The position numbers and the translations under genes are program-made. 64,000 nt of DNA from Christensenella minuta (GTDB lineage: Bacteria; Bacillota; Clostridia; Christensenellales; Christensenellaceae), in contig NZ_CP029256.1 in the NCBI RefSeq assembly GCF_003628755.1, forward strand, positions 2,437,585 through 2,501,584. The letters run 5' to 3'. This document shows positions 1-64,000 of this stretch, piece by piece. The stretch's first letter is position 1. Every line of letters begins with the position of its first letter. The notes under the pieces were generated by a model that was not told the DNA's origin, did no database searches, and saw only the letters and a program-made list of their open reading frames with translations.

Positions 1-975
1 TTCTCGGCGTCCGAGATCGACAACTTGCTTGAAATCGTGCACAAAATAAAAGCGCGCGGCATGGGCATCATTTATATTTCTCATCACCTGGACGAAGTAT
101 TCAAGATCGCGGACAAAATCACGGTGCTTCGCGACGGCCAGTATATCAAGACGATCGGCGTTGGCGAAACGGACGAACCGCACCTGATCCGTGATATGGT
201 CGGCCGCGATGCTTCCGCATTCTACAGCCGTGAATTCTATCCCAAGGGAGAGACGGTCCTCGAGGTCAGCAACCTCACGGGCAACGGCGTAAAGAACGTG
301 TCGTTCAAGTTGAACCGCGGCGAAATCGTCGGGTTTGCCGGGATGGTCGGCTCCGGGCGGAGCGAACTGATGACGCTGCTCTTCGGCGGCGCGGAAAAAC
401 TGACCGGCAAAGTGAAGGTGCTTGGCAAGGAGGTCAACTTCAAGAACCCCAGCGACGCGATCAAGCATAAAATGTGCTATATTACGGAAGACCGCCAGCA
501 TACCGGCCTGTTTCTGATCCACACCATTGCGCGCAATACGCTGATTGCCAACATGGTCAATACGAAGGGGTCCTATATCAATCCGAAGCAGGAAATGAAG
601 GTAGGGGATGAATTCGTTAAAAAGCTGGGCACCAAAGCGAAAGACGCATCCGTCCTCGCGGGCAACCTTTCCGGCGGCAACCAGCAGAAGGTAGTTCTTG
701 CGAAATGGTTCAACACGGATGGGGAAATCTTCATTTTCGACGAACCGACCCGCGGCATCGACGTCGGCGCGAAGCAGGAAATCTATCAGATCATGATGGA
801 CCTCTTAAAGCAGGGCAAAGCGATTATCATGGTTTCCTCGGATATGCCGGAGGTCGTTTCCATGAGCGACCGCGTTATGGTCATGAAAGCCGGGGAGTTG
901 GTAGGCGAGCTTAACCGGGATGAAGTTTCCGAAGAAAATATTCTTGAGTATTCAATAGGGGGTAAAAAAATATGA
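1..975 (+). CDS. Sugar ABC transporter ATP-binding protein (partial, 5' end outside window)
   Basis: This is the C-terminal part of a two-domain RbsA/MglA-type ATPase that powers import of a monosaccharide at the membrane. The frame is open from base 1, so the start lies upstream. Visible are the end of the first nucleotide-binding domain (YISHHLDEVF, about residues 26-35) and a complete second domain with the degenerate Walker A typical of this family (GMVGSGRSEL, about 113-122), the signature LSGGNQQKV near 224 and Walker B/D-loop DEPTRGIDVGAK near 247. Its stop codon overlaps the permease start (ATGA), so the two are translationally coupled. The substrate cannot be read from the sequence. 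The neighbouring isomerases suggest an unusual sugar or polyol. Confidence 0.95.
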   Translation, partial: FSASEIDNLLEIVHKIKARGMGIIYISHHLDEVFKIADKITVLRDGQYIKTIGVGETDEPHLIRDMVGRDASAFYSREFYPKGETVLEVSNLTGNGVKNVSFKLNRGEIVGFAGMVGSGRSELMTLLFGGAEKLTGKVKVLGKEVNFKNPSDAIKHKMCYITEDRQHTGLFLIHTIARNTLIANMVNTKGSYINPKQEMKVGDEFVKKLGTKAKDASVLAGNLSGGNQQKVVLAKWFNTDGEIFIFDEPTRGIDVGAKQEIYQIMMDLLKQGKAIIMVSSDMPEVVSMSDRVMVMKAGELVGELNRDEVSEENILEYSIGGKKI

Positions 976-2048
976 AGCAGCCATCTTCTATTTCCGAAAA
1001 AAAGCCGTCCGTTTTCAGGAGCAGTGACCTGGCGATGGTACTCACCATCCTGATCGGCTTTGTGGCGGTCATGTTCGTGATCGAACTGGCCGGCGGACAA
1101 TTTAAATTTTTCACAGCAAACAACTGGCTCAATATTTTGATGCAGAACGCAGTAATCGGCATCATGGCTATGGGCATGACGATCGTCATGATCTCGGGCG
1201 GCATCGACCTTTCGGTCGGGTATCTGGCGTCCCTCGGCGGTATCTTTATCGCGAAGGGCGTTGTAGACTGGGGTATTCCGATCGTCCCGGCCGTTATCCT
1301 CGGCATCCTGATCTGCGTGGGCCTCGAAGCGATGCTTGGCGCGATCATCGCCCGGCTGGAAGTGGAACCGTTCATCATCACCCTCGGCGGCAGCATCGCC
1401 TTCCGCGGAATTGCGCTTTTGATGTGCCAGTCCCGTGAGGTCGTTATGAGCGGCCAGCTCGAAGGGTTCAAGACCAACCTGATCGAGGGCGCAAAGGCGC
1501 CGGACGGCCTCAGCATGACGCTGCCCATCTATGTCGTGATCTTTATCGTCATAGCAGTTATTGTATGGTGGGTGCTGAAATATACAAAATACGGCCGCAG
1601 GATCTACGCGGTCGGCGCAAACCCGAGTGCCGCCTACCTCGCGGGTATCAATGTAAAGAATATCAAGCTATCATCTTATGTCATTAACGGCCTGCTGGTG
1701 GGCCTTGCCTCTGTCCTGCTGCTCTCGCGCGTCGGCACTGCGATCATCACAATGGGTGAACGTATGGAGATCGACGTCATCGCGGCGGTCGTTATCGGCG
1801 GCGTGGCAATGTCCGGCGGCAAGGGCAACGCGATGGGCACGTTCCTCGGCGTCATCCTTCTCGGGGCGATCACCAACGGCATGACGGTCTTAAAGCTCCA
1901 GTCCGAATGGCAGTTCGTCGCCAAGGGCGCGATCATTATCGCGGCGGTCGCTGCAGGCGCGATCTCTTCAAAAATCGCGGCGCGCGGCGAGGTTCGTCAG
2001 CAAAAACAGGAAGCGCTGGCGGAACAGGCTGGCGAAGGCAAAGAATAA
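972..2048 (+). CDS. Sugar ABC transporter permease (RbsC/XylH family)
   Basis: Membrane permease of a CUT2-type sugar importer, 358 aa, the normal family length. It has multiple hydrophobic segments, and it carries family-typical stretches such as GGIDLSVGYLASLGG (about 76-90), FIITLGGSIAFRG and the loop YGRRIYAVGANPSAAYLAGI that contacts the ATPase. It begins inside the last codon of the ATPase gene and ends 116 bp before the binding-protein gene. The gap holds a small hairpin (AATTACA/TGTAATT, 2097-2117), which may help raise the binding protein level relative to the membrane components. That last point is inference. Confidence 0.95.
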   Translation: MKQPSSISEKKPSVFRSSDLAMVLTILIGFVAVMFVIELAGGQFKFFTANNWLNILMQNAVIGIMAMGMTIVMISGGIDLSVGYLASLGGIFIAKGVVDWGIPIVPAVILGILICVGLEAMLGAIIARLEVEPFIITLGGSIAFRGIALLMCQSREVVMSGQLEGFKTNLIEGAKAPDGLSMTLPIYVVIFIVIAVIVWWVLKYTKYGRRIYAVGANPSAAYLAGINVKNIKLSSYVINGLLVGLASVLLLSRVGTAIITMGERMEIDVIAAVVIGGVAMSGGKGNAMGTFLGVILLGAITNGMTVLKLQSEWQFVAKGAIIIAAVAAGAISSKIAARGEVRQQKQEALAEQAGEGKE

Positions 2049-2164
2049 CGGTCTGATATTGGCAGGACATCCTGTTGATATAAAAGTGTGTGTATGAATT
2101 ACATTATCCCTGTAATTTGTGTAAGTGAGCACACATGGAACTAAAATTATAGGAGGAAAAAAGT

Positions 2165-3373
2165 ATGAAAAAAATTATTGCTATTGTCGTATGCGTAGCA
2201 ATGTCGGTTGCACTGTTCGCAGCTTGTGCACCGGCAACAGAGACTCCGTCTGCGGAAGCATCCACGGAAGCATCCGCATCCACGGAAGCATCCGCGGAAG
2301 CGTCCACGGAAGCGTCCGAACCTGCTGCTTCCGGCGAAGCAAAGACGATCGGCTACTACAAAGATGCGGCTGATGACTATTACAAAGCTGGTTACGAAGT
2401 ATTCCTGGAATGCCTGAAGGCAGATCCGGAAACTGCGGATTGGGAAGTAATCGACAAAGTTGGCCAGGGCACCGCTCAGGAACAGCTGGCTGCAGTCGAA
2501 GACTTCATCACGGCAGGCGTTGACGCGATCGTAGTGGTCCAGAACTCCCCGGAAATTACGGCAGAGTGCATCACGAAGGCGAATGAAGCGGGTATCCCGT
2601 ACTTTGCCCTCACGCATGCCCCGAGCGTTCCGGCTGGCGGCGAGCTCGCTGGTTTCGTAGGCTATGACTTCGTTGAGACGGGCGTTATGGCGGGCGAAGA
2701 TGCCCTTACCTACAACAACGGCGAAGGCGTTAAGAAACTGGTCATGGTAGAAGGCAAGCTCGGTCAGGGCACGGCTTCCGCTCAGTCCCTCGGTTTCCTG
2801 CAGGCTTATGAAGAAGCCGGCAAGGATATCGGCGGCACGGCAAACGATGTTGCTGTAAACAAGACCGAAGGCGGCGCAGACCTGCAGATCGTTCAGTGGT
2901 CTTCCGGCGACTGGATGGCTGATCCGGCGAAGAAGGTTGTTGCCGACGTAATCACGGCGCTTGGCGCTGACGGTTTCGACGGAATGTATGTACAGAACGA
3001 CGAAATGATGGACGGCGCGATCCAGGCTCTCGAAGAAGCTGGCCTCAACCCGGCCGACTACTGGCTCGGTTCTTCCAATGGTAAAGAGAAATCCTGGAAG
3101 TGGGCTGAAGAAGGCAGAGTAACGATGGACGTTAACCAGACGCCCGCGCTCGAAGGCGACCTGCTTTATCAGATGCTGAAAGCATACTTCAATGGCGATG
3201 AGTACAGAAAGTATGTTTCCCCGTACCTGACCCCCTACAACTCCTCTAATGTTACGGAGCTGACGCTTGTTCCTTATGATGCAACTGCTTACATGGAACT
3301 GAGACCCGACATCGTTACGGACATCAATGATCCGAAGTTTGAAGATGCGGAAGCGCTCATTACGTTTAACTAA
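2165..3373 (+). CDS. Sugar ABC transporter substrate-binding lipoprotein
   Basis: Extracytoplasmic sugar-binding protein, 402 aa, of the periplasmic-binding-protein type 1 (ribose/xylose) family. It starts with a lipoprotein signal (MKKIIAIVVCVAMSVALFAAC, lipobox cysteine near residue 21). A low-complexity Ser/Thr/Glu/Ala linker (about 22-57) built from imperfect repeats of STEASAE type then tethers the ligand-binding domain. The ligand domain begins at TIGYYKDAADDYYKAG. A Shine-Dalgarno AGGAGG lies 6-7 bases before the ATG. It is last in the ATPase-permease-binding protein order and is followed by a strong terminator. Ligand unknown. Confidence 0.95.
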   Translation: MKKIIAIVVCVAMSVALFAACAPATETPSAEASTEASASTEASAEASTEASEPAASGEAKTIGYYKDAADDYYKAGYEVFLECLKADPETADWEVIDKVGQGTAQEQLAAVEDFITAGVDAIVVVQNSPEITAECITKANEAGIPYFALTHAPSVPAGGELAGFVGYDFVETGVMAGEDALTYNNGEGVKKLVMVEGKLGQGTASAQSLGFLQAYEEAGKDIGGTANDVAVNKTEGGADLQIVQWSSGDWMADPAKKVVADVITALGADGFDGMYVQNDEMMDGAIQALEEAGLNPADYWLGSSNGKEKSWKWAEEGRVTMDVNQTPALEGDLLYQMLKAYFNGDEYRKYVSPYLTPYNSSNVTELTLVPYDATAYMELRPDIVTDINDPKFEDAEALITFN

Positions 3374-3416
3374 GGAAAAAGAATCTATTAGTTAGAAAAC
3401 ATAACGAATTGATTCA

Positions 3417-3478
3417 CTTACAAAAGGGATAAAACCGGGTCCTTAGAGCATCCGCTCTAAGGACCCTTCTTTTGTAAG
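3417..3478 (+). terminator. Rho-independent terminator of the first ABC operon
   Basis: A perfect 13-bp GC-rich stem (GGGTCCTTAGAGC and GCTCTAAGGACCC, 3437-3466) is followed by TTCTTTT. An outer stem (CTTACAAAAG at 3417 with CTTTTGTAAG at 3469) could extend it. Confidence 0.9.
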
Positions 3479-3559
3479 CACCGGCAGGGCAAACGGCCGG
3501 CGGGCGGAAGGGCGAAACCTGTCCGACGGCAAAAAAGACGGGAAAAGCGGAACTGCGGA

Positions 3560-3604
3560 TTGACAATAAAAATGCGGTATGTTATTCTTTGGTTAAACGA
3601 TTAA
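3560..3604 (+). promoter_or_regulatory. Sigma-A promoter with LacI-type operator
   Basis: TTGACA (3560-3565), a 17-bp spacer and TATTCT (3583-3588) form a good promoter. The palindromic element TTAAACGATTAA (3593-3604) overlaps the predicted start of transcription. The same 12-mer recurs in the LacI-family gene's own promoter (7443) and a close variant at 8678. Placement immediately downstream of -10 fits repression. The transcript would run into the epimerase/oxidoreductase genes from 4084 with a leader of about 490 nt. Confidence 0.75.
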
Positions 3605-4083
3605 AAATAAACGGTATTACACAAAATCAAAGGAACGGCGTAAGGATGCGAAGGTCTGCGCGAACAGGTTTTCGGGAGATTGCCGGGACCTTTGGGACTA
3701 TTCCCGGCAGGCCATTCCCACAGCAAGGTCAAAAGGCCGGGGCAGGCTGCCCGGGATCGTGCGGCCTAGACAAATTCATCTTGAAGAAAAGACAAAAATG
3801 TCATAGCTATTTCGTTTCCCGGTGCTACACTATAAAGTAAGAAAGAATAGGTTTATTTCCCCGGGGGCAGAATTGAATAGCAAAGGGCAGGAAACCAGGA
3901 GCGGAGCGTCCGTTCGAGCCAGCCGCCGTCCGGCGGAAAAAGTTTCCGTATCCGGGCAAAAAAGCGGGCGGAAACGGAATAATCTTGCTATAATAGAAGC
4001 AGGCAAAGCAATTCAAAAACAGGTTCCAACTTGAATTTTTCAAGCTGACGATAAAAAGACTAAAAACGAAGGGAGTAATAGTG
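3605..4083 (+). other. Long leader/intergenic region without a convincing gene
   Basis: Short open frames here have no recognisable family, no good ribosome-binding site, and overlap each other. A second TATAAT (3989-3994) preceded by TTGC may be an extra promoter for the downstream operon. The remainder shows nothing I can name. Confidence 0.5.
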
Positions 4084-5073
4084 ATGGCAAGACCAGTTAC
4101 ATTAATGACGGCACAGTGGGGCGACATGGATTTTGAAACCCTGTGCAAGACGGCAAAGGAAATGGGATATGACGGGCTCGAAATCATGTGCTGTTCGCAC
4201 ATCGATCCCAAGCGTGCGGCGGAGGACATGGACTATTGCAATGAGCTCAAAGGCACGATGGAGAAATACGGCCTCAAGACGTGGGCGCTCGCGGCCCATA
4301 TTGTGGGGCAGTGCGTGGGTGACAAGTGGGATCCGCGCCTCGACAACTTTGCGCCCTCGGAGCTTGCAGGCAAGCCGGAAGAGATCCGCAAATGGGCGGT
4401 CGAGACGATGATGTATGTCCCGAAAGCGGCCAAGAACATGGGCGTAGACGTTGTAACGGGCTTTATGGGCTCGCCGATCTGGGCATATTGGTATTCCTTC
4501 CCGCAGACAACGGAAGAAATGATCGATGCGGGCTACCAGGAAATCGTGGACCTGTGGACGCCTATTTTTGATGAATTCGATAAATACGGCATCCTTTTTG
4601 CGCTCGAAGTCCATCCGACGGAGATCGCATTCGACTATTACACGGCGGAGCGCCTGCTCGAAGAATTCGATTACAGGGAAACGCTGGGCTTCAACTTCGA
4701 TCCGTCCCACCTGCTGTGGCAGGGCGTCAACCCGACGATCTTCCTGCGTGACTTCATCGACAGGGTGTACCACGTACACATGAAAGATGCGGCGGTCACG
4801 CTCGACGGACGTGCGGGCATCCTCGGCTCCTTCATTACCTTCGGCGATACGGCACGCGGCTGGAACTTCCGTTCCCTCGGCCACGGCGATGTAAATTTTG
4901 AAGAGATTATCCGCGAGCTGAACCAGTACGGTTACGACGGACCGCTTTCGGTCGAGTGGGAAGACAGCGGCATGGAGCGTATCTATGGCGCGACAGAAGC
5001 CTGCGAATTTGTGCGCGGGGTCGACTTCAAGCCGTCCGACGTGGCGTTCGACAAGGCGATCGCAAACGACTGA
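4084..5073 (+). CDS. Sugar phosphate isomerase/epimerase (TIM barrel)
   Basis: A 329-aa protein of the xylose-isomerase-like/AP-endonuclease-2 TIM-barrel family, which isomerises or epimerises sugars and cyclitols with a divalent metal. Likely metal residues are the Glu in LEVHPTEIA (about 173), Asp/His in NFDPSHLLW (about 208-212), His in YHVHMKDA (about 233) and Glu in SVEWED (about 291). The ATG at 4084 sits 8-9 bases after GGGAG. A GTG at 4081 is a less likely start. It is followed after 84 bp by an Idh/MocA dehydrogenase, a pairing common in inositol and rare-sugar catabolism. Substrate not determinable. Confidence 0.9.
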   Translation: MARPVTLMTAQWGDMDFETLCKTAKEMGYDGLEIMCCSHIDPKRAAEDMDYCNELKGTMEKYGLKTWALAAHIVGQCVGDKWDPRLDNFAPSELAGKPEEIRKWAVETMMYVPKAAKNMGVDVVTGFMGSPIWAYWYSFPQTTEEMIDAGYQEIVDLWTPIFDEFDKYGILFALEVHPTEIAFDYYTAERLLEEFDYRETLGFNFDPSHLLWQGVNPTIFLRDFIDRVYHVHMKDAAVTLDGRAGILGSFITFGDTARGWNFRSLGHGDVNFEEIIRELNQYGYDGPLSVEWEDSGMERIYGATEACEFVRGVDFKPSDVAFDKAIAND

Positions 5074-5157
5074 GAGATCTGAAATTTCATTTGCAGGGCG
5101 CATGGGGACGGCCCGGCCGTTCCCCCGGCGCGCTGGTGTTTTAAGGAGGATTGAATC

Positions 5158-6309
5158 ATGGAACGTAAATTGAGATATGGTATGATCGGCGGCGGCCCCG
5201 GCGCTTTTATCGGCGGCGTACACCGCGCGGCGGTCCGCCTGAACGACGAGGCGGAGCTTAAGGCGGGCTGCTTTTCTTATATTGAAGAGGAGCGCCAACA
5301 GGCAGGACGCGAACTCTGCATCGATCCGGACCGCAACTATACGACGTTTGAAGAAATGGCGGAGGCGGAAGGAAAGCGCGAAGACAAGATCGACTGGGTG
5401 GATATTGTAACGCCCAACAGGTTCCACTATCCGGCAGCGAAGCTGTTCCTCGAGCAGGGAATCAGCGTTGTGTGCGAAAAGCCGCTGTGCTTCACGGTAG
5501 AAGAGGGCGAAGACCTTAAAAGGACCGCAAAAGAGCATGGCTGCCTTTTCTGCGTGACCTATACCTACACGGGCCATGTGATGGCGCGCCAGGCGCGGGC
5601 AATGGTGCAGAAGGGCCAGATCGGCGATATTCGCATGGTCATGGCGGAGTATCCGCAGGACTGGCTTCTGGATTCGCTCGAAACGATCACGGAAGACAAC
5701 AAGCCGTGGCGTGCGGACCCGAAGCTTTCCGGACGCGGCGCGTGCGTGGCGGACCTTGGAACGCATATCGAAAACTGGGTCAATTATGTAACGGGTCTCA
5801 AGATCGACAAGCTGTGCTGCAACCTTGACGTATTCGGCAAAGGCGGCGTGCTCGACAATAACGTCGAGGTCATGGTGAAATATAAGGGCGGCGCGACGGG
5901 CATGTATTGGACGTCGCAGGTCGCGATCGGCTTTGACAACGCCCTCAAAATCCGTATTTTCGGCGAAAAGGGAACGCTCGAATTCGTACAGGAGGAAAAC
6001 AATTACCTGCGCGTTTCCATGCGCCACGAACCGCCAAAGATCTACAGCCGCGGCTGCGGATACCTCGAAGAGGAAGCGGCGAAATATGTGCGCGTCCCCT
6101 GCGGGCACCCGGAGGGCCTCACCGAAGCGTTCGCGAACATCTATAAGGATTTCTGTGCTGCGCTGCGCGATAAGCTCGACGGCAAGGAAGTGGACGAAGC
6201 AAGCTATGGCTATCCGACCATCGATATGGGCATCGAAGGCGTGGAATTCTCCAACAAGTGCGTAGACAGCTCCGAAGCTGGTTGCGCCTGGGTCACGATG
6301 GAAAAATAA
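5158..6309 (+). CDS. Gfo/Idh/MocA family NAD(P)-dependent oxidoreductase
   Basis: A 383-aa dehydrogenase of the glucose-fructose oxidoreductase/inositol dehydrogenase family. The N-terminal Rossmann fold begins YGMIGGGPGAFIGGVHRAA. The catalytic lysine motif CEKPLC is near residue 107, and DLGTHIENW near 200 supplies the family Asp/His pair. An AAGGAGG-like ribosome-binding site precedes the ATG. It sits between two TIM-barrel epimerases in one transcription unit, consistent with oxidation or reduction of a sugar or cyclitol at one carbon. It could equally act on an inositol isomer or on a keto-sugar. Confidence 0.92.
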   Translation: MERKLRYGMIGGGPGAFIGGVHRAAVRLNDEAELKAGCFSYIEEERQQAGRELCIDPDRNYTTFEEMAEAEGKREDKIDWVDIVTPNRFHYPAAKLFLEQGISVVCEKPLCFTVEEGEDLKRTAKEHGCLFCVTYTYTGHVMARQARAMVQKGQIGDIRMVMAEYPQDWLLDSLETITEDNKPWRADPKLSGRGACVADLGTHIENWVNYVTGLKIDKLCCNLDVFGKGGVLDNNVEVMVKYKGGATGMYWTSQVAIGFDNALKIRIFGEKGTLEFVQEENNYLRVSMRHEPPKIYSRGCGYLEEEAAKYVRVPCGHPEGLTEAFANIYKDFCAALRDKLDGKEVDEASYGYPTIDMGIEGVEFSNKCVDSSEAGCAWVTMEK

Positions 6310-6426
6310 CAAAAAACGATATGCGGTTGGCGTGCAGCGGCCAAGACCAAATGAGGCCGCCGGGAAGCGGGCGCGGCCCCCTTTCCGTCGCCCTGCCGCC
6401 GCGCTGAAAAGCAGGAGGACAACAAT

Positions 6427-7272
6427 ATGAAATTCGGTATGGTATCACTCGCTTGGCAGTCGCCGTTCAGCGACGCGCTCGGGCAATTCAAACTGGCAAA
6501 AAAATACGGCTGCGACATCTATGAGATCGTGCCCGAAGACTGGTCCACGATCGATGTAGATGCGATCAACGCCGCTAAAGCGGAAACGGGCATTGAAACG
6601 CCCACTATCACAGGTGCGTTCGGCGATACGCGGGATATGTCTTCGGACAATCCGGAATACCGTAAGGGCGGCATCCAGTATGTCAAAGACATGGTGGACT
6701 TTGCCGTCAAGATCGGCGCGAAAGTCGTTGCCGGCCCGATGTATTCAGCGGTAGGCAAGGCGCGCCAGATTACGGAAGACGAAAAGAAACAGGCTTGGGA
6801 CTGGGCGACGGAAAACCTCAAAGAGTGCGCGCAGTATGCACAGGATAAAGGGATAAGGCTTGGTATCGAGCCGCTCAACCGTTTTGAGACGGATTTCATC
6901 AACACGGTGGAACAGGGCCTCGACCTCATTGGCCGCATCGGCTACGATAATGTGGGCTTCCTGCTCGACACCTTCCACATGAACGTGGAGGAATCCAATA
7001 TCCCTGCTGCGATCCGCGCCGCGAAGGGTAAGATTTTTGACTTCCACACGTGTGCGAACAACCGTGGGACACCGGGCGAAGACAACTTCAACTGGGAGGC
7101 GATCGCCGCGGCGATCAAGGATGCGGGCTATGACGATTACTGCCTGATCGAATCCTTCACGCCGGACTGCAAGGAGATTGCGAAGGCGGCGTCCGTATGG
7201 CGTCCGTTCGCGGAATCACCGGAAGCGATTGCAGAAAACGGCATTCCGTTCCTGAAAAAAGTATTTAAATAA
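6427..7272 (+). CDS. Ketose 3-epimerase-like TIM-barrel protein (D-tagatose/D-psicose 3-epimerase family)
   Basis: 281 aa, close to the roughly 290 aa of D-tagatose and D-allulose 3-epimerases. The metal site of that family is visible: Glu in IEPLNRFETDFINT (about 143), Asp in LLDTFHMNVEE (about 179), His in DFHTCANNRGTPGED (about 205) and Glu in CLIESF (about 240). The CANNR loop matches the substrate-binding region of the family. AGCAGGAGG lies 8 bases before the ATG. It is the last gene before the LacI-type regulator. A role in moving an epimer into the pathway is inferred. The exact ketose or 3-keto-sugar cannot be named. Confidence 0.88.
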   Translation: MKFGMVSLAWQSPFSDALGQFKLAKKYGCDIYEIVPEDWSTIDVDAINAAKAETGIETPTITGAFGDTRDMSSDNPEYRKGGIQYVKDMVDFAVKIGAKVVAGPMYSAVGKARQITEDEKKQAWDWATENLKECAQYAQDKGIRLGIEPLNRFETDFINTVEQGLDLIGRIGYDNVGFLLDTFHMNVEESNIPAAIRAAKGKIFDFHTCANNRGTPGEDNFNWEAIAAAIKDAGYDDYCLIESFTPDCKEIAKAASVWRPFAESPEAIAENGIPFLKKVFK

Positions 7273-7280
7273 AATTGGAT

Positions 7281-7395
7281 CGTTCCCGCGCGCCCCTTCG
7301 GAGGGATGCGCGGGAGCAAGAGAAGCAAACCGCGCGGATATTTCCTGTCCGCCTTTTTGCGGGGGGGCCGAAAAAAGCGGTCTCCCCGCAAAAAG
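7281..7395. terminator. Two inverted repeats after the epimerase gene, possible terminators
   Basis: A GC-rich hairpin (CCCGCGC with GCGCGGG, within 7284-7316) and a second one (CTTTTTGCGGGG at 7353 with CCCCGCAAAAAG at 7384-7395) separate the epimerase operon from the regulator promoter. Neither has a clear U-tract on the plus strand, so function is uncertain. Confidence 0.4.
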
Positions 7396-7408
7396 AGAGC
7401 TAAAATGA

Positions 7409-7454
7409 TTGACAAAGCCGAAATTGATATGGTATAGTCTAATTAAACGATTAA
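7409..7454 (+). promoter_or_regulatory. Promoter and operator of the LacI-family regulator gene
   Basis: TTGACA (7409-7414), an 18-bp spacer and TATAGT (7433-7438) are followed at once by TTAAACGATTAA (7443-7454), identical to the element at 3593. This arrangement suggests autorepression. Confidence 0.75.
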
Positions 7455-7539
7455 GAAGGCTTCGACTCAAACAATTTTCAGTCAGTACGCACCGGAAAAC
7501 GGTCGATATAAGCGTTCGTACGATAGAGGAACCCAAACA

Positions 7540-8591
7540 ATGGTAAGAATGAAAGATGTTGCGGAACATGCAGGAGTCTCTGTTGCAACGGTATCCAATG
7601 TAATCACGGGGAAAAATTTTGTCAGCCCCACAGTAAAAAAAAAGTAGAAAAATCGATTAATGAGCTTGGCTACAAGGTCAATTTACTTGCGCGGGGGCTG
7701 AAGGTAAAGCACACGCATACGATTGGCGTCGTACTTCCCGATATTACGAAAATATTTTTCCCGAATGTGCTCAAGGGGATCGAGACGGCGGCAAAAAAGG
7801 CTGGTTACCGGGTGAACTTCCTGTCGAGCAATTTTGATTTTGCGACGGAGCAGGAGAGCATAGAATATCTGAAGGCAAGCTATGTGGACGGGATCATTAT
7901 CGATTCCTGCTGCAAGGCGGAATATCTGGCCCGGTGGGCCGGGGAATTGGCGGAGGAAAACAGCGGGGAGCGTTTCCCGGTGGTCTCTATGGAACAGGTC
8001 ATGGACTCTTCCAAGATATCTTCGGTACTGGCGGACTACCAGCGGCTGAGCAAAGCGGCGGCCGCCCACCTGATCGGCCAGGGTAAGAGGAACCTCCTCT
8101 ATATCAAGGTCGGGAAAGAGCTTACGCACGGCCAGGAGCGTTATCAGGGATACCTTGACGCGCTGGCGGAAAATGGAATCCCGTTCCGCAGCGAATTCGT
8201 ACTCGAAGCGGACTTTTCGGCACTCTCGGCCTATGAAGCGACGAAGGCGGCCCTCGGAAAAGGGCTGTGCTTCGATGCCATCCAGACGCTGAACGACCAA
8301 ATGGCCATCGGCGCCCTCAAGGCGCTGAAAGAAGCGGGGATCGCGGTTCCCGGGCAGGTGGCGATTGCGGGCTGCGACAACATTTTTGCAAGTACGCTCG
8401 TGAGTCCGCAGATCACGACGATCGACTTGCCAAAATATGAGCTCGGCTATACGGCGTTCGAGGAACTGAAACGGCTGATGGACGGGGAAGGCAAGACGGC
8501 CCCGCGTTCGATCATTTTGGAAGCAAAACTGATCGTGCGCCAGTCCACCGTTGCGGACCAGCCCGGCGACTGGAACCTTTCCATGTGGTAA
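7540..8591 (+). pseudogene. LacI-family transcriptional regulator, frameshifted in an A9 run
   Basis: The first frame (ATG 7540, or 7549) encodes a textbook LacI DNA-binding start: MKDVAEHAGVSVATVSNVI followed by TGKNFVSPTVKKK, then a TAG at 7645. The next frame continues the family exactly (VEKSINELGYKVNLLARGLK, then HTIGVVLPDI) through the sugar-binding domain to 8591. One extra A in the run at 7635-7643 would restore a normal regulator of about 350 aa. The gene is either inactivated, expressed by slippage on the A9 run, or a sequencing error. Its own promoter carries the proposed operator. Effector unknown, presumably a sugar or sugar phosphate of this island. Confidence 0.88.
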
Positions 8592-8677
8592 CATTTTATT
8601 TTCACATACAACATGTTTTTTCGGTATTGCATACGGGCGCGGAAGGCGGCGTGGGGACGAGTTTTTACAGGAGTCAC

Positions 8678-8689
8678 TTAATCGATTAA
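8678..8689 (+). promoter_or_regulatory. LacI-type operator upstream of the third epimerase operon
   Basis: TTAATCGATTAA is a perfect 12-bp palindrome differing by one base from the elements at 3593 and 7443. It lies 102 bp before the start of the gene at 8792. A nearby TTTACA (8664) may be part of the controlled promoter. Confidence 0.65.
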
Positions 8690-8791
8690 GAAGGGGCCGG
8701 CACGGATAAACAAGGGAAAACAGCAAGGCTTTGGCATTTACGGGGCCTTGGATCATAGTTTCAAATAAATCTGAAAAGAGAGGTGGACAAT

Positions 8792-9685
8792 ATGAAAAAA
8801 GTATCGATTGGAAGCTGGGCATATGTATTTGGGGCGTTTGCAGACGATCCGGTTCTGCTCCCGCAACTGTGCGAGAAACTGAACGAACTTGGATTCGACG
8901 GGATCAGCATGGGCGGGTTCAAGCCGCACGCGAATCCCGAGCTGTATGACACGCCTGAAAAAAGGGAAGAGCTGAAGCAGCTTCTTCAAAAATACAACCT
9001 TGAAGTGGCGGATTTCGCCTGCGACCTGTGGAGCCTCGATTCCCTGAAGCAGCCCGAGGAATGGATCGCCCTGTTTGAAAAGAACGCGGAATTCGCGTCA
9101 CAGATGGGCTTTAAGACGATCCGCGTGGACTCCGGCACGGAGCCGGTCCTGCCTGAGGGGATGACGTACGAACAGGCGCGCGCAAAAATTGTGGATAACT
9201 TCAAACGCATCGCAAAGATCGCGCAGAAATACGGCCTCGAGGTCGTTTGGGAATTCGAGCCCGGTTTCATGATTAACGAGCCGAATTATATTGTCGAGAC
9301 ATATGAAGCGGTGAACGAGCCGAACTTCAGCATCCTGTTCGATACCTGTCACGGGTATATGTCCGCGGTTATGGGCGCGCGCCACATCGAGCCGAATAAG
9401 CTTGAAGGCGGCCTTGTGGAATTTATCGAAATGCTGAAGGGCAAGATCGGCCTTGTACATGTGATCGATTCGGACGGCACGCTTAACGTGGCGAACACAA
9501 GCACGCATGCGCCGTTCGGCCTCGGCAAGGTAGACTTTGACGAAGCGATCCCGGCCCTGCTCGAAAAAGCGGACTATAAAGGCGACTGGTGGGCGATCGA
9601 CCTGTGCGAATGGCCGGATGCGTGGAACGTGACAGCAGACTGCAAGGCGTTCGTGGACGGGTTCAACAAAAAATACTGCGGCTGA
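8792..9685 (+). CDS. Sugar phosphate isomerase/epimerase (TIM barrel)
   Basis: A third TIM-barrel isomerase/epimerase of the xylose-isomerase-like family, 297 aa. Likely metal ligands are Glu in VVWEFEPGF (about 154), Asp/His in LFDTCHGYM (about 186-189), His in LVHVIDSD (about 225) and a C-terminal acidic residue in WWAIDLCEW. The ATG at 8792 follows GAGAGG by 9 bases. A GTG at 8783 in the same frame has no proper spacing. The stop is only 11 bases before the cupin gene start, so they are co-transcribed. Substrate unknown. Confidence 0.9.
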   Translation: MKKVSIGSWAYVFGAFADDPVLLPQLCEKLNELGFDGISMGGFKPHANPELYDTPEKREELKQLLQKYNLEVADFACDLWSLDSLKQPEEWIALFEKNAEFASQMGFKTIRVDSGTEPVLPEGMTYEQARAKIVDNFKRIAKIAQKYGLEVVWEFEPGFMINEPNYIVETYEAVNEPNFSILFDTCHGYMSAVMGARHIEPNKLEGGLVEFIEMLKGKIGLVHVIDSDGTLNVANTSTHAPFGLGKVDFDEAIPALLEKADYKGDWWAIDLCEWPDAWNVTADCKAFVDGFNKKYCG

Positions 9686-9696
9686 AGGGTGACGAC

Positions 9697-10887
9697 ATGG
9701 AAGCAAATGAAATCAGAAATATTCTGGAGCGCGGAGAAGGAATTCTTTCCCTCGCTCCTGCCTGGGTGCCCCGGCCGTTCAACCGTCCGGGAAAGCGGAT
9801 CCGCCTGCACCCGGACGATTATTATGCGATGGGCCTTAGGCGCGGCGCAATCGTGGAACGCTGGTTCTCCTCCATTACGAAGGTAGAGACCGAGGGCGCG
9901 GAAGAATTCGAGGGCATGAGCTTTGTCAACGTGGACGGAAACGCGGACCATCTTGTTCTGTTCAAGGAGTTCGTGGAGACGCTGGGCGCCGAGCTGATCG
10001 GCGAAAAGCTGGTGCAGGATTATGGAACATGGCCGATGTATTCCAAATTTTATGATTACAACGAGCCGCTGTTCCACCATGTCCACCACCGTGAGGAGGC
10101 GTGCGCAAAGGTTGGCGTTATGCCTAAGCACGAGCACTATTTCTTTCCCAAGCAATATAACAACCACCTCGGCATCCGCCCGGTGACCTATTTTGGTTTT
10201 GATCCGTCGGTCACGAAAGAACAGGTAAAGGAACGCCTGTCGAAATTTGAGACGGCGGACGGACGCATCCTTGAGCTGTCCCGCGCGTTCCGTATGGAGC
10301 TCGGTACAGGCTGGTTCACGCCTGCGGGCGTGGTGCATGCGCCCGGTTCCCTGTGTACCTACGAGCCGCAGTGGAACAGCGACGTGATGGCAATGTGGGA
10401 AAATATCGTGGAAGGCGAAGTGTTTGGTTACGAGAGTCTGTGCGGCTATGTTCCTGCGGGCAGCGAACGCGACCTCGACGCGATTATGGACGCGGCGGAC
10501 TGGGAGCTCAATACGATCGCGAACTATCGTGAGAAATTCTTCCGCCCGCCGGTCACGGATGAGGCCGGCGAAGGCTTCAAACAGGATTGGATTTGCTACG
10601 GCAACGATTTTGTCGCGGCGAAGGAGCTGACGGTCGATCCGGGCGCGGAAGTTCTCATCAGGGATGCGGCGGCTTACGGCTGCCTCGCAGTGCAGGGCCG
10701 CGGGCAGTTTGGGAAATTCGTCATCGAAACCCCCACGCTCATTCGCTACGGCCAGCTGACGGCGGACGAATTCTTTGTATCGAACGCGCGCGCGCGCGAA
10801 GGCGTGCTGGTGAAAAACACCTCGCCTGTGGAACCGCTCGTAATCCTCAAGCATTTCGGGCCCGACTGCGGGATGCCGCAGGTATGA
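9697..10887 (+). CDS. Cupin-fold protein, possible sugar isomerase
   Basis: A 396-aa protein whose middle carries a dense histidine/acid cluster (LFHHVHHREEA near 127-137 and MPKHEHYFFPKQYNNH near 145-160). The cluster resembles the metal site of cupin-type sugar isomerases such as lyxose, mannose or mannose-6-phosphate isomerases. A second hydrophilic beta-rich domain follows. I do not recognise a precise family, and the isomerase role is inferred from the metal-like motif and from its place between a TIM-barrel epimerase and a polyol-type dehydrogenase. Start chosen at ATG 9697 behind AAGGGTG. Upstream in-frame codons overlap the previous gene. Confidence 0.8.
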   Translation: MEANEIRNILERGEGILSLAPAWVPRPFNRPGKRIRLHPDDYYAMGLRRGAIVERWFSSITKVETEGAEEFEGMSFVNVDGNADHLVLFKEFVETLGAELIGEKLVQDYGTWPMYSKFYDYNEPLFHHVHHREEACAKVGVMPKHEHYFFPKQYNNHLGIRPVTYFGFDPSVTKEQVKERLSKFETADGRILELSRAFRMELGTGWFTPAGVVHAPGSLCTYEPQWNSDVMAMWENIVEGEVFGYESLCGYVPAGSERDLDAIMDAADWELNTIANYREKFFRPPVTDEAGEGFKQDWICYGNDFVAAKELTVDPGAEVLIRDAAAYGCLAVQGRGQFGKFVIETPTLIRYGQLTADEFFVSNARAREGVLVKNTSPVEPLVILKHFGPDCGMPQV

Positions 10888-11022
10888 ATTACCCCGCTGG
10901 CTTAGGCCGTGGGCGATGAACAAACGGTGACCGTTCAGCGGTTTTTCCCAAAAGGGAAAAGACGCCATGGCGAGCGATACCTGTCATTTTTTAGATGTGT
11001 TATCAGACGGAAAGGAAAGCTT

Positions 11023-12102
11023 ATGAAGGGAAAAATGAAAGTTCAGAATTTTTATGAACCGATGGTCATGAAGCTGGAGGAGCATGATATTCCCCAGATT
11101 GCTGACAACGAGGTTCTGGTTAAGGTAAAAGCCGTAGGCATCTGCGGCTCGGATATCTCTTACTATTATGGACACAGCCCGCTCGATACGCCCGATGGGA
11201 AAGGCCCGATGTACCTCGGGCACGAAGCGTCCGGCGTGGTCGCGGAAGTGGGAAGCATCCCGAAGAAGCTCGGGCTCTTCAACGAGGGCGACCGTGTGGC
11301 CTTAAACCCGGTCCAGCAGTGCAACGCTTGCCCGGCGTGCATGCGCGGCGAGTTCAATACATGCAGCCATGTGGAGACCATCGGCGTTTCCGTAAACGGC
11401 TGTTTTGCGGAATATGTCAAGGTGAAATATACCCACGTATACAAGATCCCGGACGAGGTGAGCTTTGAAGACGCGGCGCTTGCGGAACCGCTTGCCTGCG
11501 CGACGCATGCGGTCCAGCGCCTTGACGTACAGCTCGGCCAGACGGTCGTTGTTTATGGCACGGGCGGCATCGGCCTGATGCAGGTACAGCTTGCCAAGGC
11601 CGCGGGCGCGGGCAAGGTGATCGTGGTCGCGAGGAAAGACTACGGCCTCGGAAAAGCCCTCGAATGCGGGGCGACACACGTCATCAATAATACGGATACG
11701 GATTCCAAATATTATGCGGCGGATGTCGCTGCACGCGTTGCGGAGATCAATAACGGCGAAAAAGCGCCGCGCGCGATCGTCGCGACGAGCAACATGGATG
11801 CGCTGCAGGATGCGCTCAAGGTCACGGGCGCGTGCTCGACCATCGTGTATTTTGGCCTTCCGGGCCCGGACGACCTGCTCCAGGTGCCGGTGCTGGAAGC
11901 GATCCAGTCCGAGCGTACGCTGAAATTCGCATGGCTCGCGCCGCTGGTGTGGGATAATGTGTTTGCGGTCATCGCCTCCGGGCAGGTGAACCTTTCCCCC
12001 ATCATTACCAACCGTTTTTCGCTTGAAGACGCGGAAAAAGGCATTGTGTTCATGAAGGAAGCAAAGGAGCCGAAGGTCAAGGGCGTGATCCTGTTCGATT
12101 AA
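11023..12102 (+). CDS. Zinc-dependent alcohol/polyol dehydrogenase (MDR family)
   Basis: A 359-aa medium-chain dehydrogenase related to sorbitol/threonine dehydrogenases, oxidising a secondary alcohol with NAD(P). Catalytic zinc residues appear in AVGICGSDIS (Cys near 41) and YLGHEASG (His/Glu near 67). The structural-zinc cysteines are all present in CNACPACMRGEFNTC (about 102-116). The nucleotide-binding loop is VYGTGGIGLMQ near 180. ATG 11023 follows GGAAAGGAAAG. Longer in-frame starts upstream lack a ribosome-binding site. It probably interconverts a polyol or sugar with its keto form in this pathway. Confidence 0.92.
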   Translation: MKGKMKVQNFYEPMVMKLEEHDIPQIADNEVLVKVKAVGICGSDISYYYGHSPLDTPDGKGPMYLGHEASGVVAEVGSIPKKLGLFNEGDRVALNPVQQCNACPACMRGEFNTCSHVETIGVSVNGCFAEYVKVKYTHVYKIPDEVSFEDAALAEPLACATHAVQRLDVQLGQTVVVYGTGGIGLMQVQLAKAAGAGKVIVVARKDYGLGKALECGATHVINNTDTDSKYYAADVAARVAEINNGEKAPRAIVATSNMDALQDALKVTGACSTIVYFGLPGPDDLLQVPVLEAIQSERTLKFAWLAPLVWDNVFAVIASGQVNLSPIITNRFSLEDAEKGIVFMKEAKEPKVKGVILFD

Positions 12103-12319
12103 TACAGTCAGGAGAAAATAGGCGGCAGGGAAAGGAAAGGCGTCCAAAGGAAACGGCATCATGCTTCCCTGCTTCCTGTTACTCATATCGGTCTTTTTAT
12201 CCGGGTCCGCATGGACCTTTGGGTAAAGATGCGGCGCCCGGTGCGCCGTTCTCATACCAGCCTTTTCTTTTTTGCAGGAGGATGGTATTTTATACGCACA
12301 ATACTATAGGAGTATATGA

Positions 12320-13234
12320 ATGGCAATCAATACGAAAGAAACGATGCTGCTGGCACGGCAGCATGAAACGGTAATCCCGGCATTTAACGTCCCGCATCTT
12401 CCGATGCTGAAACCGATCGTACAGGCGATCGTAGACGAAAATTCGGTCGCCATGATCGAGGTGGCGCGCGTGGAATGGGAAAAATTCTGTTCACAGAGCC
12501 TTGAAGCGGTTGCCGGGGAATACAGGAAATACGCGGATACGAAGCACACGATGCTGCATCTTGACCATGTCCCGGTGGTGGACGAGGACTACAAGGCCGT
12601 CGACTACCTGCCGATTATCGACCGCGCGATCAAGGCGGGCTTTGGTTCGGTGATGGTGGACGCTTCCCGCCTGTCCTTTGAGGAAAACGCTGCGGCGACC
12701 AAAAAGGCGGCGGATAAGGCACACGCGGCGGGCATTCCCTGCGAAGCGGAACTCGGTGCCGTGATGGGGCATGAAAGCGGACAAATGATGCCCTATGAAG
12801 AGATATTTGCGACCAAGGCGGGCTTTACGGACCTTGAAGAGGCGAAGCTGTTCGTGGAAAAGAGCGGATGCGACTGGCTTTCCGTTGCGGTAGGCAATAT
12901 CCACGGAGCGATCGCGGACGCAACGCGCGACCAGAAGAAGCCTACGGCACGGCTTGATGTAGACCACATCGCGGCGCTGTACAAGGCGACGGGCATCCCG
13001 CTGGTGCTGCACGGCGGATCGGGGATCGACCCGGAATACATCCGCGCGGGCATCAAGGCGGGCATCACGAAGATCAACGTGGGTACGGAAGTACGCCAGG
13101 CGTACGAAGCGGCGATGCGGGAAAGCGGAGACGATATCGAAGCGGGCCGCAAGGCGGTCTACGGCGCGGTACGCCAGCTTATAAGCGAGACGCTGCGCAT
13201 TGCCGGCACGCGGACTCTCCTGTTCGGCGAATAA
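12320..13234 (+). CDS. Class II (zinc) fructose-bisphosphate/tagatose-bisphosphate-type aldolase
   Basis: A 304-aa class II aldolase, cleaving a ketose phosphate to dihydroxyacetone phosphate and an aldehyde. Family motifs in order: PAFNVPHL near 20, MLHLDHVP with zinc His near 78, SVMVDASRLSFEEN near 107, EAELGAVMGHE near 131, SVAVGNIHGA with zinc His near 196, LVLHGGSG with zinc His near 226, and KINVGTEV near 252. TAGGAG lies just before the ATG. With the FGGY kinase that follows, it can supply the lower half of a kinase-aldolase route. Whether its substrate carries one or two phosphates cannot be told from sequence. Confidence 0.93.
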   Translation: MAINTKETMLLARQHETVIPAFNVPHLPMLKPIVQAIVDENSVAMIEVARVEWEKFCSQSLEAVAGEYRKYADTKHTMLHLDHVPVVDEDYKAVDYLPIIDRAIKAGFGSVMVDASRLSFEENAAATKKAADKAHAAGIPCEAELGAVMGHESGQMMPYEEIFATKAGFTDLEEAKLFVEKSGCDWLSVAVGNIHGAIADATRDQKKPTARLDVDHIAALYKATGIPLVLHGGSGIDPEYIRAGIKAGITKINVGTEVRQAYEAAMRESGDDIEAGRKAVYGAVRQLISETLRIAGTRTLLFGE

Positions 13235-13240
13235 AAGGGG

Positions 13241-13279
13241 ATCGCAAAAGGGCGGCGGCCTGCCCTTTTGCGATTTTTT
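13241..13279 (+). terminator. Terminator after the aldolase gene
   Basis: A perfect 13-bp stem (ATCGCAAAAGGGC with GCCCTTTTGCGAT) is followed by TTTTT. Confidence 0.9.
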
Positions 13280-13413
13280 GTTCCGGGCCGGAATTTTCAA
13301 AGACGCATCATGCGGATGCGGCAATCTCTGTCATACATAAAAAATTGGGCGCGCAAGGGAGGGCCGGATGCACGGCTATTTTTTGTGCCGTCCATGAAAC
13401 AAGGGGGCAAACT

Positions 13414-14895
13414 ATGAATTTCTGCGGGCTTGACGTGGGAACGAGCGGCGTAAAAGCAGTCGTATTCGATGAAAAAGGGCTGCGCGCCGCGGACGCGTAC
13501 CGCGCATATGAAACGGAATACGATCCGGATGGGCTGCGCGGCCTCGATCCGCGCGAAATGTGGAAAAAGACGAAGGAAGTGCTTCGCGAGGCCTGCGTGA
13601 AGGCCGGAAGGATCGACGCGCTGGCAGCGGCCTCGTTTGGCGAGGCGTTCGTTATGCTCGACGAAAAGGACGAACCCCTGCACGATATTATGATCTTTAC
13701 CGATCCCCGCGGCGAGGAAGAATTTATCTCCGCCTCGCGCGGTATCCCGCACGAGGAGATCGCCCGCGTGTGCGGCCTGCCCTTTTCGCCCACCTACAGC
13801 ATTTCCAAGCTGCTTTATTTAAAGCGGCGGCGGGCGGAGCTTTATGGCAGGGCCAAACGGATATTGTTTATCGAGGATTATGTGGGCTATATGCTCAGCG
13901 GCAGTGCGGCGGTGGATTATTCCGTTGCCTCGCGGTCCATGCTGTTTAACGTGCGCAGCTGTACATGGAGCGGGAAAATGATGGAACGCTTCGGCATCGA
14001 GGAAGGCCTTTTTTCGCGTCCCGTGCCCGCGGGCACGGTCATCGGCACGGTGTCCCCGGCTGTGGCCGCGGAACTGGGCGTACCCGAAACCATGAAGATC
14101 GTGGCAGGCATCCACGACCAACCCGCTTCGGCGATCGGCACCGGCCTTGGCAAGGGAAGCGTCGCCTGTTCGATGGGCACCTCCGAATGCCTGACCCCAA
14201 TTTTTACCGGCATCTTCGAGCCTGCGGATATCGTGCGGAACGGCCTTTCCAGCGAACCCGTGTGGGAGGCCGGGAAATACTGCACACTTGCCTATAACCC
14301 ATCGTGCGGCGTGTTGATCGAATGGTTTTTCAGGACGTTTGCCGCCGCGGAAACGGCAGCGGGCGGGCCGCCCTTTGCGTTGTTTGAAGAAAATTTCCCA
14401 GAGAAGCCGACCCGGCTGACAGTACAGCCGTATCTCGCGGGCAGCGGCACGCCGTATCTCGATACGCACGCGCGCTTTGCCGTTACCGGCGCGGGTCTTG
14501 AAACAACGCGCTTCGATCTGTACCGCGGGGTGCTGGAAGGGCTTGTTCTCGACCAATACCTGAACCTCGAGCTTTTATGCGCGCAGGGCGTTCCAGCGGA
14601 GAGCCTTATCTGCGTAGGCGGCGGCAGCAAAAGCAGGCCGTGGCTGCAAGTCAAGGCGGACGTGATGCAGCTCCCCGTTTCCACGCTTTTGTGCAGCGAG
14701 GCGGGAGCGCTCGGCTGCGCTGCGCTGTGCGCGGTTGCCCTCGGCGTATACGGCTCGGTGGAGGAGGCGGCAGGGAGTATGTCCCACAGAGCGGATACGC
14801 TGGAGCCAAACCGTGAACACAGGGAGTTTTACAAAGAAAAATTCGAGGAATACCGTACCCTTCACGCCCGTCTCAAAGCTGGCGGAGACTGCTGA
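13414..14895 (+). CDS. FGGY-family carbohydrate kinase
   Basis: A 493-aa FGGY kinase (xylulokinase-like length) that phosphorylates a sugar or polyol with ATP. The N-terminal phosphate-binding loop is CGLDVGTSGVKAVVF (4-18). The catalytic Asp is in AGIHDQPASA near 237. The ATP-binding glycine loop SMGTSE is near 256 and VGGGSKSRPWLQVKAD near 407. ATG 13414 follows AAGGGGG, and an upstream in-frame start at 13345 has no ribosome-binding site. It follows the aldolase after a terminator, so it may have its own promoter. Likely substrate is the ketose made by the epimerases. Confidence 0.92.
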   Translation: MNFCGLDVGTSGVKAVVFDEKGLRAADAYRAYETEYDPDGLRGLDPREMWKKTKEVLREACVKAGRIDALAAASFGEAFVMLDEKDEPLHDIMIFTDPRGEEEFISASRGIPHEEIARVCGLPFSPTYSISKLLYLKRRRAELYGRAKRILFIEDYVGYMLSGSAAVDYSVASRSMLFNVRSCTWSGKMMERFGIEEGLFSRPVPAGTVIGTVSPAVAAELGVPETMKIVAGIHDQPASAIGTGLGKGSVACSMGTSECLTPIFTGIFEPADIVRNGLSSEPVWEAGKYCTLAYNPSCGVLIEWFFRTFAAAETAAGGPPFALFEENFPEKPTRLTVQPYLAGSGTPYLDTHARFAVTGAGLETTRFDLYRGVLEGLVLDQYLNLELLCAQGVPAESLICVGGGSKSRPWLQVKADVMQLPVSTLLCSEAGALGCAALCAVALGVYGSVEEAAGSMSHRADTLEPNREHREFYKEKFEEYRTLHARLKAGGDC

Positions 14896-14938
14896 TCCGG
14901 CCGCTGTACGCGAAGGGGACCTTGGTAAAAAAGCATGC

Positions 14939-14982
14939 GAAAAAGGCTGCCCGGGGAAAGCGATCCCGGGGCAGCCTTTTTT
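14939..14982 (+). terminator. Terminator between the FGGY and PfkB kinase genes
   Basis: Stem AAGGCTGCCC pairing with GGGGCAGCCTT, with further G/C pairs, followed by TTTTTT. The PfkB gene converges from the other side. Confidence 0.85.
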
Positions 14983-15026
14983 ACGGCAGGCTGGCCTTAC
15001 GCGGCCCAAAAACGAAACGGCGGCAA

Positions 15027-16034
15027 TTATTTACCCGACATGCTGCCATATAGCTCGATAGCTTCCTTTGCGGTGCGCATTCCTTCGGTGGAACCCTCGC
15101 GTGAAAGGGAACATGCGGCAGACGCGATTCCCAGCCGGATCGCATCCTCAAGCGAACGGCCCTCGTACGCGCCGTACAGCACGCCCGAACAGAACGCGTC
15201 GCCCGCGCCCACGGTGCCTTTGATGTAGCCCTTGGGAAGCACGAGGCTCGGAAGCTCGATGTAATTCCCGTCCGCGTCCATACCGAAGCCGCCCTCCGGG
15301 CTGTGGATCACGGCCCATGTGGAAACGCCCATCTCGAACAAGCGGCGCAGCGCCTTTTCGAGGTTTTCCCTCACGAGTGCGTCGTCTTCCGTGCGCAACG
15401 GAATTCCCGTCGCATTTTGCGCTTCGATCTCGTTGATGATGCAATAGTCCGTATACCTAAGGGCGGGGGGCACAAGCCGCGCAAAGCGGCCGCCCGTTTC
15501 GCTCACCACGTCGATGGACGTCTTGATCCCGCTGGCCTTCGCGTTATGCAGCAGCTTCGCCATTTTGGTACCGTATTCCCCATCCTCCTCGTCCAGCGTA
15601 TCCAGCAGGAGGATGTATCCGATATGCAGGATTTTGCAGTCGATACGGCTCCAGTCGAAATCCTCCTCGCACAGCTGCGCGTTTGCGCCGCGGTACTGGA
15701 AGAAGGTGCGCTGCTTGGTGTCATTTTCGCACATCACGGCGGTGAAGGAGGTCTTTCCCTCATACACCATCTGGTCCGTGGAGATGTTCGGAAACTTGGC
15801 CAGCTCCTCCATGATAACCTTGCCCTCGGGATCGTTGCCGATCCGGCCGATCGCCGTCAGGGGAAGCGCCGGGTCAAGCCGCGCAAGGTCCATGATGACA
15901 TTGCACATCGCGCCGCCTGTGGCCTGCATGATTCCCTCGGTGATCGTGGTGAGTTCTCCTTTGCCGGGATAACGCTCGATCGGGTATAAAATATCGATGA
16001 TCGCGTTTCCGGCGACACAAATACCATTTTTCAT
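15027..16034 (-). CDS. PfkB/ribokinase-family carbohydrate kinase
   Basis: A 335-aa kinase of the PfkB family. It opens with GICVAGNAIIDILYPIERYP, has the family glycine-rich N-terminal region (ATGGAMCNVIMDLARL) and the C-terminal anion-hole/catalytic motif GTVGAGDAFCSG near 285, where the Asp is the base. The start MKNGICV is chosen because AAGGAGC lies 6 bases upstream. A longer frame to 16094 lacks a site. It is divergent from the AraC regulator gene and may be under its control. The substrate could be a sugar, a sugar phosphate or a nucleoside. Confidence 0.92.
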   Translation of the reverse strand: MKNGICVAGNAIIDILYPIERYPGKGELTTITEGIMQATGGAMCNVIMDLARLDPALPLTAIGRIGNDPEGKVIMEELAKFPNISTDQMVYEGKTSFTAVMCENDTKQRTFFQYRGANAQLCEEDFDWSRIDCKILHIGYILLLDTLDEEDGEYGTKMAKLLHNAKASGIKTSIDVVSETGGRFARLVPPALRYTDYCIINEIEAQNATGIPLRTEDDALVRENLEKALRRLFEMGVSTWAVIHSPEGGFGMDADGNYIELPSLVLPKGYIKGTVGAGDAFCSGVLYGAYEGRSLEDAIRLGIASAACSLSREGSTEGMRTAKEAIELYGSMSGK

Positions 16035-16077
16035 TTTTTGCTCCTTCAGAGAGACCGGCGGAACCGAATAAAAAAAA

Positions 16078-16135
16078 TTCGCATGCCGGTACAATAGTGT
16101 TATAATAATTATAACCTATTTTAATTTGGTAAGCG
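16078..16135. promoter_or_regulatory. Divergent promoter region between PfkB kinase and AraC regulator
   Basis: On the plus strand TTCGCA (16078), a 17-bp spacer and TATAAT (16101-16106) could drive the AraC gene. The overlapping sequence TTATAATAATTATAA is nearly palindromic, so it also offers a -10 for the minus-strand kinase gene. Confidence 0.5.
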
Positions 16136-16145
16136 AACAAAAAGT

Positions 16146-17120
16146 ATGACAGATTTGCCATTTTTTCAAGATGAATTTGTCACAGCGGGGAATCTTATGG
16201 AATATGAGTTTATAAAACATATTGCGGGAACCAGCCTGAAAACCTTTGTCGTCACCATCAATTGGCGGGAGCTGCACTTTCACAGCGACATGGAGATTTT
16301 TTTGGTGCTCCAGGGCAGCGTAAATATCGACGACGGCCAGCAGCGCCACCTGCTGAAAAAGAACGATATTTTCCTCAGCAACCGCAACGCCGTGCACAGC
16401 CTGCGCTGTACGCAGGAAAGCAACCTGCTGATGGTGCTCCAGTTCGACCCGACCCTGTGCAAGGAATACTATCCGCGTATCTCACGCGTACGGTTCAATA
16501 AAACGCATATCCTGAAAAGTACGTCGCCCGAATATTGGGGCATGTTCCGCGAATGCATGGACAGGATCGTCGCCTGCTACTGCAAAAAGGAAGACGGATA
16601 CGCGATCGAGATGATGTCGCTTCTGAATCATATGCTGTTTTGCATGCTGCGGTATGATGACTATACGGTGCTCGACGAAAAAACGGCGGCGGCGGAAAAC
16701 CGCAATATGACAAGATTGCGCCGCATCATCGAATATATGCGCGAAAATTATATGTATCCCATTACTCTCAAGGAGATCGCGGAACGTGAGAACCTCGATA
16801 TGTATTACCTTTCGCATTTTATCAAAACGCATCTTGGAATCTCTTTCCAAAGCTACCTGAACCGCATGCGCGTGGAACGGGCGGAGTACCTCCTGTTGCA
16901 TACGGACCTCAGCCATATCGATATCTGTATGGAGTGCGGATTCTCCGATTATAAATACCTCAACAAGACTTTCCTGCGGGAATTTGGCTGCAGTCCGGGC
17001 GAATACCGCAAAAAATACCGTACGGGCACACACCGCATCGACGAGCATAACGAACAGCATACAGTTATGGAAGTAAGCCGTGCGCTGGACTTTTTCGGCG
17101 GCAGTGGAGGGGCATTGTGA
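16146..17120 (+). CDS. AraC-family transcriptional regulator with cupin sensor domain
   Basis: 324 aa. The N-terminal half is a cupin sensor (WRELHFHSDMEIFLVLQG near 39-56, then HLLKKNDIFLSNRNAVHSL) and the C-terminal about 100 residues form the double helix-turn-helix of AraC proteins (LKEIAERENLDMYYLSHFIKTH and ICMECGFSDYKYLNKTFLREFGCSPGEYRKKY). It lies just upstream of the isomerase at 17248, whose promoter region has a TATAAT (17181) but no good -35, as expected for an activator-dependent promoter. Activation of that gene and of the divergent kinase is inferred. Ribosome binding before ATG 16146 is weak. Confidence 0.92.
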   Translation: MTDLPFFQDEFVTAGNLMEYEFIKHIAGTSLKTFVVTINWRELHFHSDMEIFLVLQGSVNIDDGQQRHLLKKNDIFLSNRNAVHSLRCTQESNLLMVLQFDPTLCKEYYPRISRVRFNKTHILKSTSPEYWGMFRECMDRIVACYCKKEDGYAIEMMSLLNHMLFCMLRYDDYTVLDEKTAAAENRNMTRLRRIIEYMRENYMYPITLKEIAERENLDMYYLSHFIKTHLGISFQSYLNRMRVERAEYLLLHTDLSHIDICMECGFSDYKYLNKTFLREFGCSPGEYRKKYRTGTHRIDEHNEQHTVMEVSRALDFFGGSGGAL

Positions 17121-17247
17121 TGCGCAAAGCTGTCCCAAAAAAATAGCAAAGATGTCCCGGACGGGAGGGAAGGGATTCCCTATAATAAACACAAGCAAGA
17201 GGCCAACATTGAAAATCCATAGACAAATGAATAGGAGGGATTGTAAC

Positions 17248-18279
17248 ATGGCTAAATTCAGATTTACAGTAGGACCGTGGAACGTTCACGAAGGAAACGA
17301 AACGTTTGGACCGGGGATCCGCCCGTCGATACCGCTTGAGGAAAAGATCAAAACATTTGCAGAGATCGGCATGGACGGCGTGCAGTTCCATGATGACGAC
17401 GCAGTTCCGGATATGAACAACATGACCGAGCAGGCGATCATCGATTACGCAAAAGACGTAAAGGCGATGCTCGACAAATACGGTCTTTTTGCAGAATTCG
17501 TTGCGCCGCGCCTTTGGTTCGACGCGCATACGAATGACGGCGGCTTTACGGCAAGCAGGAAAGAAGACTACGATTTCGCGATCTGGCGCGCGCTGCGCTC
17601 CGTCGATATCGCAAAAGCGCTCGGCACCAAAAAAGTGCAGCTGTGGCTGGCACGCGAAGGCACGCTGTGCGCGGAAGGCAAGAACCCGGTAGAAAAGATT
17701 ATCCAGATGCGCGATGCGTTTGATACGATCCTGAAATACGATCCGGACGTACAGATCCTGATCGAGCCCAAGCCTAACGAACCGATCGACAGAAGCTATT
17801 GCGGAACGGCAGGGCATGCCCTTGCGGTAGGCGCGCAGACGGTCGATCCGTCCCGCGTGGGCCTGTGCATCGAGAGCGCCCACTCCATCCTCGCAGGGCT
17901 CGACCCGGCGGCCGATATGGCGTTTGCCATCGCATGGGGCAAGCTGTGGGGCGTTCACCTCAATGACCAGAACGGGATCCGCTACGACCAGGATAAGACC
18001 TTCGGCGCCGAGAATCTGCGTGCGGACTTCAATCAGGTCAAGGTTCTGTATGAAAACAACTTCGGCGACAATGGCGAATGCGTAGGCCTCGACGTAAAGG
18101 CAATGCGCACGCAGCCTGCGGAAGACTGCTACCGCCACATCATCAACAGCAAGCGCACCTTCGAGCTGCTGCTCGAAAAGGTCAAGAAATTCGATTACAA
18201 GTTCCAGGAAGAATGCGTAAAGACTCAGAATTTCGAGAAGCTCGAAATGTACGTGATCGAGCTGCTGCTGAACGGCTGA
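17248..18279 (+). CDS. Divergent xylose-isomerase-like sugar isomerase
   Basis: A 343-aa homologue of the short (class I) xylose isomerases. The start RFTVGPWNVHEGNETFG, VQFHDDDAVP, LIEPKPNEPID (Glu/Lys near 171-173), CIESAHSILAGL (Glu/His near 209-212) and GIRYDQDKTFGAENLR align with that family. Two key positions differ: the catalytic His of LFTHPVFKDGAFT is replaced (LWFDAHTNDGGFT), and the Asp of HIDLN appears as His (GVHLN). It is therefore probably not a standard xylose isomerase and may act on another aldose or ketose. AGGAGGGA precedes ATG 17248. It lies downstream of the AraC regulator. Confidence 0.88.
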   Translation: MAKFRFTVGPWNVHEGNETFGPGIRPSIPLEEKIKTFAEIGMDGVQFHDDDAVPDMNNMTEQAIIDYAKDVKAMLDKYGLFAEFVAPRLWFDAHTNDGGFTASRKEDYDFAIWRALRSVDIAKALGTKKVQLWLAREGTLCAEGKNPVEKIIQMRDAFDTILKYDPDVQILIEPKPNEPIDRSYCGTAGHALAVGAQTVDPSRVGLCIESAHSILAGLDPAADMAFAIAWGKLWGVHLNDQNGIRYDQDKTFGAENLRADFNQVKVLYENNFGDNGECVGLDVKAMRTQPAEDCYRHIINSKRTFELLLEKVKKFDYKFQEECVKTQNFEKLEMYVIELLLNG

Positions 18280-18294
18280 ACTTAAAAAACCAAA

Positions 18295-18330
18295 CAAAAG
18301 CATTGGCCGCAAGCGGCCAATGCTTTTGCT
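18295..18330 (+). terminator. Terminator after the isomerase gene
   Basis: A perfect 16-bp inverted repeat (CAAAAGCATTGGCCGC with its complement at 18313-18328). A TATAAT just downstream (18332) may serve the next gene. Confidence 0.85.
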
Positions 18331-18395
18331 GTTATAATGGACTTGCGGCAGGGCGAACCTGAATGGAATCGCAGAAACAGCGGAGGAAAAAGACA

Positions 18396-19544
18396 ATGAA
18401 ACAAGCGGTAATGTACGGTGCGGGGAACATTGGCAGGGGCTTCATCGGAAAAACACTTTCGGAAAGCGGATACGAGGTCTGCTTCCTCGATATCGTGCCG
18501 GAGGTGATCGAGGCGTTCAATAAGGACCACGAATACCGGGTGCGTATCGTCTCGAACGAAGGACAGCGGCTCGATACGGTAAAACATGTGCGCGCCGTAG
18601 ACGCGAATACGAAGGAAGCGATCCAAACCATCGCGGCATGCGATATCATGGCGAGTGCGGTGGGTGTGAATGTGCTTCCGCATATCGCGGAAAACATTGC
18701 CAAGGGCATGCGCCTGCGGATGCGGGAAAGCGGCAGGCCGCTTGACATCATCCTTGCGGAAAACCAACTCGACGCAGACAAGATCATGCGGGGATATATT
18801 TACCAATATCTCAACGAGGACGAGAAAAAGTGGGCGGACGAAAATCTTGGCCTGGTGGAAGCGTCCATCGGCCGCATGGTGCCCCCGCTTTCCCCGGAAG
18901 AACGCGCGGGCGATCCGCTCCTCATTGCGGTGGAGCCATACTGCCAGCTTCCCGTCGACAAAGAGGCGTTCCGCGGCGGTATCCCGGACATCAAAGGACT
19001 CGTTCCATACGCTCCTTTTTCGTTCTATATCCGCCGCAAGCTGTTCGTGCACAATATGGGCCATGCGATCTGCGCATACCTTGGCTGGCTGAGGGGATAT
19101 GAATATATCTATGAGGCGGTGGCGGACGATAGGATCAAAAGCACCGCGCAGGCCGCTATGGACGGCAGCGCGACGGCGCTTAGCAAGGAATACGGCGTGC
19201 CGGAAAGCGAACTTAAGGACCATGTACGCGACCTCCTTTCCCGTTTCGGAAACAAGGCGCTCCGTGATACGACGACGCGCGTAGGCGCGGACCCGGTGCG
19301 CAAGCTGCGCCGTGACGACCGCCTCGTGGGCGCGGCGCTCTACTGCATGGAGCAGGGGATCGACCCGGCCGCTATCGTGACCGGAATCGCGGCGGCGCTC
19401 CGGTTCGCGCCGGAAGGCGATAAAGCCGCCGCCGAGCTTCAGGCCGCGCTGAAGACGGACGGCATTGACGCTGTGATCGAGAAATACATGGGAATCCCGG
19501 CGTCCGGGGAGCTCGCACAGCTGATTAAAAAAGAAATGGCCTGA
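18396..19544 (+). CDS. mtlD: Mannitol-1-phosphate 5-dehydrogenase family protein
   Basis: 382 aa, the usual length of MtlD, which interconverts mannitol 1-phosphate and fructose 6-phosphate with NAD. The N-terminal nucleotide-binding motif is VMYGAGNIGRGFIGKTL (5-21). DIILAENQLDA near 118 and the catalytic-lysine region (YIRRKLFVHNMGHAICAYLG near 213-232) fit the long-chain polyol dehydrogenase family. CGGAGG lies before ATG 18396. No PTS mannitol genes are nearby, so the true substrate may be another hexitol phosphate made in this island. Confidence 0.88.
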   Translation: MKQAVMYGAGNIGRGFIGKTLSESGYEVCFLDIVPEVIEAFNKDHEYRVRIVSNEGQRLDTVKHVRAVDANTKEAIQTIAACDIMASAVGVNVLPHIAENIAKGMRLRMRESGRPLDIILAENQLDADKIMRGYIYQYLNEDEKKWADENLGLVEASIGRMVPPLSPEERAGDPLLIAVEPYCQLPVDKEAFRGGIPDIKGLVPYAPFSFYIRRKLFVHNMGHAICAYLGWLRGYEYIYEAVADDRIKSTAQAAMDGSATALSKEYGVPESELKDHVRDLLSRFGNKALRDTTTRVGADPVRKLRRDDRLVGAALYCMEQGIDPAAIVTGIAAALRFAPEGDKAAAELQAALKTDGIDAVIEKYMGIPASGELAQLIKKEMA

Positions 19545-19554
19545 GGAAAAATGA

Positions 19555-19597
19555 AAAAGACTGCTTTCCTGACAATAAAAGGAAACAGTCTTTTTTT
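19555..19597 (+). terminator. Terminator after mtlD
   Basis: AAAAAGACTG then TTTCCT pairs with AGGAAA then CAGTCTTTTT across a short loop, running into a T-tract. Confidence 0.85.
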
Positions 19598-19664
19598 ATT
19601 TCGCTATGAAAGCACGGTGCGCCCGCCTTGTATGCCTTCGGCACGCGTATGGGCGGCAAGCGCG

Positions 19665-19847
19665 TCAGTCCGAGCACGATTCGCTGCGCTTGCGGTTCAA
19701 AAGATAATCCATTTCCGCATCGGAGATTTCCACATTATACGCCTGCGCAACGCGGTTAATGTCTTCCGGCGTCTCGCACTCCTCGAGCGCGCCAAGGATC
19801 AGGTCTTTATTCACTTCGTTGATATGGTCGAATATTTTTTCAAACAT
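19665..19847 (-). CDS. Small acidic protein, Nif11-like in part
   Basis: A 60-aa protein with an excellent ribosome-binding site (GGAGGT, 7 bases before the ATG at 19847). It is acidic and helical (MFEKIFDHINEVNKDLILG, then ALEECETPEDINRVAQAY and NVEISDAEMDYLL). The pattern resembles Nif11-type leader domains, but the match is from memory and no cyclase, protease or core peptide is nearby. It may be a small housekeeping protein. Longer in-frame extension to 20042 is not supported by codon pattern. Confidence 0.55.
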   Translation of the reverse strand: MFEKIFDHINEVNKDLILGALEECETPEDINRVAQAYNVEISDAEMDYLLNRKRSESCSD

Positions 19848-20131
19848 TTTGTTTACCTCCGTTCCTCTATCATTCGTGGACACAAAAGGGCCGGTTCTAA
19901 CAAATGTTTTTGGGATTTTTTCAGGAAATACGGTTTTCCCGCGCCCTTTGGAAGCGGAAGAAGGATGCAGGCTTTTTCCCGGGCGGGCCTGGCCGCGGCC
20001 GCCGGCCCTGTTCCCGGCGCCGCCTGCGGCAGGGATTATCACGCCCGGGGGGATGATTCTTTGGAAAACGCATTGAATTGCGGAGCAAACAACGGTAAAA
20101 TAGTATCCGGAAAACGGAAGGATGCTGTTTT

Positions 20132-20290
20132 ATGAAGTCGGTTCCCGGCAAAAAATTGAATATCCGTTTCGCAGGGACGGTAAAAAAGGCCTTCCTTACG
20201 GCGTTTCCCAAGACCCTCCCAATCTTTGCGGGCTTCTGGTTCCTGGGGCTTACCTACGGTATCTATATGAACGTATCCGCTTTCCCTTAG
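20132..20290 (+). pseudogene. azlC: azlC 5' fragment, interrupted by mobile element
   Basis: The 52 codons from ATG 20132 encode the start of an AzlC-type branched-chain amino acid exporter subunit (AFPKTLPIFAGFWFLGLTYG then IYMNVS). After the codon TCC (20276-20278) host sequence stops, and the frame runs into element DNA and a TAG at 20288. The rest of the gene resumes in the same frame at 28990 (SGFSFWYPMLMSL). Joining the two at the shared TCCG gives an uninterrupted azlC, so this copy is a clean insertional knockout and not decay. Confidence 0.88.
20270..20290. other. attL junction of the mobile element
   Basis: Host azlC sequence up to TCCG (20276-20279), then element sequence CTTTCCCTTAG. 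The arm TTTCCC is complementary to GGGAAA at the other end. Confidence 0.75.
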
Positions 20291-20312
20291 TTAAAGATAT
20301 GAACCCTCATTA

Positions 20313-20507
20313 TCAGTCTACTTTTCCAATAAATCGGTAGTATATCTCAATTTCCTGTATTCTTTCATTACCCTCATTCGTTGCTGCTTCGTGAATGAGG
20401 ATTTTTTCTATCATTGCATTTAATAACGGTGCTGTCAGTTCCTTTGGTACAGAATACTCTTTGATTAACTCAATCCACTTTTCAGCACCTATCATATCCT
20501 GTTCCAT
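20313..20507 (-). pseudogene. C-terminal part of the serine recombinase, separated by a frameshift
   Basis: Sixty-four residues (QDMIGAEKWIELIKEY through IEIYYRFIGKVD) match the usual C-terminal end of Tn4451/TnpX-type large serine recombinases. They lie in a different frame from the main part of the gene, which stops at 20525. In this frame the reading continues upstream as PKIREELSKMEQD, so a single base deletion around 20525-20545 explains the split. Confidence 0.75.
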
Positions 20508-20524
20508 TTTACTTAGTTCTTCTC

Positions 20525-21931
20525 TTATCTTAGGTTCGTTATCTGCTGTTCCAGTTCTATTTGTTCTTTTTGATACTTGCTAGACAACATCACAAAATTT
20601 CGCTCCGTTATCTTCTCACCGGCTCTATCTTCATACATTTTCACAAACAGACGGTCAATCTCATTTTGTCGGTTCTCAGCTTTCTTCAAGGCACTTGCTT
20701 TTTTCTTCTTTTCCCGTATTCGCTCTGCATTGCCGACTTTCTGTATCTTGTTCAATACCTTTTCTTCGTCCTGCTGTACTGCCTTAGCCCAATACTGCAA
20801 GCGTTCCAATACGGCTTGATACAATACATCATAACGGATATAGTGCATGGAACAATTACCTTTGCCAAACTGTCCATAGTAACTGCAAGCATAATAACTG
20901 TAAGGCGTTTTATTTGCCTTATTTGTCGCAAACCGCATAGACCAGCCACAATCCGCACACTTGACAAGCCCTGCAAATATCGGCGTTGCCTTTTCCTTTG
21001 TCTGTCTGCGTCTTGATTTTATCTGCTCCTGCACACGATAGAACACTTCCTTGTCAATAATCGGCTCATGCGTGTTTTCTACTCGAAACCACTCACTTTC
21101 GGGCTTACGCACTTTCTTTTTACTCTTGAACGATACCGTAGACTTCATATTGTGAACGCTGTTTCCTATATAAACCTCATTTTTCAATATCGCCTTGATA
21201 TGAGCAATCGTCCACTCGTAACGCTTGCTTTCGGGTTTGCCCTCAAAGATGTGCGCAAAAGTATCATACCTTGTAAAATTCAGCCATGCTGGTGTAGGAA
21301 TTTTTTCTTCTCGCAGTATCTTTGTGATTTTGGCACTTCCATAACCTTGAAAGGCTAGGGAAAAGATTTTTTCAACAATCCATTTTGTTTCCTCATCAAT
21401 CAACAGTTTGCCTTTGATGTCAGGGTGTTTCTTATATCCTAACGGAGCATAAGCACCATAATGAGCACCTTCTGCAAATTTTGTCTTAAAGGCAGATTTT
21501 ACTTTACGGCTTGTATCTCTAGCCACCCATTCATTGATAATGTTCTTAAATGGTGCAATCTCACTTTCGCCTTTTTCGCTGTCTACACCGTCGTCAATCG
21601 CTATGTAACGGACATTATGACTAGGAAAATACAATTCTGTATATTGTCCTGTCATAATGTAATTTCTGCCAAGACGGGAAAGGTCTTTCGTTACAACACA
21701 GTTGATTTTTCCTGCCTCTATATCCTCAATCATTCTTTGAAAGCTCGGTCTTTCAAAATTTGTTCCCGACCAGCCGTCATCAATATATTCATCAATGACA
21801 TTCAAATGATGTTCTTTTGCATATAGACGCAACATACTTCTCTGTGTGGTAATGCTGGAACTTTCGCCCTGTAATTCATCATCTCGGCTCAACCTAAGAT
21901 AAAGTGCAGTATTGTAAATCTGTTGTTTCAT
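20525..21931 (-). CDS. Large serine recombinase (integrase), lacking its C-terminal end by frameshift
   Basis: 468 aa of a site-specific recombinase that integrates and excises the element. It has an N-terminal resolvase domain (ALYLRLSRDDELQGESSSI with catalytic Ser near 15, VTKDLSRLGRNYIMTG near 82), a central recombinase domain (PLGYKKHPDIKGKLLIDEE), a zinc ribbon (CADCGWSMRF, then CSYYGQFGKGNC) and a coiled-coil region rich in Lys/Glu. It ends early at 20525. The missing 65-70 residues follow in another frame. Start at ATG 21931 behind GGAGG. The remaining protein might still bind DNA. Full activity is doubtful. Confidence 0.88.
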   Translation of the reverse strand: MKQQIYNTALYLRLSRDDELQGESSSITTQRSMLRLYAKEHHLNVIDEYIDDGWSGTNFERPSFQRMIEDIEAGKINCVVTKDLSRLGRNYIMTGQYTELYFPSHNVRYIAIDDGVDSEKGESEIAPFKNIINEWVARDTSRKVKSAFKTKFAEGAHYGAYAPLGYKKHPDIKGKLLIDEETKWIVEKIFSLAFQGYGSAKITKILREEKIPTPAWLNFTRYDTFAHIFEGKPESKRYEWTIAHIKAILKNEVYIGNSVHNMKSTVSFKSKKKVRKPESEWFRVENTHEPIIDKEVFYRVQEQIKSRRRQTKEKATPIFAGLVKCADCGWSMRFATNKANKTPYSYYACSYYGQFGKGNCSMHYIRYDVLYQAVLERLQYWAKAVQQDEEKVLNKIQKVGNAERIREKKKKASALKKAENRQNEIDRLFVKMYEDRAGEKITERNFVMLSSKYQKEQIELEQQITNLR

Positions 21932-21950
21932 TGTCAGTTATCCTCCTTTA

Positions 21951-22007
21951 TAACTAACCCGTGTTTACAATACCTGCTTGCAAGTAAAGTATAACACGGG
22001 TTCTTTT
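21951..22007 (-). promoter_or_regulatory. Recombinase promoter region with inverted repeat
   Basis: AACCCGTGT (21956-21964) and ACACGGGTT (21994-22002) form a 9-bp inverted repeat enclosing TTATACT on the minus strand, a likely -10 for the recombinase gene. On the plus strand the same structure followed by CTTTTT could terminate transcription. Part of it is repeated near the right end of the element (28938-28961). Confidence 0.5.
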
Positions 22008-22042
22008 TGTCATTCAATCTATTTCTTACAACTGCACCTATT

Positions 22043-22456
22043 TTATGCGATTGTCTGCTTTGCTTTTTCCAGCATGACATCAGTTAAAAGTTCTTCCATT
22101 GTCTTTCCCTTTTCGGAAAAATGCTCTTTTACAACAATCTTTGTCTTTCCTCTGTTGCCAATGCCACATTTGTTATTTTTCTTTTGAATTGTTTTTACAG
22201 TATCAGCAATAACACATACCCCCTTTCCGTAAAATTTTTTAAGCAATTCAACGGCTTTTGTCATAGCCCACAGGAGTTCCACCTCTGCATAGTTCTTATG
22301 TAGCCGTACCCATTGCGTGCGACGACGCTCTGAACGCTCAAGCTGTGGCTGTACGGGGGTATCATTATTGACAGCACAGGTCATGGCGATAAAAGAAGAC
22401 AAGTCTTTTACAAGAGTACAAATAGTTTTCGCTCGCTTTTGCAGGGGAAAGGTCAT
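22043..22456 (-). CDS. Hypothetical mobile-element protein with TnpW-like C-terminus
   Basis: An open frame of 137 codons. The last 45 residues (GKTKIVVKEHFSEKGKTMEE onward) resemble small TnpW-type proteins encoded next to TnpX-family recombinases. The N-terminal part has no recognised relative and no good ribosome-binding site, so the real protein may be shorter or the frame may be a fusion remnant. It lies just upstream of the recombinase gene on the same strand. Confidence 0.4.
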   Translation of the reverse strand: MTFPLQKRAKTICTLVKDLSSFIAMTCAVNNDTPVQPQLERSERRRTQWVRLHKNYAEVELLWAMTKAVELLKKFYGKGVCVIADTVKTIQKKNNKCGIGNRGKTKIVVKEHFSEKGKTMEELLTDVMLEKAKQTIA

Positions 22457-22544
22457 GGCGTATTTGTTTCAACGGCTCGCTGTCTGTCAAACGTATTGAA
22501 CTGCTTTATTCAGTTGTCAAAGAACCCGAAAGAAGAAAATCATT

Positions 22545-23200
22545 CCTTTTTCACTACTATCTGTACGGCAAACGTCCATTGGCTAAGTTAGAATAGAAAA
22601 AAGTTCAAAAATCTTTTCCTGCACCATATAGGGATAGAAGTTGTCGTTTTGCTAAGTTGATGATGAAAAAAGATTGTTCTTCTTTTCACACCCTAACTAC
22701 CCTTGCAATACCGTTACTGCCAACTATGGAATGAAATATTTTCTTTGCTCCATATAGGGAACGGAAACCATGAATTGTTAAGTTGAGAAGAAAGCATTTT
22801 CCTCTTTTCATAGAACACTGACCACTAATTATGAATTTCCGACATTTTTCACAATTTTTTTCTTCTATCAAATCATATAAGGACAGCAATCCCCGATTTA
22901 ATGACTTGTTCCCTAGAAAAGTTTAGATTTCCTCAACTTCACTCCATATAAGGGATGGAAACCTTGTTTTGTTGCAGATTTTCAAAATAATTTCAATTTC
23001 TTCTTACACTCCGTATCTGTACACCAAATAAAGATTTCATGACCTCATTTCAAAAATAGTTAGATTTCCTTTTCTCGCACCATATCTGTACGCAAGTAGC
23101 CGTTTTGTTGCACATTTAATAAAATAGATTTATTTTTCTTTTTTCACTTCACATAGGGAATGAAAGTGGCTCTTTGCTGACTAAATCTGAAATTTTCCGA
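22545..23200. repeat. Degenerate tandem array, period about 68 bp
   Basis: About ten related units are spaced 60-70 bp apart (near 22552, 22622, 22687, 22747, 22812, 22870, 22939, 23006, 23077, 23147). The better units start with a T-rich stretch then CACTCCATATAGGGATGGAA, with a second conserved patch such as TTTTGCTAAGTTGA about 15 bp on. Units vary greatly, and the array is non-coding. It lies directly after the relaxase gene. Function unknown. Confidence 0.6.
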
Positions 23201-23205
23201 TTACA

Positions 23206-24420
23206 TTAAAAAATACCGTCATTCTCTTGTGGAACAGCGGTATCTATACGTTCTTCTATGGTTGATTTCTCTAATTGTAATAAATGTTTATGCTTGTCTT
23301 TGAGTTCTGCCTGCTCAATCATATCTTTCAATATTGTTGTATGATTTTCTCTGTCTAATGCCTGTACCATTTTTATCGTTGGTGCGACCTGTCTTTGTAG
23401 CCAATGCAATGCCTTTTGTAAGGTGTATGGCTCTGGCTTTGTGGTTAATCGTATCGGCTCTCTGTTTTCTCCTACAAACCACGCCCAATCATCATTTGTT
23501 TTCCATTGACTTTTTGGCTTATCGTCCTCTCTATCAACAAAGCGTACATAATGATTGATAATAGAAAAAGCGGTACGTTTAGCGTCCCGATAGGTCAGTA
23601 AATCTACAACCGCATAATAGGCTCGTTCATTCTTCATACGTATTTCAAAACGGTTCTTAATCTCCGTATCATCAATCTCTGTGCCATTCTTGACATACTG
23701 CTCATAATTCTTCTGATAAGCACACATATATAATTCGCTACTTGTTGAGCCTAAATATAAGGTTTCGCCTGTATTCTTCGGTGTATCATTACCGCATTTC
23801 TCCGTACCGCTGTAATCTTTCTGCATACGGAAGTAGGAAATACATTCGCCTGCCTTGTATTTTTCCTTTAATTTTGGAATATCTAATATCCCTACTCGGT
23901 CATTGATAGCCAAGTCAAGCCGTTTCATCACACTGCCAGCCGTCATACAATCCAGCATGAAGTCATATCATGAGCGTTCCTGTGCCAGCAGATAACTTTC
24001 CATTTGCCGACAACCTCTGCCTTTCAGTTCCAACAGAACCCCTAAATGCTCCTGCATGGAACACATGATGTTGATGTCGCCAAGCACATATTTGCTTTCA
24101 TAGCCGTATTTTCCATAATCTTCATAAAGCATATAGTCTGCTTTCAGTTGTAATACATCACGGATAATCTTTAATGCGTCCGTAGTAGGAAAACGGACAC
24201 GGAAGTAATCAATCAGCAAAAACAACGGTTCTTGCGGATTAAAACGCTCAATCTGTTTTTCTAATGTTTCTTTTAGTTCTTCCGTCAATGGAAGTTTTTC
24301 TTTTTCAATGCGGTTATAATGCTCTCGACTGATACCACAGGCAACGGCAAGTCTTGTTTGTGTAACTCCGTATTCGTCACGTTTACGTTTTAATTCTTCA
24401 ATAAAATCTTTATCATTCAT
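23206..24420 (-). pseudogene. mobT: Relaxase/replication initiator (Tn916 Orf20, MobT, Rep_trans), interrupted by TGA
   Basis: A 404-codon frame in two pieces with the same reading frame. The N-terminal piece (from ATG 24420) has an XRE-type helix-turn-helix (GVTQTRLAVACGISREHYNR near 18-37) and the start of the Rep_trans domain (DYFRVRFPTTDAL). The second piece continues it (RLDLAINDRVGILDIPKL, RFEIRMKNERAYYAVVDLL). The only break is a TGA at 23968-23970 in the context QERS-stop-YDF, where relatives have Trp, so TGG to TGA explains it. This enzyme nicks oriT to start transfer. As written it would be truncated at 150 aa. Confidence 0.88.
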
Positions 24421-24848
24421 TCTTTAATTCCTCCAATCAAAAAAGGCAACTACCGTTTACTGATAATTGCCTGCATTTCTACAAAAGAAAAAGACAATCA
24501 ATTTCTTATTTGAAATCAACTGTCTTTCTTAATGTTATATTCGATTTTTCAAAGTGATAATAACATAATTTATATCACACCATGTAAAATGCGGTTTTGC
24601 CTTGTAAATATAGCGTTTTCCGCTTGTTAGTGTATATTGTCTCTTGTTTTTTGTGCCCCCCTTGTTAGATAACGGGGGCTTGATATGCTCGCCACAGGCT
24701 CGCTCATGGTCGAAGCAATCCAGCCCTTTGCCAGACAAGCTGGCATGGCGTTATTGGCTAAAGCCACGCCACCAGAACTGGATCACTTCTCCCATGCGAG
24801 TGTGTCTGCATTTCCTCACTTTATCTTTCAAGGTTTTCAAGAAAATCC
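24421..24848. other. Non-coding region between relaxase and surface protein, containing the oriT-like repeat
   Basis: AT-rich. Short frames on both strands here appear to be conserved only because they overlap the oriT-like sequence at 24655-24680. A small inverted repeat GGCAA/TTGCC (about 24445-24471) lies just upstream of the relaxase gene. Confidence 0.5.
24655..24680 (-). other. Candidate oriT of Tn916 family
   Basis: On the minus strand the sequence AGCCCCCGTTATCTAACA is followed by AGGGGGGC, an inverted C/G repeat around TATCTAACA. This closely resembles, from memory, the oriT core nicked by Tn916 Orf20. It lies about 235 bp upstream of the matching relaxase gene, as in Tn916. Confidence 0.65.
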
Positions 24849-27755
24849 TTATTTATCTTCTAACGCTCTCTTTTTCTTCCATACCGCTAAGATTGCAACA
24901 GCTAATGCACTCATAATTGATAATGCTGTAAACAGTCCAACATTTGTCTGATCGCCAGTTTTTGGATTTTCATGTTTTGTATCAGTCTTTTCCTTATTTG
25001 GCTTGTTATTCTCTGGTTTTGGAGCTTTCTTTGCATTTACCGTAACGGTAATTGTTTTTGTCACAGAAGCCCCCTTGCTGTCCGTTACCATATAAGTCAC
25101 TTCGTATGAACCTGCTTTTGATGTGTCCACGGTATTTCTAATCACATTTTTTATGGTCAGTGTAATATTGCCATCTTCTTTATCCGTAGCAGTTACATCT
25201 TTCAATGGGTCAAAGTTATCCCCAATGGTAAGCGTTTTATTCTCTGCATGAATAACCGGAACTTCATTCAATATTTCCATTTTAGGGTTGACTGTTACAT
25301 AGATTGTTTTCATAGTAGATGCGCCTTGGCTGTCTGTTACCTTGTAGGTCACTTCATATGTGCCAGCCTTGCTGGTATCTACTGCATTCTTCACAACTTC
25401 GATGCTTGCTGTAATGTCTCCATCTTCCTTATCGGTTGCTGTGACATCGGCTTTCGGGTCAAACGTATCTCCGACAGTCAGTACTTTATCCGTTGCATTG
25501 ATGACTGGTGCTTCATTCAGTGTTTCCATCTTTGGATTTACGGTAACCTGAATGGTAGTCGTATAAGATGCGCCTTGGCTGTCTGTTACCTTGTAGGTTA
25601 CTTCATATGTGCCAGCCTTGCTGGTATCTACTGCATTCTTCACAACTTCGATGCTTGCTGTAATGTCTCCATCTTCCTTATCGGTTGCTGTGACATCGGC
25701 TTTCGGGTCAAACGTATCTCCGACAGTCAGTACTTTATCCGTTGCATTGATGACTGGTGCTTCATTCAGTGTTTCCATCTTTGGATTTACGGTAACCTGA
25801 ATGGTAGTCGTATAAGATGCGCCTTGGCTGTCTGTTACCTTGTAGGTCACTTCATATGTGCCAGCCTTGCTGGTATCTACTGCATTCTTCACAACTTCAA
25901 TACTTGCTGTAATGTCTCCATCTTCCTTATCGGTTGCTGTGACATCGGCTTTCGGGTCAAATGTATCTCCGACTGTCAGCACTTTATCCGTTGCATTGAT
26001 GACTGGTGCTTCATTCAGTGTTTCCATCTTTGGATTTACGGTAACCTGAATGGTAGTCGTATAAGATGCGCCTTGGCTGTCTGTTACCTTGTAGGTTACT
26101 TCATATGTGCCAGCCTTGCTGGTATCTACTGCATTCTTCACAACTTCAATACTTGCTGTAATGTCTCCATCTTCCTTATCGGTTGCTGTGACATCGGCTT
26201 TCGGGTCAAATGTATCTCCGACTGTCAGCACTTTATCCGTTGCATTGATGACTGGTGCAACGTTTAAGTCAATCAGGTTCAAATCCCAAGTTGCGTTATA
26301 GACCACTGTTTTTGTTACGGTATCCTCAATTTCAGGTGACCATCCTTTAAAAGTATACCCATCTCTTACTGGTGTTTCTCCGTAATCTGGTGTTTTGGAA
26401 CCCGTTATGCAATTTTCGAACACTTTGTCTTTAAATACTTCTTCACCATCGACTCCATCAGTATATGTGACTGTATAACGTGTCTTTGTTCCCTGTGCTG
26501 CTGGAATTGGAAATTTAACTTTTTTTCCATCTGGCATATTCAGTTCGGTCTTGCCATTAAGCGGATACCAGTTTTCTTCCTTAAAGTCAGCATTATCTGC
26601 GTCTAATTGGACAGTATACTTTAGCTGATAAGTATAATAAGTTTCTCCGTCTTTTTCTTCCGTTGTGGCATTCTGTAATTTCCATGTAAAGCCATTTTCG
26701 CCTTGTGAAATATCTGCTGGCAAGCCACTTACTTTAACAAATGGAGCAGAGCCATCCGTTACAGTTAGATTTTCACCAGTAATTCCACTAACAACACTTT
26801 CTGCAATGACCTCAAATACTTTCTCTATTGCAGATGCATCAGTAGCAATCAAAGCTGTTTTATCACTGCTGGCTATATTCTGTTGCAAAAACTCAGAAAC
26901 TTTCGGACCCTTTTTATAGGTATAATCATTTTGCGCACCGTAGCACACCGTATAAACCGTCGATTCATTTTTCAATGTAGTGGCTTCTTGCGCCGTCCGT
27001 TCATTGATTGTTTGACTTCCGCTACTTCCAGAGCCTTCTTCATCATAGGTAACACCGTCAATGACAACATGCTTATGAAACCATGTTATTAATCCGCCAG
27101 AACATTTCTCAAGATAATAAGTTGGTGCTCCATCGGTTATAACGACAGTGTCTTTATTTTCTTTTGTAATATCCTTTACAGTATCGCTTTTGTACAAAGA
27201 TGTTGCCATCTTTAATCCAGCCTGTAAATTGGTTCCTTCATTTGCTCTCAGATTGTTAATAGCATCTTTTGCAGACTTCTTTCCTTCTGCCGTGGAAACA
27301 TCTGTCCAGTTTAACACAACATTTGCGCCTGTACTAAATTGAACGATTGCTAAATAACGACCTGAATTTTCTCCGTCACCTGCATAAGTATCAATCAATT
27401 TATCCGAAGAATTCTGAAACATCTTTAAACGCGAATCATCATTCATACTGCCTGATGTGTCAGCAACTAAAACCATTGCTGATTTAGGCGAGAGTTGCTC
27501 AATTTTTTGTTTCGTAACAACTTCCAAAGTGACATCATAAGTATTGTCACCTTTAGGCATGGCGGTTTTATTAACAGAATGTATTCCATCTGGCAATGTC
27601 TGCTGTAATTCGCCTTCCACCCATTGACCGGAATCGTTATAATAACCGTTTTTTACTGTACCGCTTTCGCTGGCAAGAGCAGAAGCATTAACAGGTGCTA
27701 ATGTGAAACACAAGATAAACGCCAACGCAAAACTTGTGAATCTCTTTAAATTCAT
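24849..27755 (-). CDS. vWA-domain surface protein with tandem Ig-like repeats and sortase signal
   Basis: A 968-aa cell-wall protein. Signal peptide 1-27. A von Willebrand A domain (about 90-330) has the metal site DTSGSMNDDSR near 106 and VITDGAP near 207. An InlB/MucBP-like strand region (VRDGYTFKGWSPEIEDTV) follows. Four nearly identical 83-aa repeats (each VINATDKVLTVGDTFDPKAD onward) and a fifth divergent one follow, like bacterial Ig/DUF5011 modules. The end has a Lys/Pro-rich wall spacer, NPKTGD, a hydrophobic segment and KKKRALEDK. The NPKTG form points to a clostridial sortase. AAAGGAG precedes the ATG. It is the cargo of the element and probably an adhesin. Expression may be switched (see 27841-28022). 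Confidence 0.9.
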   Translation of the reverse strand: MNLKRFTSFALAFILCFTLAPVNASALASESGTVKNGYYNDSGQWVEGELQQTLPDGIHSVNKTAMPKGDNTYDVTLEVVTKQKIEQLSPKSAMVLVADTSGSMNDDSRLKMFQNSSDKLIDTYAGDGENSGRYLAIVQFSTGANVVLNWTDVSTAEGKKSAKDAINNLRANEGTNLQAGLKMATSLYKSDTVKDITKENKDTVVITDGAPTYYLEKCSGGLITWFHKHVVIDGVTYDEEGSGSSGSQTINERTAQEATTLKNESTVYTVCYGAQNDYTYKKGPKVSEFLQQNIASSDKTALIATDASAIEKVFEVIAESVVSGITGENLTVTDGSAPFVKVSGLPADISQGENGFTWKLQNATTEEKDGETYYTYQLKYTVQLDADNADFKEENWYPLNGKTELNMPDGKKVKFPIPAAQGTKTRYTVTYTDGVDGEEVFKDKVFENCITGSKTPDYGETPVRDGYTFKGWSPEIEDTVTKTVVYNATWDLNLIDLNVAPVINATDKVLTVGDTFDPKADVTATDKEDGDITASIEVVKNAVDTSKAGTYEVTYKVTDSQGASYTTTIQVTVNPKMETLNEAPVINATDKVLTVGDTFDPKADVTATDKEDGDITASIEVVKNAVDTSKAGTYEVTYKVTDSQGASYTTTIQVTVNPKMETLNEAPVINATDKVLTVGDTFDPKADVTATDKEDGDITASIEVVKNAVDTSKAGTYEVTYKVTDSQGASYTTTIQVTVNPKMETLNEAPVINATDKVLTVGDTFDPKADVTATDKEDGDITASIEVVKNAVDTSKAGTYEVTYKVTDSQGASTMKTIYVTVNPKMEILNEVPVIHAENKTLTIGDNFDPLKDVTATDKEDGNITLTIKNVIRNTVDTSKAGSYEVTYMVTDSKGASVTKTITVTVNAKKAPKPENNKPNKEKTDTKHENPKTGDQTNVGLFTALSIMSALAVAILAVWKKKRALEDK
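25321..26316. repeat. Four tandem 249-bp repeats inside the surface-protein gene
   Basis: The anchor GCGCCTTGGCTGTCTGTTACC occurs at about 25321, 25570, 25819 and 26068, exactly 249 bp apart. Copies 1-2 share one set of base changes (CGATGCTTG) and copies 3-4 another (AATACTTG), while a different site alternates 1/3 versus 2/4. This indicates recent duplication and exchange. Confidence 0.92.
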
Positions 27756-27779
27756 TTTTTTCTTTCTCCTTTCTTAAAT

Positions 27780-27827
27780 TTACAGCAGGCGATTAAAAAG
27801 GGTCAATTTATCTGTTCCTCCTTTCAT
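27780..27827 (-). CDS. Possible 15-aa leader peptide before the surface protein
   Basis: A short frame MKGGTDKLTLFNRLL sits in the leader between the candidate switch and the surface-protein start. Its own codons contain AAAGGAGG. It may be only a spurious start, as there is no independent support. Confidence 0.2.
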   Translation of the reverse strand: MKGGTDKLTLFNRLL

Positions 27828-27840
27828 ACCACCATTCTCA

Positions 27841-28022
27841 AAAAGTACACTTTTTGAAAAAAAGTGTACTTTTTGAAAAAAGCATGAGTCAGGGAAGACC
27901 ATCAACCTTAGCAAGAGATTATGGTTAGAAAAACGGCTAAAAATACCACGAGTATTGAAAAAATAGGCATTATCGCTTATAATGGAGATGATACAACAGA
28001 CTGTTAAAAAGTGTACCTTTTA
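27841..28022. promoter_or_regulatory. Candidate invertible promoter flanked by recombinase sites
   Basis: AAAAAGTACACTTTTT (27841-27856), AAAAAGTGTACTTTTT (27860-27875) and AAAAAGTGTACCTTTT (28006-28021) each have inverted arms around a central dinucleotide, as serine-recombinase crossover sites do. The first and third are in opposite orientation and enclose TTGAAA (27955-27960), 17 bp, TATAAT (27978-27983) on the plus strand. As drawn, the promoter points away from the surface-protein gene. Inversion would aim it at that gene, with a leader of roughly 115 nt. The adjacent small recombinase is the obvious enzyme. Inference from layout only. Confidence 0.5.
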
Positions 28023-28037
28023 AGAGTTCAGCACAAA

Positions 28038-28979
<942 letters not shown>

Positions 28980-28989
<10 letters not shown>

Positions 28990-29000
28990 TCCGGCTTCAG
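28980..29000. other. attR junction of the mobile element
   Basis: Element sequence ending TTTGGGAAAC, then TCCG (28990-28993), then azlC sequence GCTTCAGCTTC. The element end GGGAAA is the inverted counterpart of TTTCCC at attL. Confidence 0.75.
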
Positions 29001-29586
29001 CTTCTGGTATCCGATGCTGATGAGCCTGACCATTTTTGCCGGCTCGGTGGAATTTGTGGCGGTGAACCTGCTGCTGGGCGCGTTCAACCCCCTGCAGGCG
29101 CTCGCCATGACGCTGATGATTAACGCGCGGCATTTATTTTACGGCATCTCCATGCTGGACCGATATAAGGGGACGGGATGGAAAAAACCGTACCTCATTT
29201 TCGGGATGTGCGACGAAAGCTTTTCCATCAATTATACCGCCGAAATCCCCGCAGGTGTGGACCAGGGATGGTTCATGTTTTTCGTGACATTCCTCAACCA
29301 TATGTACTGGTTCACCGGGTCGACCCTCGGCGGAATCTTCGGCTCGCTGATCCATTTCAACACCGAAGGCCTGGAATTTGTGATGACGGCCATGTTCGCC
29401 GTCATTTTCCTCGAGCAATGGCTGAAGGATAAAAACCACACCAGCGCGGTTCTTGGGCTGGGACTGTCGCTGCTGTTCCTTGCTGCGTTCGGAGCGGAGA
29501 ATTTTATCGTTCCCGCTATGCTGGCGATTCTCGGCGTGTTAACGCTTCTGAGGAAGCCCCTTGCGAAAGGCGGTGATTCCGTATGA
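28990..29586 (+). pseudogene. azlC: azlC 3' fragment
   Basis: About 198 codons continuing the AzlC amino-acid exporter after the insertion. The body is hydrophobic (SGFSFWYPMLMSLTIFAG at the junction, then the conserved ARHLFYGISML) and the end overlaps azlD by ATGA. Its own start is missing. A TTG at 28981 inside element DNA is in frame, but a product would lack the first transmembrane helix. Together with the piece at 20132 it rebuilds a full-length gene. Confidence 0.88.
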
Positions 29587-29915
29587 CCATGACATTGACG
29601 CAGCAAGCCGTCACGATTGCAATGGTCGTCGCGGGCACGATGCTTACGCGCTTTCTGCCGTTTTTGCTGTTCCCGGCGGGAAAGCCCACGCCAAAATTTG
29701 TCAAATACCTTGGCAAGGTCCTTCCGGCGGCGGTATTTGGCCTGCTTATCGTCTATTGCCTGAAGGATGTCTCCGTCTTTGCGGGTAGCCACGGTATTCC
29801 GGAGCTGATCTCGATCGCGCTCGTTGTGGGCCTGCACCTGTGGAAGCGGCAGATGCTGCTTTCCATTGCGGGCGGTACTATTTGCTATATGCTGCTGGTG
29901 CAGCTGGTATTTTAA
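29583..29915 (+). CDS. azlD: AzlD family branched-chain amino acid exporter subunit
   Basis: A 110-aa hydrophobic protein with about four membrane segments and the AzlD pattern ([20 protein letters not shown], then [18 protein letters not shown]). It partners AzlC in exporting branched-chain amino acids. Its start overlaps the azlC stop. Because the element separates it from the azlC promoter, its expression is probably low or driven from element transcripts. Confidence 0.88.
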
Positions 29916-29944
29916 AGGCCGCGTCCACTTCCGTTTGTAATGTT

Positions 29945-30556
29945 CTAGCTGAGCGCCTTCAATAACAGCGTATAAGCATTATCCATCGCGCGGCCGAGCG
30001 CTTTGTCCGTCGGAAGGTCCATGCGGCAGCGCGCGTGCACGAAGCTCATAAGGGCGGCGGCAAACGCGCTGTAGGCATATTCCTCATCGCAGGGCGGCGG
30101 GAAAAGCCCCTCCGCCGCGCCCGTCTGCGCAAGCAGCATTACCTTTCCCCTGATGACGGAGAGATACCGCCGCACAAACGACATATCCCCGCCCGTCAGC
30201 TGCTTCATATCCTTGCCTCCGAGGTTAAAGAGGAGCAGGTGGAAATCCGAATGTTCATTGGACGCGATCTCATGCACGATGCGCAGGACGGTGTAGCATT
30301 TGCTTTTGAAGTCCTGCGCTTTGTTCATTTGCTCGAACACCGCGTGCAGCTGCGTGTCGATGCTGTAGATGATCGTGCGGGCAAAAATGTCCTCCTTGGT
30401 GTCGAAATAATTATACAGCGTACCCTTACCGATGCCCGCTTCCTGCGCGATATCCGACGTCTTGATCTCCGCGATGCTCATACCGCCTGACAAAAGCCGC
30501 AGCAGCGCGCGCATAATCAGAAGCTCTTTTTCCTTATAAGACGGGGATGTCATCAT
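29945..30556 (-). CDS. TetR/AcrR-family transcriptional regulator
   Basis: About 203 aa with an N-terminal TetR helix-turn-helix (IKTSDIAQEAGIGKGTLYNY then FDTKEDIF, about 32-59) and a divergent helical ligand domain. The start at 30556 overlaps the end of the RND transporter gene (GAGGAGGG upstream), so the two are one operon with the transporter first. The perfect palindrome at 34392-34407 just after the operon promoter is its likely operator, giving drug- or lipid-responsive autorepression. Confidence 0.92.
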   Translation of the reverse strand: MMTSPSYKEKELLIMRALLRLLSGGMSIAEIKTSDIAQEAGIGKGTLYNYFDTKEDIFARTIIYSIDTQLHAVFEQMNKAQDFKSKCYTVLRIVHEIASNEHSDFHLLLFNLGGKDMKQLTGGDMSFVRRYLSVIRGKVMLLAQTGAAEGLFPPPCDEEYAYSAFAAALMSFVHARCRMDLPTDKALGRAMDNAYTLLLKALS

Positions 30557-33500
30557 CAAGTCCCTCCTCGATCACGACCGGTTTCAGATCTTTTTTATTC
30601 AGGATATCATACAGCACGGGCACGAAGAACAGGGTCATAAAGGTCGCGTAAATAAGCCCGCCGATGGTCACGACCGCCATAGGCTGGAGCATTTCCGCGC
30701 CCTGCCCCATACCAAAGGCGAGGGGCACGAGGCCGAGCACCGTGGTAAGCGCGGTCATCAGGATCGGGCGGATACGCGCCTTGCCTGTTTTGATGAGCGC
30801 CTCGCGTTTTTCCATACCCGAAAGCCGCAGCTGGTTCGCATAATCCACGAATACGATGCCGTTGTTGACGACGATACCCGCAAGGATCAGGAACCCGAGC
30901 AGCGCGATCATGCTGAGGTCCGCGCCCGTCATCAGCAGGGCGAGGAGACCGCCCGTAAACGCCAGAGGAATGGTAAAGAGAATGATGAACGGAGATTTCA
31001 GGGACTGGAACTGCGCCACCATAATGAGGTAGATCAGCACCACCGCAAGCATAAACATATAAATGAGGCTTGAGAAGGTATCCGTGATCGTCTGGTTTTC
31101 CCCTTCGATCTCCACGGAATATCCCGCGGGCACGGAGTAATCCGCAAGTTTTGCCGAAAAATCCCTGCTCACAAGACCGATGTTGTGATCTGCGTCCACG
31201 CCCGCCGTAACGGACATCGTGCGCACCTGTCCGTCGTGGTTGATGGAGGAAAGGCTTTGCTCCTGCGAGATATCGGCGATCTCTGAAAGCTTCACATCCG
31301 TGTCCTCGCCGTCCTTAGTGCCCGTGAGCGTAAAGCTTTCGAGGGTGCCGAGCGAAACGGTGTCCGCGGGGCTGTTCCTGACGATGACCGGGTAATCCTC
31401 CGTTTCAAAGGTGACGGTGGTCGCCGTCGTCCCCGCGGAAATTTCCGCCGCCACCTGTTGGTAAACCTGCGCCGTGGTGAGGCCGTAATCCATCGCTTTG
31501 TTCTTATCGACCGTGATGCGCGTTTCCATCGTCGCATCCGAAAGACCGTCGTCCACCGCCGTCAGGCCCTCCGTTTCCTGCATCATGGCCGAAATATCCT
31601 GCGCGATCGTTTTCAGCGTATCGAGGTCGTCGCCCTTGATGGCCACCTCGAGGCCGGAACCGGAAAGCGCGGACAGGTCCATCGTCGAATCGCTCACATC
31701 CACCATGGCGGGGAGGCCCGCGACGGCGCTGCGCATATCCTCCGCAATCTCGGAGCTGGTGCGCGTGCGTTCGTCCTTCAGCAGGGCATACATCATCATA
31801 GTGGTGTTGTTGCCACCGCCGGAGGAAGATGTGCCGAGGGCAGACATAATGCCCCCTTCCATCGCGCCGATGGTTTCCACATCCGGGATTTCAGTCAGGC
31901 GCGCAAGGACCTCGTCGCTCATATCGCGCGTTTCCTGCGTCGTGCTGTCCTCAGGCATTTCCATGGTAATCATGATTTCCGAGCTGTCCATTTTCGGGAT
32001 GAGGGACGTGCCCATGGTAAATATGTTGGCCACGCTGAACGCAAAAAGGCCGATCACGATCACAAATACGATCCATTTGCGCCTGAGCGCACCCGAGAGC
32101 AGCTTTTGGTAGCCCGCGGTGAATTTGTCGAACAGGGGATGCTTTTTTTCCTTTGTCTTTTTGAGCATGGTGGAGCCCATCGCCGGAACCAGCGTCAGCG
32201 CAATGATAAGGCTCGCGAGCAGCGAGAATGCGATGGTAAGGCCCATGTCTGCGAAAAGCTGGCGCGTAAGGCCTTCGGTAAAGACGATGGGCAGGAAGAC
32301 GCACACCGTTGTGAGGGTGGAGGCGAAAATTGCGCCCGCGACCTGCTGCGCACCCTTCACAGCCGCTTTTGCGGGCGGAATGCCGAGCGAGCGCAGGCGG
32401 TAGATATTTTCGATGACCACGATGCTGTTGTCCACCAGCATGCCCACGCCGAGCGCAAGGCCTGCAAGGGAAATGACGTTCAGCGTTACGCCGCAGAAAT
32501 ACATCAGAGTCAGCGCTGCGAGCAGGCTGAACGGGATGCTGATCGCTACGATAACCGTGGGCCTCAGGTCTTTTAAAAACAGGAACAGGATTACGATTGC
32601 GAGGATCGCGCCGAGCAATAGGTTGTCGATGACGGAGTCGAGAACGATGCCGATATACACGCCTTGGTCGGAAAGGGCGGTCAGGTGCACGGAAGGATCG
32701 TCCGCCTGGATTTGCTCCATCACCTGGTTAATGCGGTCCGAAACGTCGGTGGTGGAAGAGGTGCTTTGCTTCTGGAAGGTGAGCAGGATGCCGTCGTTGC
32801 CGTTGATCTTGGCGTACATATCGCCGCGGTTGTCCGTCATCTCCACATCCGCGACGTCCGCGAGCGTCACCGCTCCGATGCCGCCCGCTTCGATATTGAA
32901 AAGCTCCAGGTCCTTAAGCTGGCCGATATCCTGGAACTGGTCGCCCACCTTGACCAGATAGCGTTGGCCGCCATCGCTGATGTAGCCGGCGGGCATGGAA
33001 AAATTCTGCGCGGCAAGGATCTGGCTCACTGTTTCCTGCGTGATCCTGCCATCAAGGCCCGCCTGCTTGTAAGCGGCGTCCTTTTGTTCTTCAAATTCCT
33101 GTTCCTTTTGGGAAAGCTGCGCTTCGCCGCCTGCAAGCTGCCCCGAGGCCTGGGCGAGCTCGCTCGTAAGCGTCATTTTGCCCGTTTCCAGCTGGCGTTC
33201 GCCCTCGGTGAGCTCGCTCAGCTTTGCCTCAAGCTGCGCCTTCTGGTCCGGAAGCCCGGAAAGGCCCGCCTCGATTTGGGAAATTCCATCCTCGAGCTGG
33301 GGGATGCCCGCTTCGGCCTGTTGTAGTCCCGCCTCCAGCTTTGGAATGCTTTCCTTCAAGGCCGCAAGCTGCGCGGTAAGCTCGTTAGGTACGGGCTGGC
33401 CCGCCGCTACCAGCGCGGCGATCTGCTGTTCAAACGCCGCCTCCGCGGTTTTGGCTTCAGAAAGCTGCACCGTCAGGGTGCTTTCCTGTGCTTCGAGGTC

Positions 33501-34334
33501 TGCAAGCTGCGTTTTGAGGTCCGCAAGCTGGGCTTCAAGGTCCTGCTGCGCCTGCGGCAGGCTCGCGAGGGCCGCCTCGATCTGTTCCCTGCCTGCGGAA
33601 AGCTGCAGGCCCATATCAACAAGCTGCTGCGCCTGCGTTTGGCTCATGGATTTCAATTGCTGTTTTCCGCTTTCAATCTGGGATTTTGCATTGTCGATCT
33701 TTTCCTGCGCCTCCGCAAGCTTTTCGTCTACCGATGCAAGCACGCGGCGGTTCAGTTCGTCGATTTTTTGCTGGCTTAGGGTGACTTCGACCGAATCCTC
33801 GACAAGTCCGGTCGCGGTCACGGAGGCCACGCCGTCGATGCGCTCGAATTCGGGCAGGATCGTATCGGAGACGATCTTCGACGTTTCCGTGATGTCCTTG
33901 CCGTCAATATCCACGCTGGCAACCATAACAGGCATCATGTCCGGGTTGATCTTGATTAGCGTGGGCGTGCCTGCTGCATCGTCGAGGTTCGCCTTGACGA
34001 TATCGATGTTGCCGCTCATCTCGATCATGGCGCTGTCCATATTGGTGCCTTGGGTGAATTCCAGCAGCACCATGCTTGAGTTTTCGTTGGACGAACTGGT
34101 GACGCTTTTCACCCCGCTCGTGGTGGAAAGGGCCTGTTCAAGCGGCTTTGTTACCGTCTGCTCGATTTTTTCCGGGCTTGCGCCGGGGTAAGTGGTAAGG
34201 ACCATCACATAAGGCAGGTCCATCCTGGGAAGCAAATCCGTGGTCATGCTCGTGAACGAGATGAAGCCGAGGATGCATACCAAAACGACCGCAACAAAGA
34301 TGGTCATTGGTTTTTTTACACTGAATTTTGACAT
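30534..34334 (-). CDS. RND-family efflux transporter with long coiled-coil insertion
   Basis: A 1266-aa transporter of the HAE1/AcrB superfamily, longer than the usual 1000-1050 aa. It starts MSKFSVKKPMTIFVAVVLV and has RND motifs (GIVLDSVIDNLLLGAILAI, VGMLVDNSIVVIENIYRLR, AGIVVNNGIVFVDYANQLR). About 210 extra residues (roughly 215-430) are inserted in the first extracytoplasmic loop and are rich in Gln, Ala, Leu and Glu with coiled-coil spacing. No membrane-fusion or outer-membrane partner is encoded nearby. In a single-membrane cell the coiled coil may replace the fusion protein. Substrate unknown. Promoter and operator lie at 34392-34444. Confidence 0.92.
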   Translation of the reverse strand: MSKFSVKKPMTIFVAVVLVCILGFISFTSMTTDLLPRMDLPYVMVLTTYPGASPEKIEQTVTKPLEQALSTTSGVKSVTSSSNENSSMVLLEFTQGTNMDSAMIEMSGNIDIVKANLDDAAGTPTLIKINPDMMPVMVASVDIDGKDITETSKIVSDTILPEFERIDGVASVTATGLVEDSVEVTLSQQKIDELNRRVLASVDEKLAEAQEKIDNAKSQIESGKQQLKSMSQTQAQQLVDMGLQLSAGREQIEAALASLPQAQQDLEAQLADLKTQLADLEAQESTLTVQLSEAKTAEAAFEQQIAALVAAGQPVPNELTAQLAALKESIPKLEAGLQQAEAGIPQLEDGISQIEAGLSGLPDQKAQLEAKLSELTEGERQLETGKMTLTSELAQASGQLAGGEAQLSQKEQEFEEQKDAAYKQAGLDGRITQETVSQILAAQNFSMPAGYISDGGQRYLVKVGDQFQDIGQLKDLELFNIEAGGIGAVTLADVADVEMTDNRGDMYAKINGNDGILLTFQKQSTSSTTDVSDRINQVMEQIQADDPSVHLTALSDQGVYIGIVLDSVIDNLLLGAILAIVILFLFLKDLRPTVIVAISIPFSLLAALTLMYFCGVTLNVISLAGLALGVGMLVDNSIVVIENIYRLRSLGIPPAKAAVKGAQQVAGAIFASTLTTVCVFLPIVFTEGLTRQLFADMGLTIAFSLLASLIIALTLVPAMGSTMLKKTKEKKHPLFDKFTAGYQKLLSGALRRKWIVFVIVIGLFAFSVANIFTMGTSLIPKMDSSEIMITMEMPEDSTTQETRDMSDEVLARLTEIPDVETIGAMEGGIMSALGTSSSGGGNNTTMMMYALLKDERTRTSSEIAEDMRSAVAGLPAMVDVSDSTMDLSALSGSGLEVAIKGDDLDTLKTIAQDISAMMQETEGLTAVDDGLSDATMETRITVDKNKAMDYGLTTAQVYQQVAAEISAGTTATTVTFETEDYPVIVRNSPADTVSLGTLESFTLTGTKDGEDTDVKLSEIADISQEQSLSSINHDGQVRTMSVTAGVDADHNIGLVSRDFSAKLADYSVPAGYSVEIEGENQTITDTFSSLIYMFMLAVVLIYLIMVAQFQSLKSPFIILFTIPLAFTGGLLALLMTGADLSMIALLGFLILAGIVVNNGIVFVDYANQLRLSGMEKREALIKTGKARIRPILMTALTTVLGLVPLAFGMGQGAEMLQPMAVVTIGGLIYATFMTLFFVPVLYDILNKKDLKPVVIEEGLDDDIPVL

Positions 34335-34391
34335 TGCCGTTCCTCCGTTGCCGTTTTCAAAATCTATTGGAAAATGATTGGTTTCAAAAAT

Positions 34392-34444
34392 GACTGACTG
34401 GTCAGTCCTGTCACATTATATCGCATCAGGAACCGCACAGTCAA
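34392..34444 (-). promoter_or_regulatory. RND-TetR operon promoter with TetR operator
   Basis: On the minus strand TTGACT (34444-34439), 18 bp and TATAAT (34420-34415) are followed by the perfect operator GACTGAC-TG-GTCAGTC (34392-34407). This is the classic size and shape of a TetR-family binding site placed over the transcription start. Confidence 0.85.
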
Positions 34445-34562
34445 TGAAATTTGGTGTCAGGACCGGAATCGAATCTTAAGATTATCTTCATAAAAAGTTT
34501 ACAGCTTGGGTTTTGGATTATTGTTATAATGAAAAAGACATCAGGGAATCGGGAGAAAGAGT

Positions 34563-35063
34563 ATGAAACGGATTTTAACTGTGATCGTTGGGGTCATGAT
34601 CGCTGCGGGAGTCATGGTTGCATGCGCGCCTGCGGAGGAGACGCCCACGATCGCGCCTGTTATGGAGTTTACCTCGGAGGACGAAATGTCCGAGCAGCTT
34701 GGGTTTTCTATGGTCACGCTCACCCTTGGCGGCTATACGGCGAGGAACTACCAGGTGCTTGACGGGGAACTTGGACAGATCATCTATGAAAATGCGGACG
34801 GCAGAGTGCTCCGGCTGCGTGTGCAAAAAGTAAACGACGACATCTGCGGTGTGGAAGGCGCAAAGGACGGCGGGATGCATAAGATCGGGAAACACGAGGT
34901 GTGGCTTGGCTATCTCGACGGCACGCAGATCGCGCAGTGGGGCGACAGCGGCTTTACCTATTGCCTGATCGGCGAAGGCTTCGGCAGCTTCGGAAAGGAA
35001 CCGTTCCGCGCGGCGGCAGCGGCGCTCGAAGAGCAGGTCGAAACGCAGAAAGAACAGCAGTAA
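34563..35063 (+). CDS. Hypothetical lipoprotein
   Basis: A 166-aa predicted lipoprotein (MKRILTVIVGVMIAAGVMVAC, lipobox Cys near 21) followed by a soluble domain of beta-rich character (LGFSMVTLTLGGYTARNYQV, VWLGYLDGTQIAQWGDSGFT, CLIGEGFG). The layout is like small DUF4367-type secreted domains, but I cannot assign a family. GGGAG precedes ATG 34563, and a TATAAT lies at 34525. It is monocistronic with a terminator after it. Confidence 0.8.
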   Translation: MKRILTVIVGVMIAAGVMVACAPAEETPTIAPVMEFTSEDEMSEQLGFSMVTLTLGGYTARNYQVLDGELGQIIYENADGRVLRLRVQKVNDDICGVEGAKDGGMHKIGKHEVWLGYLDGTQIAQWGDSGFTYCLIGEGFGSFGKEPFRAAAAALEEQVETQKEQQ

Positions 35064-35080
35064 AGACCGTAGGAAATGAA

Positions 35081-35107
35081 AAAACCGCTTTTCCGAAGCG
35101 GTTTTTT
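35081..35107 (+). terminator. Terminator after the lipoprotein gene
   Basis: AAAACCGCTT pairs with AAGCGGTTTT, followed by TT. Confidence 0.85.
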
Positions 35108-35211
35108 ATTTGATTGCAAAACATTCCGTTTTTTTCTTCTTGTACGGGAAGGGACGGGACGGCAAACAAACGGCTGTTCCGAATCCCCGCCGTGAAACAG
35201 CGGCAGAGAAA

Positions 35212-35547
35212 TCAATCCTCCCGGTTCATGTGCACGATTCCCATCACATCGTCCACCGGCAGAGAGAAGGAAAGCCCGTGACCCTCGGTGGTGAGGCCCG
35301 CGCCTTTGCAGATCGCCTTCATAATGGCGTTGCGGGTTTCATGCTTGGTCAAAATGAGGACAACCTCTTTTTCCGGCTGTATGGTAATGCCGAAAAACTG
35401 CTCCGCCTCATGAATGCCCGTTCCCCGCGCGTACAGCACGGTGCCGCCGGTCGCGCCCGCAGCCTTTGCCGCGTCCATAACCTCGTCGGCAAACCCACGG
35501 TTCACAATCGTGATGACCAGTTCAAATTCCCTTTGAGATGTTTCCAT
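35212..35547 (-). CDS. PII-like signalling protein (second copy)
   Basis: A 111-aa protein of the PII/GlnB ferredoxin-like fold (FELVITIVNRGFADEVMDAAKA, GATGGTVLYARGTG, the hallmark GGT/ARG loop region). It overlaps the upstream PII-like gene by 26 bases and follows the DUF1538 membrane protein, so all three form one operon. Classical PII signatures for uridylylation are not evident. It probably binds a small ligand and regulates the membrane protein (inference). Confidence 0.85.
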   Translation of the reverse strand: METSQREFELVITIVNRGFADEVMDAAKAAGATGGTVLYARGTGIHEAEQFFGITIQPEKEVVLILTKHETRNAIMKAICKGAGLTTEGHGLSFSLPVDDVMGIVHMNRED

Positions 35548-35917
35548 GGATACTACCCTCTTCTTTCAGCCTTTCCGCCAATTGTGAGAGAAATGCAAGG
35601 GTCGTCGGCCCGCCGACGCTGCCGATGGGCACGGTAAAAGCAATGCCGTTTCCCGCCTCGCGCAGCTCGTGGTCGCTTTCCAGCATACTCATGACCTGCC
35701 GGACCCTTTCCTCCGCTATAAAGCTCAGTATAACATATTTTTCCGTTTCGCCAAGCCCCAAAATATCGAGAAGCTCGGAAGACGCGGTACCGCGGCCCAT
35801 GAGCATCATGTTATAATGCAGTCCTTCCCCGCGCAGGGCGCGCACCACATCCTCGCCGCTTTCCCGGTCGACGATGGTAATCAGCATTTTGATTTTCTTA
35901 TGCACAGGTTCCGCCAT
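35522..35917 (-). CDS. PII-like signalling protein (first copy)
   Basis: 131 aa with the same fold as its neighbour (MLITIVDRESGEDVVRALRG then NMMLMGRGTASSELLDILGL), ending TVPIGSVGGPTTLAFLSQLA. Start MAEPVHKKIK at 35917 is preceded by GGGGGAG. Upstream in-frame codons overlap the DUF1538 gene and lack a site. It is distinct from the second copy in its C-terminal extension. A heteromeric sensor pair is possible. Confidence 0.85.
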   Translation of the reverse strand: MAEPVHKKIKMLITIVDRESGEDVVRALRGEGLHYNMMLMGRGTASSELLDILGLGETEKYVILSFIAEERVRQVMSMLESDHELREAGNGIAFTVPIGSVGGPTTLAFLSQLAERLKEEGSIHGNISKGI

Positions 35918-35933
35918 AAAATTCTCCCCCTCA

Positions 35934-37457
35934 TTAAAGGTCGATGATTTCTTCCTCGTCCGCAGCCGCTGCTTCCCTGATACCCTCGGCGAGCCGGGCC
36001 GAATCATTCTTTGTTTTAATTTTGTAATAAAGTCCCATGATCTGGATGGTGACAAGCGGGGTCATGGCGACCATGGCAACAATACCGAACGCATCCGTCA
36101 GCATGTTTCCGCCTACCGCGCTGCACGCTCCCATTGCAAAGGGAAGCAGGAAAGTGGCGGTCATCGGGCCGGACGCAACGCCGCCCGAATCAAAGGCGAT
36201 CGCCGTAAAGATTTTCGGAACGAAGAACGAAAGGCCGAGAGCGATCGCATAACCGGGCACAAGGAAGTACCAGATGGAAAGGCCAGTCACAACCCGCACC
36301 ATAGCAAGCCCCACCGAGACCGCAACGCCGATGGAAAGGCTCAAAAGCATGGATTGTTTGGAAATGGCCCCAACGGTAATTTCTTCCACCTGCTTGTTCA
36401 GTACGTGCACCGCAGGCTCGGCCATGACCACGAAAAAGCCCATAATCATGCCAAGCGGGATCAGCATCCAATTATAATCCAGGGAACCGATCTGCGCGCC
36501 GAGGTAATTGCCTACCGGCATGAAGCCGACGTTCACCCCCGTAAGGAACAGCACGAGGCCAATATAAGTGTATGCCATTCCCACGGCCATTTTTAAGAGC
36601 TGGGTCTTCGGTAGCTTGAGGAATATGACCTGAAAAACGATAAAAAATGCGATGATGGGCGCGATGGCAATGCCGACGTCGCGGAAATATTCGGGGAATC
36701 CTTCGCCGAAAGCATGCATAAGGCTGGAAAAATCGTTTACCTCAGGGATAGAGAGGTCGGCTGCGAAGCCGCCCGACGAATTGAAAAGCATGCCCATGAT
36801 CATCACCGCGAGAATCGGGCCGACCGAACAGATGGCCACAAGGCCAAAACTGTCCTCCTGCGCGCTCCGTCCGCCGCGTACCGCCGCAACGCCCACGCCG
36901 AGCGAAAGAATAAACGGTACGGTAATGGGACCGGTGGTCACGCCGCCCGAATCGAACGCTACGGCAAGGAAATCCTCGGAGGTAAAGATCGCGAGGCCAA
37001 AAACGGCTGCATAAAGAAGGATCAGGATAATGGCGAGTTTTTTCTGGAAAATAATGCGCAGGAGCGCAAGAACGAGAAACAGTCCCACGCCCACTGCGAC
37101 CGCAATGATAAGGACCATGTTCGGAACGGAAGGCACCTGGTCCGCGAGCACCTGGAGATCAGGCTCTGCGATGGTGATGGCAATGCCCATAATAAGCGCG
37201 ACCGCAATCAGAAGGCCGAGCTTACGCGTCTTGGTAAGCTGTGAACCGATCCGTTCGCCCATGGGCATCATGGCGATGTCCGCGCCGAGAGAGAAGAGGG
37301 CCATACCCACGATCAGGAGCACCGAACCCACGAGGAAAAGGGCGACCGTGCCGCCGGTCATGGGGGCGACGGTGAAATGAAGCAGCAAAACAATGGCAGT
37401 AATCGGCAGCACCGATACGAGAGCTTCTTTAAATTTTGCCGCTAAATTTCTGTTCAA
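35934..37457 (-). CDS. DUF1538 family membrane protein, internally duplicated
   Basis: A 507-aa multi-spanning membrane protein made of two homologous halves. Each half carries an AEP motif (AEPDLQVLADQV near 98; AEPAVHVLNKQV near 345) and an AFDSGGV motif (AFDSGGVTTGPITVPF near 166; AFDSGGVASGPMTATF near 423). Inverted or direct repeat halves of this kind are typical of transporters, and the conserved polar motifs probably line a pathway. It starts at TTG 37457 behind GGGAAGG. The two PII-like genes directly downstream suggest metabolite-controlled transport. The transported ion or solute is unknown. Confidence 0.88.
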   Translation of the reverse strand: MNRNLAAKFKEALVSVLPITAIVLLLHFTVAPMTGGTVALFLVGSVLLIVGMALFSLGADIAMMPMGERIGSQLTKTRKLGLLIAVALIMGIAITIAEPDLQVLADQVPSVPNMVLIIAVAVGVGLFLVLALLRIIFQKKLAIILILLYAAVFGLAIFTSEDFLAVAFDSGGVTTGPITVPFILSLGVGVAAVRGGRSAQEDSFGLVAICSVGPILAVMIMGMLFNSSGGFAADLSIPEVNDFSSLMHAFGEGFPEYFRDVGIAIAPIIAFFIVFQVIFLKLPKTQLLKMAVGMAYTYIGLVLFLTGVNVGFMPVGNYLGAQIGSLDYNWMLIPLGMIMGFFVVMAEPAVHVLNKQVEEITVGAISKQSMLLSLSIGVAVSVGLAMVRVVTGLSIWYFLVPGYAIALGLSFFVPKIFTAIAFDSGGVASGPMTATFLLPFAMGACSAVGGNMLTDAFGIVAMVAMTPLVTIQIMGLYYKIKTKNDSARLAEGIREAAAADEEEIIDL

Positions 37458-37620
37458 ATAGAAAAACCTTCCCGTTCATTTTTTCATTCATAATAGACAG
37501 CAAACGGCTCGCTGAAACAGTTTGCTATGGATAACTTTAATGACAGTATAACAAAAAAATGCGTTTTTTACAACCGCGGTTGCCATAAAAACCGCACAGC
37601 CATGCGAAAAAAGGTCCCGG

Positions 37621-37655
37621 AAAAAGAAAAAGAGGGATTCCGGCGAATTCCTCTT
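37621..37655 (-). terminator. Terminator after the minus-strand oxidoreductase gene
   Basis: On the minus strand AAGAGGAATTC pairs with GAATCCCTCTT (one mismatch) and is followed by TTTCTTTTTCC. Confidence 0.65.
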
Positions 37656-37716
37656 CGCTGCTTTTTTCGGCAGGATCCCGGGGCCGGAGATAAGATGGCC
37701 GCCGGGGGAGCTTCCT

Positions 37717-38697
37717 TTATTCCGGGAAAACGACTCCCGCCTGCCTGCGCATTTCGGTGAGCGTCTCGAGCACGTCAAGGGAAAGCTGCTGCGCGGCGCC
37801 GAGCTCGTGCGCAGATTCCTGCGGGCGCTTGATATAGCGGACAAAATCCCTGGCTTCGTTGGCCATCAGCGTAAGGCGCGGCACGCCGCCGGTGATAGGC
37901 TCTTTTTTCCCGTCCAGGTATGTAATACCGATGTCCGAAAGCTGGAACAGCGTGCCGATGGTCATCGTGCCCCTGTCCCCGAGAATCTCCGAGCCGATTC
38001 TGCTTTCCGCGGCCTTGGAGGCGGTCAGCACGACCTGCTTGTCTTCATAGACGAACAGGCTGGTAAAACCGGCGTCCACGCCCGAAGAAAGCAGGCTGGC
38101 CCGCGTAACGATCTCCTTCGGCCGGCCGAACAGGTACAGGGCGGGATAAACGACATAAATGCCGAGGTCCATTATGCACCCCGCTGCAAATTCCGGGTTG
38201 AAGATATTCGGCAGGTCTCCCCCGAGGTATGCCGTGTAGCGCGAAGAATACTGTGAAAAGTCAAACCGCGCCAGCCCAATTTTCCCAAGCTTTTTGAGAG
38301 ACTCCCTGACCGTCCCGAGGTGGGGCTGGTGGAGCATCATGATGGCTTCCATAAAAACGAGGCCGTTTTCCCGCGCAAGGTCGTGCAGCTCGCGGAGCTG
38401 GTCCGGCCATACGGCGGCGGGCTTTTCGCAGATCACGTGTTTGCCGTGCGTGAGGAACAGTCTTGCCTGCTCGTAGTGCAGGGAATTCGGGCTTGCGATA
38501 TAAACCGCGTCCACGCCGCTCTTTGCAAGCGTCGTAAGGTCGTCGTAAGCATAATCGCAGTTGTTTTTGGAAGCGAATTCCACCGCATGCGAAAGGCTGC
38601 GGGAATAGACCCCCCCAAGCGTAAAATCCTTCAGCGTGTTCGCACTGTCGATAAAGGCCTGCGTGATCCACGAAGTGCCGATAATTGCATATTTCAT
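37717..38697 (-). CDS. Gfo/Idh/MocA family oxidoreductase
   Basis: A 326-aa dehydrogenase. Rossmann start YAIIGTSWITQAFIDSA, catalytic motif VICEKPAAVW near 91, and MDLGIYVVYP near 172, the pattern of the dihydrodiol-dehydrogenase-like branch, where a Tyr or His acts in catalysis. Start at ATG 38697. A longer frame to 38832 has no ribosome-binding site. It is monocistronic and divergent from dapL. Substrate unknown; relatives act on sugars and on trans-dihydrodiols. Confidence 0.9.
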   Translation of the reverse strand: MKYAIIGTSWITQAFIDSANTLKDFTLGGVYSRSLSHAVEFASKNNCDYAYDDLTTLAKSGVDAVYIASPNSLHYEQARLFLTHGKHVICEKPAAVWPDQLRELHDLARENGLVFMEAIMMLHQPHLGTVRESLKKLGKIGLARFDFSQYSSRYTAYLGGDLPNIFNPEFAAGCIMDLGIYVVYPALYLFGRPKEIVTRASLLSSGVDAGFTSLFVYEDKQVVLTASKAAESRIGSEILGDRGTMTIGTLFQLSDIGITYLDGKKEPITGGVPRLTLMANEARDFVRYIKRPQESAHELGAAQQLSLDVLETLTEMRRQAGVVFPE

Positions 38698-38840
38698 GAA
38701 AAGCCCCGTCCTTTTTATCTTCGTTAAAATAAACATACAACATGCGCGTTTTTTTCGCAAGGGATTTTTGAGAAAGCCCGCCGGAATTTCGCAAAGGAAT
38801 GCCGCAGGCGTGGTTCCGCGTGATAATTTCATGAAATCTA

Positions 38841-38870
38841 TTGAGTTTTATGCGGAAGATAGGTTACAAT
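38841..38870 (+). promoter_or_regulatory. Promoter of dapL
   Basis: TTGAGT (38841-38846), 18 bp, TACAAT (38865-38870), about 60 bp before the dapL start. Confidence 0.65.
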
Positions 38871-38932
38871 AGCACTGTATCGGCTGAATAACCGGGCGTC
38901 CGCGTCCATGGAATTTTACAGGAGATGAAACT

Positions 38933-40165
38933 ATGTTTAAGGTAAACGACAATTTCGGGCGGCTCCAGGGAAGCTACCTGTTCTCGGAGATCGCGCACAG
39001 GGTAAGCGAATATACGAAGGCGAACCCCGATAAAGAGATCATCCGTCTTGGCATTGGCGACGTGACGCGCCCGCTTGCGCCCGCGGTGCTGCAGGCGATC
39101 GACGCGGCCACGCAAGAAATGGCGGACGCGAAGACGTTCATGGGCTACGGGCCGGAGCAGGGCTACGAGTTCCTGCGCGCAGCCATCCGCGAAAACGACT
39201 ATGCGGCGCGCGGGGTAGAGATCGGGACAGGCGAGATATTTGTGTCGGACGGCAGCAAGTGCGATACGGGAAACATCCAGGAACTGCTTGCCGCTGATTG
39301 CAGGATCGGCGTGACCGACCCGGTGTATCCCGTGTATGTGGACACCAACGTGATGGCTGGACGTTCGGGCGAATTCGACGAGGGGACCGCGAAGTTCACG
39401 GATATTACCTACATTCCCACCACGGCGGAAAACGGATTTGTTCCCGCGCTTCCCGAGGGAAAGGTCGACGTGATGTACCTGTGCTCGCCGAACAACCCGA
39501 CGGGCACGGCAATGACGAAAGAGGAGCTCAAGGTTTGGGTGGACTGGGCCAACGAAACGGGCGCGCTGATTCTTTTCGACGGTGCGTACGAGCATTTTAT
39601 TACCGACGAAAACGTACCCCACAGCATTTACGAGATCGACGGCGCAAAGACCTGTGCGATCGAATTCCGCAGCTTTTCCAAAACGGCGGGCTTTACGGGC
39701 ACGCGCTGCGCGTATACCATCGTTCCCAAAGAGCTCATGGGCGAAAACAGCAAAGGCGAAAAGGTAAGCATGAACGCAATGTGGCTGCGGCGGCATACGA
39801 CCAAGTTCAACGGCGTATCCTATATCGTCCAGCGCGGCGCTGCGGCAGTCTATACGGCGGAGGGTAAAAAGCAGGTGGACGAGACGATCGCGTTCTACCT
39901 TGAAAATGCCAGGATCATCCGTGAAGGCCTTGAAAGAATCGGCATCACGGCGTACGGCGGGGTAAATTCCCCTTATGTATGGCTGAAGACGCCAAACGAC
40001 ATGAAAAGCTGGGATTTTTTCGATAAGCTTCTTTCGGAAGCAAACGTCGTAGGGACGCCGGGCAGTGGTTTCGGCAGCGCGGGCGAAGGTTATTTCCGCC
40101 TGACCGCGTTTAATACCAGGGAAAATACGGAAAAGGCGATCGAACGCCTTGCAAATTTAAAGTAG
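38933..40165 (+). CDS. dapL: LL-diaminopimelate aminotransferase
   Basis: 410 aa, the standard length of DapL, which makes LL-diaminopimelate directly from tetrahydrodipicolinate and glutamate for lysine and cell-wall synthesis. It starts [20 protein letters not shown] and has [36 protein letters not shown] and the PLP-lysine motif [16 protein letters not shown] near 242. Its presence suits Clostridia that lack the acylase routes. GGAGA precedes the ATG. The following glycosyltransferase starts 17 bp after the stop. Confidence 0.96.
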
Positions 40166-40182
40166 GAAAGGATAGTATCATA

Positions 40183-41253
40183 ATGAAAATCGCATTTCTG
40201 GCGGCGGCAAATTCGCCGCACACAATCAAATGGGCGAACACGCTGGCGGAGGATCACGACGTTACGGTCTTTTCCCTGCCCGAACAAAAGGACGAACAGG
40301 GCGAACTCAGTGAAAAGGTGACGGTCAAATACCTTCCGTTCACCACGGCGCAGGGCGGCTATAAGAAAAACGCGGCGCAGGTGAAAAGCGAGCTCGCATC
40401 CGGCGGGTTCGGCGTGGTAAACGCGTTCGGAGCGACAACCTACGGCGTGCTTGCGGCGAAGGCAAAGGCACCGAACGTACTTCTGACGGTGCTCGGCCCC
40501 GACGTATACGAGGGCGTGGACCGCGGCGGCAAGGGCCTTGTGAAAAAGAGCGTCAAGCATGCGTCGGGCGTACTTGCGGCAGCCCCGAACGTAATTACGC
40601 GCGTACAGTCCGTCTACAAAAAGGACCAGCAGTATTTTGTGGCTCCGTTCGGCGTGGATACGGAGGTATTCAAAAAAATCGGCGCGGAAAAGCCGGAGGA
40701 CGCAATGTGCTTTGGTTCCCTCAAAGCGCTTGAATATGGAAACGGCGTCGACCTCGTGATGGACGCGTTTGCAAAGTATCTCGAAAAAACGACGGGCGCG
40801 GCCACCCTCAAGATCGTGGGCACGGGCTCCCTCGAAAACAGCCTTAAGCAAAAGGCGCAGAGCCTGGGGATCGCCGACAAGGTGGAGTTCACAGGTTATG
40901 TGAAAAATGCGGATATCCCGGCAATGCTTGGCACGATGGATGCGACGGTGCAGATGGGAAGCGCGGAAGCGTTCGGCGTACCGGGAATCGAATCGATGGC
41001 ATGCGAAGTGCCGGTGGTGGCTTCGGACACGGTGGGTGCGAGCGAATATATCCTGAACGGCGTGACCGGATACCTCGTGAAAGTCGGCAATGTGGACCGC
41101 TGCTGCGACTGCATGATGGAGCTCAGGAACAAGGCGGCGCGCGAGCACATGGGCGAGCTTGCACGCGGGGATATCAAGGAAGAATACGAGCTTCGCGACT
41201 GCAAGGCAAAATACGAACATGCGCTGCGGGCGGTTGGTTCACGTGTAATGTAA
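40183..41253 (+). CDS. Glycosyltransferase family 4 protein
   Basis: A 356-aa GT-B enzyme transferring a sugar from a nucleotide donor, probably at the cytoplasmic membrane. The N-terminal acceptor domain begins MKIAFLAAANSPHTIKWANT. The C-terminal donor domain has GSLKALEYGNGVDLVMDAF, LKIVGTGSLENSLK and the E-x7-E motif EAFGVPGIESM near 265 with ASDTVGASEYI. It is co-transcribed with dapL, which hints at cell-envelope polysaccharide or wall glycan work. That is inference only. Confidence 0.92.
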   Translation: MKIAFLAAANSPHTIKWANTLAEDHDVTVFSLPEQKDEQGELSEKVTVKYLPFTTAQGGYKKNAAQVKSELASGGFGVVNAFGATTYGVLAAKAKAPNVLLTVLGPDVYEGVDRGGKGLVKKSVKHASGVLAAAPNVITRVQSVYKKDQQYFVAPFGVDTEVFKKIGAEKPEDAMCFGSLKALEYGNGVDLVMDAFAKYLEKTTGAATLKIVGTGSLENSLKQKAQSLGIADKVEFTGYVKNADIPAMLGTMDATVQMGSAEAFGVPGIESMACEVPVVASDTVGASEYILNGVTGYLVKVGNVDRCCDCMMELRNKAAREHMGELARGDIKEEYELRDCKAKYEHALRAVGSRVM

Positions 41254-41265
41254 GCCAGGAAAAGC

Positions 41266-41299
41266 AAGGGGCCGTACGATGGAGTGCGGTCCCTTTTTT
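41266..41299 (+). terminator. Terminator after the glycosyltransferase gene
   Basis: Imperfect stem AAGGGGCCGTAC with GTGCGGTCCCTT, followed by TTTTT. Confidence 0.7.
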
Positions 41300-41532
41300 T
41301 GTGCGGGCGCGGTCATTCTGCCTCCATACAATAGCATCCCGCACCCCGGCGGGGAAAAATAACAGCCGCTTCGCTGCAGGGTTTGCCTCGTCAAAGATTA
41401 AAATATCAAAAATCGGTTTCATGAAAAATAAGGCTGTGTATTTTAATGTAACCCGGTTCGGACGAAGTTCATTCCGGAACGCGGGGGAAAATTAAGATAC
41501 GATACCGCAAGGGCGGGCAGGAGGTAACAAAA

Positions 41533-42171
41533 ATGGCACAGACGAAAAAGGACAGCACGAAATCCACGCTGCAAAGCGCGGGGGAAAAGATCGGCGATGT
41601 CTTAAGCAAGGCAAAGGACAGCATCGTGGCATTCGGGGGAACCGTTGCAACACGGTCGAAGGAAATGATGGACGTCGCGAAGCTGAACGCGCAAAAGGCG
41701 AAGCTGACCGACGAGATCGACGAGAGCTACCGCGCGATCGGTAAAGCGACCTATGCCTCGGGACGGCTGAAAAAAGACCTCGCGGAGCACGGCGACCGCA
41801 TCAAAAGCAACGAGGAGGAGCTGAAGAAGATAGAACAAGAGATCGAGCGGGTAAAATCCGAGGCGGACGACGAAGCCGCGGATAAGATGGACCGTGCGAA
41901 GGAAAAAGCTTCGGAAACAGGAACCGCCGCCAAAAAAGCGGGCGGAAACACCAAAAAAGCCGCCCAAAAAACGGCATCCTCCGCGAAAACAGCGGCCAGG
42001 AAAACGGGATCGGAAACAAAAACAGCGGCCAGGAAAACAGGCTCGGCCGTAAAGACAGCCGCTAAAAAGACGGGGACGGCCACCAAGACGGCAGCAAAGA
42101 AGAGCGCTTCCGCCGCCAAAACAGCAGCAAAGAAGAGCACGGCCGCAGCCAAAAAGGCGGCCAATTCATAA
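41533..42171 (+). CDS. Lys/Ala-rich histone-H1-like protein
   Basis: 212 aa. The N-terminal 120 residues are helical and coiled-coil-like (KLNAQKAKLTDEIDESYRAI, then KSNEEELKKIEQEIERVKSE). The C-terminal 80 residues are low-complexity Lys/Ala/Thr repeats of AAKKTG and AAKKSA type, as in bacterial histone H1-like proteins that bind DNA non-specifically. GGAGG precedes ATG 41533, with a terminator after the stop. The start (TLQSAGEKIGDVLSKAKDSI) also recalls small stress proteins. A role in nucleoid compaction is plausible, not shown. Confidence 0.8.
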   Translation: MAQTKKDSTKSTLQSAGEKIGDVLSKAKDSIVAFGGTVATRSKEMMDVAKLNAQKAKLTDEIDESYRAIGKATYASGRLKKDLAEHGDRIKSNEEELKKIEQEIERVKSEADDEAADKMDRAKEKASETGTAAKKAGGNTKKAAQKTASSAKTAARKTGSETKTAARKTGSAVKTAAKKTGTATKTAAKKSASAAKTAAKKSTAAAKKAANS

Positions 42172-42182
42172 AAGTTTGCGGG

Positions 42183-42213
42183 AAAAAACAGGATGGAAAC
42201 ATCCTGTTTTTTT
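42183..42213 (+). terminator. Terminator after the H1-like gene
   Basis: AAAACAGGATG and CATCCTGTTTT around a GAAA loop, followed by TTT. Confidence 0.88.
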
Positions 42214-42254
42214 ATGTGCAAATGGTATGCGGAGGATACGGTTTGCCCTATGGA

Positions 42255-42283
42255 TGGAAATCTACCCCCGGGTATGCTATAAT
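42255..42283 (+). promoter_or_regulatory. Extended -10 promoter of the acyl-CoA synthetase gene
   Basis: TGC-TATAAT (42275-42283) is an extended -10 element. A weak -35 (TGGAAA, 42255) lies 17 bp upstream. Confidence 0.55.
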
Positions 42284-42316
42284 GGCTTGCAGATGAATGA
42301 AGGAATGAGATGAACT

Positions 42317-43978
42317 ATGGAAAACTATCCGAATTATCCGTTGAGGAATGAGAAAAATATGCGGACGATGCTTGCCGCCGCAAAAAAGGCGTATGGCGCG
42401 CGGGATATGCTGCGCGTGCGCACAAAGGAAAAAACGGTGCGCGGGATTGGCGCAGGCGAATTCCTGAGCGATATGGACGCGCTTGGGAACGCTCTTCTGG
42501 GGCTTGGCCTTGCGGATGCGCACATTGCGGTGATCGGGCCGACAAGCTATGAATGGCTGCTTACTTATTACGCGGTACAGTGCGGCGTGGGCGTGATCGT
42601 CCCGATCGACAAAGAACTTCCGGACGGCGAGATCGCCAATATCCTTGCAGACAGCGGCGCGCGGGCGCTTGTTTTTTCAGGCGAATATGCGGATACGGTG
42701 GAAAACATCCGCGGCGGGCTTGCGGCTGTTAAATATTATATCGATATGCGCGCGGAGAAAAACGGCGGAAATACGCTTAGCTTCCGCGGATTGATCCGCG
42801 AAGCGAAAGACTGCGGGTATGAGCAGCGGGAAATCGACGAAAATGCGATGTCCGCCCTGCTGTATACGTCGGGCACGACGGGAAAAAGCAAGGGTGTGAT
42901 GCTGACGCAGAAGAATATCCTTTCCGCTTCGGAAGGCGGGCTTTCCCTGCTCGACCTCGGGCAGGTCTGTATGTCCGTGCTGCCCGTGCACCATTCCTTT
43001 GAAAGCACGCACGGCATCACCATGATGATCCAGAACGGCACGACGATTTGCATAAACGACAGCCTGAGGCACTTCATGGAAAACCTCCAGCTTTTCAAAC
43101 CGGACATGATCTTTCTCGTACCGCTGTTCGTGGAGATGATGCACCGCAAGATCTGGCAGAACGCGGAGGCGAACGGCCAGGCGGAAGCGCTGCGCGCGCT
43201 CGTCGAAAAGAGCAATGCGGAGCTGCGCGCGGGTGAAGACAACCGCGGCCGATATTTTAAGAATATCCGCGATGCGTTCGGCGGAAACCTGAAGCTTATC
43301 ATCTGCGGCGGCGCACCGCTTTCCGCGCGGCTGATGCGCGAGTTCCGGGAGCTTGGTATCCTGCTTTTGAACGGCTACGGGATCACGGAATGCGCACCCC
43401 TCGTCTCAGTCAATAAAAACCGCTATTATTGCGACGGAGCTGTGGGAATCCCGATTGCCTGCTGCGACGTGAAGGTGGAAAACGCGGACGAGGACGGAGA
43501 CGGCGAGATATGGGTCAAGGGTCCGAACGTGATGCTTGGGTATTATAAAAACGAAGAAGGCACGAGGGAAGTGATGAAAGACGGCTGGTTCAACACCGGC
43601 GATATCGGCCGTATAGACGGCGGCGGTTTCCTTCACATTACGGGACGGAAAAAGAACCTGATCGTGCTCTCCAGCGGGAAAAATGTTTATCCGGAGGAAA
43701 TAGAGGAATACCTGATGCGCATTCCGTATATTAAAGAAGTAATCGTGTATGCGCCGCTTGCGGACGGCATGAGGGAAACGGAGCTTTGCGCGGAGATTTT
43801 CGTGACCGAGGAGTATACGGCAGTCCATAGCGCGCGGGAGATCGAGGAAAACCTCAGGAAGGATATTTCCGCCGTCAATAAAACGCTGCCCACCTTTAAA
43901 CACATCGGGCGCTTCCATGTGCGCGACAGGGAATTCGAAAAGACCACGAAAAAATCGATCAAGCGTTTTGCGATGTAG
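42317..43978 (+). CDS. AMP-binding acyl-CoA/acyl-ACP synthetase
   Basis: A 553-aa adenylating enzyme of the long-chain fatty acid-CoA ligase family, joining an acid to CoA or ACP by an acyl-AMP intermediate. Motifs: P-loop LLYTSGTTGKSKGVMLTQKN near 183, GGAPLSARLMREF near 334, LLNGYGITECAP near 351, FNTGDIGRIDGGGFLHITGR near 421 and the C-terminal catalytic Lys in FEKTTKKSIKRF near 541. The acyl carrier protein gene 195 bp downstream suggests it may load fatty acids or another acid on that ACP. GGAATGAGA lies before the ATG. Confidence 0.93.
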   Translation: MENYPNYPLRNEKNMRTMLAAAKKAYGARDMLRVRTKEKTVRGIGAGEFLSDMDALGNALLGLGLADAHIAVIGPTSYEWLLTYYAVQCGVGVIVPIDKELPDGEIANILADSGARALVFSGEYADTVENIRGGLAAVKYYIDMRAEKNGGNTLSFRGLIREAKDCGYEQREIDENAMSALLYTSGTTGKSKGVMLTQKNILSASEGGLSLLDLGQVCMSVLPVHHSFESTHGITMMIQNGTTICINDSLRHFMENLQLFKPDMIFLVPLFVEMMHRKIWQNAEANGQAEALRALVEKSNAELRAGEDNRGRYFKNIRDAFGGNLKLIICGGAPLSARLMREFRELGILLLNGYGITECAPLVSVNKNRYYCDGAVGIPIACCDVKVENADEDGDGEIWVKGPNVMLGYYKNEEGTREVMKDGWFNTGDIGRIDGGGFLHITGRKKNLIVLSSGKNVYPEEIEEYLMRIPYIKEVIVYAPLADGMRETELCAEIFVTEEYTAVHSAREIEENLRKDISAVNKTLPTFKHIGRFHVRDREFEKTTKKSIKRFAM

Positions 43979-44021
43979 GGCAGAGGCGGACGAAAGCCGT
44001 GCCACAAAGCGCAAAAAGTGG

Positions 44022-44027
44022 TATAAT
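44022..44027 (+). promoter_or_regulatory. Possible -10 element before the acyl carrier protein gene
   Basis: GTATAATAGG about 147 bp before the GTG start. No convincing -35, so weak evidence. Confidence 0.35.
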
Positions 44028-44173
44028 AGGACAGAAAGGCGAATAAAATACAGCCCGTCCGCGGCAGTGCACAGCAGGGCCCGCGCGGGCAAAGGAGAAG
44101 CCCGCGGCATTCTGCCCATGGGCCGGACCCGGCAGGCAGGGCTTGCTCCGACGACGGAAAGGAGGAAACCACA

Positions 44174-44434
44174 GTGGTAGAGCTGGAAAGGGTACAGCAG
44201 CTTCTGGCGATGGCCTCTCCAAAAGAGATTGAAGAGATCACGCCGGAAAAGCATTTGATTAGTGACCTGGAAATGGATTCGTTTGGACTGATGGAAGTCG
44301 TGATGGCGTTTGAAGACGAATTCGGGGTAGAGATACCGGACAGGGATTTGCGGCTGCTGGATACGGTAGAAGACGTATTGATATACCTCGAAGACAAAAC
44401 AGGGACGCAGCATATGCCCGCAAGAGTGTTCTAA
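44174..44434 (+). CDS. Acyl carrier protein
   Basis: An 86-aa acidic four-helix carrier. The phosphopantetheine attachment Ser is in LEMDSFGLMEVVMAFEDEF (Ser near 36), followed by helix III/IV residues (LRLLDTVEDVLIYLEDKTG). It begins with GTG 44174, placed 8 bases after GGAGG. It differs from housekeeping ACP in having SFGLME instead of SLDTVE, so it is a specialised ACP. It likely works with the adjacent acyl-AMP synthetase in lipid or peptide-like modification. Confidence 0.9.
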   Translation: MVELERVQQLLAMASPKEIEEITPEKHLISDLEMDSFGLMEVVMAFEDEFGVEIPDRDLRLLDTVEDVLIYLEDKTGTQHMPARVF

Positions 44435-44461
44435 ATATTTATCAGAAATTATACTGCACGG

Positions 44462-44490
44462 AAAAAAGACCGCAATGCGCGGCCTTTTTT
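44462..44490 (+). terminator. Terminator after the acyl carrier protein gene
   Basis: AAAGACCGC pairs with GCGGCCTTT (one mismatch), followed by TTT. Confidence 0.8.
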
Positions 44491-44615
44491 CATGAATGGG
44501 CTTTCCATTGCGGAGGAATGGGAGTAAAATAAATAAGGCAATTTTACATTTCCGGGCCGTGAAACGCGGACTAGGGCTTTGCGGCGGGAAAAGGAAGGAT
44601 AAGGGGGAGCAGGCA

Positions 44616-45656
44616 ATGAGTATTATTACGATCGTAGGGGCGGGAATGATGGGTTCGGCTATCGGGTTCCCGGCAAGCGACAACGGAAACGAGGTACGGC
44701 TGGTGGGAACGCCGCTTGACCGGGAGATCATCAGGCACGCACGCAAGACGGGGGAACACCTGACCCTCCGGCGCAAACTCCCCACGGGATACAAATATTA
44801 CCAGGTCGAGGAACTCCGCGAGGCGCTCGCCGGCGCCGATTTATTGGTGAGCGGAGTATCGAGCTTCGGCGTAGACTGGTTCCTTGCCAATATCCTCCCC
44901 GTGATTCCGCAAACGCTGCCCGTCCTTGCGGTGACGAAGGGCATGCAGGATACGGAGGAGGGGCAGCTCATTCCCTATCCGCATCTCTATGCGCAAAAGC
45001 TGGACCGGAAGCTTTCCCTGAACGCGGTGGGCGGCCCGTGCACGAGTTATGAGCTTGCGGACCACGACCCTACGGAGGTATGCTTCTGCGGGGAGGACAT
45101 GGAAGCGCTGCGTAAGATAAAGGCGATGTTTGAGACGGACTACTACCATATCAGCCTCTCCACGGACGTTGTGGGCGTGGAATGCGCGGTAGCTATGAAA
45201 AACGCTTACGCGCTGGCGGTAACGCTGGCGGTCGGCCTTTCGGAACGGATCGAGGGCGTGGGCGGCACCCTGCACTATAATTCGCAGGCGGCGCTGTTCG
45301 GGCAAAGCGTCCGCGAAATGCGCAAACTGCTCGCACTTGTGGGCGGCGGAGACGACAACATCGTATACGGTGCGGGCGACCTGTATGTAACGGTATTCGG
45401 CGGGCGTACCCGTCTGATCGGCACGCTGCTTGGGCGCGGGATGAGCTTTCCCGAAGCCATGGAAGAGCTCGATGGCATTACCCTCGAATCCATTGTGATC
45501 GCCACGCGCACGGCGCGCGCGGTGCGGCGGCTGATCGCGCGGGGAGAGGCCCGCGCGGAGGATTTTCCGCTGATGCTGCATGTGGACGACATCATCAACA
45601 ACGGGAAAGAAGTGGCGATTCCATGGAGCGGCTTTGAGGTGGAAACGCAGCTATGA
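44616..45656 (+). CDS. Glycerol-3-phosphate dehydrogenase (GpsA)-like NAD(P) dehydrogenase
   Basis: A 346-aa protein with a Rossmann start (ITIVGAGMMGSAIGFPASD) and the C-terminal helical domain of the GpsA family (VVGVECAVAMKNAYALAVTL with catalytic Lys near 199; VYGAGDLYVTVFGGRTRLIG). Start at ATG 44616 behind GGGGGAG. The longer frame to 44496 overlaps a terminator. It overlaps the MFS gene by ATGA. As a paralogue linked to a transporter, it may reduce or oxidise a substrate other than glycerol phosphate. Confidence 0.88.
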   Translation: MSIITIVGAGMMGSAIGFPASDNGNEVRLVGTPLDREIIRHARKTGEHLTLRRKLPTGYKYYQVEELREALAGADLLVSGVSSFGVDWFLANILPVIPQTLPVLAVTKGMQDTEEGQLIPYPHLYAQKLDRKLSLNAVGGPCTSYELADHDPTEVCFCGEDMEALRKIKAMFETDYYHISLSTDVVGVECAVAMKNAYALAVTLAVGLSERIEGVGGTLHYNSQAALFGQSVREMRKLLALVGGGDDNIVYGAGDLYVTVFGGRTRLIGTLLGRGMSFPEAMEELDGITLESIVIATRTARAVRRLIARGEARAEDFPLMLHVDDIINNGKEVAIPWSGFEVETQL

Positions 45657-46810
45657 AAAGAAATATCGTTATCATCAATCTCGTAGCGGCATTTTTGTGG
45701 ATGTCCATGTATTCGTATGTGCCGACGCTGCCCGCATACGCGACGTCGCTGGGGGCGACGGCGGCGGTCGTAGGAGCGATCGGCGGCGCGTACGGCGTGA
45801 TGCAGATCGCGCTGCGTGTGCCGCTGGGGATCATTTCGGATAAAATCGGCAAGGATAAATTTTTACTGCTGATCGGCTTTGTGATCCTCGCAGTCTCAGG
45901 CCTGATGTTCATTGTCGCCAAGGACACCTTCTGGGTGATGATGGCCCGCGGGGTGGGCGGCGCAGCCGCGGCGTGGTGGGTCGTGATCTGCGCGTCCTAT
46001 TCGAAGTACAACGAAGAAGACAAGCAGGTAAAGGCGCAGGGGCTCCTCAATGCATCGTCCAATATGGGCAAGGTGGTCGCCGCGCTCGCTGGCGGACTTC
46101 TTGCGCAGGCGTTCGGCCTGCACGCACCCTTTTATTTCGCGTTTCTGGTCGCGCTCGTGGGCATCGGCTGCATCATGATGTTCAAAACGCCGAAGGAGGA
46201 ACAGAAGATCGTTCCGCCGGGCGGAAGGGAGCTTGCGGCCCTGATGAAAAATAAGCACCTGATCGTTTTTTCCATCCTTGCCGTTTTTTCCCAGCTGCTG
46301 TGCTTTGCCCTGCCGAGTTATTTCACATCGGTCGCGGCGCAGAACCTCGGCGCGGATTCGTCGCAGCTGGGCTTCCTGATGGTGGTCTATTTCCTTGTGA
46401 CGAGCATATCGTCGCTGTTCGTGGGGACGAAGCTGTATAAAAAGATCGGCGGAATCAAGTGTATCGCGGTCTCGTTTGCGATCGGCGCGTTCTCTTGCCT
46501 GCCCATGTTTTACCATATGGATATTACGGCGATCTACGTCATGCAGGCGCTTTCCGGCATCTGCTACGGCATCACATGCGGAGCGCTTGCCGGATTTGTC
46601 ATCAAGGCGGTGGAGCCGCGCTACCGTTCCACCGCAACAGGAATCCTGCAATCCATTTTCGCGATCGGCATTTTCCTCGGGCCGGTGATCGTAGGAAATG
46701 TGATCGAGGCGGCGTCCATCGACGCGGCCTACTGGGTAATCTTTACGCTGACCGCGGCCGCAGCGGTCCTGAGCCTTTTGCTTATCCCGAAAGAATATGA
46801 TAAGATGTGA
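45653..46810 (+). CDS. MFS transporter
   Basis: A 385-aa protein with about 12 membrane helices. The MFS loop 2-3 motif is GAYGVMQIALRVPLGIISDKIGKDK, near 42-66. The first codon overlaps the dehydrogenase stop, so the two genes are coupled and the solute handled is probably related to the dehydrogenase's substrate or product. No PTS or ABC features. Direction and substrate unknown. Confidence 0.92.
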   Translation: MKRNIVIINLVAAFLWMSMYSYVPTLPAYATSLGATAAVVGAIGGAYGVMQIALRVPLGIISDKIGKDKFLLLIGFVILAVSGLMFIVAKDTFWVMMARGVGGAAAAWWVVICASYSKYNEEDKQVKAQGLLNASSNMGKVVAALAGGLLAQAFGLHAPFYFAFLVALVGIGCIMMFKTPKEEQKIVPPGGRELAALMKNKHLIVFSILAVFSQLLCFALPSYFTSVAAQNLGADSSQLGFLMVVYFLVTSISSLFVGTKLYKKIGGIKCIAVSFAIGAFSCLPMFYHMDITAIYVMQALSGICYGITCGALAGFVIKAVEPRYRSTATGILQSIFAIGIFLGPVIVGNVIEAASIDAAYWVIFTLTAAAAVLSLLLIPKEYDKM

Positions 46811-46979
46811 TTAATGAAAATGTTTTGGGGCGGTATTTGCAGGGTATCATTATAGCAGTTCCCGCAGGCGGCCGTAAGGCGCCGTTTTACCGGGGGCTAT
46901 GGTTGCAGCATACTGGAATGGGTGTTTTTCATCCATTTGCTGTATAAATAATCCATATAAGAAACAGGAGGGGGAAATT

Positions 46980-47522
46980 ATGAATTCTGAGTCTTGGAAA
47001 TCCAGGGAAATGATACGGCTGATCCTGAGCATCGTTCTTCTGATTATTGGTCTTATCCTGCTCGGCGCGCCGACGTTCGCAATGGAAGTAATTGTAGTCA
47101 TCATTGGCATCGTGGTGCTGGCCTATGGCGTGATCCAATTGTTAATCAATCTTTCAAAACGCAACCGGGGAGACGCGAATGCGGGCCTTGCCATTCCGGT
47201 GATTGCAATTATTATCGGCATCCTTCTGATTATCTTCCGCGGCGGCGTGGCCAATGTGATCCTGCCGTTTATCATCGGCGTGTGGGCGGTTATCACAGGC
47301 GTGATGAGCCTGATGGAAGCGTCGCAGGTGAAGGATTTCAGCCCGGGCGCGTGGAAGGTGGCGCTCATTAGCGGCCTTGCGGAGCTGGTGCTTGGCATCA
47401 TCATGATCGTAGGCATCATTGCAGGTTCCAATGCGCTTGGCGTCCTGCTCGGCGTGTGCCTGACAATCTACGGCATCCTCAGCATCGTCGAATGGGGAAT
47501 CGTGGCTTCCGCCAAAAAATAA
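46980..47522 (+). CDS. DUF308/HdeD-like membrane protein
   Basis: A 180-aa protein with six predicted membrane segments in pairs (LILSIVLLIIGLILLGAPTF, VIVVIIGIVVLAYGVIQLLI, LAIPVIAIIIGILLII, ILPFIIGVWAVITGVMSLM and two more), the layout of HdeD/DUF308 proteins linked to acid or envelope stress. GGAGGGGG precedes ATG 46980. Monocistronic. Confidence 0.88.
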   Translation: MNSESWKSREMIRLILSIVLLIIGLILLGAPTFAMEVIVVIIGIVVLAYGVIQLLINLSKRNRGDANAGLAIPVIAIIIGILLIIFRGGVANVILPFIIGVWAVITGVMSLMEASQVKDFSPGAWKVALISGLAELVLGIIMIVGIIAGSNALGVLLGVCLTIYGILSIVEWGIVASAKK

Positions 47523-47616
47523 GCGGTTTGGAAAATATGGCCAGGAAAATTCAATCAAACAATAAGGCTCTTCATCAATAACGCATAGTATCTCTATGCG
47601 GCCTAGGCTGTCAAAG

Positions 47617-47652
47617 AACCCTGCGCTCTAATCAAGCGGCGCGGGGTTTTCT
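47617..47652 (+). terminator. Terminator after the DUF308 gene
   Basis: AACCCTGCGC pairs with GCGCGGGGTT (one wobble), followed by TT and CTT. Confidence 0.7.
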
Positions 47653-47859
47653 TATTTGGAACAACAATCAATCTAAAAAATCGTAAAAGAAAGGCTTTGG
47701 CCTTCCATAAAGCTGCCTTATCGAGATTTATTGCGCGTATTCAGCCGGATCCCCGTCCGTTGTTTCAGCCCGCGGTGCCGTATATTAGATTATGGCAGTC
47801 GCACACATCGTATCTATTCTGCACACAAAACGCATTTATGCGCGCCCATGTAAAACAGA

Positions 47860-47896
47860 TTGTCAAAAAGGCCGCCGCAGGCGGCCTTTTTGACAA
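47860..47896. terminator. Long symmetrical hairpin, possible bidirectional terminator
   Basis: TTGTCAAAAAGGCCGCC and its exact complement around GCA, a 17-bp perfect stem with T-rich and A-rich flanks within the stem. Confidence 0.75.
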
Positions 47897-47994
47897 ATTG
47901 AGACATTTTACAGATAGGATCCCATGGGCAGTTTTTTCCGCGGAGGGTCAGCCGCAGCGTTATTAAAAAATTTAAAAAAAGATTAAAAAAATTG

Positions 47995-48059
47995 TTGACA
48001 AATAGCGCACATATGATATTATTATATTAATTCGATTAATATAAAACGAATTAATATAA
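47995..48059 (+). promoter_or_regulatory. ROK regulator promoter with 13-bp inverted repeat operator
   Basis: TTGACA (47995-48000), 16 bp, TATTAT (48017-48022). The repeats TTATATTAATTCG (48022-48034) and CGAATTAATATAA (48047-48059) are exact complements with a 12-bp spacer and cover the start site. AT-rich arms ending in CG recall NagC/Mlc/XylR sites. Likely autoregulatory. Confidence 0.75.
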
Positions 48060-48133
48060 ACCCCCGTTGAAATTCTATTTATCCACTACATATAAAAGCG
48101 AATATGCTTAATTAACAGAAACGGAATGAATCC

Positions 48134-49366
48134 ATGAATGTGAAAAAAACAGGAACCCAAAAGGGGAAAAATCAAAGTAATCTTCAGGAAATGAACCGCT
48201 CGCTGATTCTCCGGCTGCTCAAAAAAAATAATGTCTGCTCCAGAGCTAAATTGGCGAAACAGTCGGGGTTAAAGCAGGCAACGATTACAAATATTATTAA
48301 TGATTTTTTGAATTGGGGACTGGTGAATGAAACGGGAATTATCAGCGGAGAAAAAGGAAGATCCAGCATCGGCATCCAAATCAATCATCAAAACTATTAT
48401 GTAATCGGAGTACGGCTGGCGCGGGGATTTTTCCGAATCGGGCTGTTTGACATTTTTGGGATCAACCTCAACCAAAGCCGATTCGACCATGAAAAGTCGA
48501 CCGGACCGGAAGTGGTTGTAGCGAAGATCAAACTGGAAATCTCACGTCTAATCGAAAAAAACAGGGACAAAAACATTATTGGAATTGGGATTGCGGTTCC
48601 TGGACCGTATTTCAGCCATGAGGGCAGGATTGTGGATATTACGGATTTTCCTGGCTGGAGCAAGATACAGTTTAAGGAAGAAATGGCCAGTGCGTTCGAT
48701 TTGCCGGTTGTCATCGACCACGACGCAAACGCAGGCGCGGTTGCGGAATGGTGGATTGCGCCGAATAAGCAATTGACGGGAACCATGGTTTATTTAGCCG
48801 TAGAAGACGGCTTGGGAGCGGGAATTATCCATGATGGCGTGCTCTTCCGGGGCGCAATGGGGACGGCCGGGGAAATAGGGCATGTCAGTATCAATCTGGA
48901 TGGGCCGCTTTGCGTATGCGGAAACCGCGGTTGTTTGACAAACTATGCTTCTTCCAAATATCTTATGGAGCGGACCCGCGAAGAACTGCCGGGATATCCG
49001 GACAGTATGCTGCGGGAAGGCTTTTCCTACCAAGACGTCGTACGCGCGGTAAAAGCCGGGGATCCCCTGGCGGTAGCAATGTTCCGCGAAACGGTACGCA
49101 ATTTGGCGGCCGGTATGATTAATATCCTCTGTGCGTACAGTCCGAATGAAATCGTCATTGGAGGTATGATAAGTGAATTTGGAGAATACTTATTAAAGGT
49201 GCTGGAGGAATATGTCCACGGGCATACCTTCCCGAATTTTACGGAACAAGTAACCATCAATTTGAGTACCCTTGGGCCGGACCCATCCTTTGTGGGTGCG
49301 GCGGCACTGGCGATCGACTACTGCCTCAGGCAGGCCAGCATTTTTGAAAATGCCATAAGGACATGA
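48134..49366 (+). CDS. ROK-family transcriptional regulator
   Basis: 410 aa. A winged helix-turn-helix at 25-75 (LKKNNVCSRAKLAKQSGLKQ then ATITNIINDF) is fused to a ROK sugar-kinase-like domain with AVPGPYFSHEGRI, VIDHDANAGAVAEW and the zinc motif CVCGNRGC near 257. The ATP-binding DxGGT loop is replaced (IGVRLARGFFRIG), so it is a sensor, not a kinase. It precedes the ABC/transketolase operon and most likely represses it until a sugar binds. A 13-bp inverted repeat overlies its promoter. Confidence 0.93.
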   Translation: MNVKKTGTQKGKNQSNLQEMNRSLILRLLKKNNVCSRAKLAKQSGLKQATITNIINDFLNWGLVNETGIISGEKGRSSIGIQINHQNYYVIGVRLARGFFRIGLFDIFGINLNQSRFDHEKSTGPEVVVAKIKLEISRLIEKNRDKNIIGIGIAVPGPYFSHEGRIVDITDFPGWSKIQFKEEMASAFDLPVVIDHDANAGAVAEWWIAPNKQLTGTMVYLAVEDGLGAGIIHDGVLFRGAMGTAGEIGHVSINLDGPLCVCGNRGCLTNYASSKYLMERTREELPGYPDSMLREGFSYQDVVRAVKAGDPLAVAMFRETVRNLAAGMINILCAYSPNEIVIGGMISEFGEYLLKVLEEYVHGHTFPNFTEQVTINLSTLGPDPSFVGAAALAIDYCLRQASIFENAIRT

Positions 49367-49404
49367 GAATCCCAAAAAAACAGGTAAATTAGCAGAATAA
49401 AAAA

Positions 49405-49438
49405 TTACAGCAAAGATACTGCAATATCTTTGCTGTAA
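49405..49438. terminator. Hairpin after the ROK gene
   Basis: TTACAGCAAAGAT and ATCTTTGCTGTAA form a 13-bp stem. The T-tract is on the minus strand side, so its role as plus-strand terminator is uncertain. Confidence 0.6.
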
Positions 49439-49477
49439 TATAAAAGCCGGATAAACATTGCAACTCTCTTGGAAAAA

Positions 49478-49533
49478 ACTACAATAATTTTAACCAGCTT
49501 CTTAACGTTACCCTTCTTTAATATTATTGTAGT
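49478..49533. promoter_or_regulatory. Inverted repeat upstream of the second ABC operon
   Basis: ACTACAATAAT (49478-49488) and ATTATTGTAGT (49523-49533) are exact complements, 34 bp apart, upstream of the binding-protein gene. It may be a regulator site or an mRNA leader structure. It differs from the ROK operator. Confidence 0.45.
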
Positions 49534-49597
49534 GGATACCAATATTTTTGTCAATCTTCATCCGGAAAAACACTAAAATTCCAAAGGAGGAAGAAAA

Positions 49598-50692
49598 ATG
49601 AAAAAAAGTATTGGCGTTTTTATTGCCGCAATACTAGTGGTGTGTTTGTTTGCGGGGTGCGCGGAAACGGCTTCGACAGAAAATGCGGGCGCAGCCGAAA
49701 CGCCTGCGGTGCCGGCAGCGGCAGAATCGGCAGGAACTGCGGCAGAATCGGCAGGAACTGAACCGGCCGCAGCGGAAAATGAGTATGCCTGGGATCCAAA
49801 CATCGGGGCAAATCCGGAGAAAAACGAGTATTATTTCGTATTCGTTCCCAAATTGGTGCATCCGTTCTACGAGCCTCTCATCGAAGGGATGGAGCGGGCT
49901 GCGGCAGAATATGCGGAGCAGGGGATTACAGTTACATGGGACTGGGATGCCCCAGCTGCGGCGGACGCCGTTTTGCAGACGGAGAAAATGGAAGCGGCTG
50001 CGGCGAAAAGCCCGGATGTGCTTGGAGTTGCGGTACAGGATCCGGTTGTGATCGATCCGATTGTGGATGAAATAGAAGCGGCGGGCATTCCCGTCATGCT
50101 ATTTGCAGACGATACGGCTTCAGGAGCGGGCTCTGGATTTGTCGGGCTCAAGGACTTTTATGGGCAGGGCTACATGGTAGGCAAAGAAATTGCTGAGGCG
50201 ATGAACGGTGAAGGCGAAGTTGGTTTGCTGATGGGGTCCTTGGCTGCGGTTTCGCATCAGGGCCGCTTGGAAGGAATCAAAGGTGCGCTGGCGGAATATC
50301 CGGGGATTACCATCGTTTCGGAGCAGGCCACTGACGATGATCTGCAAAAGGCCGTAGAGGTGACAGAGCAGATGATGAATGCAAATCCCGGACTGAATGC
50401 GGTAATCAGCGCGGACGGAAGCGGTGCCGCGGGCGCCGCGAGGGCCGTAGCGGACAGCGGGCACGGTAAGATATGGATCGGAGGATTTGACGTTAATGAC
50501 GAAAATATCGAAGGGGTTAAAGACGGGTCCATCTATTGTATCGCTGCACAGGACGGTATTGAAACCGGATACGATACGCTTCGTATGATGATTGACATTG
50601 CGGACGGCAAAATCACCCATGCCGACAAGAGGGAGGTTTGGGTAAACAATATGAAGCTGATGCAGGATACTTTGGCAGATTATGGCTACTGA
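49598..50692 (+). CDS. Sugar ABC transporter substrate-binding lipoprotein
   Basis: A 364-aa lipoprotein (signal MKKSIGVFIAAILVVCLFAGC, Cys near 21) with an Ala/Glu/Ser linker containing a duplicated AESAGT segment. A type 1 periplasmic-binding domain follows (YYFVFVPKLVHPFYEPLIEG, PVMLFADDTASGAGSGFVG, IWIGGFDVNDENIEGVKDG). AGGAGG lies before the ATG. First gene of the ROK-controlled operon. Ligand unknown, probably a pentose-like or modified sugar given the downstream enzymes. Confidence 0.94.
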   Translation: MKKSIGVFIAAILVVCLFAGCAETASTENAGAAETPAVPAAAESAGTAAESAGTEPAAAENEYAWDPNIGANPEKNEYYFVFVPKLVHPFYEPLIEGMERAAAEYAEQGITVTWDWDAPAAADAVLQTEKMEAAAAKSPDVLGVAVQDPVVIDPIVDEIEAAGIPVMLFADDTASGAGSGFVGLKDFYGQGYMVGKEIAEAMNGEGEVGLLMGSLAAVSHQGRLEGIKGALAEYPGITIVSEQATDDDLQKAVEVTEQMMNANPGLNAVISADGSGAAGAARAVADSGHGKIWIGGFDVNDENIEGVKDGSIYCIAAQDGIETGYDTLRMMIDIADGKITHADKREVWVNNMKLMQDTLADYGY

Positions 50693-50786
50693 TCCGCAGC
50701 GGTAAGGCAGAATAAGGTCCAGGAGGGGATGCTGCTTTATTGCGGCGCCCCTCGGCGTGGGCCGCTTTGGGAAAGGAGATGGAATT

Positions 50787-52271
50787 GTGCCTCAGGAAAT
50801 TTTACGTATGAGGAATATCAACAAAAGCTTTCCAGGAGTACAGGCCCTCAAACATGTCGATTTTGATTTGAAGGCAAATGAAATCCATGCGCTGCTTGGC
50901 GAAAACGGCGCTGGGAAAAGCACGCTGATGAATGTGCTGATGGGAATGCACCGGCCGGAAGAAGGGGAGATATGGCTCCATGGAAAAAAGACGGAAATCC
51001 CTTCGCCCGTCTTTGCGATACAAAACAGCATCGGGATTGTGCCGCAGGAACTGAATATCGTTCCGGAGGTCACCGTCGCGGAAAATATCTGTATGGGAAC
51101 GCAAAAGAGGAAAGCAGGCGCAATAATCGACTGGAAAGATACGTTTAAAAGGGCGGAGAGTATTATGGACCAACTGGGGTCGCCGGTGAATGTGAGGAGC
51201 AAAGCGGGAACGTGCAGCGTTGCACAGCTGCAGATGGTGCAAATCGCGAGGGCGATCGCTTTTGGGGCCAAGATTATTATTCTGGATGAACCGACAGCCA
51301 GTCTGACTTCGCAAGAAACACACGATTTGTTCCGGGTAATGCGGCAATTAAAGGGGAACGGAGCGGGAATCATTTTTATTACGCATCATTTGGAAGAAGT
51401 GAAAGAAGTGGCCGACCGTGTAACTGTCATGCGCGACGGAGAGGTGGTGGACACAACGCTGATGGCGGACACCAGCATTAAAGAGATTATTGCGAAGATG
51501 GCAGGGCAGGAGGTCATTTTCAGTAAATTCGAAAGGGAATTCCAAGAAGAAGAAGTGGTGCTGCGGGCAGAACGCCTGACGCATAAAAAGAAATTCCGGG
51601 ACGTTTCTTTCGAAGTGAAAAAAGGCGAAATTTTCGGCGTGGGAGGCCTGGTCGGCGCCGGACGTACGGAGGTTATGCTGGCCCTGTTCGGCGTAGAGCC
51701 GCTAGAGTCTGGCACGATCATACTGAAGGGAAAACCCATTACGGTCAAATCGCCAAAAAGCGCGATTGAGGCGGGAATTGGATACTTGCCGGAAGAACGG
51801 CGCGCGCAGGCGATCTTCCCGATTTTAAGCATAAAAGAAAACCTGACAATGCCAATTTTACAGCGGCTGTTCCGGCATGGAAAAATAGACCGCCGTCAAC
51901 AGGAAAAGATTACGCAGTCCTACATTGACAGGTTGGAGATTAAGACGCCGTCGGGGGAAAAAGAGATCAGGGATCTTTCCGGAGGGAACCAACAAAAGGT
52001 CGTTTTCGGGAGGTGGATTGAAAAGGATTTGGATATCCTGATTCTGGACGAGCCTACGCGAGGAATAGATGTGCGTGCGAAAGATGAAATTCATAAATTA
52101 ATTGAATCTCTTGCAAAAGAGGGCAAAACGGTGATCGTCGTTTCTTCCGAGCTTGAAGAATTGCTGAATATATGCGATCGGATCATGGTCATGAACGAAG
52201 GACAAGTAAAAGGGATCATGAATGCGCGCGAGGTTAACCAGGAAGAAATCTTAAGGCTTGCCTTAAGCTGA
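50787..52271 (+). CDS. Sugar ABC transporter ATP-binding protein (two-domain)
   Basis: A 494-aa RbsA-type ATPase. First domain: Walker A LLGENGAGKSTLMNVLMG near 35, a signature region that is poorly conserved (AGTCSVAQLQMVQIARAI), Walker B IIILDEPTASL. Second domain: degenerate Walker A GGLVGAGRTEVMLALFG, complete signature LSGGNQQKVVFG near 400 and LILDEPTRGIDVRAKDE. GTG 50787 is chosen because AAAGGAG lies 8 bases upstream. The longer frame at 50757 has none. Confidence 0.94.
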   Translation: MPQEILRMRNINKSFPGVQALKHVDFDLKANEIHALLGENGAGKSTLMNVLMGMHRPEEGEIWLHGKKTEIPSPVFAIQNSIGIVPQELNIVPEVTVAENICMGTQKRKAGAIIDWKDTFKRAESIMDQLGSPVNVRSKAGTCSVAQLQMVQIARAIAFGAKIIILDEPTASLTSQETHDLFRVMRQLKGNGAGIIFITHHLEEVKEVADRVTVMRDGEVVDTTLMADTSIKEIIAKMAGQEVIFSKFEREFQEEEVVLRAERLTHKKKFRDVSFEVKKGEIFGVGGLVGAGRTEVMLALFGVEPLESGTIILKGKPITVKSPKSAIEAGIGYLPEERRAQAIFPILSIKENLTMPILQRLFRHGKIDRRQQEKITQSYIDRLEIKTPSGEKEIRDLSGGNQQKVVFGRWIEKDLDILILDEPTRGIDVRAKDEIHKLIESLAKEGKTVIVVSSELEELLNICDRIMVMNEGQVKGIMNAREVNQEEILRLALS

Positions 52272-52288
52272 ACAGGGGGAAATATAGA

Positions 52289-53278
52289 ATGAAACAGAGC
52301 ATCAATATTACCATGCAGGGACAGCCGTCAAAAATAAAAAAACTTTTCAGCCATACAGAATTTATTATTCTGCTGGCGACGGTCGTTCTGATGCTGGCAT
52401 CCTATTTTGTTAATAATGCGTTCTTCTCACAATACAATATGTCCACGCTACTGCGGCAAATGTCGTTTGTAACCATCGTGGCGTTTGGGCAAACCATGAT
52501 ATTGATCTTAGGCGACATCGATCTTTCTGTTGGCGCGACAGCAGGACTGTCGGCGATTACGGCGGCTATTCTCATGGCGTGGCTCGGGCTGCCGCCTCAA
52601 TTAACATTTGTATTATGTATTGTGCTGGGGGCCCTCTGCGGACTGTTTAACGGATTCTTTGTCACAAAGTTTAGGATTACGCCTTTTATTATCACGTTGG
52701 GCTCCAGTTATATTTTTGAAGGAATTATTTATGTGATAACGGAAGGACGGTCGATTACGAATATCCCGGCAAGCTTCCTGTCCCTGGGACAGGAAATGGT
52801 TGGCGGAGTCCTGCCGATTCCGGTACTTTTCATGATTATTATTGGAGCGGTCCTATATTTCGTGTTGAAACATACGCCGTTCGGACGCTATCTGTATGCG
52901 ATCGGCGGGAATCAAACGGCGGCAAAACTGGTTGGAATCAATGTAAACCGAAGCCGTCGGACCGTATACGTATTGTCTGGAATTTTGTCCGCCTTTGCCG
53001 GTATGCTGATTATGGCGAGATTGGGGACAGCACAGCCGACAATCGGGAGCACATGGGTTATGCCGTCTATTACCGCGGTCATCCTGGGCGGGACGTCTAT
53101 GTCGGGAGGCCGTGGGGGTGTGATCGGAACTGTCATAGGTTCCCTGATGATGTCCGTCATTTCAAATGCCATTGTTATTATGAGGGTCTCTACCTATATG
53201 GAACAAGTAGTCATCGGCGCGGTTGTAATTATCGCGGTGCTGATTGATGCGATCAGGACGAACATGAGCACGAAATAA
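52289..53278 (+). CDS. Sugar ABC transporter permease
   Basis: A 329-aa permease of the RbsC family. It has multiple membrane helices, GDIDLSVGATAGLSAI near 74, FIITLGSSYIFEGI near 132, the ATPase-contact loop FGRYLYAIGGNQTAAKLVGI near 196, and VILGGTSMSGGRGGVIGT near 264. It lies 17 bp after the ATPase gene and 22 bp before the transketolase gene, in one operon. Confidence 0.94.
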   Translation: MKQSINITMQGQPSKIKKLFSHTEFIILLATVVLMLASYFVNNAFFSQYNMSTLLRQMSFVTIVAFGQTMILILGDIDLSVGATAGLSAITAAILMAWLGLPPQLTFVLCIVLGALCGLFNGFFVTKFRITPFIITLGSSYIFEGIIYVITEGRSITNIPASFLSLGQEMVGGVLPIPVLFMIIIGAVLYFVLKHTPFGRYLYAIGGNQTAAKLVGINVNRSRRTVYVLSGILSAFAGMLIMARLGTAQPTIGSTWVMPSITAVILGGTSMSGGRGGVIGTVIGSLMMSVISNAIVIMRVSTYMEQVVIGAVVIIAVLIDAIRTNMSTK

Positions 53279-53300
53279 GCGCGGTAAGAAAGGACGAGAA

Positions 53301-54140
53301 ATGAAAACAATTGAAGAAATAAAAGAGTTTGCAACGAAAATTCGAATTGAAACCATCAGGTGCATCAAACAGCGGGGATTCGGGCATATAGGTGGAAGCA
53401 TGTCTATCGCGGACGTATTGGCGGTACTGTACGGAAATATCATGAAATACGATCCGAAAGATCCGGCGTGGAAGGAAAGGGATTATCTGGTCGTATCGAA
53501 AGGACATGCCGGACCTGCGCTGTTCGCAGCTCTCGCGCTGAAAGGATTTTTCCCGGTGGAATGGCTTGCTACATTATCGAAACCGGGAACAAGGCTTCCC
53601 AGTCATTGCGACCGCCTGCGCACGCCGGGCGTGGACGTTTCCACCGGTTCGCTGGGGCAGGGGCTTTCCATTGCCGCAGGAATTGCGCAGGTATTTGGCA
53701 TGAGGAAACAGGAAAACCGTGTTTATGCCGTTCTGGGAGATGGGGAATGTGCGGAAGGACAAATTTGGGAAGCGGCTCAGTATGCCAGCCACTATAAGTT
53801 AAACCGCCTGGTGGCATTTGTAGATTGGAATAAACGGCAGGTAGACGGCTATCTGGAAGATATTATGTCGGTCGGGGATATTGCAGAGAAATTTGAAGCG
53901 TTTGGATGGATGGCCGCTGTTGTAGATGGCGGCGACGTACGGGCCATACAGCAGGCGGTTCTGGAATTGCAAAAAAAGCAGGCAGACCGTCCGGCGGTTG
54001 TTGTGCTGGATGGAATCAAAGGAAGTGGCGTACCGGAGTTTGAGCAGATGGAATATAATCATCATTTCGCGCTTACGCCGGAGCTGGCAGATAAAGTGAT
54101 TGCAGACTTGGAAAAACAGATGTCGAAAGGGGAAATATGA
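53301..54140 (+). CDS. Transketolase N-terminal subunit
   Basis: A 279-aa thiamine-diphosphate-binding half of a split transketolase that transfers two-carbon ketol units. GFGHIGGSMSIADVLAVLYG near 27, SKGHAGPALFAAL, and the TPP motif LGDGECAEGQIWEAAQYASH near 147 with DWNKRQ. It ends in an ATGA-type overlap with the C-terminal subunit gene. Split transketolases of this type often serve dedicated sugar pathways (apiose, ascorbate or sulfosugar routes are known examples) in addition to pentose phosphates. Confidence 0.93.
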   Translation: MKTIEEIKEFATKIRIETIRCIKQRGFGHIGGSMSIADVLAVLYGNIMKYDPKDPAWKERDYLVVSKGHAGPALFAALALKGFFPVEWLATLSKPGTRLPSHCDRLRTPGVDVSTGSLGQGLSIAAGIAQVFGMRKQENRVYAVLGDGECAEGQIWEAAQYASHYKLNRLVAFVDWNKRQVDGYLEDIMSVGDIAEKFEAFGWMAAVVDGGDVRAIQQAVLELQKKQADRPAVVVLDGIKGSGVPEFEQMEYNHHFALTPELADKVIADLEKQMSKGEI

Positions 54141-55126
54141 TGTTTCGAGTAGACTATAACGGCGGCCTGGAGAAAAAATCCGTCAAAGAAGCGTTTGTAA
54201 AATTTATGAGATAGGCGCTTGGAGAAGACCGCGAAGTTGTGTATCTGGATGCAGACCTGATGAGCTGCACGGGCATGCTGGATGTAAGAAAAGAATATCC
54301 GGACCGCGTATTAAACTGCGGGATTCAGGAATGCAATATGGTCGGGGTTGCCGCGGGGATGTCCCTGATGGGGATGAAGCCGTTTATACACAGCTTTGCA
54401 GCGTTTGCCGTCAGGCGCCCGTTTGACCAAATATTCCTGTCGGTTGCATATGCAGATAAAAGTATCCATATTATCGGGAGCGACCCAGGGGTAAGACAGT
54501 CGTTCAACGGCGGAACACATATGTCGTTTGAAGATGTCGCGCTGATGCAGACCGTGCCGCATGCACACATTTTTGATATTACGGATACGACAAACCTGCT
54601 GTCCGTATTGCGGCAGACAAAAGACCGGAAAGGTGTGTTTTACTACCGGATGCCCCGGGAGGAAGTGGAAAAAGTGTATTCCAGCGATTCCGAAATGGAG
54701 ATCGGAAAGGGGAATATACTGCGGGAAGGAGGCGACGCCTCTGTGATTGCCTGCGGGCTGCTGGTGCCGGCTGCGCTGGCTGCAGCGGAAATTCTTGAGA
54801 AGGAAGGAATTTTGATCCGTGTGGTGGATATGTTTACCATCAAGCCTCTTGACCGTGAATTGGTGATAGATTGCGCCAAGAAAACGGGGACGATCGTAAC
54901 GGCTGAAAATGCTTCGGTTTACGGCGGACTTGGCAGCGTGGTAGCGGATGCGGTTGCACAGGAATACCCGGTGCATGTACGGCACATTGGCGTGAAGGAC
55001 GAATTTGGGGAAGTTGGGCCGGAGGATTACCTGTGCAGGCGGTTTGGCTTTACGCCGGAAAATATTGCAAAAGTTGTGAAAGAGGCCGTCACAATAAAAT
55101 TGCAAGAGGCTCTGACAATTAAATAA
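54140..55126 (+). pseudogene. Transketolase C-terminal subunit with in-frame TAG
   Basis: From ATG 54140 (or 54137) the frame reads MFRVDYNGGLEKKSVKEAF, then VKFMR, a TAG at 54212-54214, then ALGEDREVVYLDADLM without any frame change. A Gln (CAG) is expected at the stop. The remainder is a normal pyrimidine-binding and C-terminal domain (CGIQECNMVGVAAGM with the TPP-activating Glu; VRRPFDQIFLSV; VRVVDMFTIKPLD-like region). A GTG at 54239 could restart translation but would lack the first 33 residues. Either a recent nonsense mutation, amber suppression or a base-call error. Confidence 0.88.
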
Positions 55127-55154
55127 ATCAAGAGATCAAAAAGGAGAAAAGAAA

Positions 55155-56348
55155 ATGGCGGAAAGAATTATTGTAGGCGCGGATCCGTGCGGAATCATGA
55201 TAAAAGAAGAGGTAAAAAAGTATTTGCAGGATACCGGATATGAAGTAACAGACGTAGGCAGTATGCCGGACGGGACGGAAGTGGATTATTATGAGGTAGG
55301 CGCCCGCGTGGGGGCGAGGGTTTCGTCGGGCGAATTCAAAAGAGGCTTCCTGTTTTGCGGAACGGGAATGGGCGTCAGCATTGTGGCAAATAAATTTCAG
55401 GGAGTTTATTGCGGGCTGTGCGAAAGCGTGGAAACAGCAAAGCTGTGCAGGACGATTAACAATTGTAACGTGCTTGCCATAGGCGGCTTTCTGATTGGCG
55501 GATTCAAGGCGGTTGAAATGGCGAAGGCGTTTTTGGAAACGGCGTTTACAGAAAATTTTTCTGCGGCGCCGCCGGAGTTTTTGCGGAAGGCGTACCAATG
55601 CATCGGGGAAATAGAAACGAATCTGTATAATCAAAATACAAGGCAAGGAGAAAATGAAACAGTGGAATTGATGCTAAATTGTGAAGACCCCAAAATTTTA
55701 GGCAAGTATTTTGACCTGTACCCCATTATTGACGGAGTGACAACGAACCCGCTGATGATTTCCCGTGCGGGGAAGGTGGATTTTTTTGACTACATCAGAC
55801 GGTTGAGGCTGGCAGCCGGAGAACGCAAGCTGATGGCACAGGTCACCTCTTCCGATTGTCAGACTATGGTGCAAGAAGCGGAATTGATACGGCAGGCGGG
55901 CGGAGACGGTATGTTTGTTAAAATCCCGGCGATAGAGGAAGGAATCCGGGCGATGGAGATACTGAGCAAAAAAGGATATAATATCACCGCGACAGTCGTC
56001 GGATCGTTTGGGCAGGGAATGGCCGCCCTGAAGGCGGGCGCAAAATATGTAGCGGTATTTTATGGCCCGATGGAAAGCAAGGGAATGAATCCCTGTGCTG
56101 TAATCAAACGGTTGGCGGCCTATATTCAAGCCAGTGGATGCGAAGGAAGGATACTGGCCGCGGGCTGCAAGGACCTTGAGGCATGCGGGAAGGCGATGAA
56201 GGCAGGGGCCACCGCATTTACTGTAGATCCTGAAACATTGACAAAAGGTATGACGTCTCCTGTTACGAAAGAATACGCCGCGAATTTCAAAAAGGCATGG
56301 GAAGGCGTACATGGGATTGGCGTAAACATTACGGACCTAAAAAAATAA
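55155..56348 (+). CDS. RpiB/LacAB-like isomerase fused to TalC-like transaldolase
   Basis: A 397-aa two-domain enzyme. Residues 1-155 follow the RpiB/LacB fold (IIVGADPCGIMIKEEVKKYL, FLFCGTGMGVSIVANKFQGV with the catalytic Cys region, NNCNVLAIGG). Residues 165-390 follow the small transaldolase/fructose-6-phosphate aldolase family (PIIDGVTTNPLMISRAG, FVKIPAIEEGIRAMEIL with the Schiff-base Lys near 258, KAGAKYVAVFYGPMESKG). RpiB-typical histidines in DHAG and QHND are replaced (DPCG, TINN), so the isomerase substrate may not be ribose 5-phosphate. AAGGAG precedes the ATG. Last gene of the operon. Confidence 0.88.
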   Translation: MAERIIVGADPCGIMIKEEVKKYLQDTGYEVTDVGSMPDGTEVDYYEVGARVGARVSSGEFKRGFLFCGTGMGVSIVANKFQGVYCGLCESVETAKLCRTINNCNVLAIGGFLIGGFKAVEMAKAFLETAFTENFSAAPPEFLRKAYQCIGEIETNLYNQNTRQGENETVELMLNCEDPKILGKYFDLYPIIDGVTTNPLMISRAGKVDFFDYIRRLRLAAGERKLMAQVTSSDCQTMVQEAELIRQAGGDGMFVKIPAIEEGIRAMEILSKKGYNITATVVGSFGQGMAALKAGAKYVAVFYGPMESKGMNPCAVIKRLAAYIQASGCEGRILAAGCKDLEACGKAMKAGATAFTVDPETLTKGMTSPVTKEYAANFKKAWEGVHGIGVNITDLKK

Positions 56349-56356
56349 TAAATAAT

Positions 56357-56402
56357 AAAAGATGGCTGTCTTAAATTTCCGGTTTGAGGCAGCCATCTTT
56401 TA
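56357..56402 (+). terminator. Terminator of the ROK-controlled operon
   Basis: AAAAGATGGCTG pairs with CAGCCATCTTTT across an 18-20 base loop. Confidence 0.85.
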
Positions 56403-56626
56403 TCGTTGTCATTATGCGTTCTGAGAATAATAAGGAAGTGCGGCCGGGACAAAAAAATATACCTGCGGGCGGTATGAAAATAGTACAGCCGTCCATGCTG
56501 CAGCTATATCTGGCCTGTTTTGACCGGAACTATTGAGATAGTTTCGGCCGTGGGATAGGAATGAATTTCAACTAGAATCGCTTTTGCGAAAATGTAGAAG
56601 CCGCCCCGGGACAGGGTAAGCGCATC

Positions 56627-57832
56627 CTACGCATCCGCAAGCTCCTTTTTACACTTGGCGCACAGGGCCGCCATCACCGCGACGCTAACCGCAAACACGG
56701 CAATAAACACGTTCAGCGGCAGCTGGAGGCCGGAAGTCTCGGCGAGAGCGCCGATCAGGGCAGGGGCCACCATCCCACCGATATTGAACGCAAACACGGC
56801 AAGGGAGGTTGCGGACGCCTTGCGCGTGGGGAAAAGCGCGGTAGAGATCATCACGACGCTGACCACGTTGAGCGCGCAGAATGCGCCGCCGAGGGCGGTC
56901 AGCACCATGGCAATGGGCGCGGATGCGATATTAACGGCGCCGAACATGCAAACAATGCTGATAATACTGAATAGTACGTACACGCGCTGCGGCTGGAGCT
57001 TGCGGAAAATGAAAGGTCCCAAAAGCCGCATGGCGAGCGTTCCCACATAATAAAGCGTAAGCATGAGCGCCGCCATTTCTACGGAAAAACCGCGGACGGT
57101 GGAGAAGAACGCCGGATACCACGCCGCCGTGGCTGTGGTAAAGCAGGAAAAAAGTCCGCAGCCCAAAAGGATCACCCACGACTTTGGGGATTTGAAAATT
57201 TCGGCCGGATTTTCTTTCGCATTTTGCGCAATGGAGGTCAGGTCTACCTTGGAAAGCTCGGGCGTTGCCTTTTTCAGGGAAAGCGTATATACCAGCGTAA
57301 CGGCAAGGGAGAGGATTCCGACAAACAGGAAGGGATTCACAAAGCTATGCGAATCCCCGGGGGAAAGCATTGCGGCCATCATGATCGGCCCGATCATGGT
57401 ACCCGCGCCAAAAAAGATCTGCACCATGGGGAGCAGCGTTTTGGTCTTATCCGGGAAGTATTCCGTAACGGTCGCCTGACCCATGACGTCGATTACCGTA
57501 TAGCCAATGCCGGAAAGGAGCGCGCATACGCATACGATCAGGTAAGGCGGGGCGAATCCGACGAGCGTCGTTGCGATCCCGAGGATAAGGACGCCGAAGG
57601 CGACGATACGCGGCTTGAAAAAGCGCTCGCCCAGCAGTGCGCAGAAAAGCGCGGCGGCGATCCCGCCGATGCTTCCCACCATGGTAAAAATTCCCTGCGC
57701 GCTTGTACCGATGCTGTAAAAATCCATCATAGTGGTGGAAAGCGTGCCGAACAGCACGACGTACAGCGCGTAACAAACAAAGGTCGCAAGAAGGATGATC
57801 GTGTAAAACTGCGTTGTTTTCTGTTTTTGCAT
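56627..57832 (-). CDS. MFS transporter
   Basis: A 401-aa protein with about 12 membrane helices (FYTIILLATFVCYALYVVLF first; GIGYTVIDVMGQATVTEYF; VFAFNIGGMVAPALIGAL late), of the major facilitator superfamily in the sugar/organic acid group. ATG 57832 follows AGGAGC. The longer frame to 57976 lacks a site. Divergent from the aldo/keto reductase gene with which it may share regulation. Substrate unknown. Confidence 0.92.
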   Translation of the reverse strand: MQKQKTTQFYTIILLATFVCYALYVVLFGTLSTTMMDFYSIGTSAQGIFTMVGSIGGIAAALFCALLGERFFKPRIVAFGVLILGIATTLVGFAPPYLIVCVCALLSGIGYTVIDVMGQATVTEYFPDKTKTLLPMVQIFFGAGTMIGPIMMAAMLSPGDSHSFVNPFLFVGILSLAVTLVYTLSLKKATPELSKVDLTSIAQNAKENPAEIFKSPKSWVILLGCGLFSCFTTATAAWYPAFFSTVRGFSVEMAALMLTLYYVGTLAMRLLGPFIFRKLQPQRVYVLFSIISIVCMFGAVNIASAPIAMVLTALGGAFCALNVVSVVMISTALFPTRKASATSLAVFAFNIGGMVAPALIGALAETSGLQLPLNVFIAVFAVSVAVMAALCAKCKKELADA

Positions 57833-57990
57833 AAGTTGCTCCTGAAGTTTTTGAAAAGTTCCTTTTACTATTATACCCGCTGCGGGCTGTGATTGCCATT
57901 GATTTCTCGCTGAAAAACGTTTAAGATTAAAACAGGCAGGGTATGAATGACCCGTGCGACCGTATCGGGCACACAAAAGGAGGGGTTCAA

Positions 57991-58842
57991 GTGAAAGGTT
58001 TAATGGAGACGTTTACATTGACAAATGGCGTGGAGATTCCATGCGTAGGCTTCGGCACATGGCAGACGCCCGACGGCGAGACGGCGGTGCAGGCGGTCAA
58101 GGCCGCGCTGGAAGATGGATACCGCCATATCGACGCGGCGGCGATTTATGGGAACGAAGAAAGCGTCGGCAGGGCAATTGCGGAATCAGGCGTTCCGCGC
58201 GGCGAGCTGTTTGTGACCAGCAAACTGTGGAATGACGAGCATGGATACGAAACGACGCTGCGCGCGTTCGACAAGACTCTGAAGGACCTTGGGCTCGAGT
58301 ATCTCGACCTGTACCTGATCCACTGGCCGGTCCCGGCGAAATTCAAAAACAATTGGCAGAAAAAGAACGCCGAGACATGGCAGGCCTTTGAAGAGCTTTA
58401 TAAGGAAGGGCGCGTCCGCGCAGTTGGCGTAAGCAATTTTCTTCCGCACCATGTGGAAGAGCTGAAAAAGACAGCGGAGATTATGCCTATGGTAAACCAG
58501 ATCGAATATCATCCGGGGCTGATGCAAAAGGAACTCGTGGAGTATTCGCAGAAGGAAGGAATGCTGATCGAGGCCTACAGTCCGCTTGGCACGGGCAAAA
58601 TGCTCGGCAATGAAACGCTGAAAGGCATCGCGGACAAATACGGGAAGTCCGTAGCGCAGGTCTGCATCCGCTGGGTGCTCCAGAACGGCGTACTGCCGCT
58701 TCCGAAGTCGGTGACCCCATCGAGGATCGCAGACAATGCCAGGGTGTTCGATTTTGAGATCGCGGCGGACGATATGGCGGTGATCGATGCGATGGTCGAT
58801 CCGGACGGCCCCACCAACGACCCGGATAATTTCCCGCTGTAA
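57991..58842 (+). CDS. Aldo/keto reductase
   Basis: A 283-aa NADPH-dependent carbonyl reductase of the AKR5 type. The catalytic tetrad is visible: Asp/Tyr in YRHIDAAAIYGNEESVG near 45-50, Lys in VTSKLWN near 77, His in YLIHWPVP near 109. The NADPH region is LPKSVTPSRIADNARVF. GTG 57991 sits 6 bases after AAGGAGGGG and is preferred to ATG 58003, which is 17 bases away. It could reduce a sugar aldehyde, glyoxal or similar compound. Confidence 0.92.
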   Translation: MKGLMETFTLTNGVEIPCVGFGTWQTPDGETAVQAVKAALEDGYRHIDAAAIYGNEESVGRAIAESGVPRGELFVTSKLWNDEHGYETTLRAFDKTLKDLGLEYLDLYLIHWPVPAKFKNNWQKKNAETWQAFEELYKEGRVRAVGVSNFLPHHVEELKKTAEIMPMVNQIEYHPGLMQKELVEYSQKEGMLIEAYSPLGTGKMLGNETLKGIADKYGKSVAQVCIRWVLQNGVLPLPKSVTPSRIADNARVFDFEIAADDMAVIDAMVDPDGPTNDPDNFPL

Positions 58843-58967
58843 ATGAAGCTTTCTATCCGGAAACGGGAGGAGCGGCGTTGGTTAGCCCGCTCCTTTTTCG
58901 CATACACGGGAAGCGGAGGTAATATGGTATGAATGGATGCAGAGGATTTAGTGCGGAGGAAACAGGT

Positions 58968-59912
58968 ATGAAATTTGTTGCGGTCGAGCCGCTGGGCGTG
59001 GAGGAAGAAACGCTGCGGAAAATGGCGGAACGGGCGCTTCCGGACGGAGCTGAAATCGTGCTTTATGATACGCGCACGACGGATGCGGGGGAACTGATCC
59101 GGCGGGGCAAGGATGCGGACGTGATCGCGGCCGCGAACCTGCCGCTTTCGGCGGAGGTGATAGACGGGTGTGAAAAACTGAAGCTGCTCAGCGTGGCGTT
59201 TACGGGCGTCGACCACATTGCGCTCGATGCGTGCCGCAGAAACGGCGTTATGGTGTGCAACAGCGCGGGATATTCGACCGCCGCGGTCGCCGACCTTGTA
59301 TTCGGCATGCTGATCGCGTTGGAACGGAAGCTCGTCGACTGTGATAAAGCCGCGCGTACAGGCAAAGCAGGGAATGGGCTTGTGGGAAACGAACTTGAAG
59401 GGAAAACCTTCGGCGTGGTCGGCACGGGGGCCATCGGCCGGCGGGTGGCGCGGATCGCCGCGGCGTTTGGCTGCGAGGTGCTCGCATACAGCCGCACGAA
59501 AAAGGAACTCCCGGAAGTCCGTTATACGGAGCTTCCGGAGCTGCTCGCCGCCTGCGATATTATATCCCTGCATGTGCCGCTTACGGACGGAACGCGGGGC
59601 ATGATCGGGGAAAAAGAGCTTGGAATGATGAAACGCGGCGCGGTGCTGGTGAATACGGCGCGCGGGCCGATTGTGGACGGGGCGGCGCTTGCGCGGGCCC
59701 TGCGCGGGGGAAAGCTCGGCGGGGCGGCAGTCGACGTCTTCGATTCGGAGCCGCCGCTCGCGGAGGACGAACCTCTTTTGCACGCGCCGCATACGCTGCT
59801 TGCACCGCATGTGGGATTCGCAACCCAGGAGGCGCTGCTGAAACGCGCGGTGATCGCGATGGAAAATGTGGCAAAATGGCTGGCGGGAACGCCTCAGAAC
59901 AGGATCATATAA
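58968..59912 (+). CDS. D-isomer-specific 2-hydroxyacid dehydrogenase
   Basis: A 314-aa NAD-dependent dehydrogenase. Nucleotide motif GVVGTGAIGRRVARI near 144. Catalytic Arg in NTARGPIVDG near 226, Glu in DVFDSEPPLAEDEPL near 254 and His in LAPHVGFATQEA near 278 are all present, so it is expected to be active on a 2-keto acid/2-hydroxy acid such as hydroxypyruvate or glyoxylate. Start ATG 58968 behind GGAGGA. Confidence 0.92.
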   Translation: MKFVAVEPLGVEEETLRKMAERALPDGAEIVLYDTRTTDAGELIRRGKDADVIAAANLPLSAEVIDGCEKLKLLSVAFTGVDHIALDACRRNGVMVCNSAGYSTAAVADLVFGMLIALERKLVDCDKAARTGKAGNGLVGNELEGKTFGVVGTGAIGRRVARIAAAFGCEVLAYSRTKKELPEVRYTELPELLAACDIISLHVPLTDGTRGMIGEKELGMMKRGAVLVNTARGPIVDGAALARALRGGKLGGAAVDVFDSEPPLAEDEPLLHAPHTLLAPHVGFATQEALLKRAVIAMENVAKWLAGTPQNRII

Positions 59913-59922
59913 AAAGCGGGAA

Positions 59923-59954
59923 GCCGCCTTGGAAATGGACAGGGCGGTTTTTTT
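59923..59954 (+). terminator. Terminator after the hydroxyacid dehydrogenase gene
   Basis: CCGCC and GGCGG around a 14-base loop, followed by seven T residues. Confidence 0.75.
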
Positions 59955-60037
59955 GTTAAATTGACGCCAAAAAAGAGAAATGCGGCGCGGAAAGCCGGGT
60001 TCTGTGGTATACTGAAACAATACAATACAAGTATAGG

Positions 60038-62203
60038 TTGGTATACGGGGTGTTTCACGCAGCTGCAAAACTTTTCCAAAGGTTCCTGGATACGATCGAA
60101 AACAGCAAAGTATCCCGCGCGATCCGCAAAGGGCTTATTACTGCAATACCGGTTCTGATGATCGGCTCTATCGCGCTTATTTTGCTGAGCCTGCCGGTCG
60201 ATACCTACCAGGCGTTTCTCGCTGCCTTTGGCGGAGGAGTCCTGGGGCGGGTACTGAGCCTCGTGCACAGCGCTGCGTTTGATTTTTTGGCAATCGTCTT
60301 TCTGATTACGATCAGCTACAGCTACGCGCAGCTTTGCAGCAATAAAATGTCGATGCGGATCGGCGTTCCTGTAGTGGCGCTGTGTTGCTTTATGATTATG
60401 TCGGGCGCGGGCACGGAAAGCTTTTCCCTGTCGAATTTTGGGGTCAACGGCCTTTTTATCGCGATTTTGACGGCTGTTTTTTCCAGTGTGCTTTTTATAA
60501 AGCTTTCATCCGTACCCGGGTTGGCCACGCAGGTTTATGCGGACGGAACGAATCACGATTTCAGGACGGCGTTTTCCATGATATTGCCCGGCGCGCTTGT
60601 GTTGCTCATATTTGCGTCCGTAAATTATGTACTGACAGATATCTTAGGGGCGGGGAATTTACCCGATTTGCTTGCTGACGCAATGATCCGTCTCTTCATG
60701 GGTCTTGGAAAGGGACTGCTCTCCGGGATACTGTTCGTGTTTTTCCTCGGGACATTCTGGTTTTTCGGGATTCACGGCGGCAATGTCATGGACAATGTTT
60801 CGCAGCAGTATTTTGCGGGAAACGTGGATATTAATACCGCAAATATCGCCGCCGGCCTTCCGCCTACGGAAATTTTGAGCAAAACCTTTTTTGACGTATT
60901 TGTATTTATGGGAGGCTGCGGGGCGATTTTGTGCCTCGTAATCGCAATCATCCTGTTTTCACGCAGAAGGAGCGTCAGGGATATCGCCAAGATGGGCGTT
61001 GCCCCGACGATATTCAACATCAACGAATTTGTAATCTTCGGTCTTCCGGTGGTGCTCAATCCTGTGTTTTTTATCCCGTTTGTCGTCACGCCGATCGCAA
61101 TTACAGTGATCTCTTACCTGGCCGTTTCCCTCGGAATCGTGCCCTACGTAACGCAAACGGTGGAGTGGACGACGCCGGCAATCCTGAGCGGCTATGTGGC
61201 GACCGGCTCCGTTGCGGGAAGCCTTCTGCAAATCGTCAATATTGCGGTAGGGGTGCTGATTTACCGTCCGTTTATCAGGCTGTACGAGAAAAAGCAGGTC
61301 GTCAATATGAAAAAGGATATTCTGGAATTGACGGAACTCCTTTGCGAAACGGAAAAAGGGAACAAGCCGCCGTGGTTTCTAAACCGCAGCGGCCATCTTG
61401 GCTCGGTTGCGAAAATGCTGGTGACAGACCTTCGGCATGCGATCAAAACGCATCAATTGACGCTTTACTATCAGCCGCAGGTCAAAAGTACGGGAGAGTG
61501 CTTCGGGGCGGAGGCGCTGCTGCGCTGGAGGCATGAGATTGGAGGATTTATTTCACCGCCGCTGATGATAGAGCTGGCACGGGAAGCGGGATTCCTGGGC
61601 GAGCTGGAATGGGAAATACTGGATATGGCCTGCGCCGGACTCCGTGGCTTTTGCGAGAGGCTGGGCAGGGATTTCGGCCTTTCCTTTAACATCACGCCCG
61701 ATACGCTGAAGGACAAGGACTTTTTTGGACAGCTGCAGGAGATCGCGCGGAGGAACGCAGCCGATCCGCATAATTTGTGGATCGAGGTGACCGAGCAGGC
61801 GGTCCTTTCGGATACGCCGGAGCTTGCGCAAACGATGGACCGGTTGCGCCGGGCCGGCTATAGGCTCTCCCTCGATGATTTCGGAATGGGACATACGTCG
61901 CTGCTTTATTTGCAAAACAACCAGTTCGATCAAGTAAAGCTCGATGGTTCGATTGTACGGGATATGCTGCAAAACAAGCGCTCCTGCGATATCATTTCGT
62001 CTATCGTCTATCTGGGGAAGTCGCTTCATTTCTCAGTGCTGGCGGAATATGTGGAGGTACCTGAGCAGCGTGAAAAGCTGCTTGAACTGGGTTGCAATGA
62101 ATTCCAGGGATACCTGTTCAGCAGGCCGCTTCCGCAGGATGAGCTGGCAGGGCTGGTCCTGAAATGGCGGGAACGGCTGCAGGGGAACCATAAAGCGGAT
62201 TAA
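60038..62203 (+). CDS. PTS EIIC-like membrane domain fused to EAL phosphodiesterase
   Basis: A 721-aa fusion. Residues 1-420 form a lactose/cellobiose-type PTS EIIC with about ten membrane segments (SRAIRKGLITAIPVLMIGSI; FWFFGIHGGNVMDNV; VAPTIFNINEFVIFGLPVV). Residues 460-715 form an EAL domain with all catalytic motifs: EALLRW near 492, FNITPDTL, IEVTEQAV, LSLDDFGMGHTSLLYL near 612, VKLDGSIV and LAEYVE, QGYLFSRPL. EIIA and EIIB are absent, so the EIIC part is probably a sugar sensor controlling c-di-GMP hydrolysis. The start is uncertain (TTG 60038; GTG 60050 possible). TGG-TATACT at 60005-60013 is a likely extended -10. Confidence 0.92.
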   Translation: MVYGVFHAAAKLFQRFLDTIENSKVSRAIRKGLITAIPVLMIGSIALILLSLPVDTYQAFLAAFGGGVLGRVLSLVHSAAFDFLAIVFLITISYSYAQLCSNKMSMRIGVPVVALCCFMIMSGAGTESFSLSNFGVNGLFIAILTAVFSSVLFIKLSSVPGLATQVYADGTNHDFRTAFSMILPGALVLLIFASVNYVLTDILGAGNLPDLLADAMIRLFMGLGKGLLSGILFVFFLGTFWFFGIHGGNVMDNVSQQYFAGNVDINTANIAAGLPPTEILSKTFFDVFVFMGGCGAILCLVIAIILFSRRRSVRDIAKMGVAPTIFNINEFVIFGLPVVLNPVFFIPFVVTPIAITVISYLAVSLGIVPYVTQTVEWTTPAILSGYVATGSVAGSLLQIVNIAVGVLIYRPFIRLYEKKQVVNMKKDILELTELLCETEKGNKPPWFLNRSGHLGSVAKMLVTDLRHAIKTHQLTLYYQPQVKSTGECFGAEALLRWRHEIGGFISPPLMIELAREAGFLGELEWEILDMACAGLRGFCERLGRDFGLSFNITPDTLKDKDFFGQLQEIARRNAADPHNLWIEVTEQAVLSDTPELAQTMDRLRRAGYRLSLDDFGMGHTSLLYLQNNQFDQVKLDGSIVRDMLQNKRSCDIISSIVYLGKSLHFSVLAEYVEVPEQREKLLELGCNEFQGYLFSRPLPQDELAGLVLKWRERLQGNHKAD

Positions 62204-62215
62204 GAAAGGGAAGAT

Positions 62216-62256
62216 GCCCTGGAGCGCTGCGGCAGGCGGCGCTCCAGGGCTTTTTT
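62216..62256 (+). terminator. Terminator after the EIIC-EAL gene
   Basis: GCCCTGGAGCGC and GCGCTCCAGGGC, a perfect 12-bp stem, then TTTTTT. Confidence 0.92.
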
Positions 62257-62323
62257 GCGGCCCATGAAACCGTATGCGCGCGGGCACGGCGTGTTTGTGG
62301 AGTATGGAATTATTTATGGTAAG

Positions 62324-62366
62324 TCACGCGAAAACGTTTGACAGTCATATGACTGCGTGATATAAT
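62324..62366 (+). promoter_or_regulatory. Consensus promoter with palindromic spacer before the DUF1836 gene
   Basis: TTGACA (62338-62343), 17 bp, TATAAT (62361-62366). The spacer contains CAGTCATATGACTG (62342-62355), a perfect palindrome, and TCACGC (62324) with GCGTGA (62355) forms an outer pair. A repressor bound here would block a promoter that is otherwise at full consensus. Confidence 0.8.
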
Positions 62367-62529
62367 GTGGATATAAAAGGATAAAAGACATCTGCGCGGC
62401 CTGCCCAAAACGGCAAGCGGGCCCCGGGTATCAACATGATGGAAACGGTGGGCCGGACGGTACGCGCCCGCCGAAAGCTGCACCGGGCTGCGGGAAGCGC
62501 GGGTTCCGGCAGGGGAGGGCTGATCGCCA
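62367..62529 (+). other. Leader before the DUF1836 gene
   Basis: About 160 nt, GC-rich, without a gene I can support. It ends in GGGGAGGG, the ribosome-binding site for 62530. Confidence 0.4.
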
Positions 62530-63066
62530 ATGGTACGGTTTTTACCGGGCACAACAGTCGAGATGAATATAGATCACGGTATACAGGATTTCCTGAGCTC
62601 CCTGTTTGCGGCAAACGGCCTGGTGCTTTCACAGGTGCTGCAGCTGACGGGGCTTTCGGCGCACACGGTCCAAAACTGGGTCAAACGGAAATTTGTATCC
62701 CCGCCCGTGAACAAGAAATACGACTGCGGCCAGTTTTGTACGATCGTGATGATTAATATGATGAATGATATTTTCCAGATCGACCAGGTGACGCGGATGA
62801 TCCGATATGTTGAAACCATATGCGGAAAGGGCGCCCCTGCCCTGATCTACACCTGCTTTATCGACCTCCTGCGCCGGGTGCCGGGAGATGCGATCCGTGA
62901 AGCGACGGGCATCGACGACATCATAGCGGAGGTGGTCGGCGGAAAGGTGCCGGACGGGCTCGAGGCGGGCGAGAGGCTGAAGAAGGTGCTGAAGGTCATG
63001 CTGCTCACGCATCTGTCCGCACAGATCAAGGCGGAAGCAAACCAGCTTCTGGGCGCGCTGGAATGA
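62530..63066 (+). CDS. DUF1836 domain protein, probable DNA-binding regulator
   Basis: 178 aa. The N-terminal half has a MerR-like helix-turn-helix feel (LVLSQVLQLTGLSAHTVQNW then VKRKFVSPPVNKKYDCGQF, about 31-68), the core of DUF1836 proteins of Clostridia and Bacilli. A helical C-terminus follows. The start at 62530 is supported by GGGGAGGG. An internal ATG at 62563 (MNIDHGIQDF) is an alternative. The palindrome in its promoter could be its own binding site. Regulatory targets unknown. Confidence 0.85.
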   Translation: MVRFLPGTTVEMNIDHGIQDFLSSLFAANGLVLSQVLQLTGLSAHTVQNWVKRKFVSPPVNKKYDCGQFCTIVMINMMNDIFQIDQVTRMIRYVETICGKGAPALIYTCFIDLLRRVPGDAIREATGIDDIIAEVVGGKVPDGLEAGERLKKVLKVMLLTHLSAQIKAEANQLLGALE

Positions 63067-63382
63067 GAACCGGGCTTTGCGGGCCGGATTGCGCGGGAGT
63101 AGGAAAGGCGGAAGCTGCGTTTTTCCTATTCCCACGGTTAACCGCAAAAGACGGCGAAAGCCGTGCTGTGACGGGAATAAATAGGAAAGGCGCTCTTGCG
63201 CGGAATAAGAGGAATATGCGTTTCTTCTGGAAGCGGGTTTCTGCGGGCGCTTCTAAGGCTGGCCCCCGCAGGACTCAAACGCAGTGGGTTCTGCGGGAAG
63301 AAGGAGCAGCCGCACGAAGCTGCGCCCAGGGAACACAACGAGGAAAGAGGCGCGGGTTGCGCACAGGAAGGAGGTATAGTAT
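63067..63382 (+). other. Intergenic region
   Basis: No gene seen. Contains the palindrome CGGTTAACCG (63135-63144) and AAGGAGG at 63368, the ribosome-binding site of the next gene. Otherwise nothing recognised. Confidence 0.4.
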
Positions 63383-64000
63383 ATGTTGGCTTGGTGGGAG
63401 GCCATGACCCTGGTCGAGCAAATCTTTGCCGTGGTTGGCATTGCATCTACGGTGCTCCTTGTGATCGAAGTCATCCTGCTCCTCATCGGCGCAGGGCACG
63501 GCGGCGACGCAGACGTAGGTGCGGATGCCCCGGGCGACGTGCATTTTGATCCGGCGGGGGAGATTCATCCCGGTGTCCCGGGCGGTGCGGATTTTGACGT
63601 ATCCGGGCATATGGATATGCCGCAGGATCTGGATATTCACATTGGCGGCGTCACGGCGGACGGCATATCCGATGTAGATATTTCCGCCGGAACGGACGCG
63701 CACGGCGGCATGGCCGATATGGGCGGCCCGGCGGGGACGCACGATACGCACACACATTTTGGCGCAAGCGGGCTGCATCTGTTCACGCTGCAGGGGCTGG
63801 TGGCGTTCTTTGCGGTGTTCGGCTGGTCGGGACTGCTGATGCTCAAATCCGGTATGCTGCCCGTGGCAAGCGTGATCCTCGCGATTGTGTTCGGTATCAT
63901 CGCCATGGTGCTCATTGCGGCGGCGATGCGCGCAATGATGAAGCTTCAGTCCGACGGCACGCTCGACATCCGCAACGCGCTTGGAAAATCGGGCACGGTG
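63383..64000 (+). CDS. NfeD-like membrane protein (partial, 3' end outside window)
   Basis: The frame is open from ATG 63383 (AAGGAGG 8 bases upstream) to the window end, 206 residues. A hydrophobic segment (QIFAVVGIASTVLLVIEVILLL, about 12-33, interrupted here only by mild polar residues) is followed by about 90 residues very rich in Gly, Asp and His. Two more membrane segments follow (LQGLVAFFAVFGWSGLLML; VASVILAIVFGIIAMVLI), then the start of what is usually an OB-fold domain (GTLDIRNALGKSGTV). This is the layout of NfeD/YuaF proteins that partner flotillins. The Asp/His-rich loop is unusual and could bind metal. Confidence 0.85.
   Translation, partial: MLAWWEAMTLVEQIFAVVGIASTVLLVIEVILLLIGAGHGGDADVGADAPGDVHFDPAGEIHPGVPGGADFDVSGHMDMPQDLDIHIGGVTADGISDVDISAGTDAHGGMADMGGPAGTHDTHTHFGASGLHLFTLQGLVAFFAVFGWSGLLMLKSGMLPVASVILAIVFGIIAMVLIAAAMRAMMKLQSDGTLDIRNALGKSGTV

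Follow-up and report, generated by a model that had tools for sequence, protein, structure and literature searches.

Invertible promoters (invertons) of gut bacteria were reportedly described by Jiang et al. in 2019. In gut invertons, as at the locus analysed here, short inverted repeats flank a promoter, a recombinase lies nearby and surface genes are frequent targets. Hin acts on sites of approximately 26 bp with a 2-bp crossover, resembling those described below; the cwpV switch of Clostridioides difficile is operated by a tyrosine recombinase, and Sin-type resolvases use a res layout of direct-repeat sites with accessory subsites. In the Hin/fljBA flagellar switch, a serine recombinase inverts a promoter segment, which is what we propose here. 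In the cwpV switch, a 195-bp segment upstream of a cell-wall protein gene inverts and approximately 5% of cells express the gene, according to the available part of PMC2784873. For the hCom2 invertons, the accessible portion of PMC11892184 gives the most significant inverton-invertase link as a Clostridia group with a tyrosine-type recombinase, and in a read-based survey 14 of the 15 inversion-positive Firmicutes samples were Clostridia (excerpt of PMC5903667).

The window, the whole 64-kb stretch of DNA that was analysed, carries a small serine recombinase and a surface-protein gene separated by a 282-bp gap. Within this gap lie three palindromes, nearly identical to one another, and a promoter, between the two genes as an earlier note on this DNA had described. 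The recombinase (28038..28646, minus strand), a predicted invertase of 202 aa, has the motifs Y-V-R-V-S and R-L-G-R and matches Pfam Resolvase at 9.3e-28. The surface protein is a predicted sortase-anchored adhesin of 968 aa (24849..27755, minus strand) with a signal-peptide-like N terminus, VWA and GBS104-like Ig domains, five bacterial Ig-like repeats and an NPKTG motif with a basic tail; AAGGAGA before its start (27765..27771, minus strand), read by eye, is a likely ribosome-binding site. Recombination site 1 is adhesin proximal (27835..27860, minus strand; 16-bp core 27840-27855, AAAAAGTACACTTTTT) and is inverted relative to the recombinase-proximal site 3 (28001..28026, plus strand; core 28006-28021, AAAAAGTGTACCTTTT), and an extra site 2 (27854..27879, plus strand; core 27859-27874, AAAAAGTGTACTTTTT) is direct relative to site 3. 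Sites 1, 2 and 3 score 39.3, 28.8 and 31.7 bits, respectively, with a 26-bp profile derived from 146 sites of other genomes with the window left out (consensus CTATCAAAAGGTGTACTTTTTGATAG). In the 64-kb window, this profile exceeds 8 bits at three places, which are the three sites of the earlier note. Their arms and their plus-strand centres (AC, GT and GT) are as claimed there, as is the start of site 3; sites 1 and 2 each begin one base lower than was given. Site 1 is the counterpart of the adhesin-proximal site in two of the closest relatives, L014 and L015.

At three or fewer mismatches, the window contains seven matches compared with 0.50 expected (100 shuffles, none of which reached seven), and six of these are the three sites counted on both strands. 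At no more than one mismatch, the 16-mer occurs at four places in the 2.97-Mb genome, the three sites (exact) and a 1-mismatch match elsewhere. A backwards-read control pattern likewise gave four matches genome-wide, so the genome-wide number alone is no proof and only the clustering counts. Beside the site region lies a 23-nt direct repeat (78%; 27781-27803 and 27992-28014), one copy of which overlaps site 3. A similar repeat pair is visible by eye in L014, and the repeat may have been left by an earlier duplication of a site.

Sites 1 and 3 enclose, in opposite orientation, a sigma-70-type promoter (TTGAAA-17-TATAAT; 27955..27983, plus strand) that points at the 3' end of the recombinase and away from the adhesin, as the earlier note had proposed, and the window shares with invertons the feature of inverted repeats around a promoter. 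In L014 and L015 the promoter is likewise placed and oriented. The score of the window promoter was equalled in 2 of 3000 dinucleotide shuffles of 27875-28005. On the basis of the site layout and of the inverted segment found in relatives, the predicted invertible segment extends between the centres of sites 1 and 3 (27848..28013) and would now be in the OFF orientation. In the mechanism we propose, the recombinase would bind the 26-bp palindromic sites 1 and 3, pair them over a short, helically phased loop, cut at the 2-bp centre and religate, and approximately 166 bp including the promoter would thereby be inverted. In the present orientation the promoter faces the recombinase and the adhesin would be OFF; after inversion the promoter would sit at approximately 27906-27878 on the minus strand, with a leader of approximately 115 nt to the adhesin ATG at 27755, and the adhesin would be ON.

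The best solved relative of the recombinase is Sin/bin3 (2r0q, 2.3e-31), with homology to the Sin-type catalytic domain. Gamma-delta resolvase follows at 1.6e-17, and the DNA-invertase entries 4m6f (2.4e-13) and 3uj3 (6.9e-13), both of which we take to be Gin, rank below Sin and gamma-delta. In this ranking, which is by match and not by tree, the closest kinship is not to Hin/Gin; because the enzyme is nearer to the Sin/bin3 and gamma-delta resolvases than to the DNA-invertase entries, we do not class it as a Hin-type invertase. With the master invertase Mpi model (NF009949) it reaches 48.6 bits, compared with a curated cut-off of 272. The same genome encodes two paralogous recombinases (L012 and L013; 57-58% identity), one of which has an internal stop, and across the two 14-kb stretches around them the site profile gave at most 0.4 bits. 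A kinship with Sin and gamma-delta/Tn3 resolvases rather than DNA-invertase entries, three sites in the window and a cassette that rides a mobile element would all suit a resolvase system, in which the three sites would be res-type subsites resolving dimers or cointegrates of that element; such a reading can be weighed against the arrangement of sites in related genomes.

Recombinase copies were taken from named genomes (the best 80 of 511 relatives, which makes the sample incomplete), viral contigs and further genomes of the host's family, phylum and related groups. Once identical copies were removed, 183 of 205 remained, and 164 of these were kept because 250 nt or more of downstream sequence was available. 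The counts also omit a paired segment that contains a run of N and a locus whose sites have non-complementary centres. In this incomplete sample, 86 of the 164 distinct copies have an outer pair of CAAAARGTNNACYTTTTG-like sites downstream with reverse-complementary centres. The same rule found two sites in 0 of 153 upstream regions and in 1 of 1640 base-shuffled downstream regions, where no pair had reverse-complementary centres; compared with the upstream control, the recombinase is linked to the repeats as in invertons. The paired share falls with recombinase identity (4/4 at 90% or above, 13/15 at 75-90, 45/62 at 70-75, 16/46 at 65-70 and 8/37 below 65) and is 62/81 at 70% identity or more to the window enzyme. 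Some of the other 78 copies have diverged sites (the L194 group), and for the rest no consensus pair was found. The recombinase stop codon lies no more than 20 bp, in either direction, from the start of the first site in 75 of the 86 paired loci. Relatives in plasmids (5000 best-scoring records) and phages all fell below 60% identity.

Outer centres are reverse complementary in 87 of the 88 loci that have at least two sites (GT/AC 52, AC/GT 23, AT/AT 6, AG/CT 4, CT/AG 1 and AA/TT 1), the sole exception, CA/AC, being seen only at the 3-mismatch level, and lineages that use another dinucleotide show it at both sites. To judge from this pattern, the centres behave like a crossover dinucleotide. 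On the same comparative grounds, the window sites belong to the adjacent recombinase. Direct-repeat res sites with accessory subsites, as in Sin-type systems, are not the rule in this family: in 85 of the 86 paired loci the counted sites number just two, forming one inverted pair, mostly with a promoter between them, and the window has three. The alternative raised in the earlier note, that the sites are resolvase or operator subsites, fits this layout poorly. A resolvase system is also at odds with the position of the relatives before many unrelated genes and with the inversion between fixed flanks in L194 described below, and we regard it as very improbable.

Promoters were called with a 17-bp spacer and a -10 element ending 18-24 bp from a site, in 67 segments from an earlier set of 100 distinct copies. 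Fifty-one segments were OFF (promoter toward the recombinase), eight were ON (toward the downstream gene) and eight were unclear; a stricter score gave 32, 7 and 28, with base-shuffle rates of approximately 0.9% and 1.6%. The average alignment to the OFF segments was better when reversed for all eight ON segments, compared with 1 of 51 OFF segments. Pairwise, 57% of 408 ON-OFF and 33% of 2550 OFF-OFF comparisons were better inverted, which is a modest orientation signal. With the promoter hexamers masked, 4 of 8 ON and 5 of 51 OFF segments stayed above zero (p = 0.002), a small difference because most segments are too diverged. Both orientations, a further inverton feature, are thus present in the family, in related genomes only. 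A terminator within the segment that would stop OFF read-through was rejected as a family feature (4/51 OFF segments, and 2/51 on the other strand, versus 2.4 in shuffles). L049, considered as a further ON case, was also rejected: its shortened 73-bp segment (L049:6606-6720) is homologous to that of L027 in the same orientation and lacks a clear promoter, so that the call is unclear, and it is possibly a locked or decayed switch. Two viral contigs, L095 and L096, carry a related cassette with GAATAACACAAA and TTTGTGTTATTC inside the segment, seen by eye, which are possibly an operator pair.

The best evidence for the proposed inversion is a comparison of orthologous cassettes in one genus, g286 (G873 = L194, G869 = L195, G865 = L197 and G852 = L198, together with L069, which contains the whole of L124 from G642). 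The five cassettes of this group have 116-bp segments between matching sites; these sites are too diverged for the group to enter the 86/164 and related counts. L194, which comes from a 70%-complete MAG, aligns with L198 and L069 in the same orientation on both flanks, at 87-88% nucleotide identity in the recombinase (last 600 nt) and at 78-84% in a common downstream gene. The segment between these flanks is reversed: inverted, it matches L198 at 96/113 positions (score 158 versus 27 as is) and L069 at 92/106 (146 versus 22). It is likewise inverted relative to L195 (89/113) and L197 (88/113), whose recombinases align the same way round. The L194 promoter, TTGATT-17-TAAAAT, points toward the gene, whereas the promoters of L198, L069, L195 and L197 point toward the recombinase. 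Weaker inverted homologues are the pairs L130/L170 (one genus; 75/100) and L023/L038 (67/92), each above all 5000 shuffles; both were selected as the top pairs overall, and neither pair has matching downstream flanks.

The earlier note had suggested looking for related genomes with the segment in reverse. In the g286 group such reversal is found (78-87% inverted identity, best case), whereas the closest cassettes outside the L194 comparison share an orientation: one common orientation was seen in each of the sets window/L014, L015/G004, L019/L022/L117, L027/L034, L036/L039/L047 and L195/L197. It is comparison between genomes that brings out the site family, its paired inverted layout, the promoters in both directions and the inverted segment between orthologous cassettes; from it we infer inversion activity in the window genome, an effect on adhesin expression and the role of site 2. 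The note's main proposal, an invertible promoter, is supported by the paired sites with reverse-complementary centres that directly follow homologous recombinases, by promoters facing both ways and by an inverted segment between fixed flanks in one genus. We consider it highly likely that the window locus is an invertible-promoter phase switch. The adjacent enzyme very probably flips the promoter segment, turning the surface-protein gene on and off.

Site spacing was analysed in 61 non-redundant two-site loci out of the 74 then paired. Site-to-site distances cluster near 125, 136-137, 147, 157 and 168 bp, with a concentration at 10.5 bp (R = 0.64) that none of 20000 jittered sets reached, in a broad peak spanning 10-11 bp. 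Apart from a few exceptions, the 27 loci that fall outside the main mode keep phase with it on average (mean cosine 0.61, 0/20000). This phasing fits dimers that have to face each other across a loop of approximately one DNA persistence length. Looping without recombination would be expected to show the same phasing, so the phasing supports the pairing step rather than the cut. We therefore also considered a static arrangement in which dimers at both sites form a repression loop, recombination is lost or rare and transcription from the promoter yields mainly antisense RNA against the recombinase. The excess of OFF segments (51 versus 8) and the single orientation of the closest relatives would suit such a loop; against it stand the retention of the catalytic motifs in 145 of 148 recombinase copies, the reverse-complementary centres (87/88), which make sense for strand exchange and not for looping, and the inverted orthologous segment of L194. 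In our judgement there is very little chance that a static loop accounts for the locus.

Within the invertible-promoter reading, site 2 complicates the switch, as the earlier note had recognized. The window spacings are 147 bp (sites 3-2), 166 bp (3-1) and 19 bp (2-1), and the 26-bp footprints of sites 1 and 2 share 7 bp, so these two sites cannot both be fully occupied. Among the 86 paired loci the window alone has a third counted site; one further locus has three matches and must, by subtraction, be either the N-containing one or the one that fails the centre rule at the level of three mismatches. The closest relative in the named genomes (best 80 of 511 relatives), L014 of Faecalicatena faecalis, has a recombinase protein 100% identical to that of the window and two sites 145 bp apart, without a counterpart of site 2. 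By central orientation, sites 1 and 3 would give inversion, and sites 2 and 3 would give deletion. Since site 2 repeats site 3 directly at a distance of 147 bp, pairing of the two would delete the promoter and lock the adhesin off. After 1-3 inversion, site 2 would sit 19 bp from site 3 and 147 bp, in direct orientation, from site 1, so deletion would be possible in both states.

These features raise the prospect of a degenerating switch, in which the family is invertible and the window copy can no longer leave the OFF state or tends to lose its promoter by deletion, because site 2 crowds site 1. The uniqueness of the third site, its 7-bp overlap with site 1 and its in-phase 147-bp distance from site 3 point in that direction. 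Set against this are the score of site 1, approximately 10 bits above that of site 2, the 1-3 spacing of 166 bp, within approximately 2 bp of in-phase, and the still intact promoter, and we think degeneration unlikely. Sites 1 and 2 (27840/27859) pair, as claimed, in a strong predicted hairpin (-25.5 kcal/mol). In an OFF-state read-through transcript this hairpin might, speculatively, damp leakiness.

The switch lies in a low-GC element of approximately 8.7 kb (20283..28989, ends approximate) that is inserted in azlC and carries large-serine-recombinase and MobT-type relaxase reading frames (Pfam). The insertion is near the azlC 5' end and interrupts the azlC reading frame in the window; four of the five congeners searched have an azlC match without the insert, and the fifth has no azlC match. 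The MobT match (6e-105) is below the model's cut-off and covers part of the model. The MobT-like relaxase (23206-24420) is split over two adjacent reading frames, a Rol_Rep_N part and a Rep_trans part, and may therefore be inactive in the window. At 20313-21931, one reading frame encodes the large serine recombinase and another a DUF4368 region. The cassette recurs in the closest relatives, L014, L015 and G004, and in two of these three the surface protein is another one. In L015 (Mediterraneibacter massiliensis) the match covers the recombinase and part of the element, and the adhesin is replaced by a BspA-type leucine-rich surface protein; the congener G004 has a BspA-type version of the cassette at another place.

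The first downstream reading frames of 68 cassettes are diverse among the matches listed (25 of the 74 matched families). Families listed include BspA-type LRR (5), zinc ribbon (5), dockerin (4), AMP-binding (3), SPFH (3), S-layer (2), PP2C (2), kinase, SHIRT, collagen-like and others. Signal-like N termini were found in 43 of 69 (window included; simple heuristic), but of 56 complete frames only 5 have a sortase-like motif; sortase-anchored adhesins are thus just one of many kinds of target. Regulation need not always fall on the first downstream frame: that of L073, which to the eye resembles UvrB, begins at a distance of 295 bp from the site. The cassette also stands before DNA methyltransferase-like genes in L069:6803-12562, L194, L195, L197 and L198. 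The resemblance is weak for the gene of L194, L198 and L069 (PADLOC 7e-9 to 3e-8; Pfam below cut-off), and the L195 gene has a Type II methyltransferase match at 4.5e-104; in L069 further reading frames follow, including one for a 979-aa protein. This arrangement suggests that restriction or defence systems at these loci are phase variable.

A broader reading, to which we give an even chance, is that of a portable two-part switch family spread through the Clostridia. In it, a Sin/bin3-like small serine recombinase would invert DNA between 26-bp palindromes, most of which lie 125-168 bp from each other, at spacings near whole helical turns, and the switch would have come to stand in front of unrelated genes (encoding adhesins, methyltransferases, kinases, SPFH proteins and phosphatases). 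The window copy would be cargo of a mobilizable-type element and would have acquired a third site, direct and overlapping, through which it could remove its own promoter. A recombinase together with two helically phased CAAAARGTNNACYTTTTG sites is a signature by which phase-variable genes, those for DNA methyltransferases among them, should be predictable in the genomes and MAGs of Clostridia; a single assembly would suffice and reads would not be needed, and the ON/OFF state would often be readable directly. For synthetic biology the switch is a candidate flip switch, natural and compact, and it offers a case in which to study how a resolvase-like enzyme turns into an invertase on very short loops.

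With respect to published systems, the words 'serine' and 'resolvase' are absent from the accessible main text of the hCom2 inverton study (PMC11892184), and neither the site nor the enzyme family is described in the available parts of PMC2784873, PMC11892184, PMC5903667 and the phase-variation review PMC11868660. Four 12-base pieces of the site turned up in 5 papers, none with a title on this switch system; earlier detection of individual family members is quite possible. In cwpV the promoter is outside the inverted segment and the OFF state is proposed to act via a terminator (available part of PMC2784873), whereas the window promoter is inside. Compared with Hin, the window enzyme is nearer to Sin/bin3 than to the DNA-invertase entries. 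The window recombinase gene also lies outside the segment, unlike that of Hin, and the segment is far shorter. The Sin/Tn552 bin3 resolvase is the closest solved relative by sequence, and the family differs from it in that the sites are inverted pairs around a promoter and not direct res sites. The switch is of a type already known, the invertible promoter, here with a Sin/Bin3-like enzyme.
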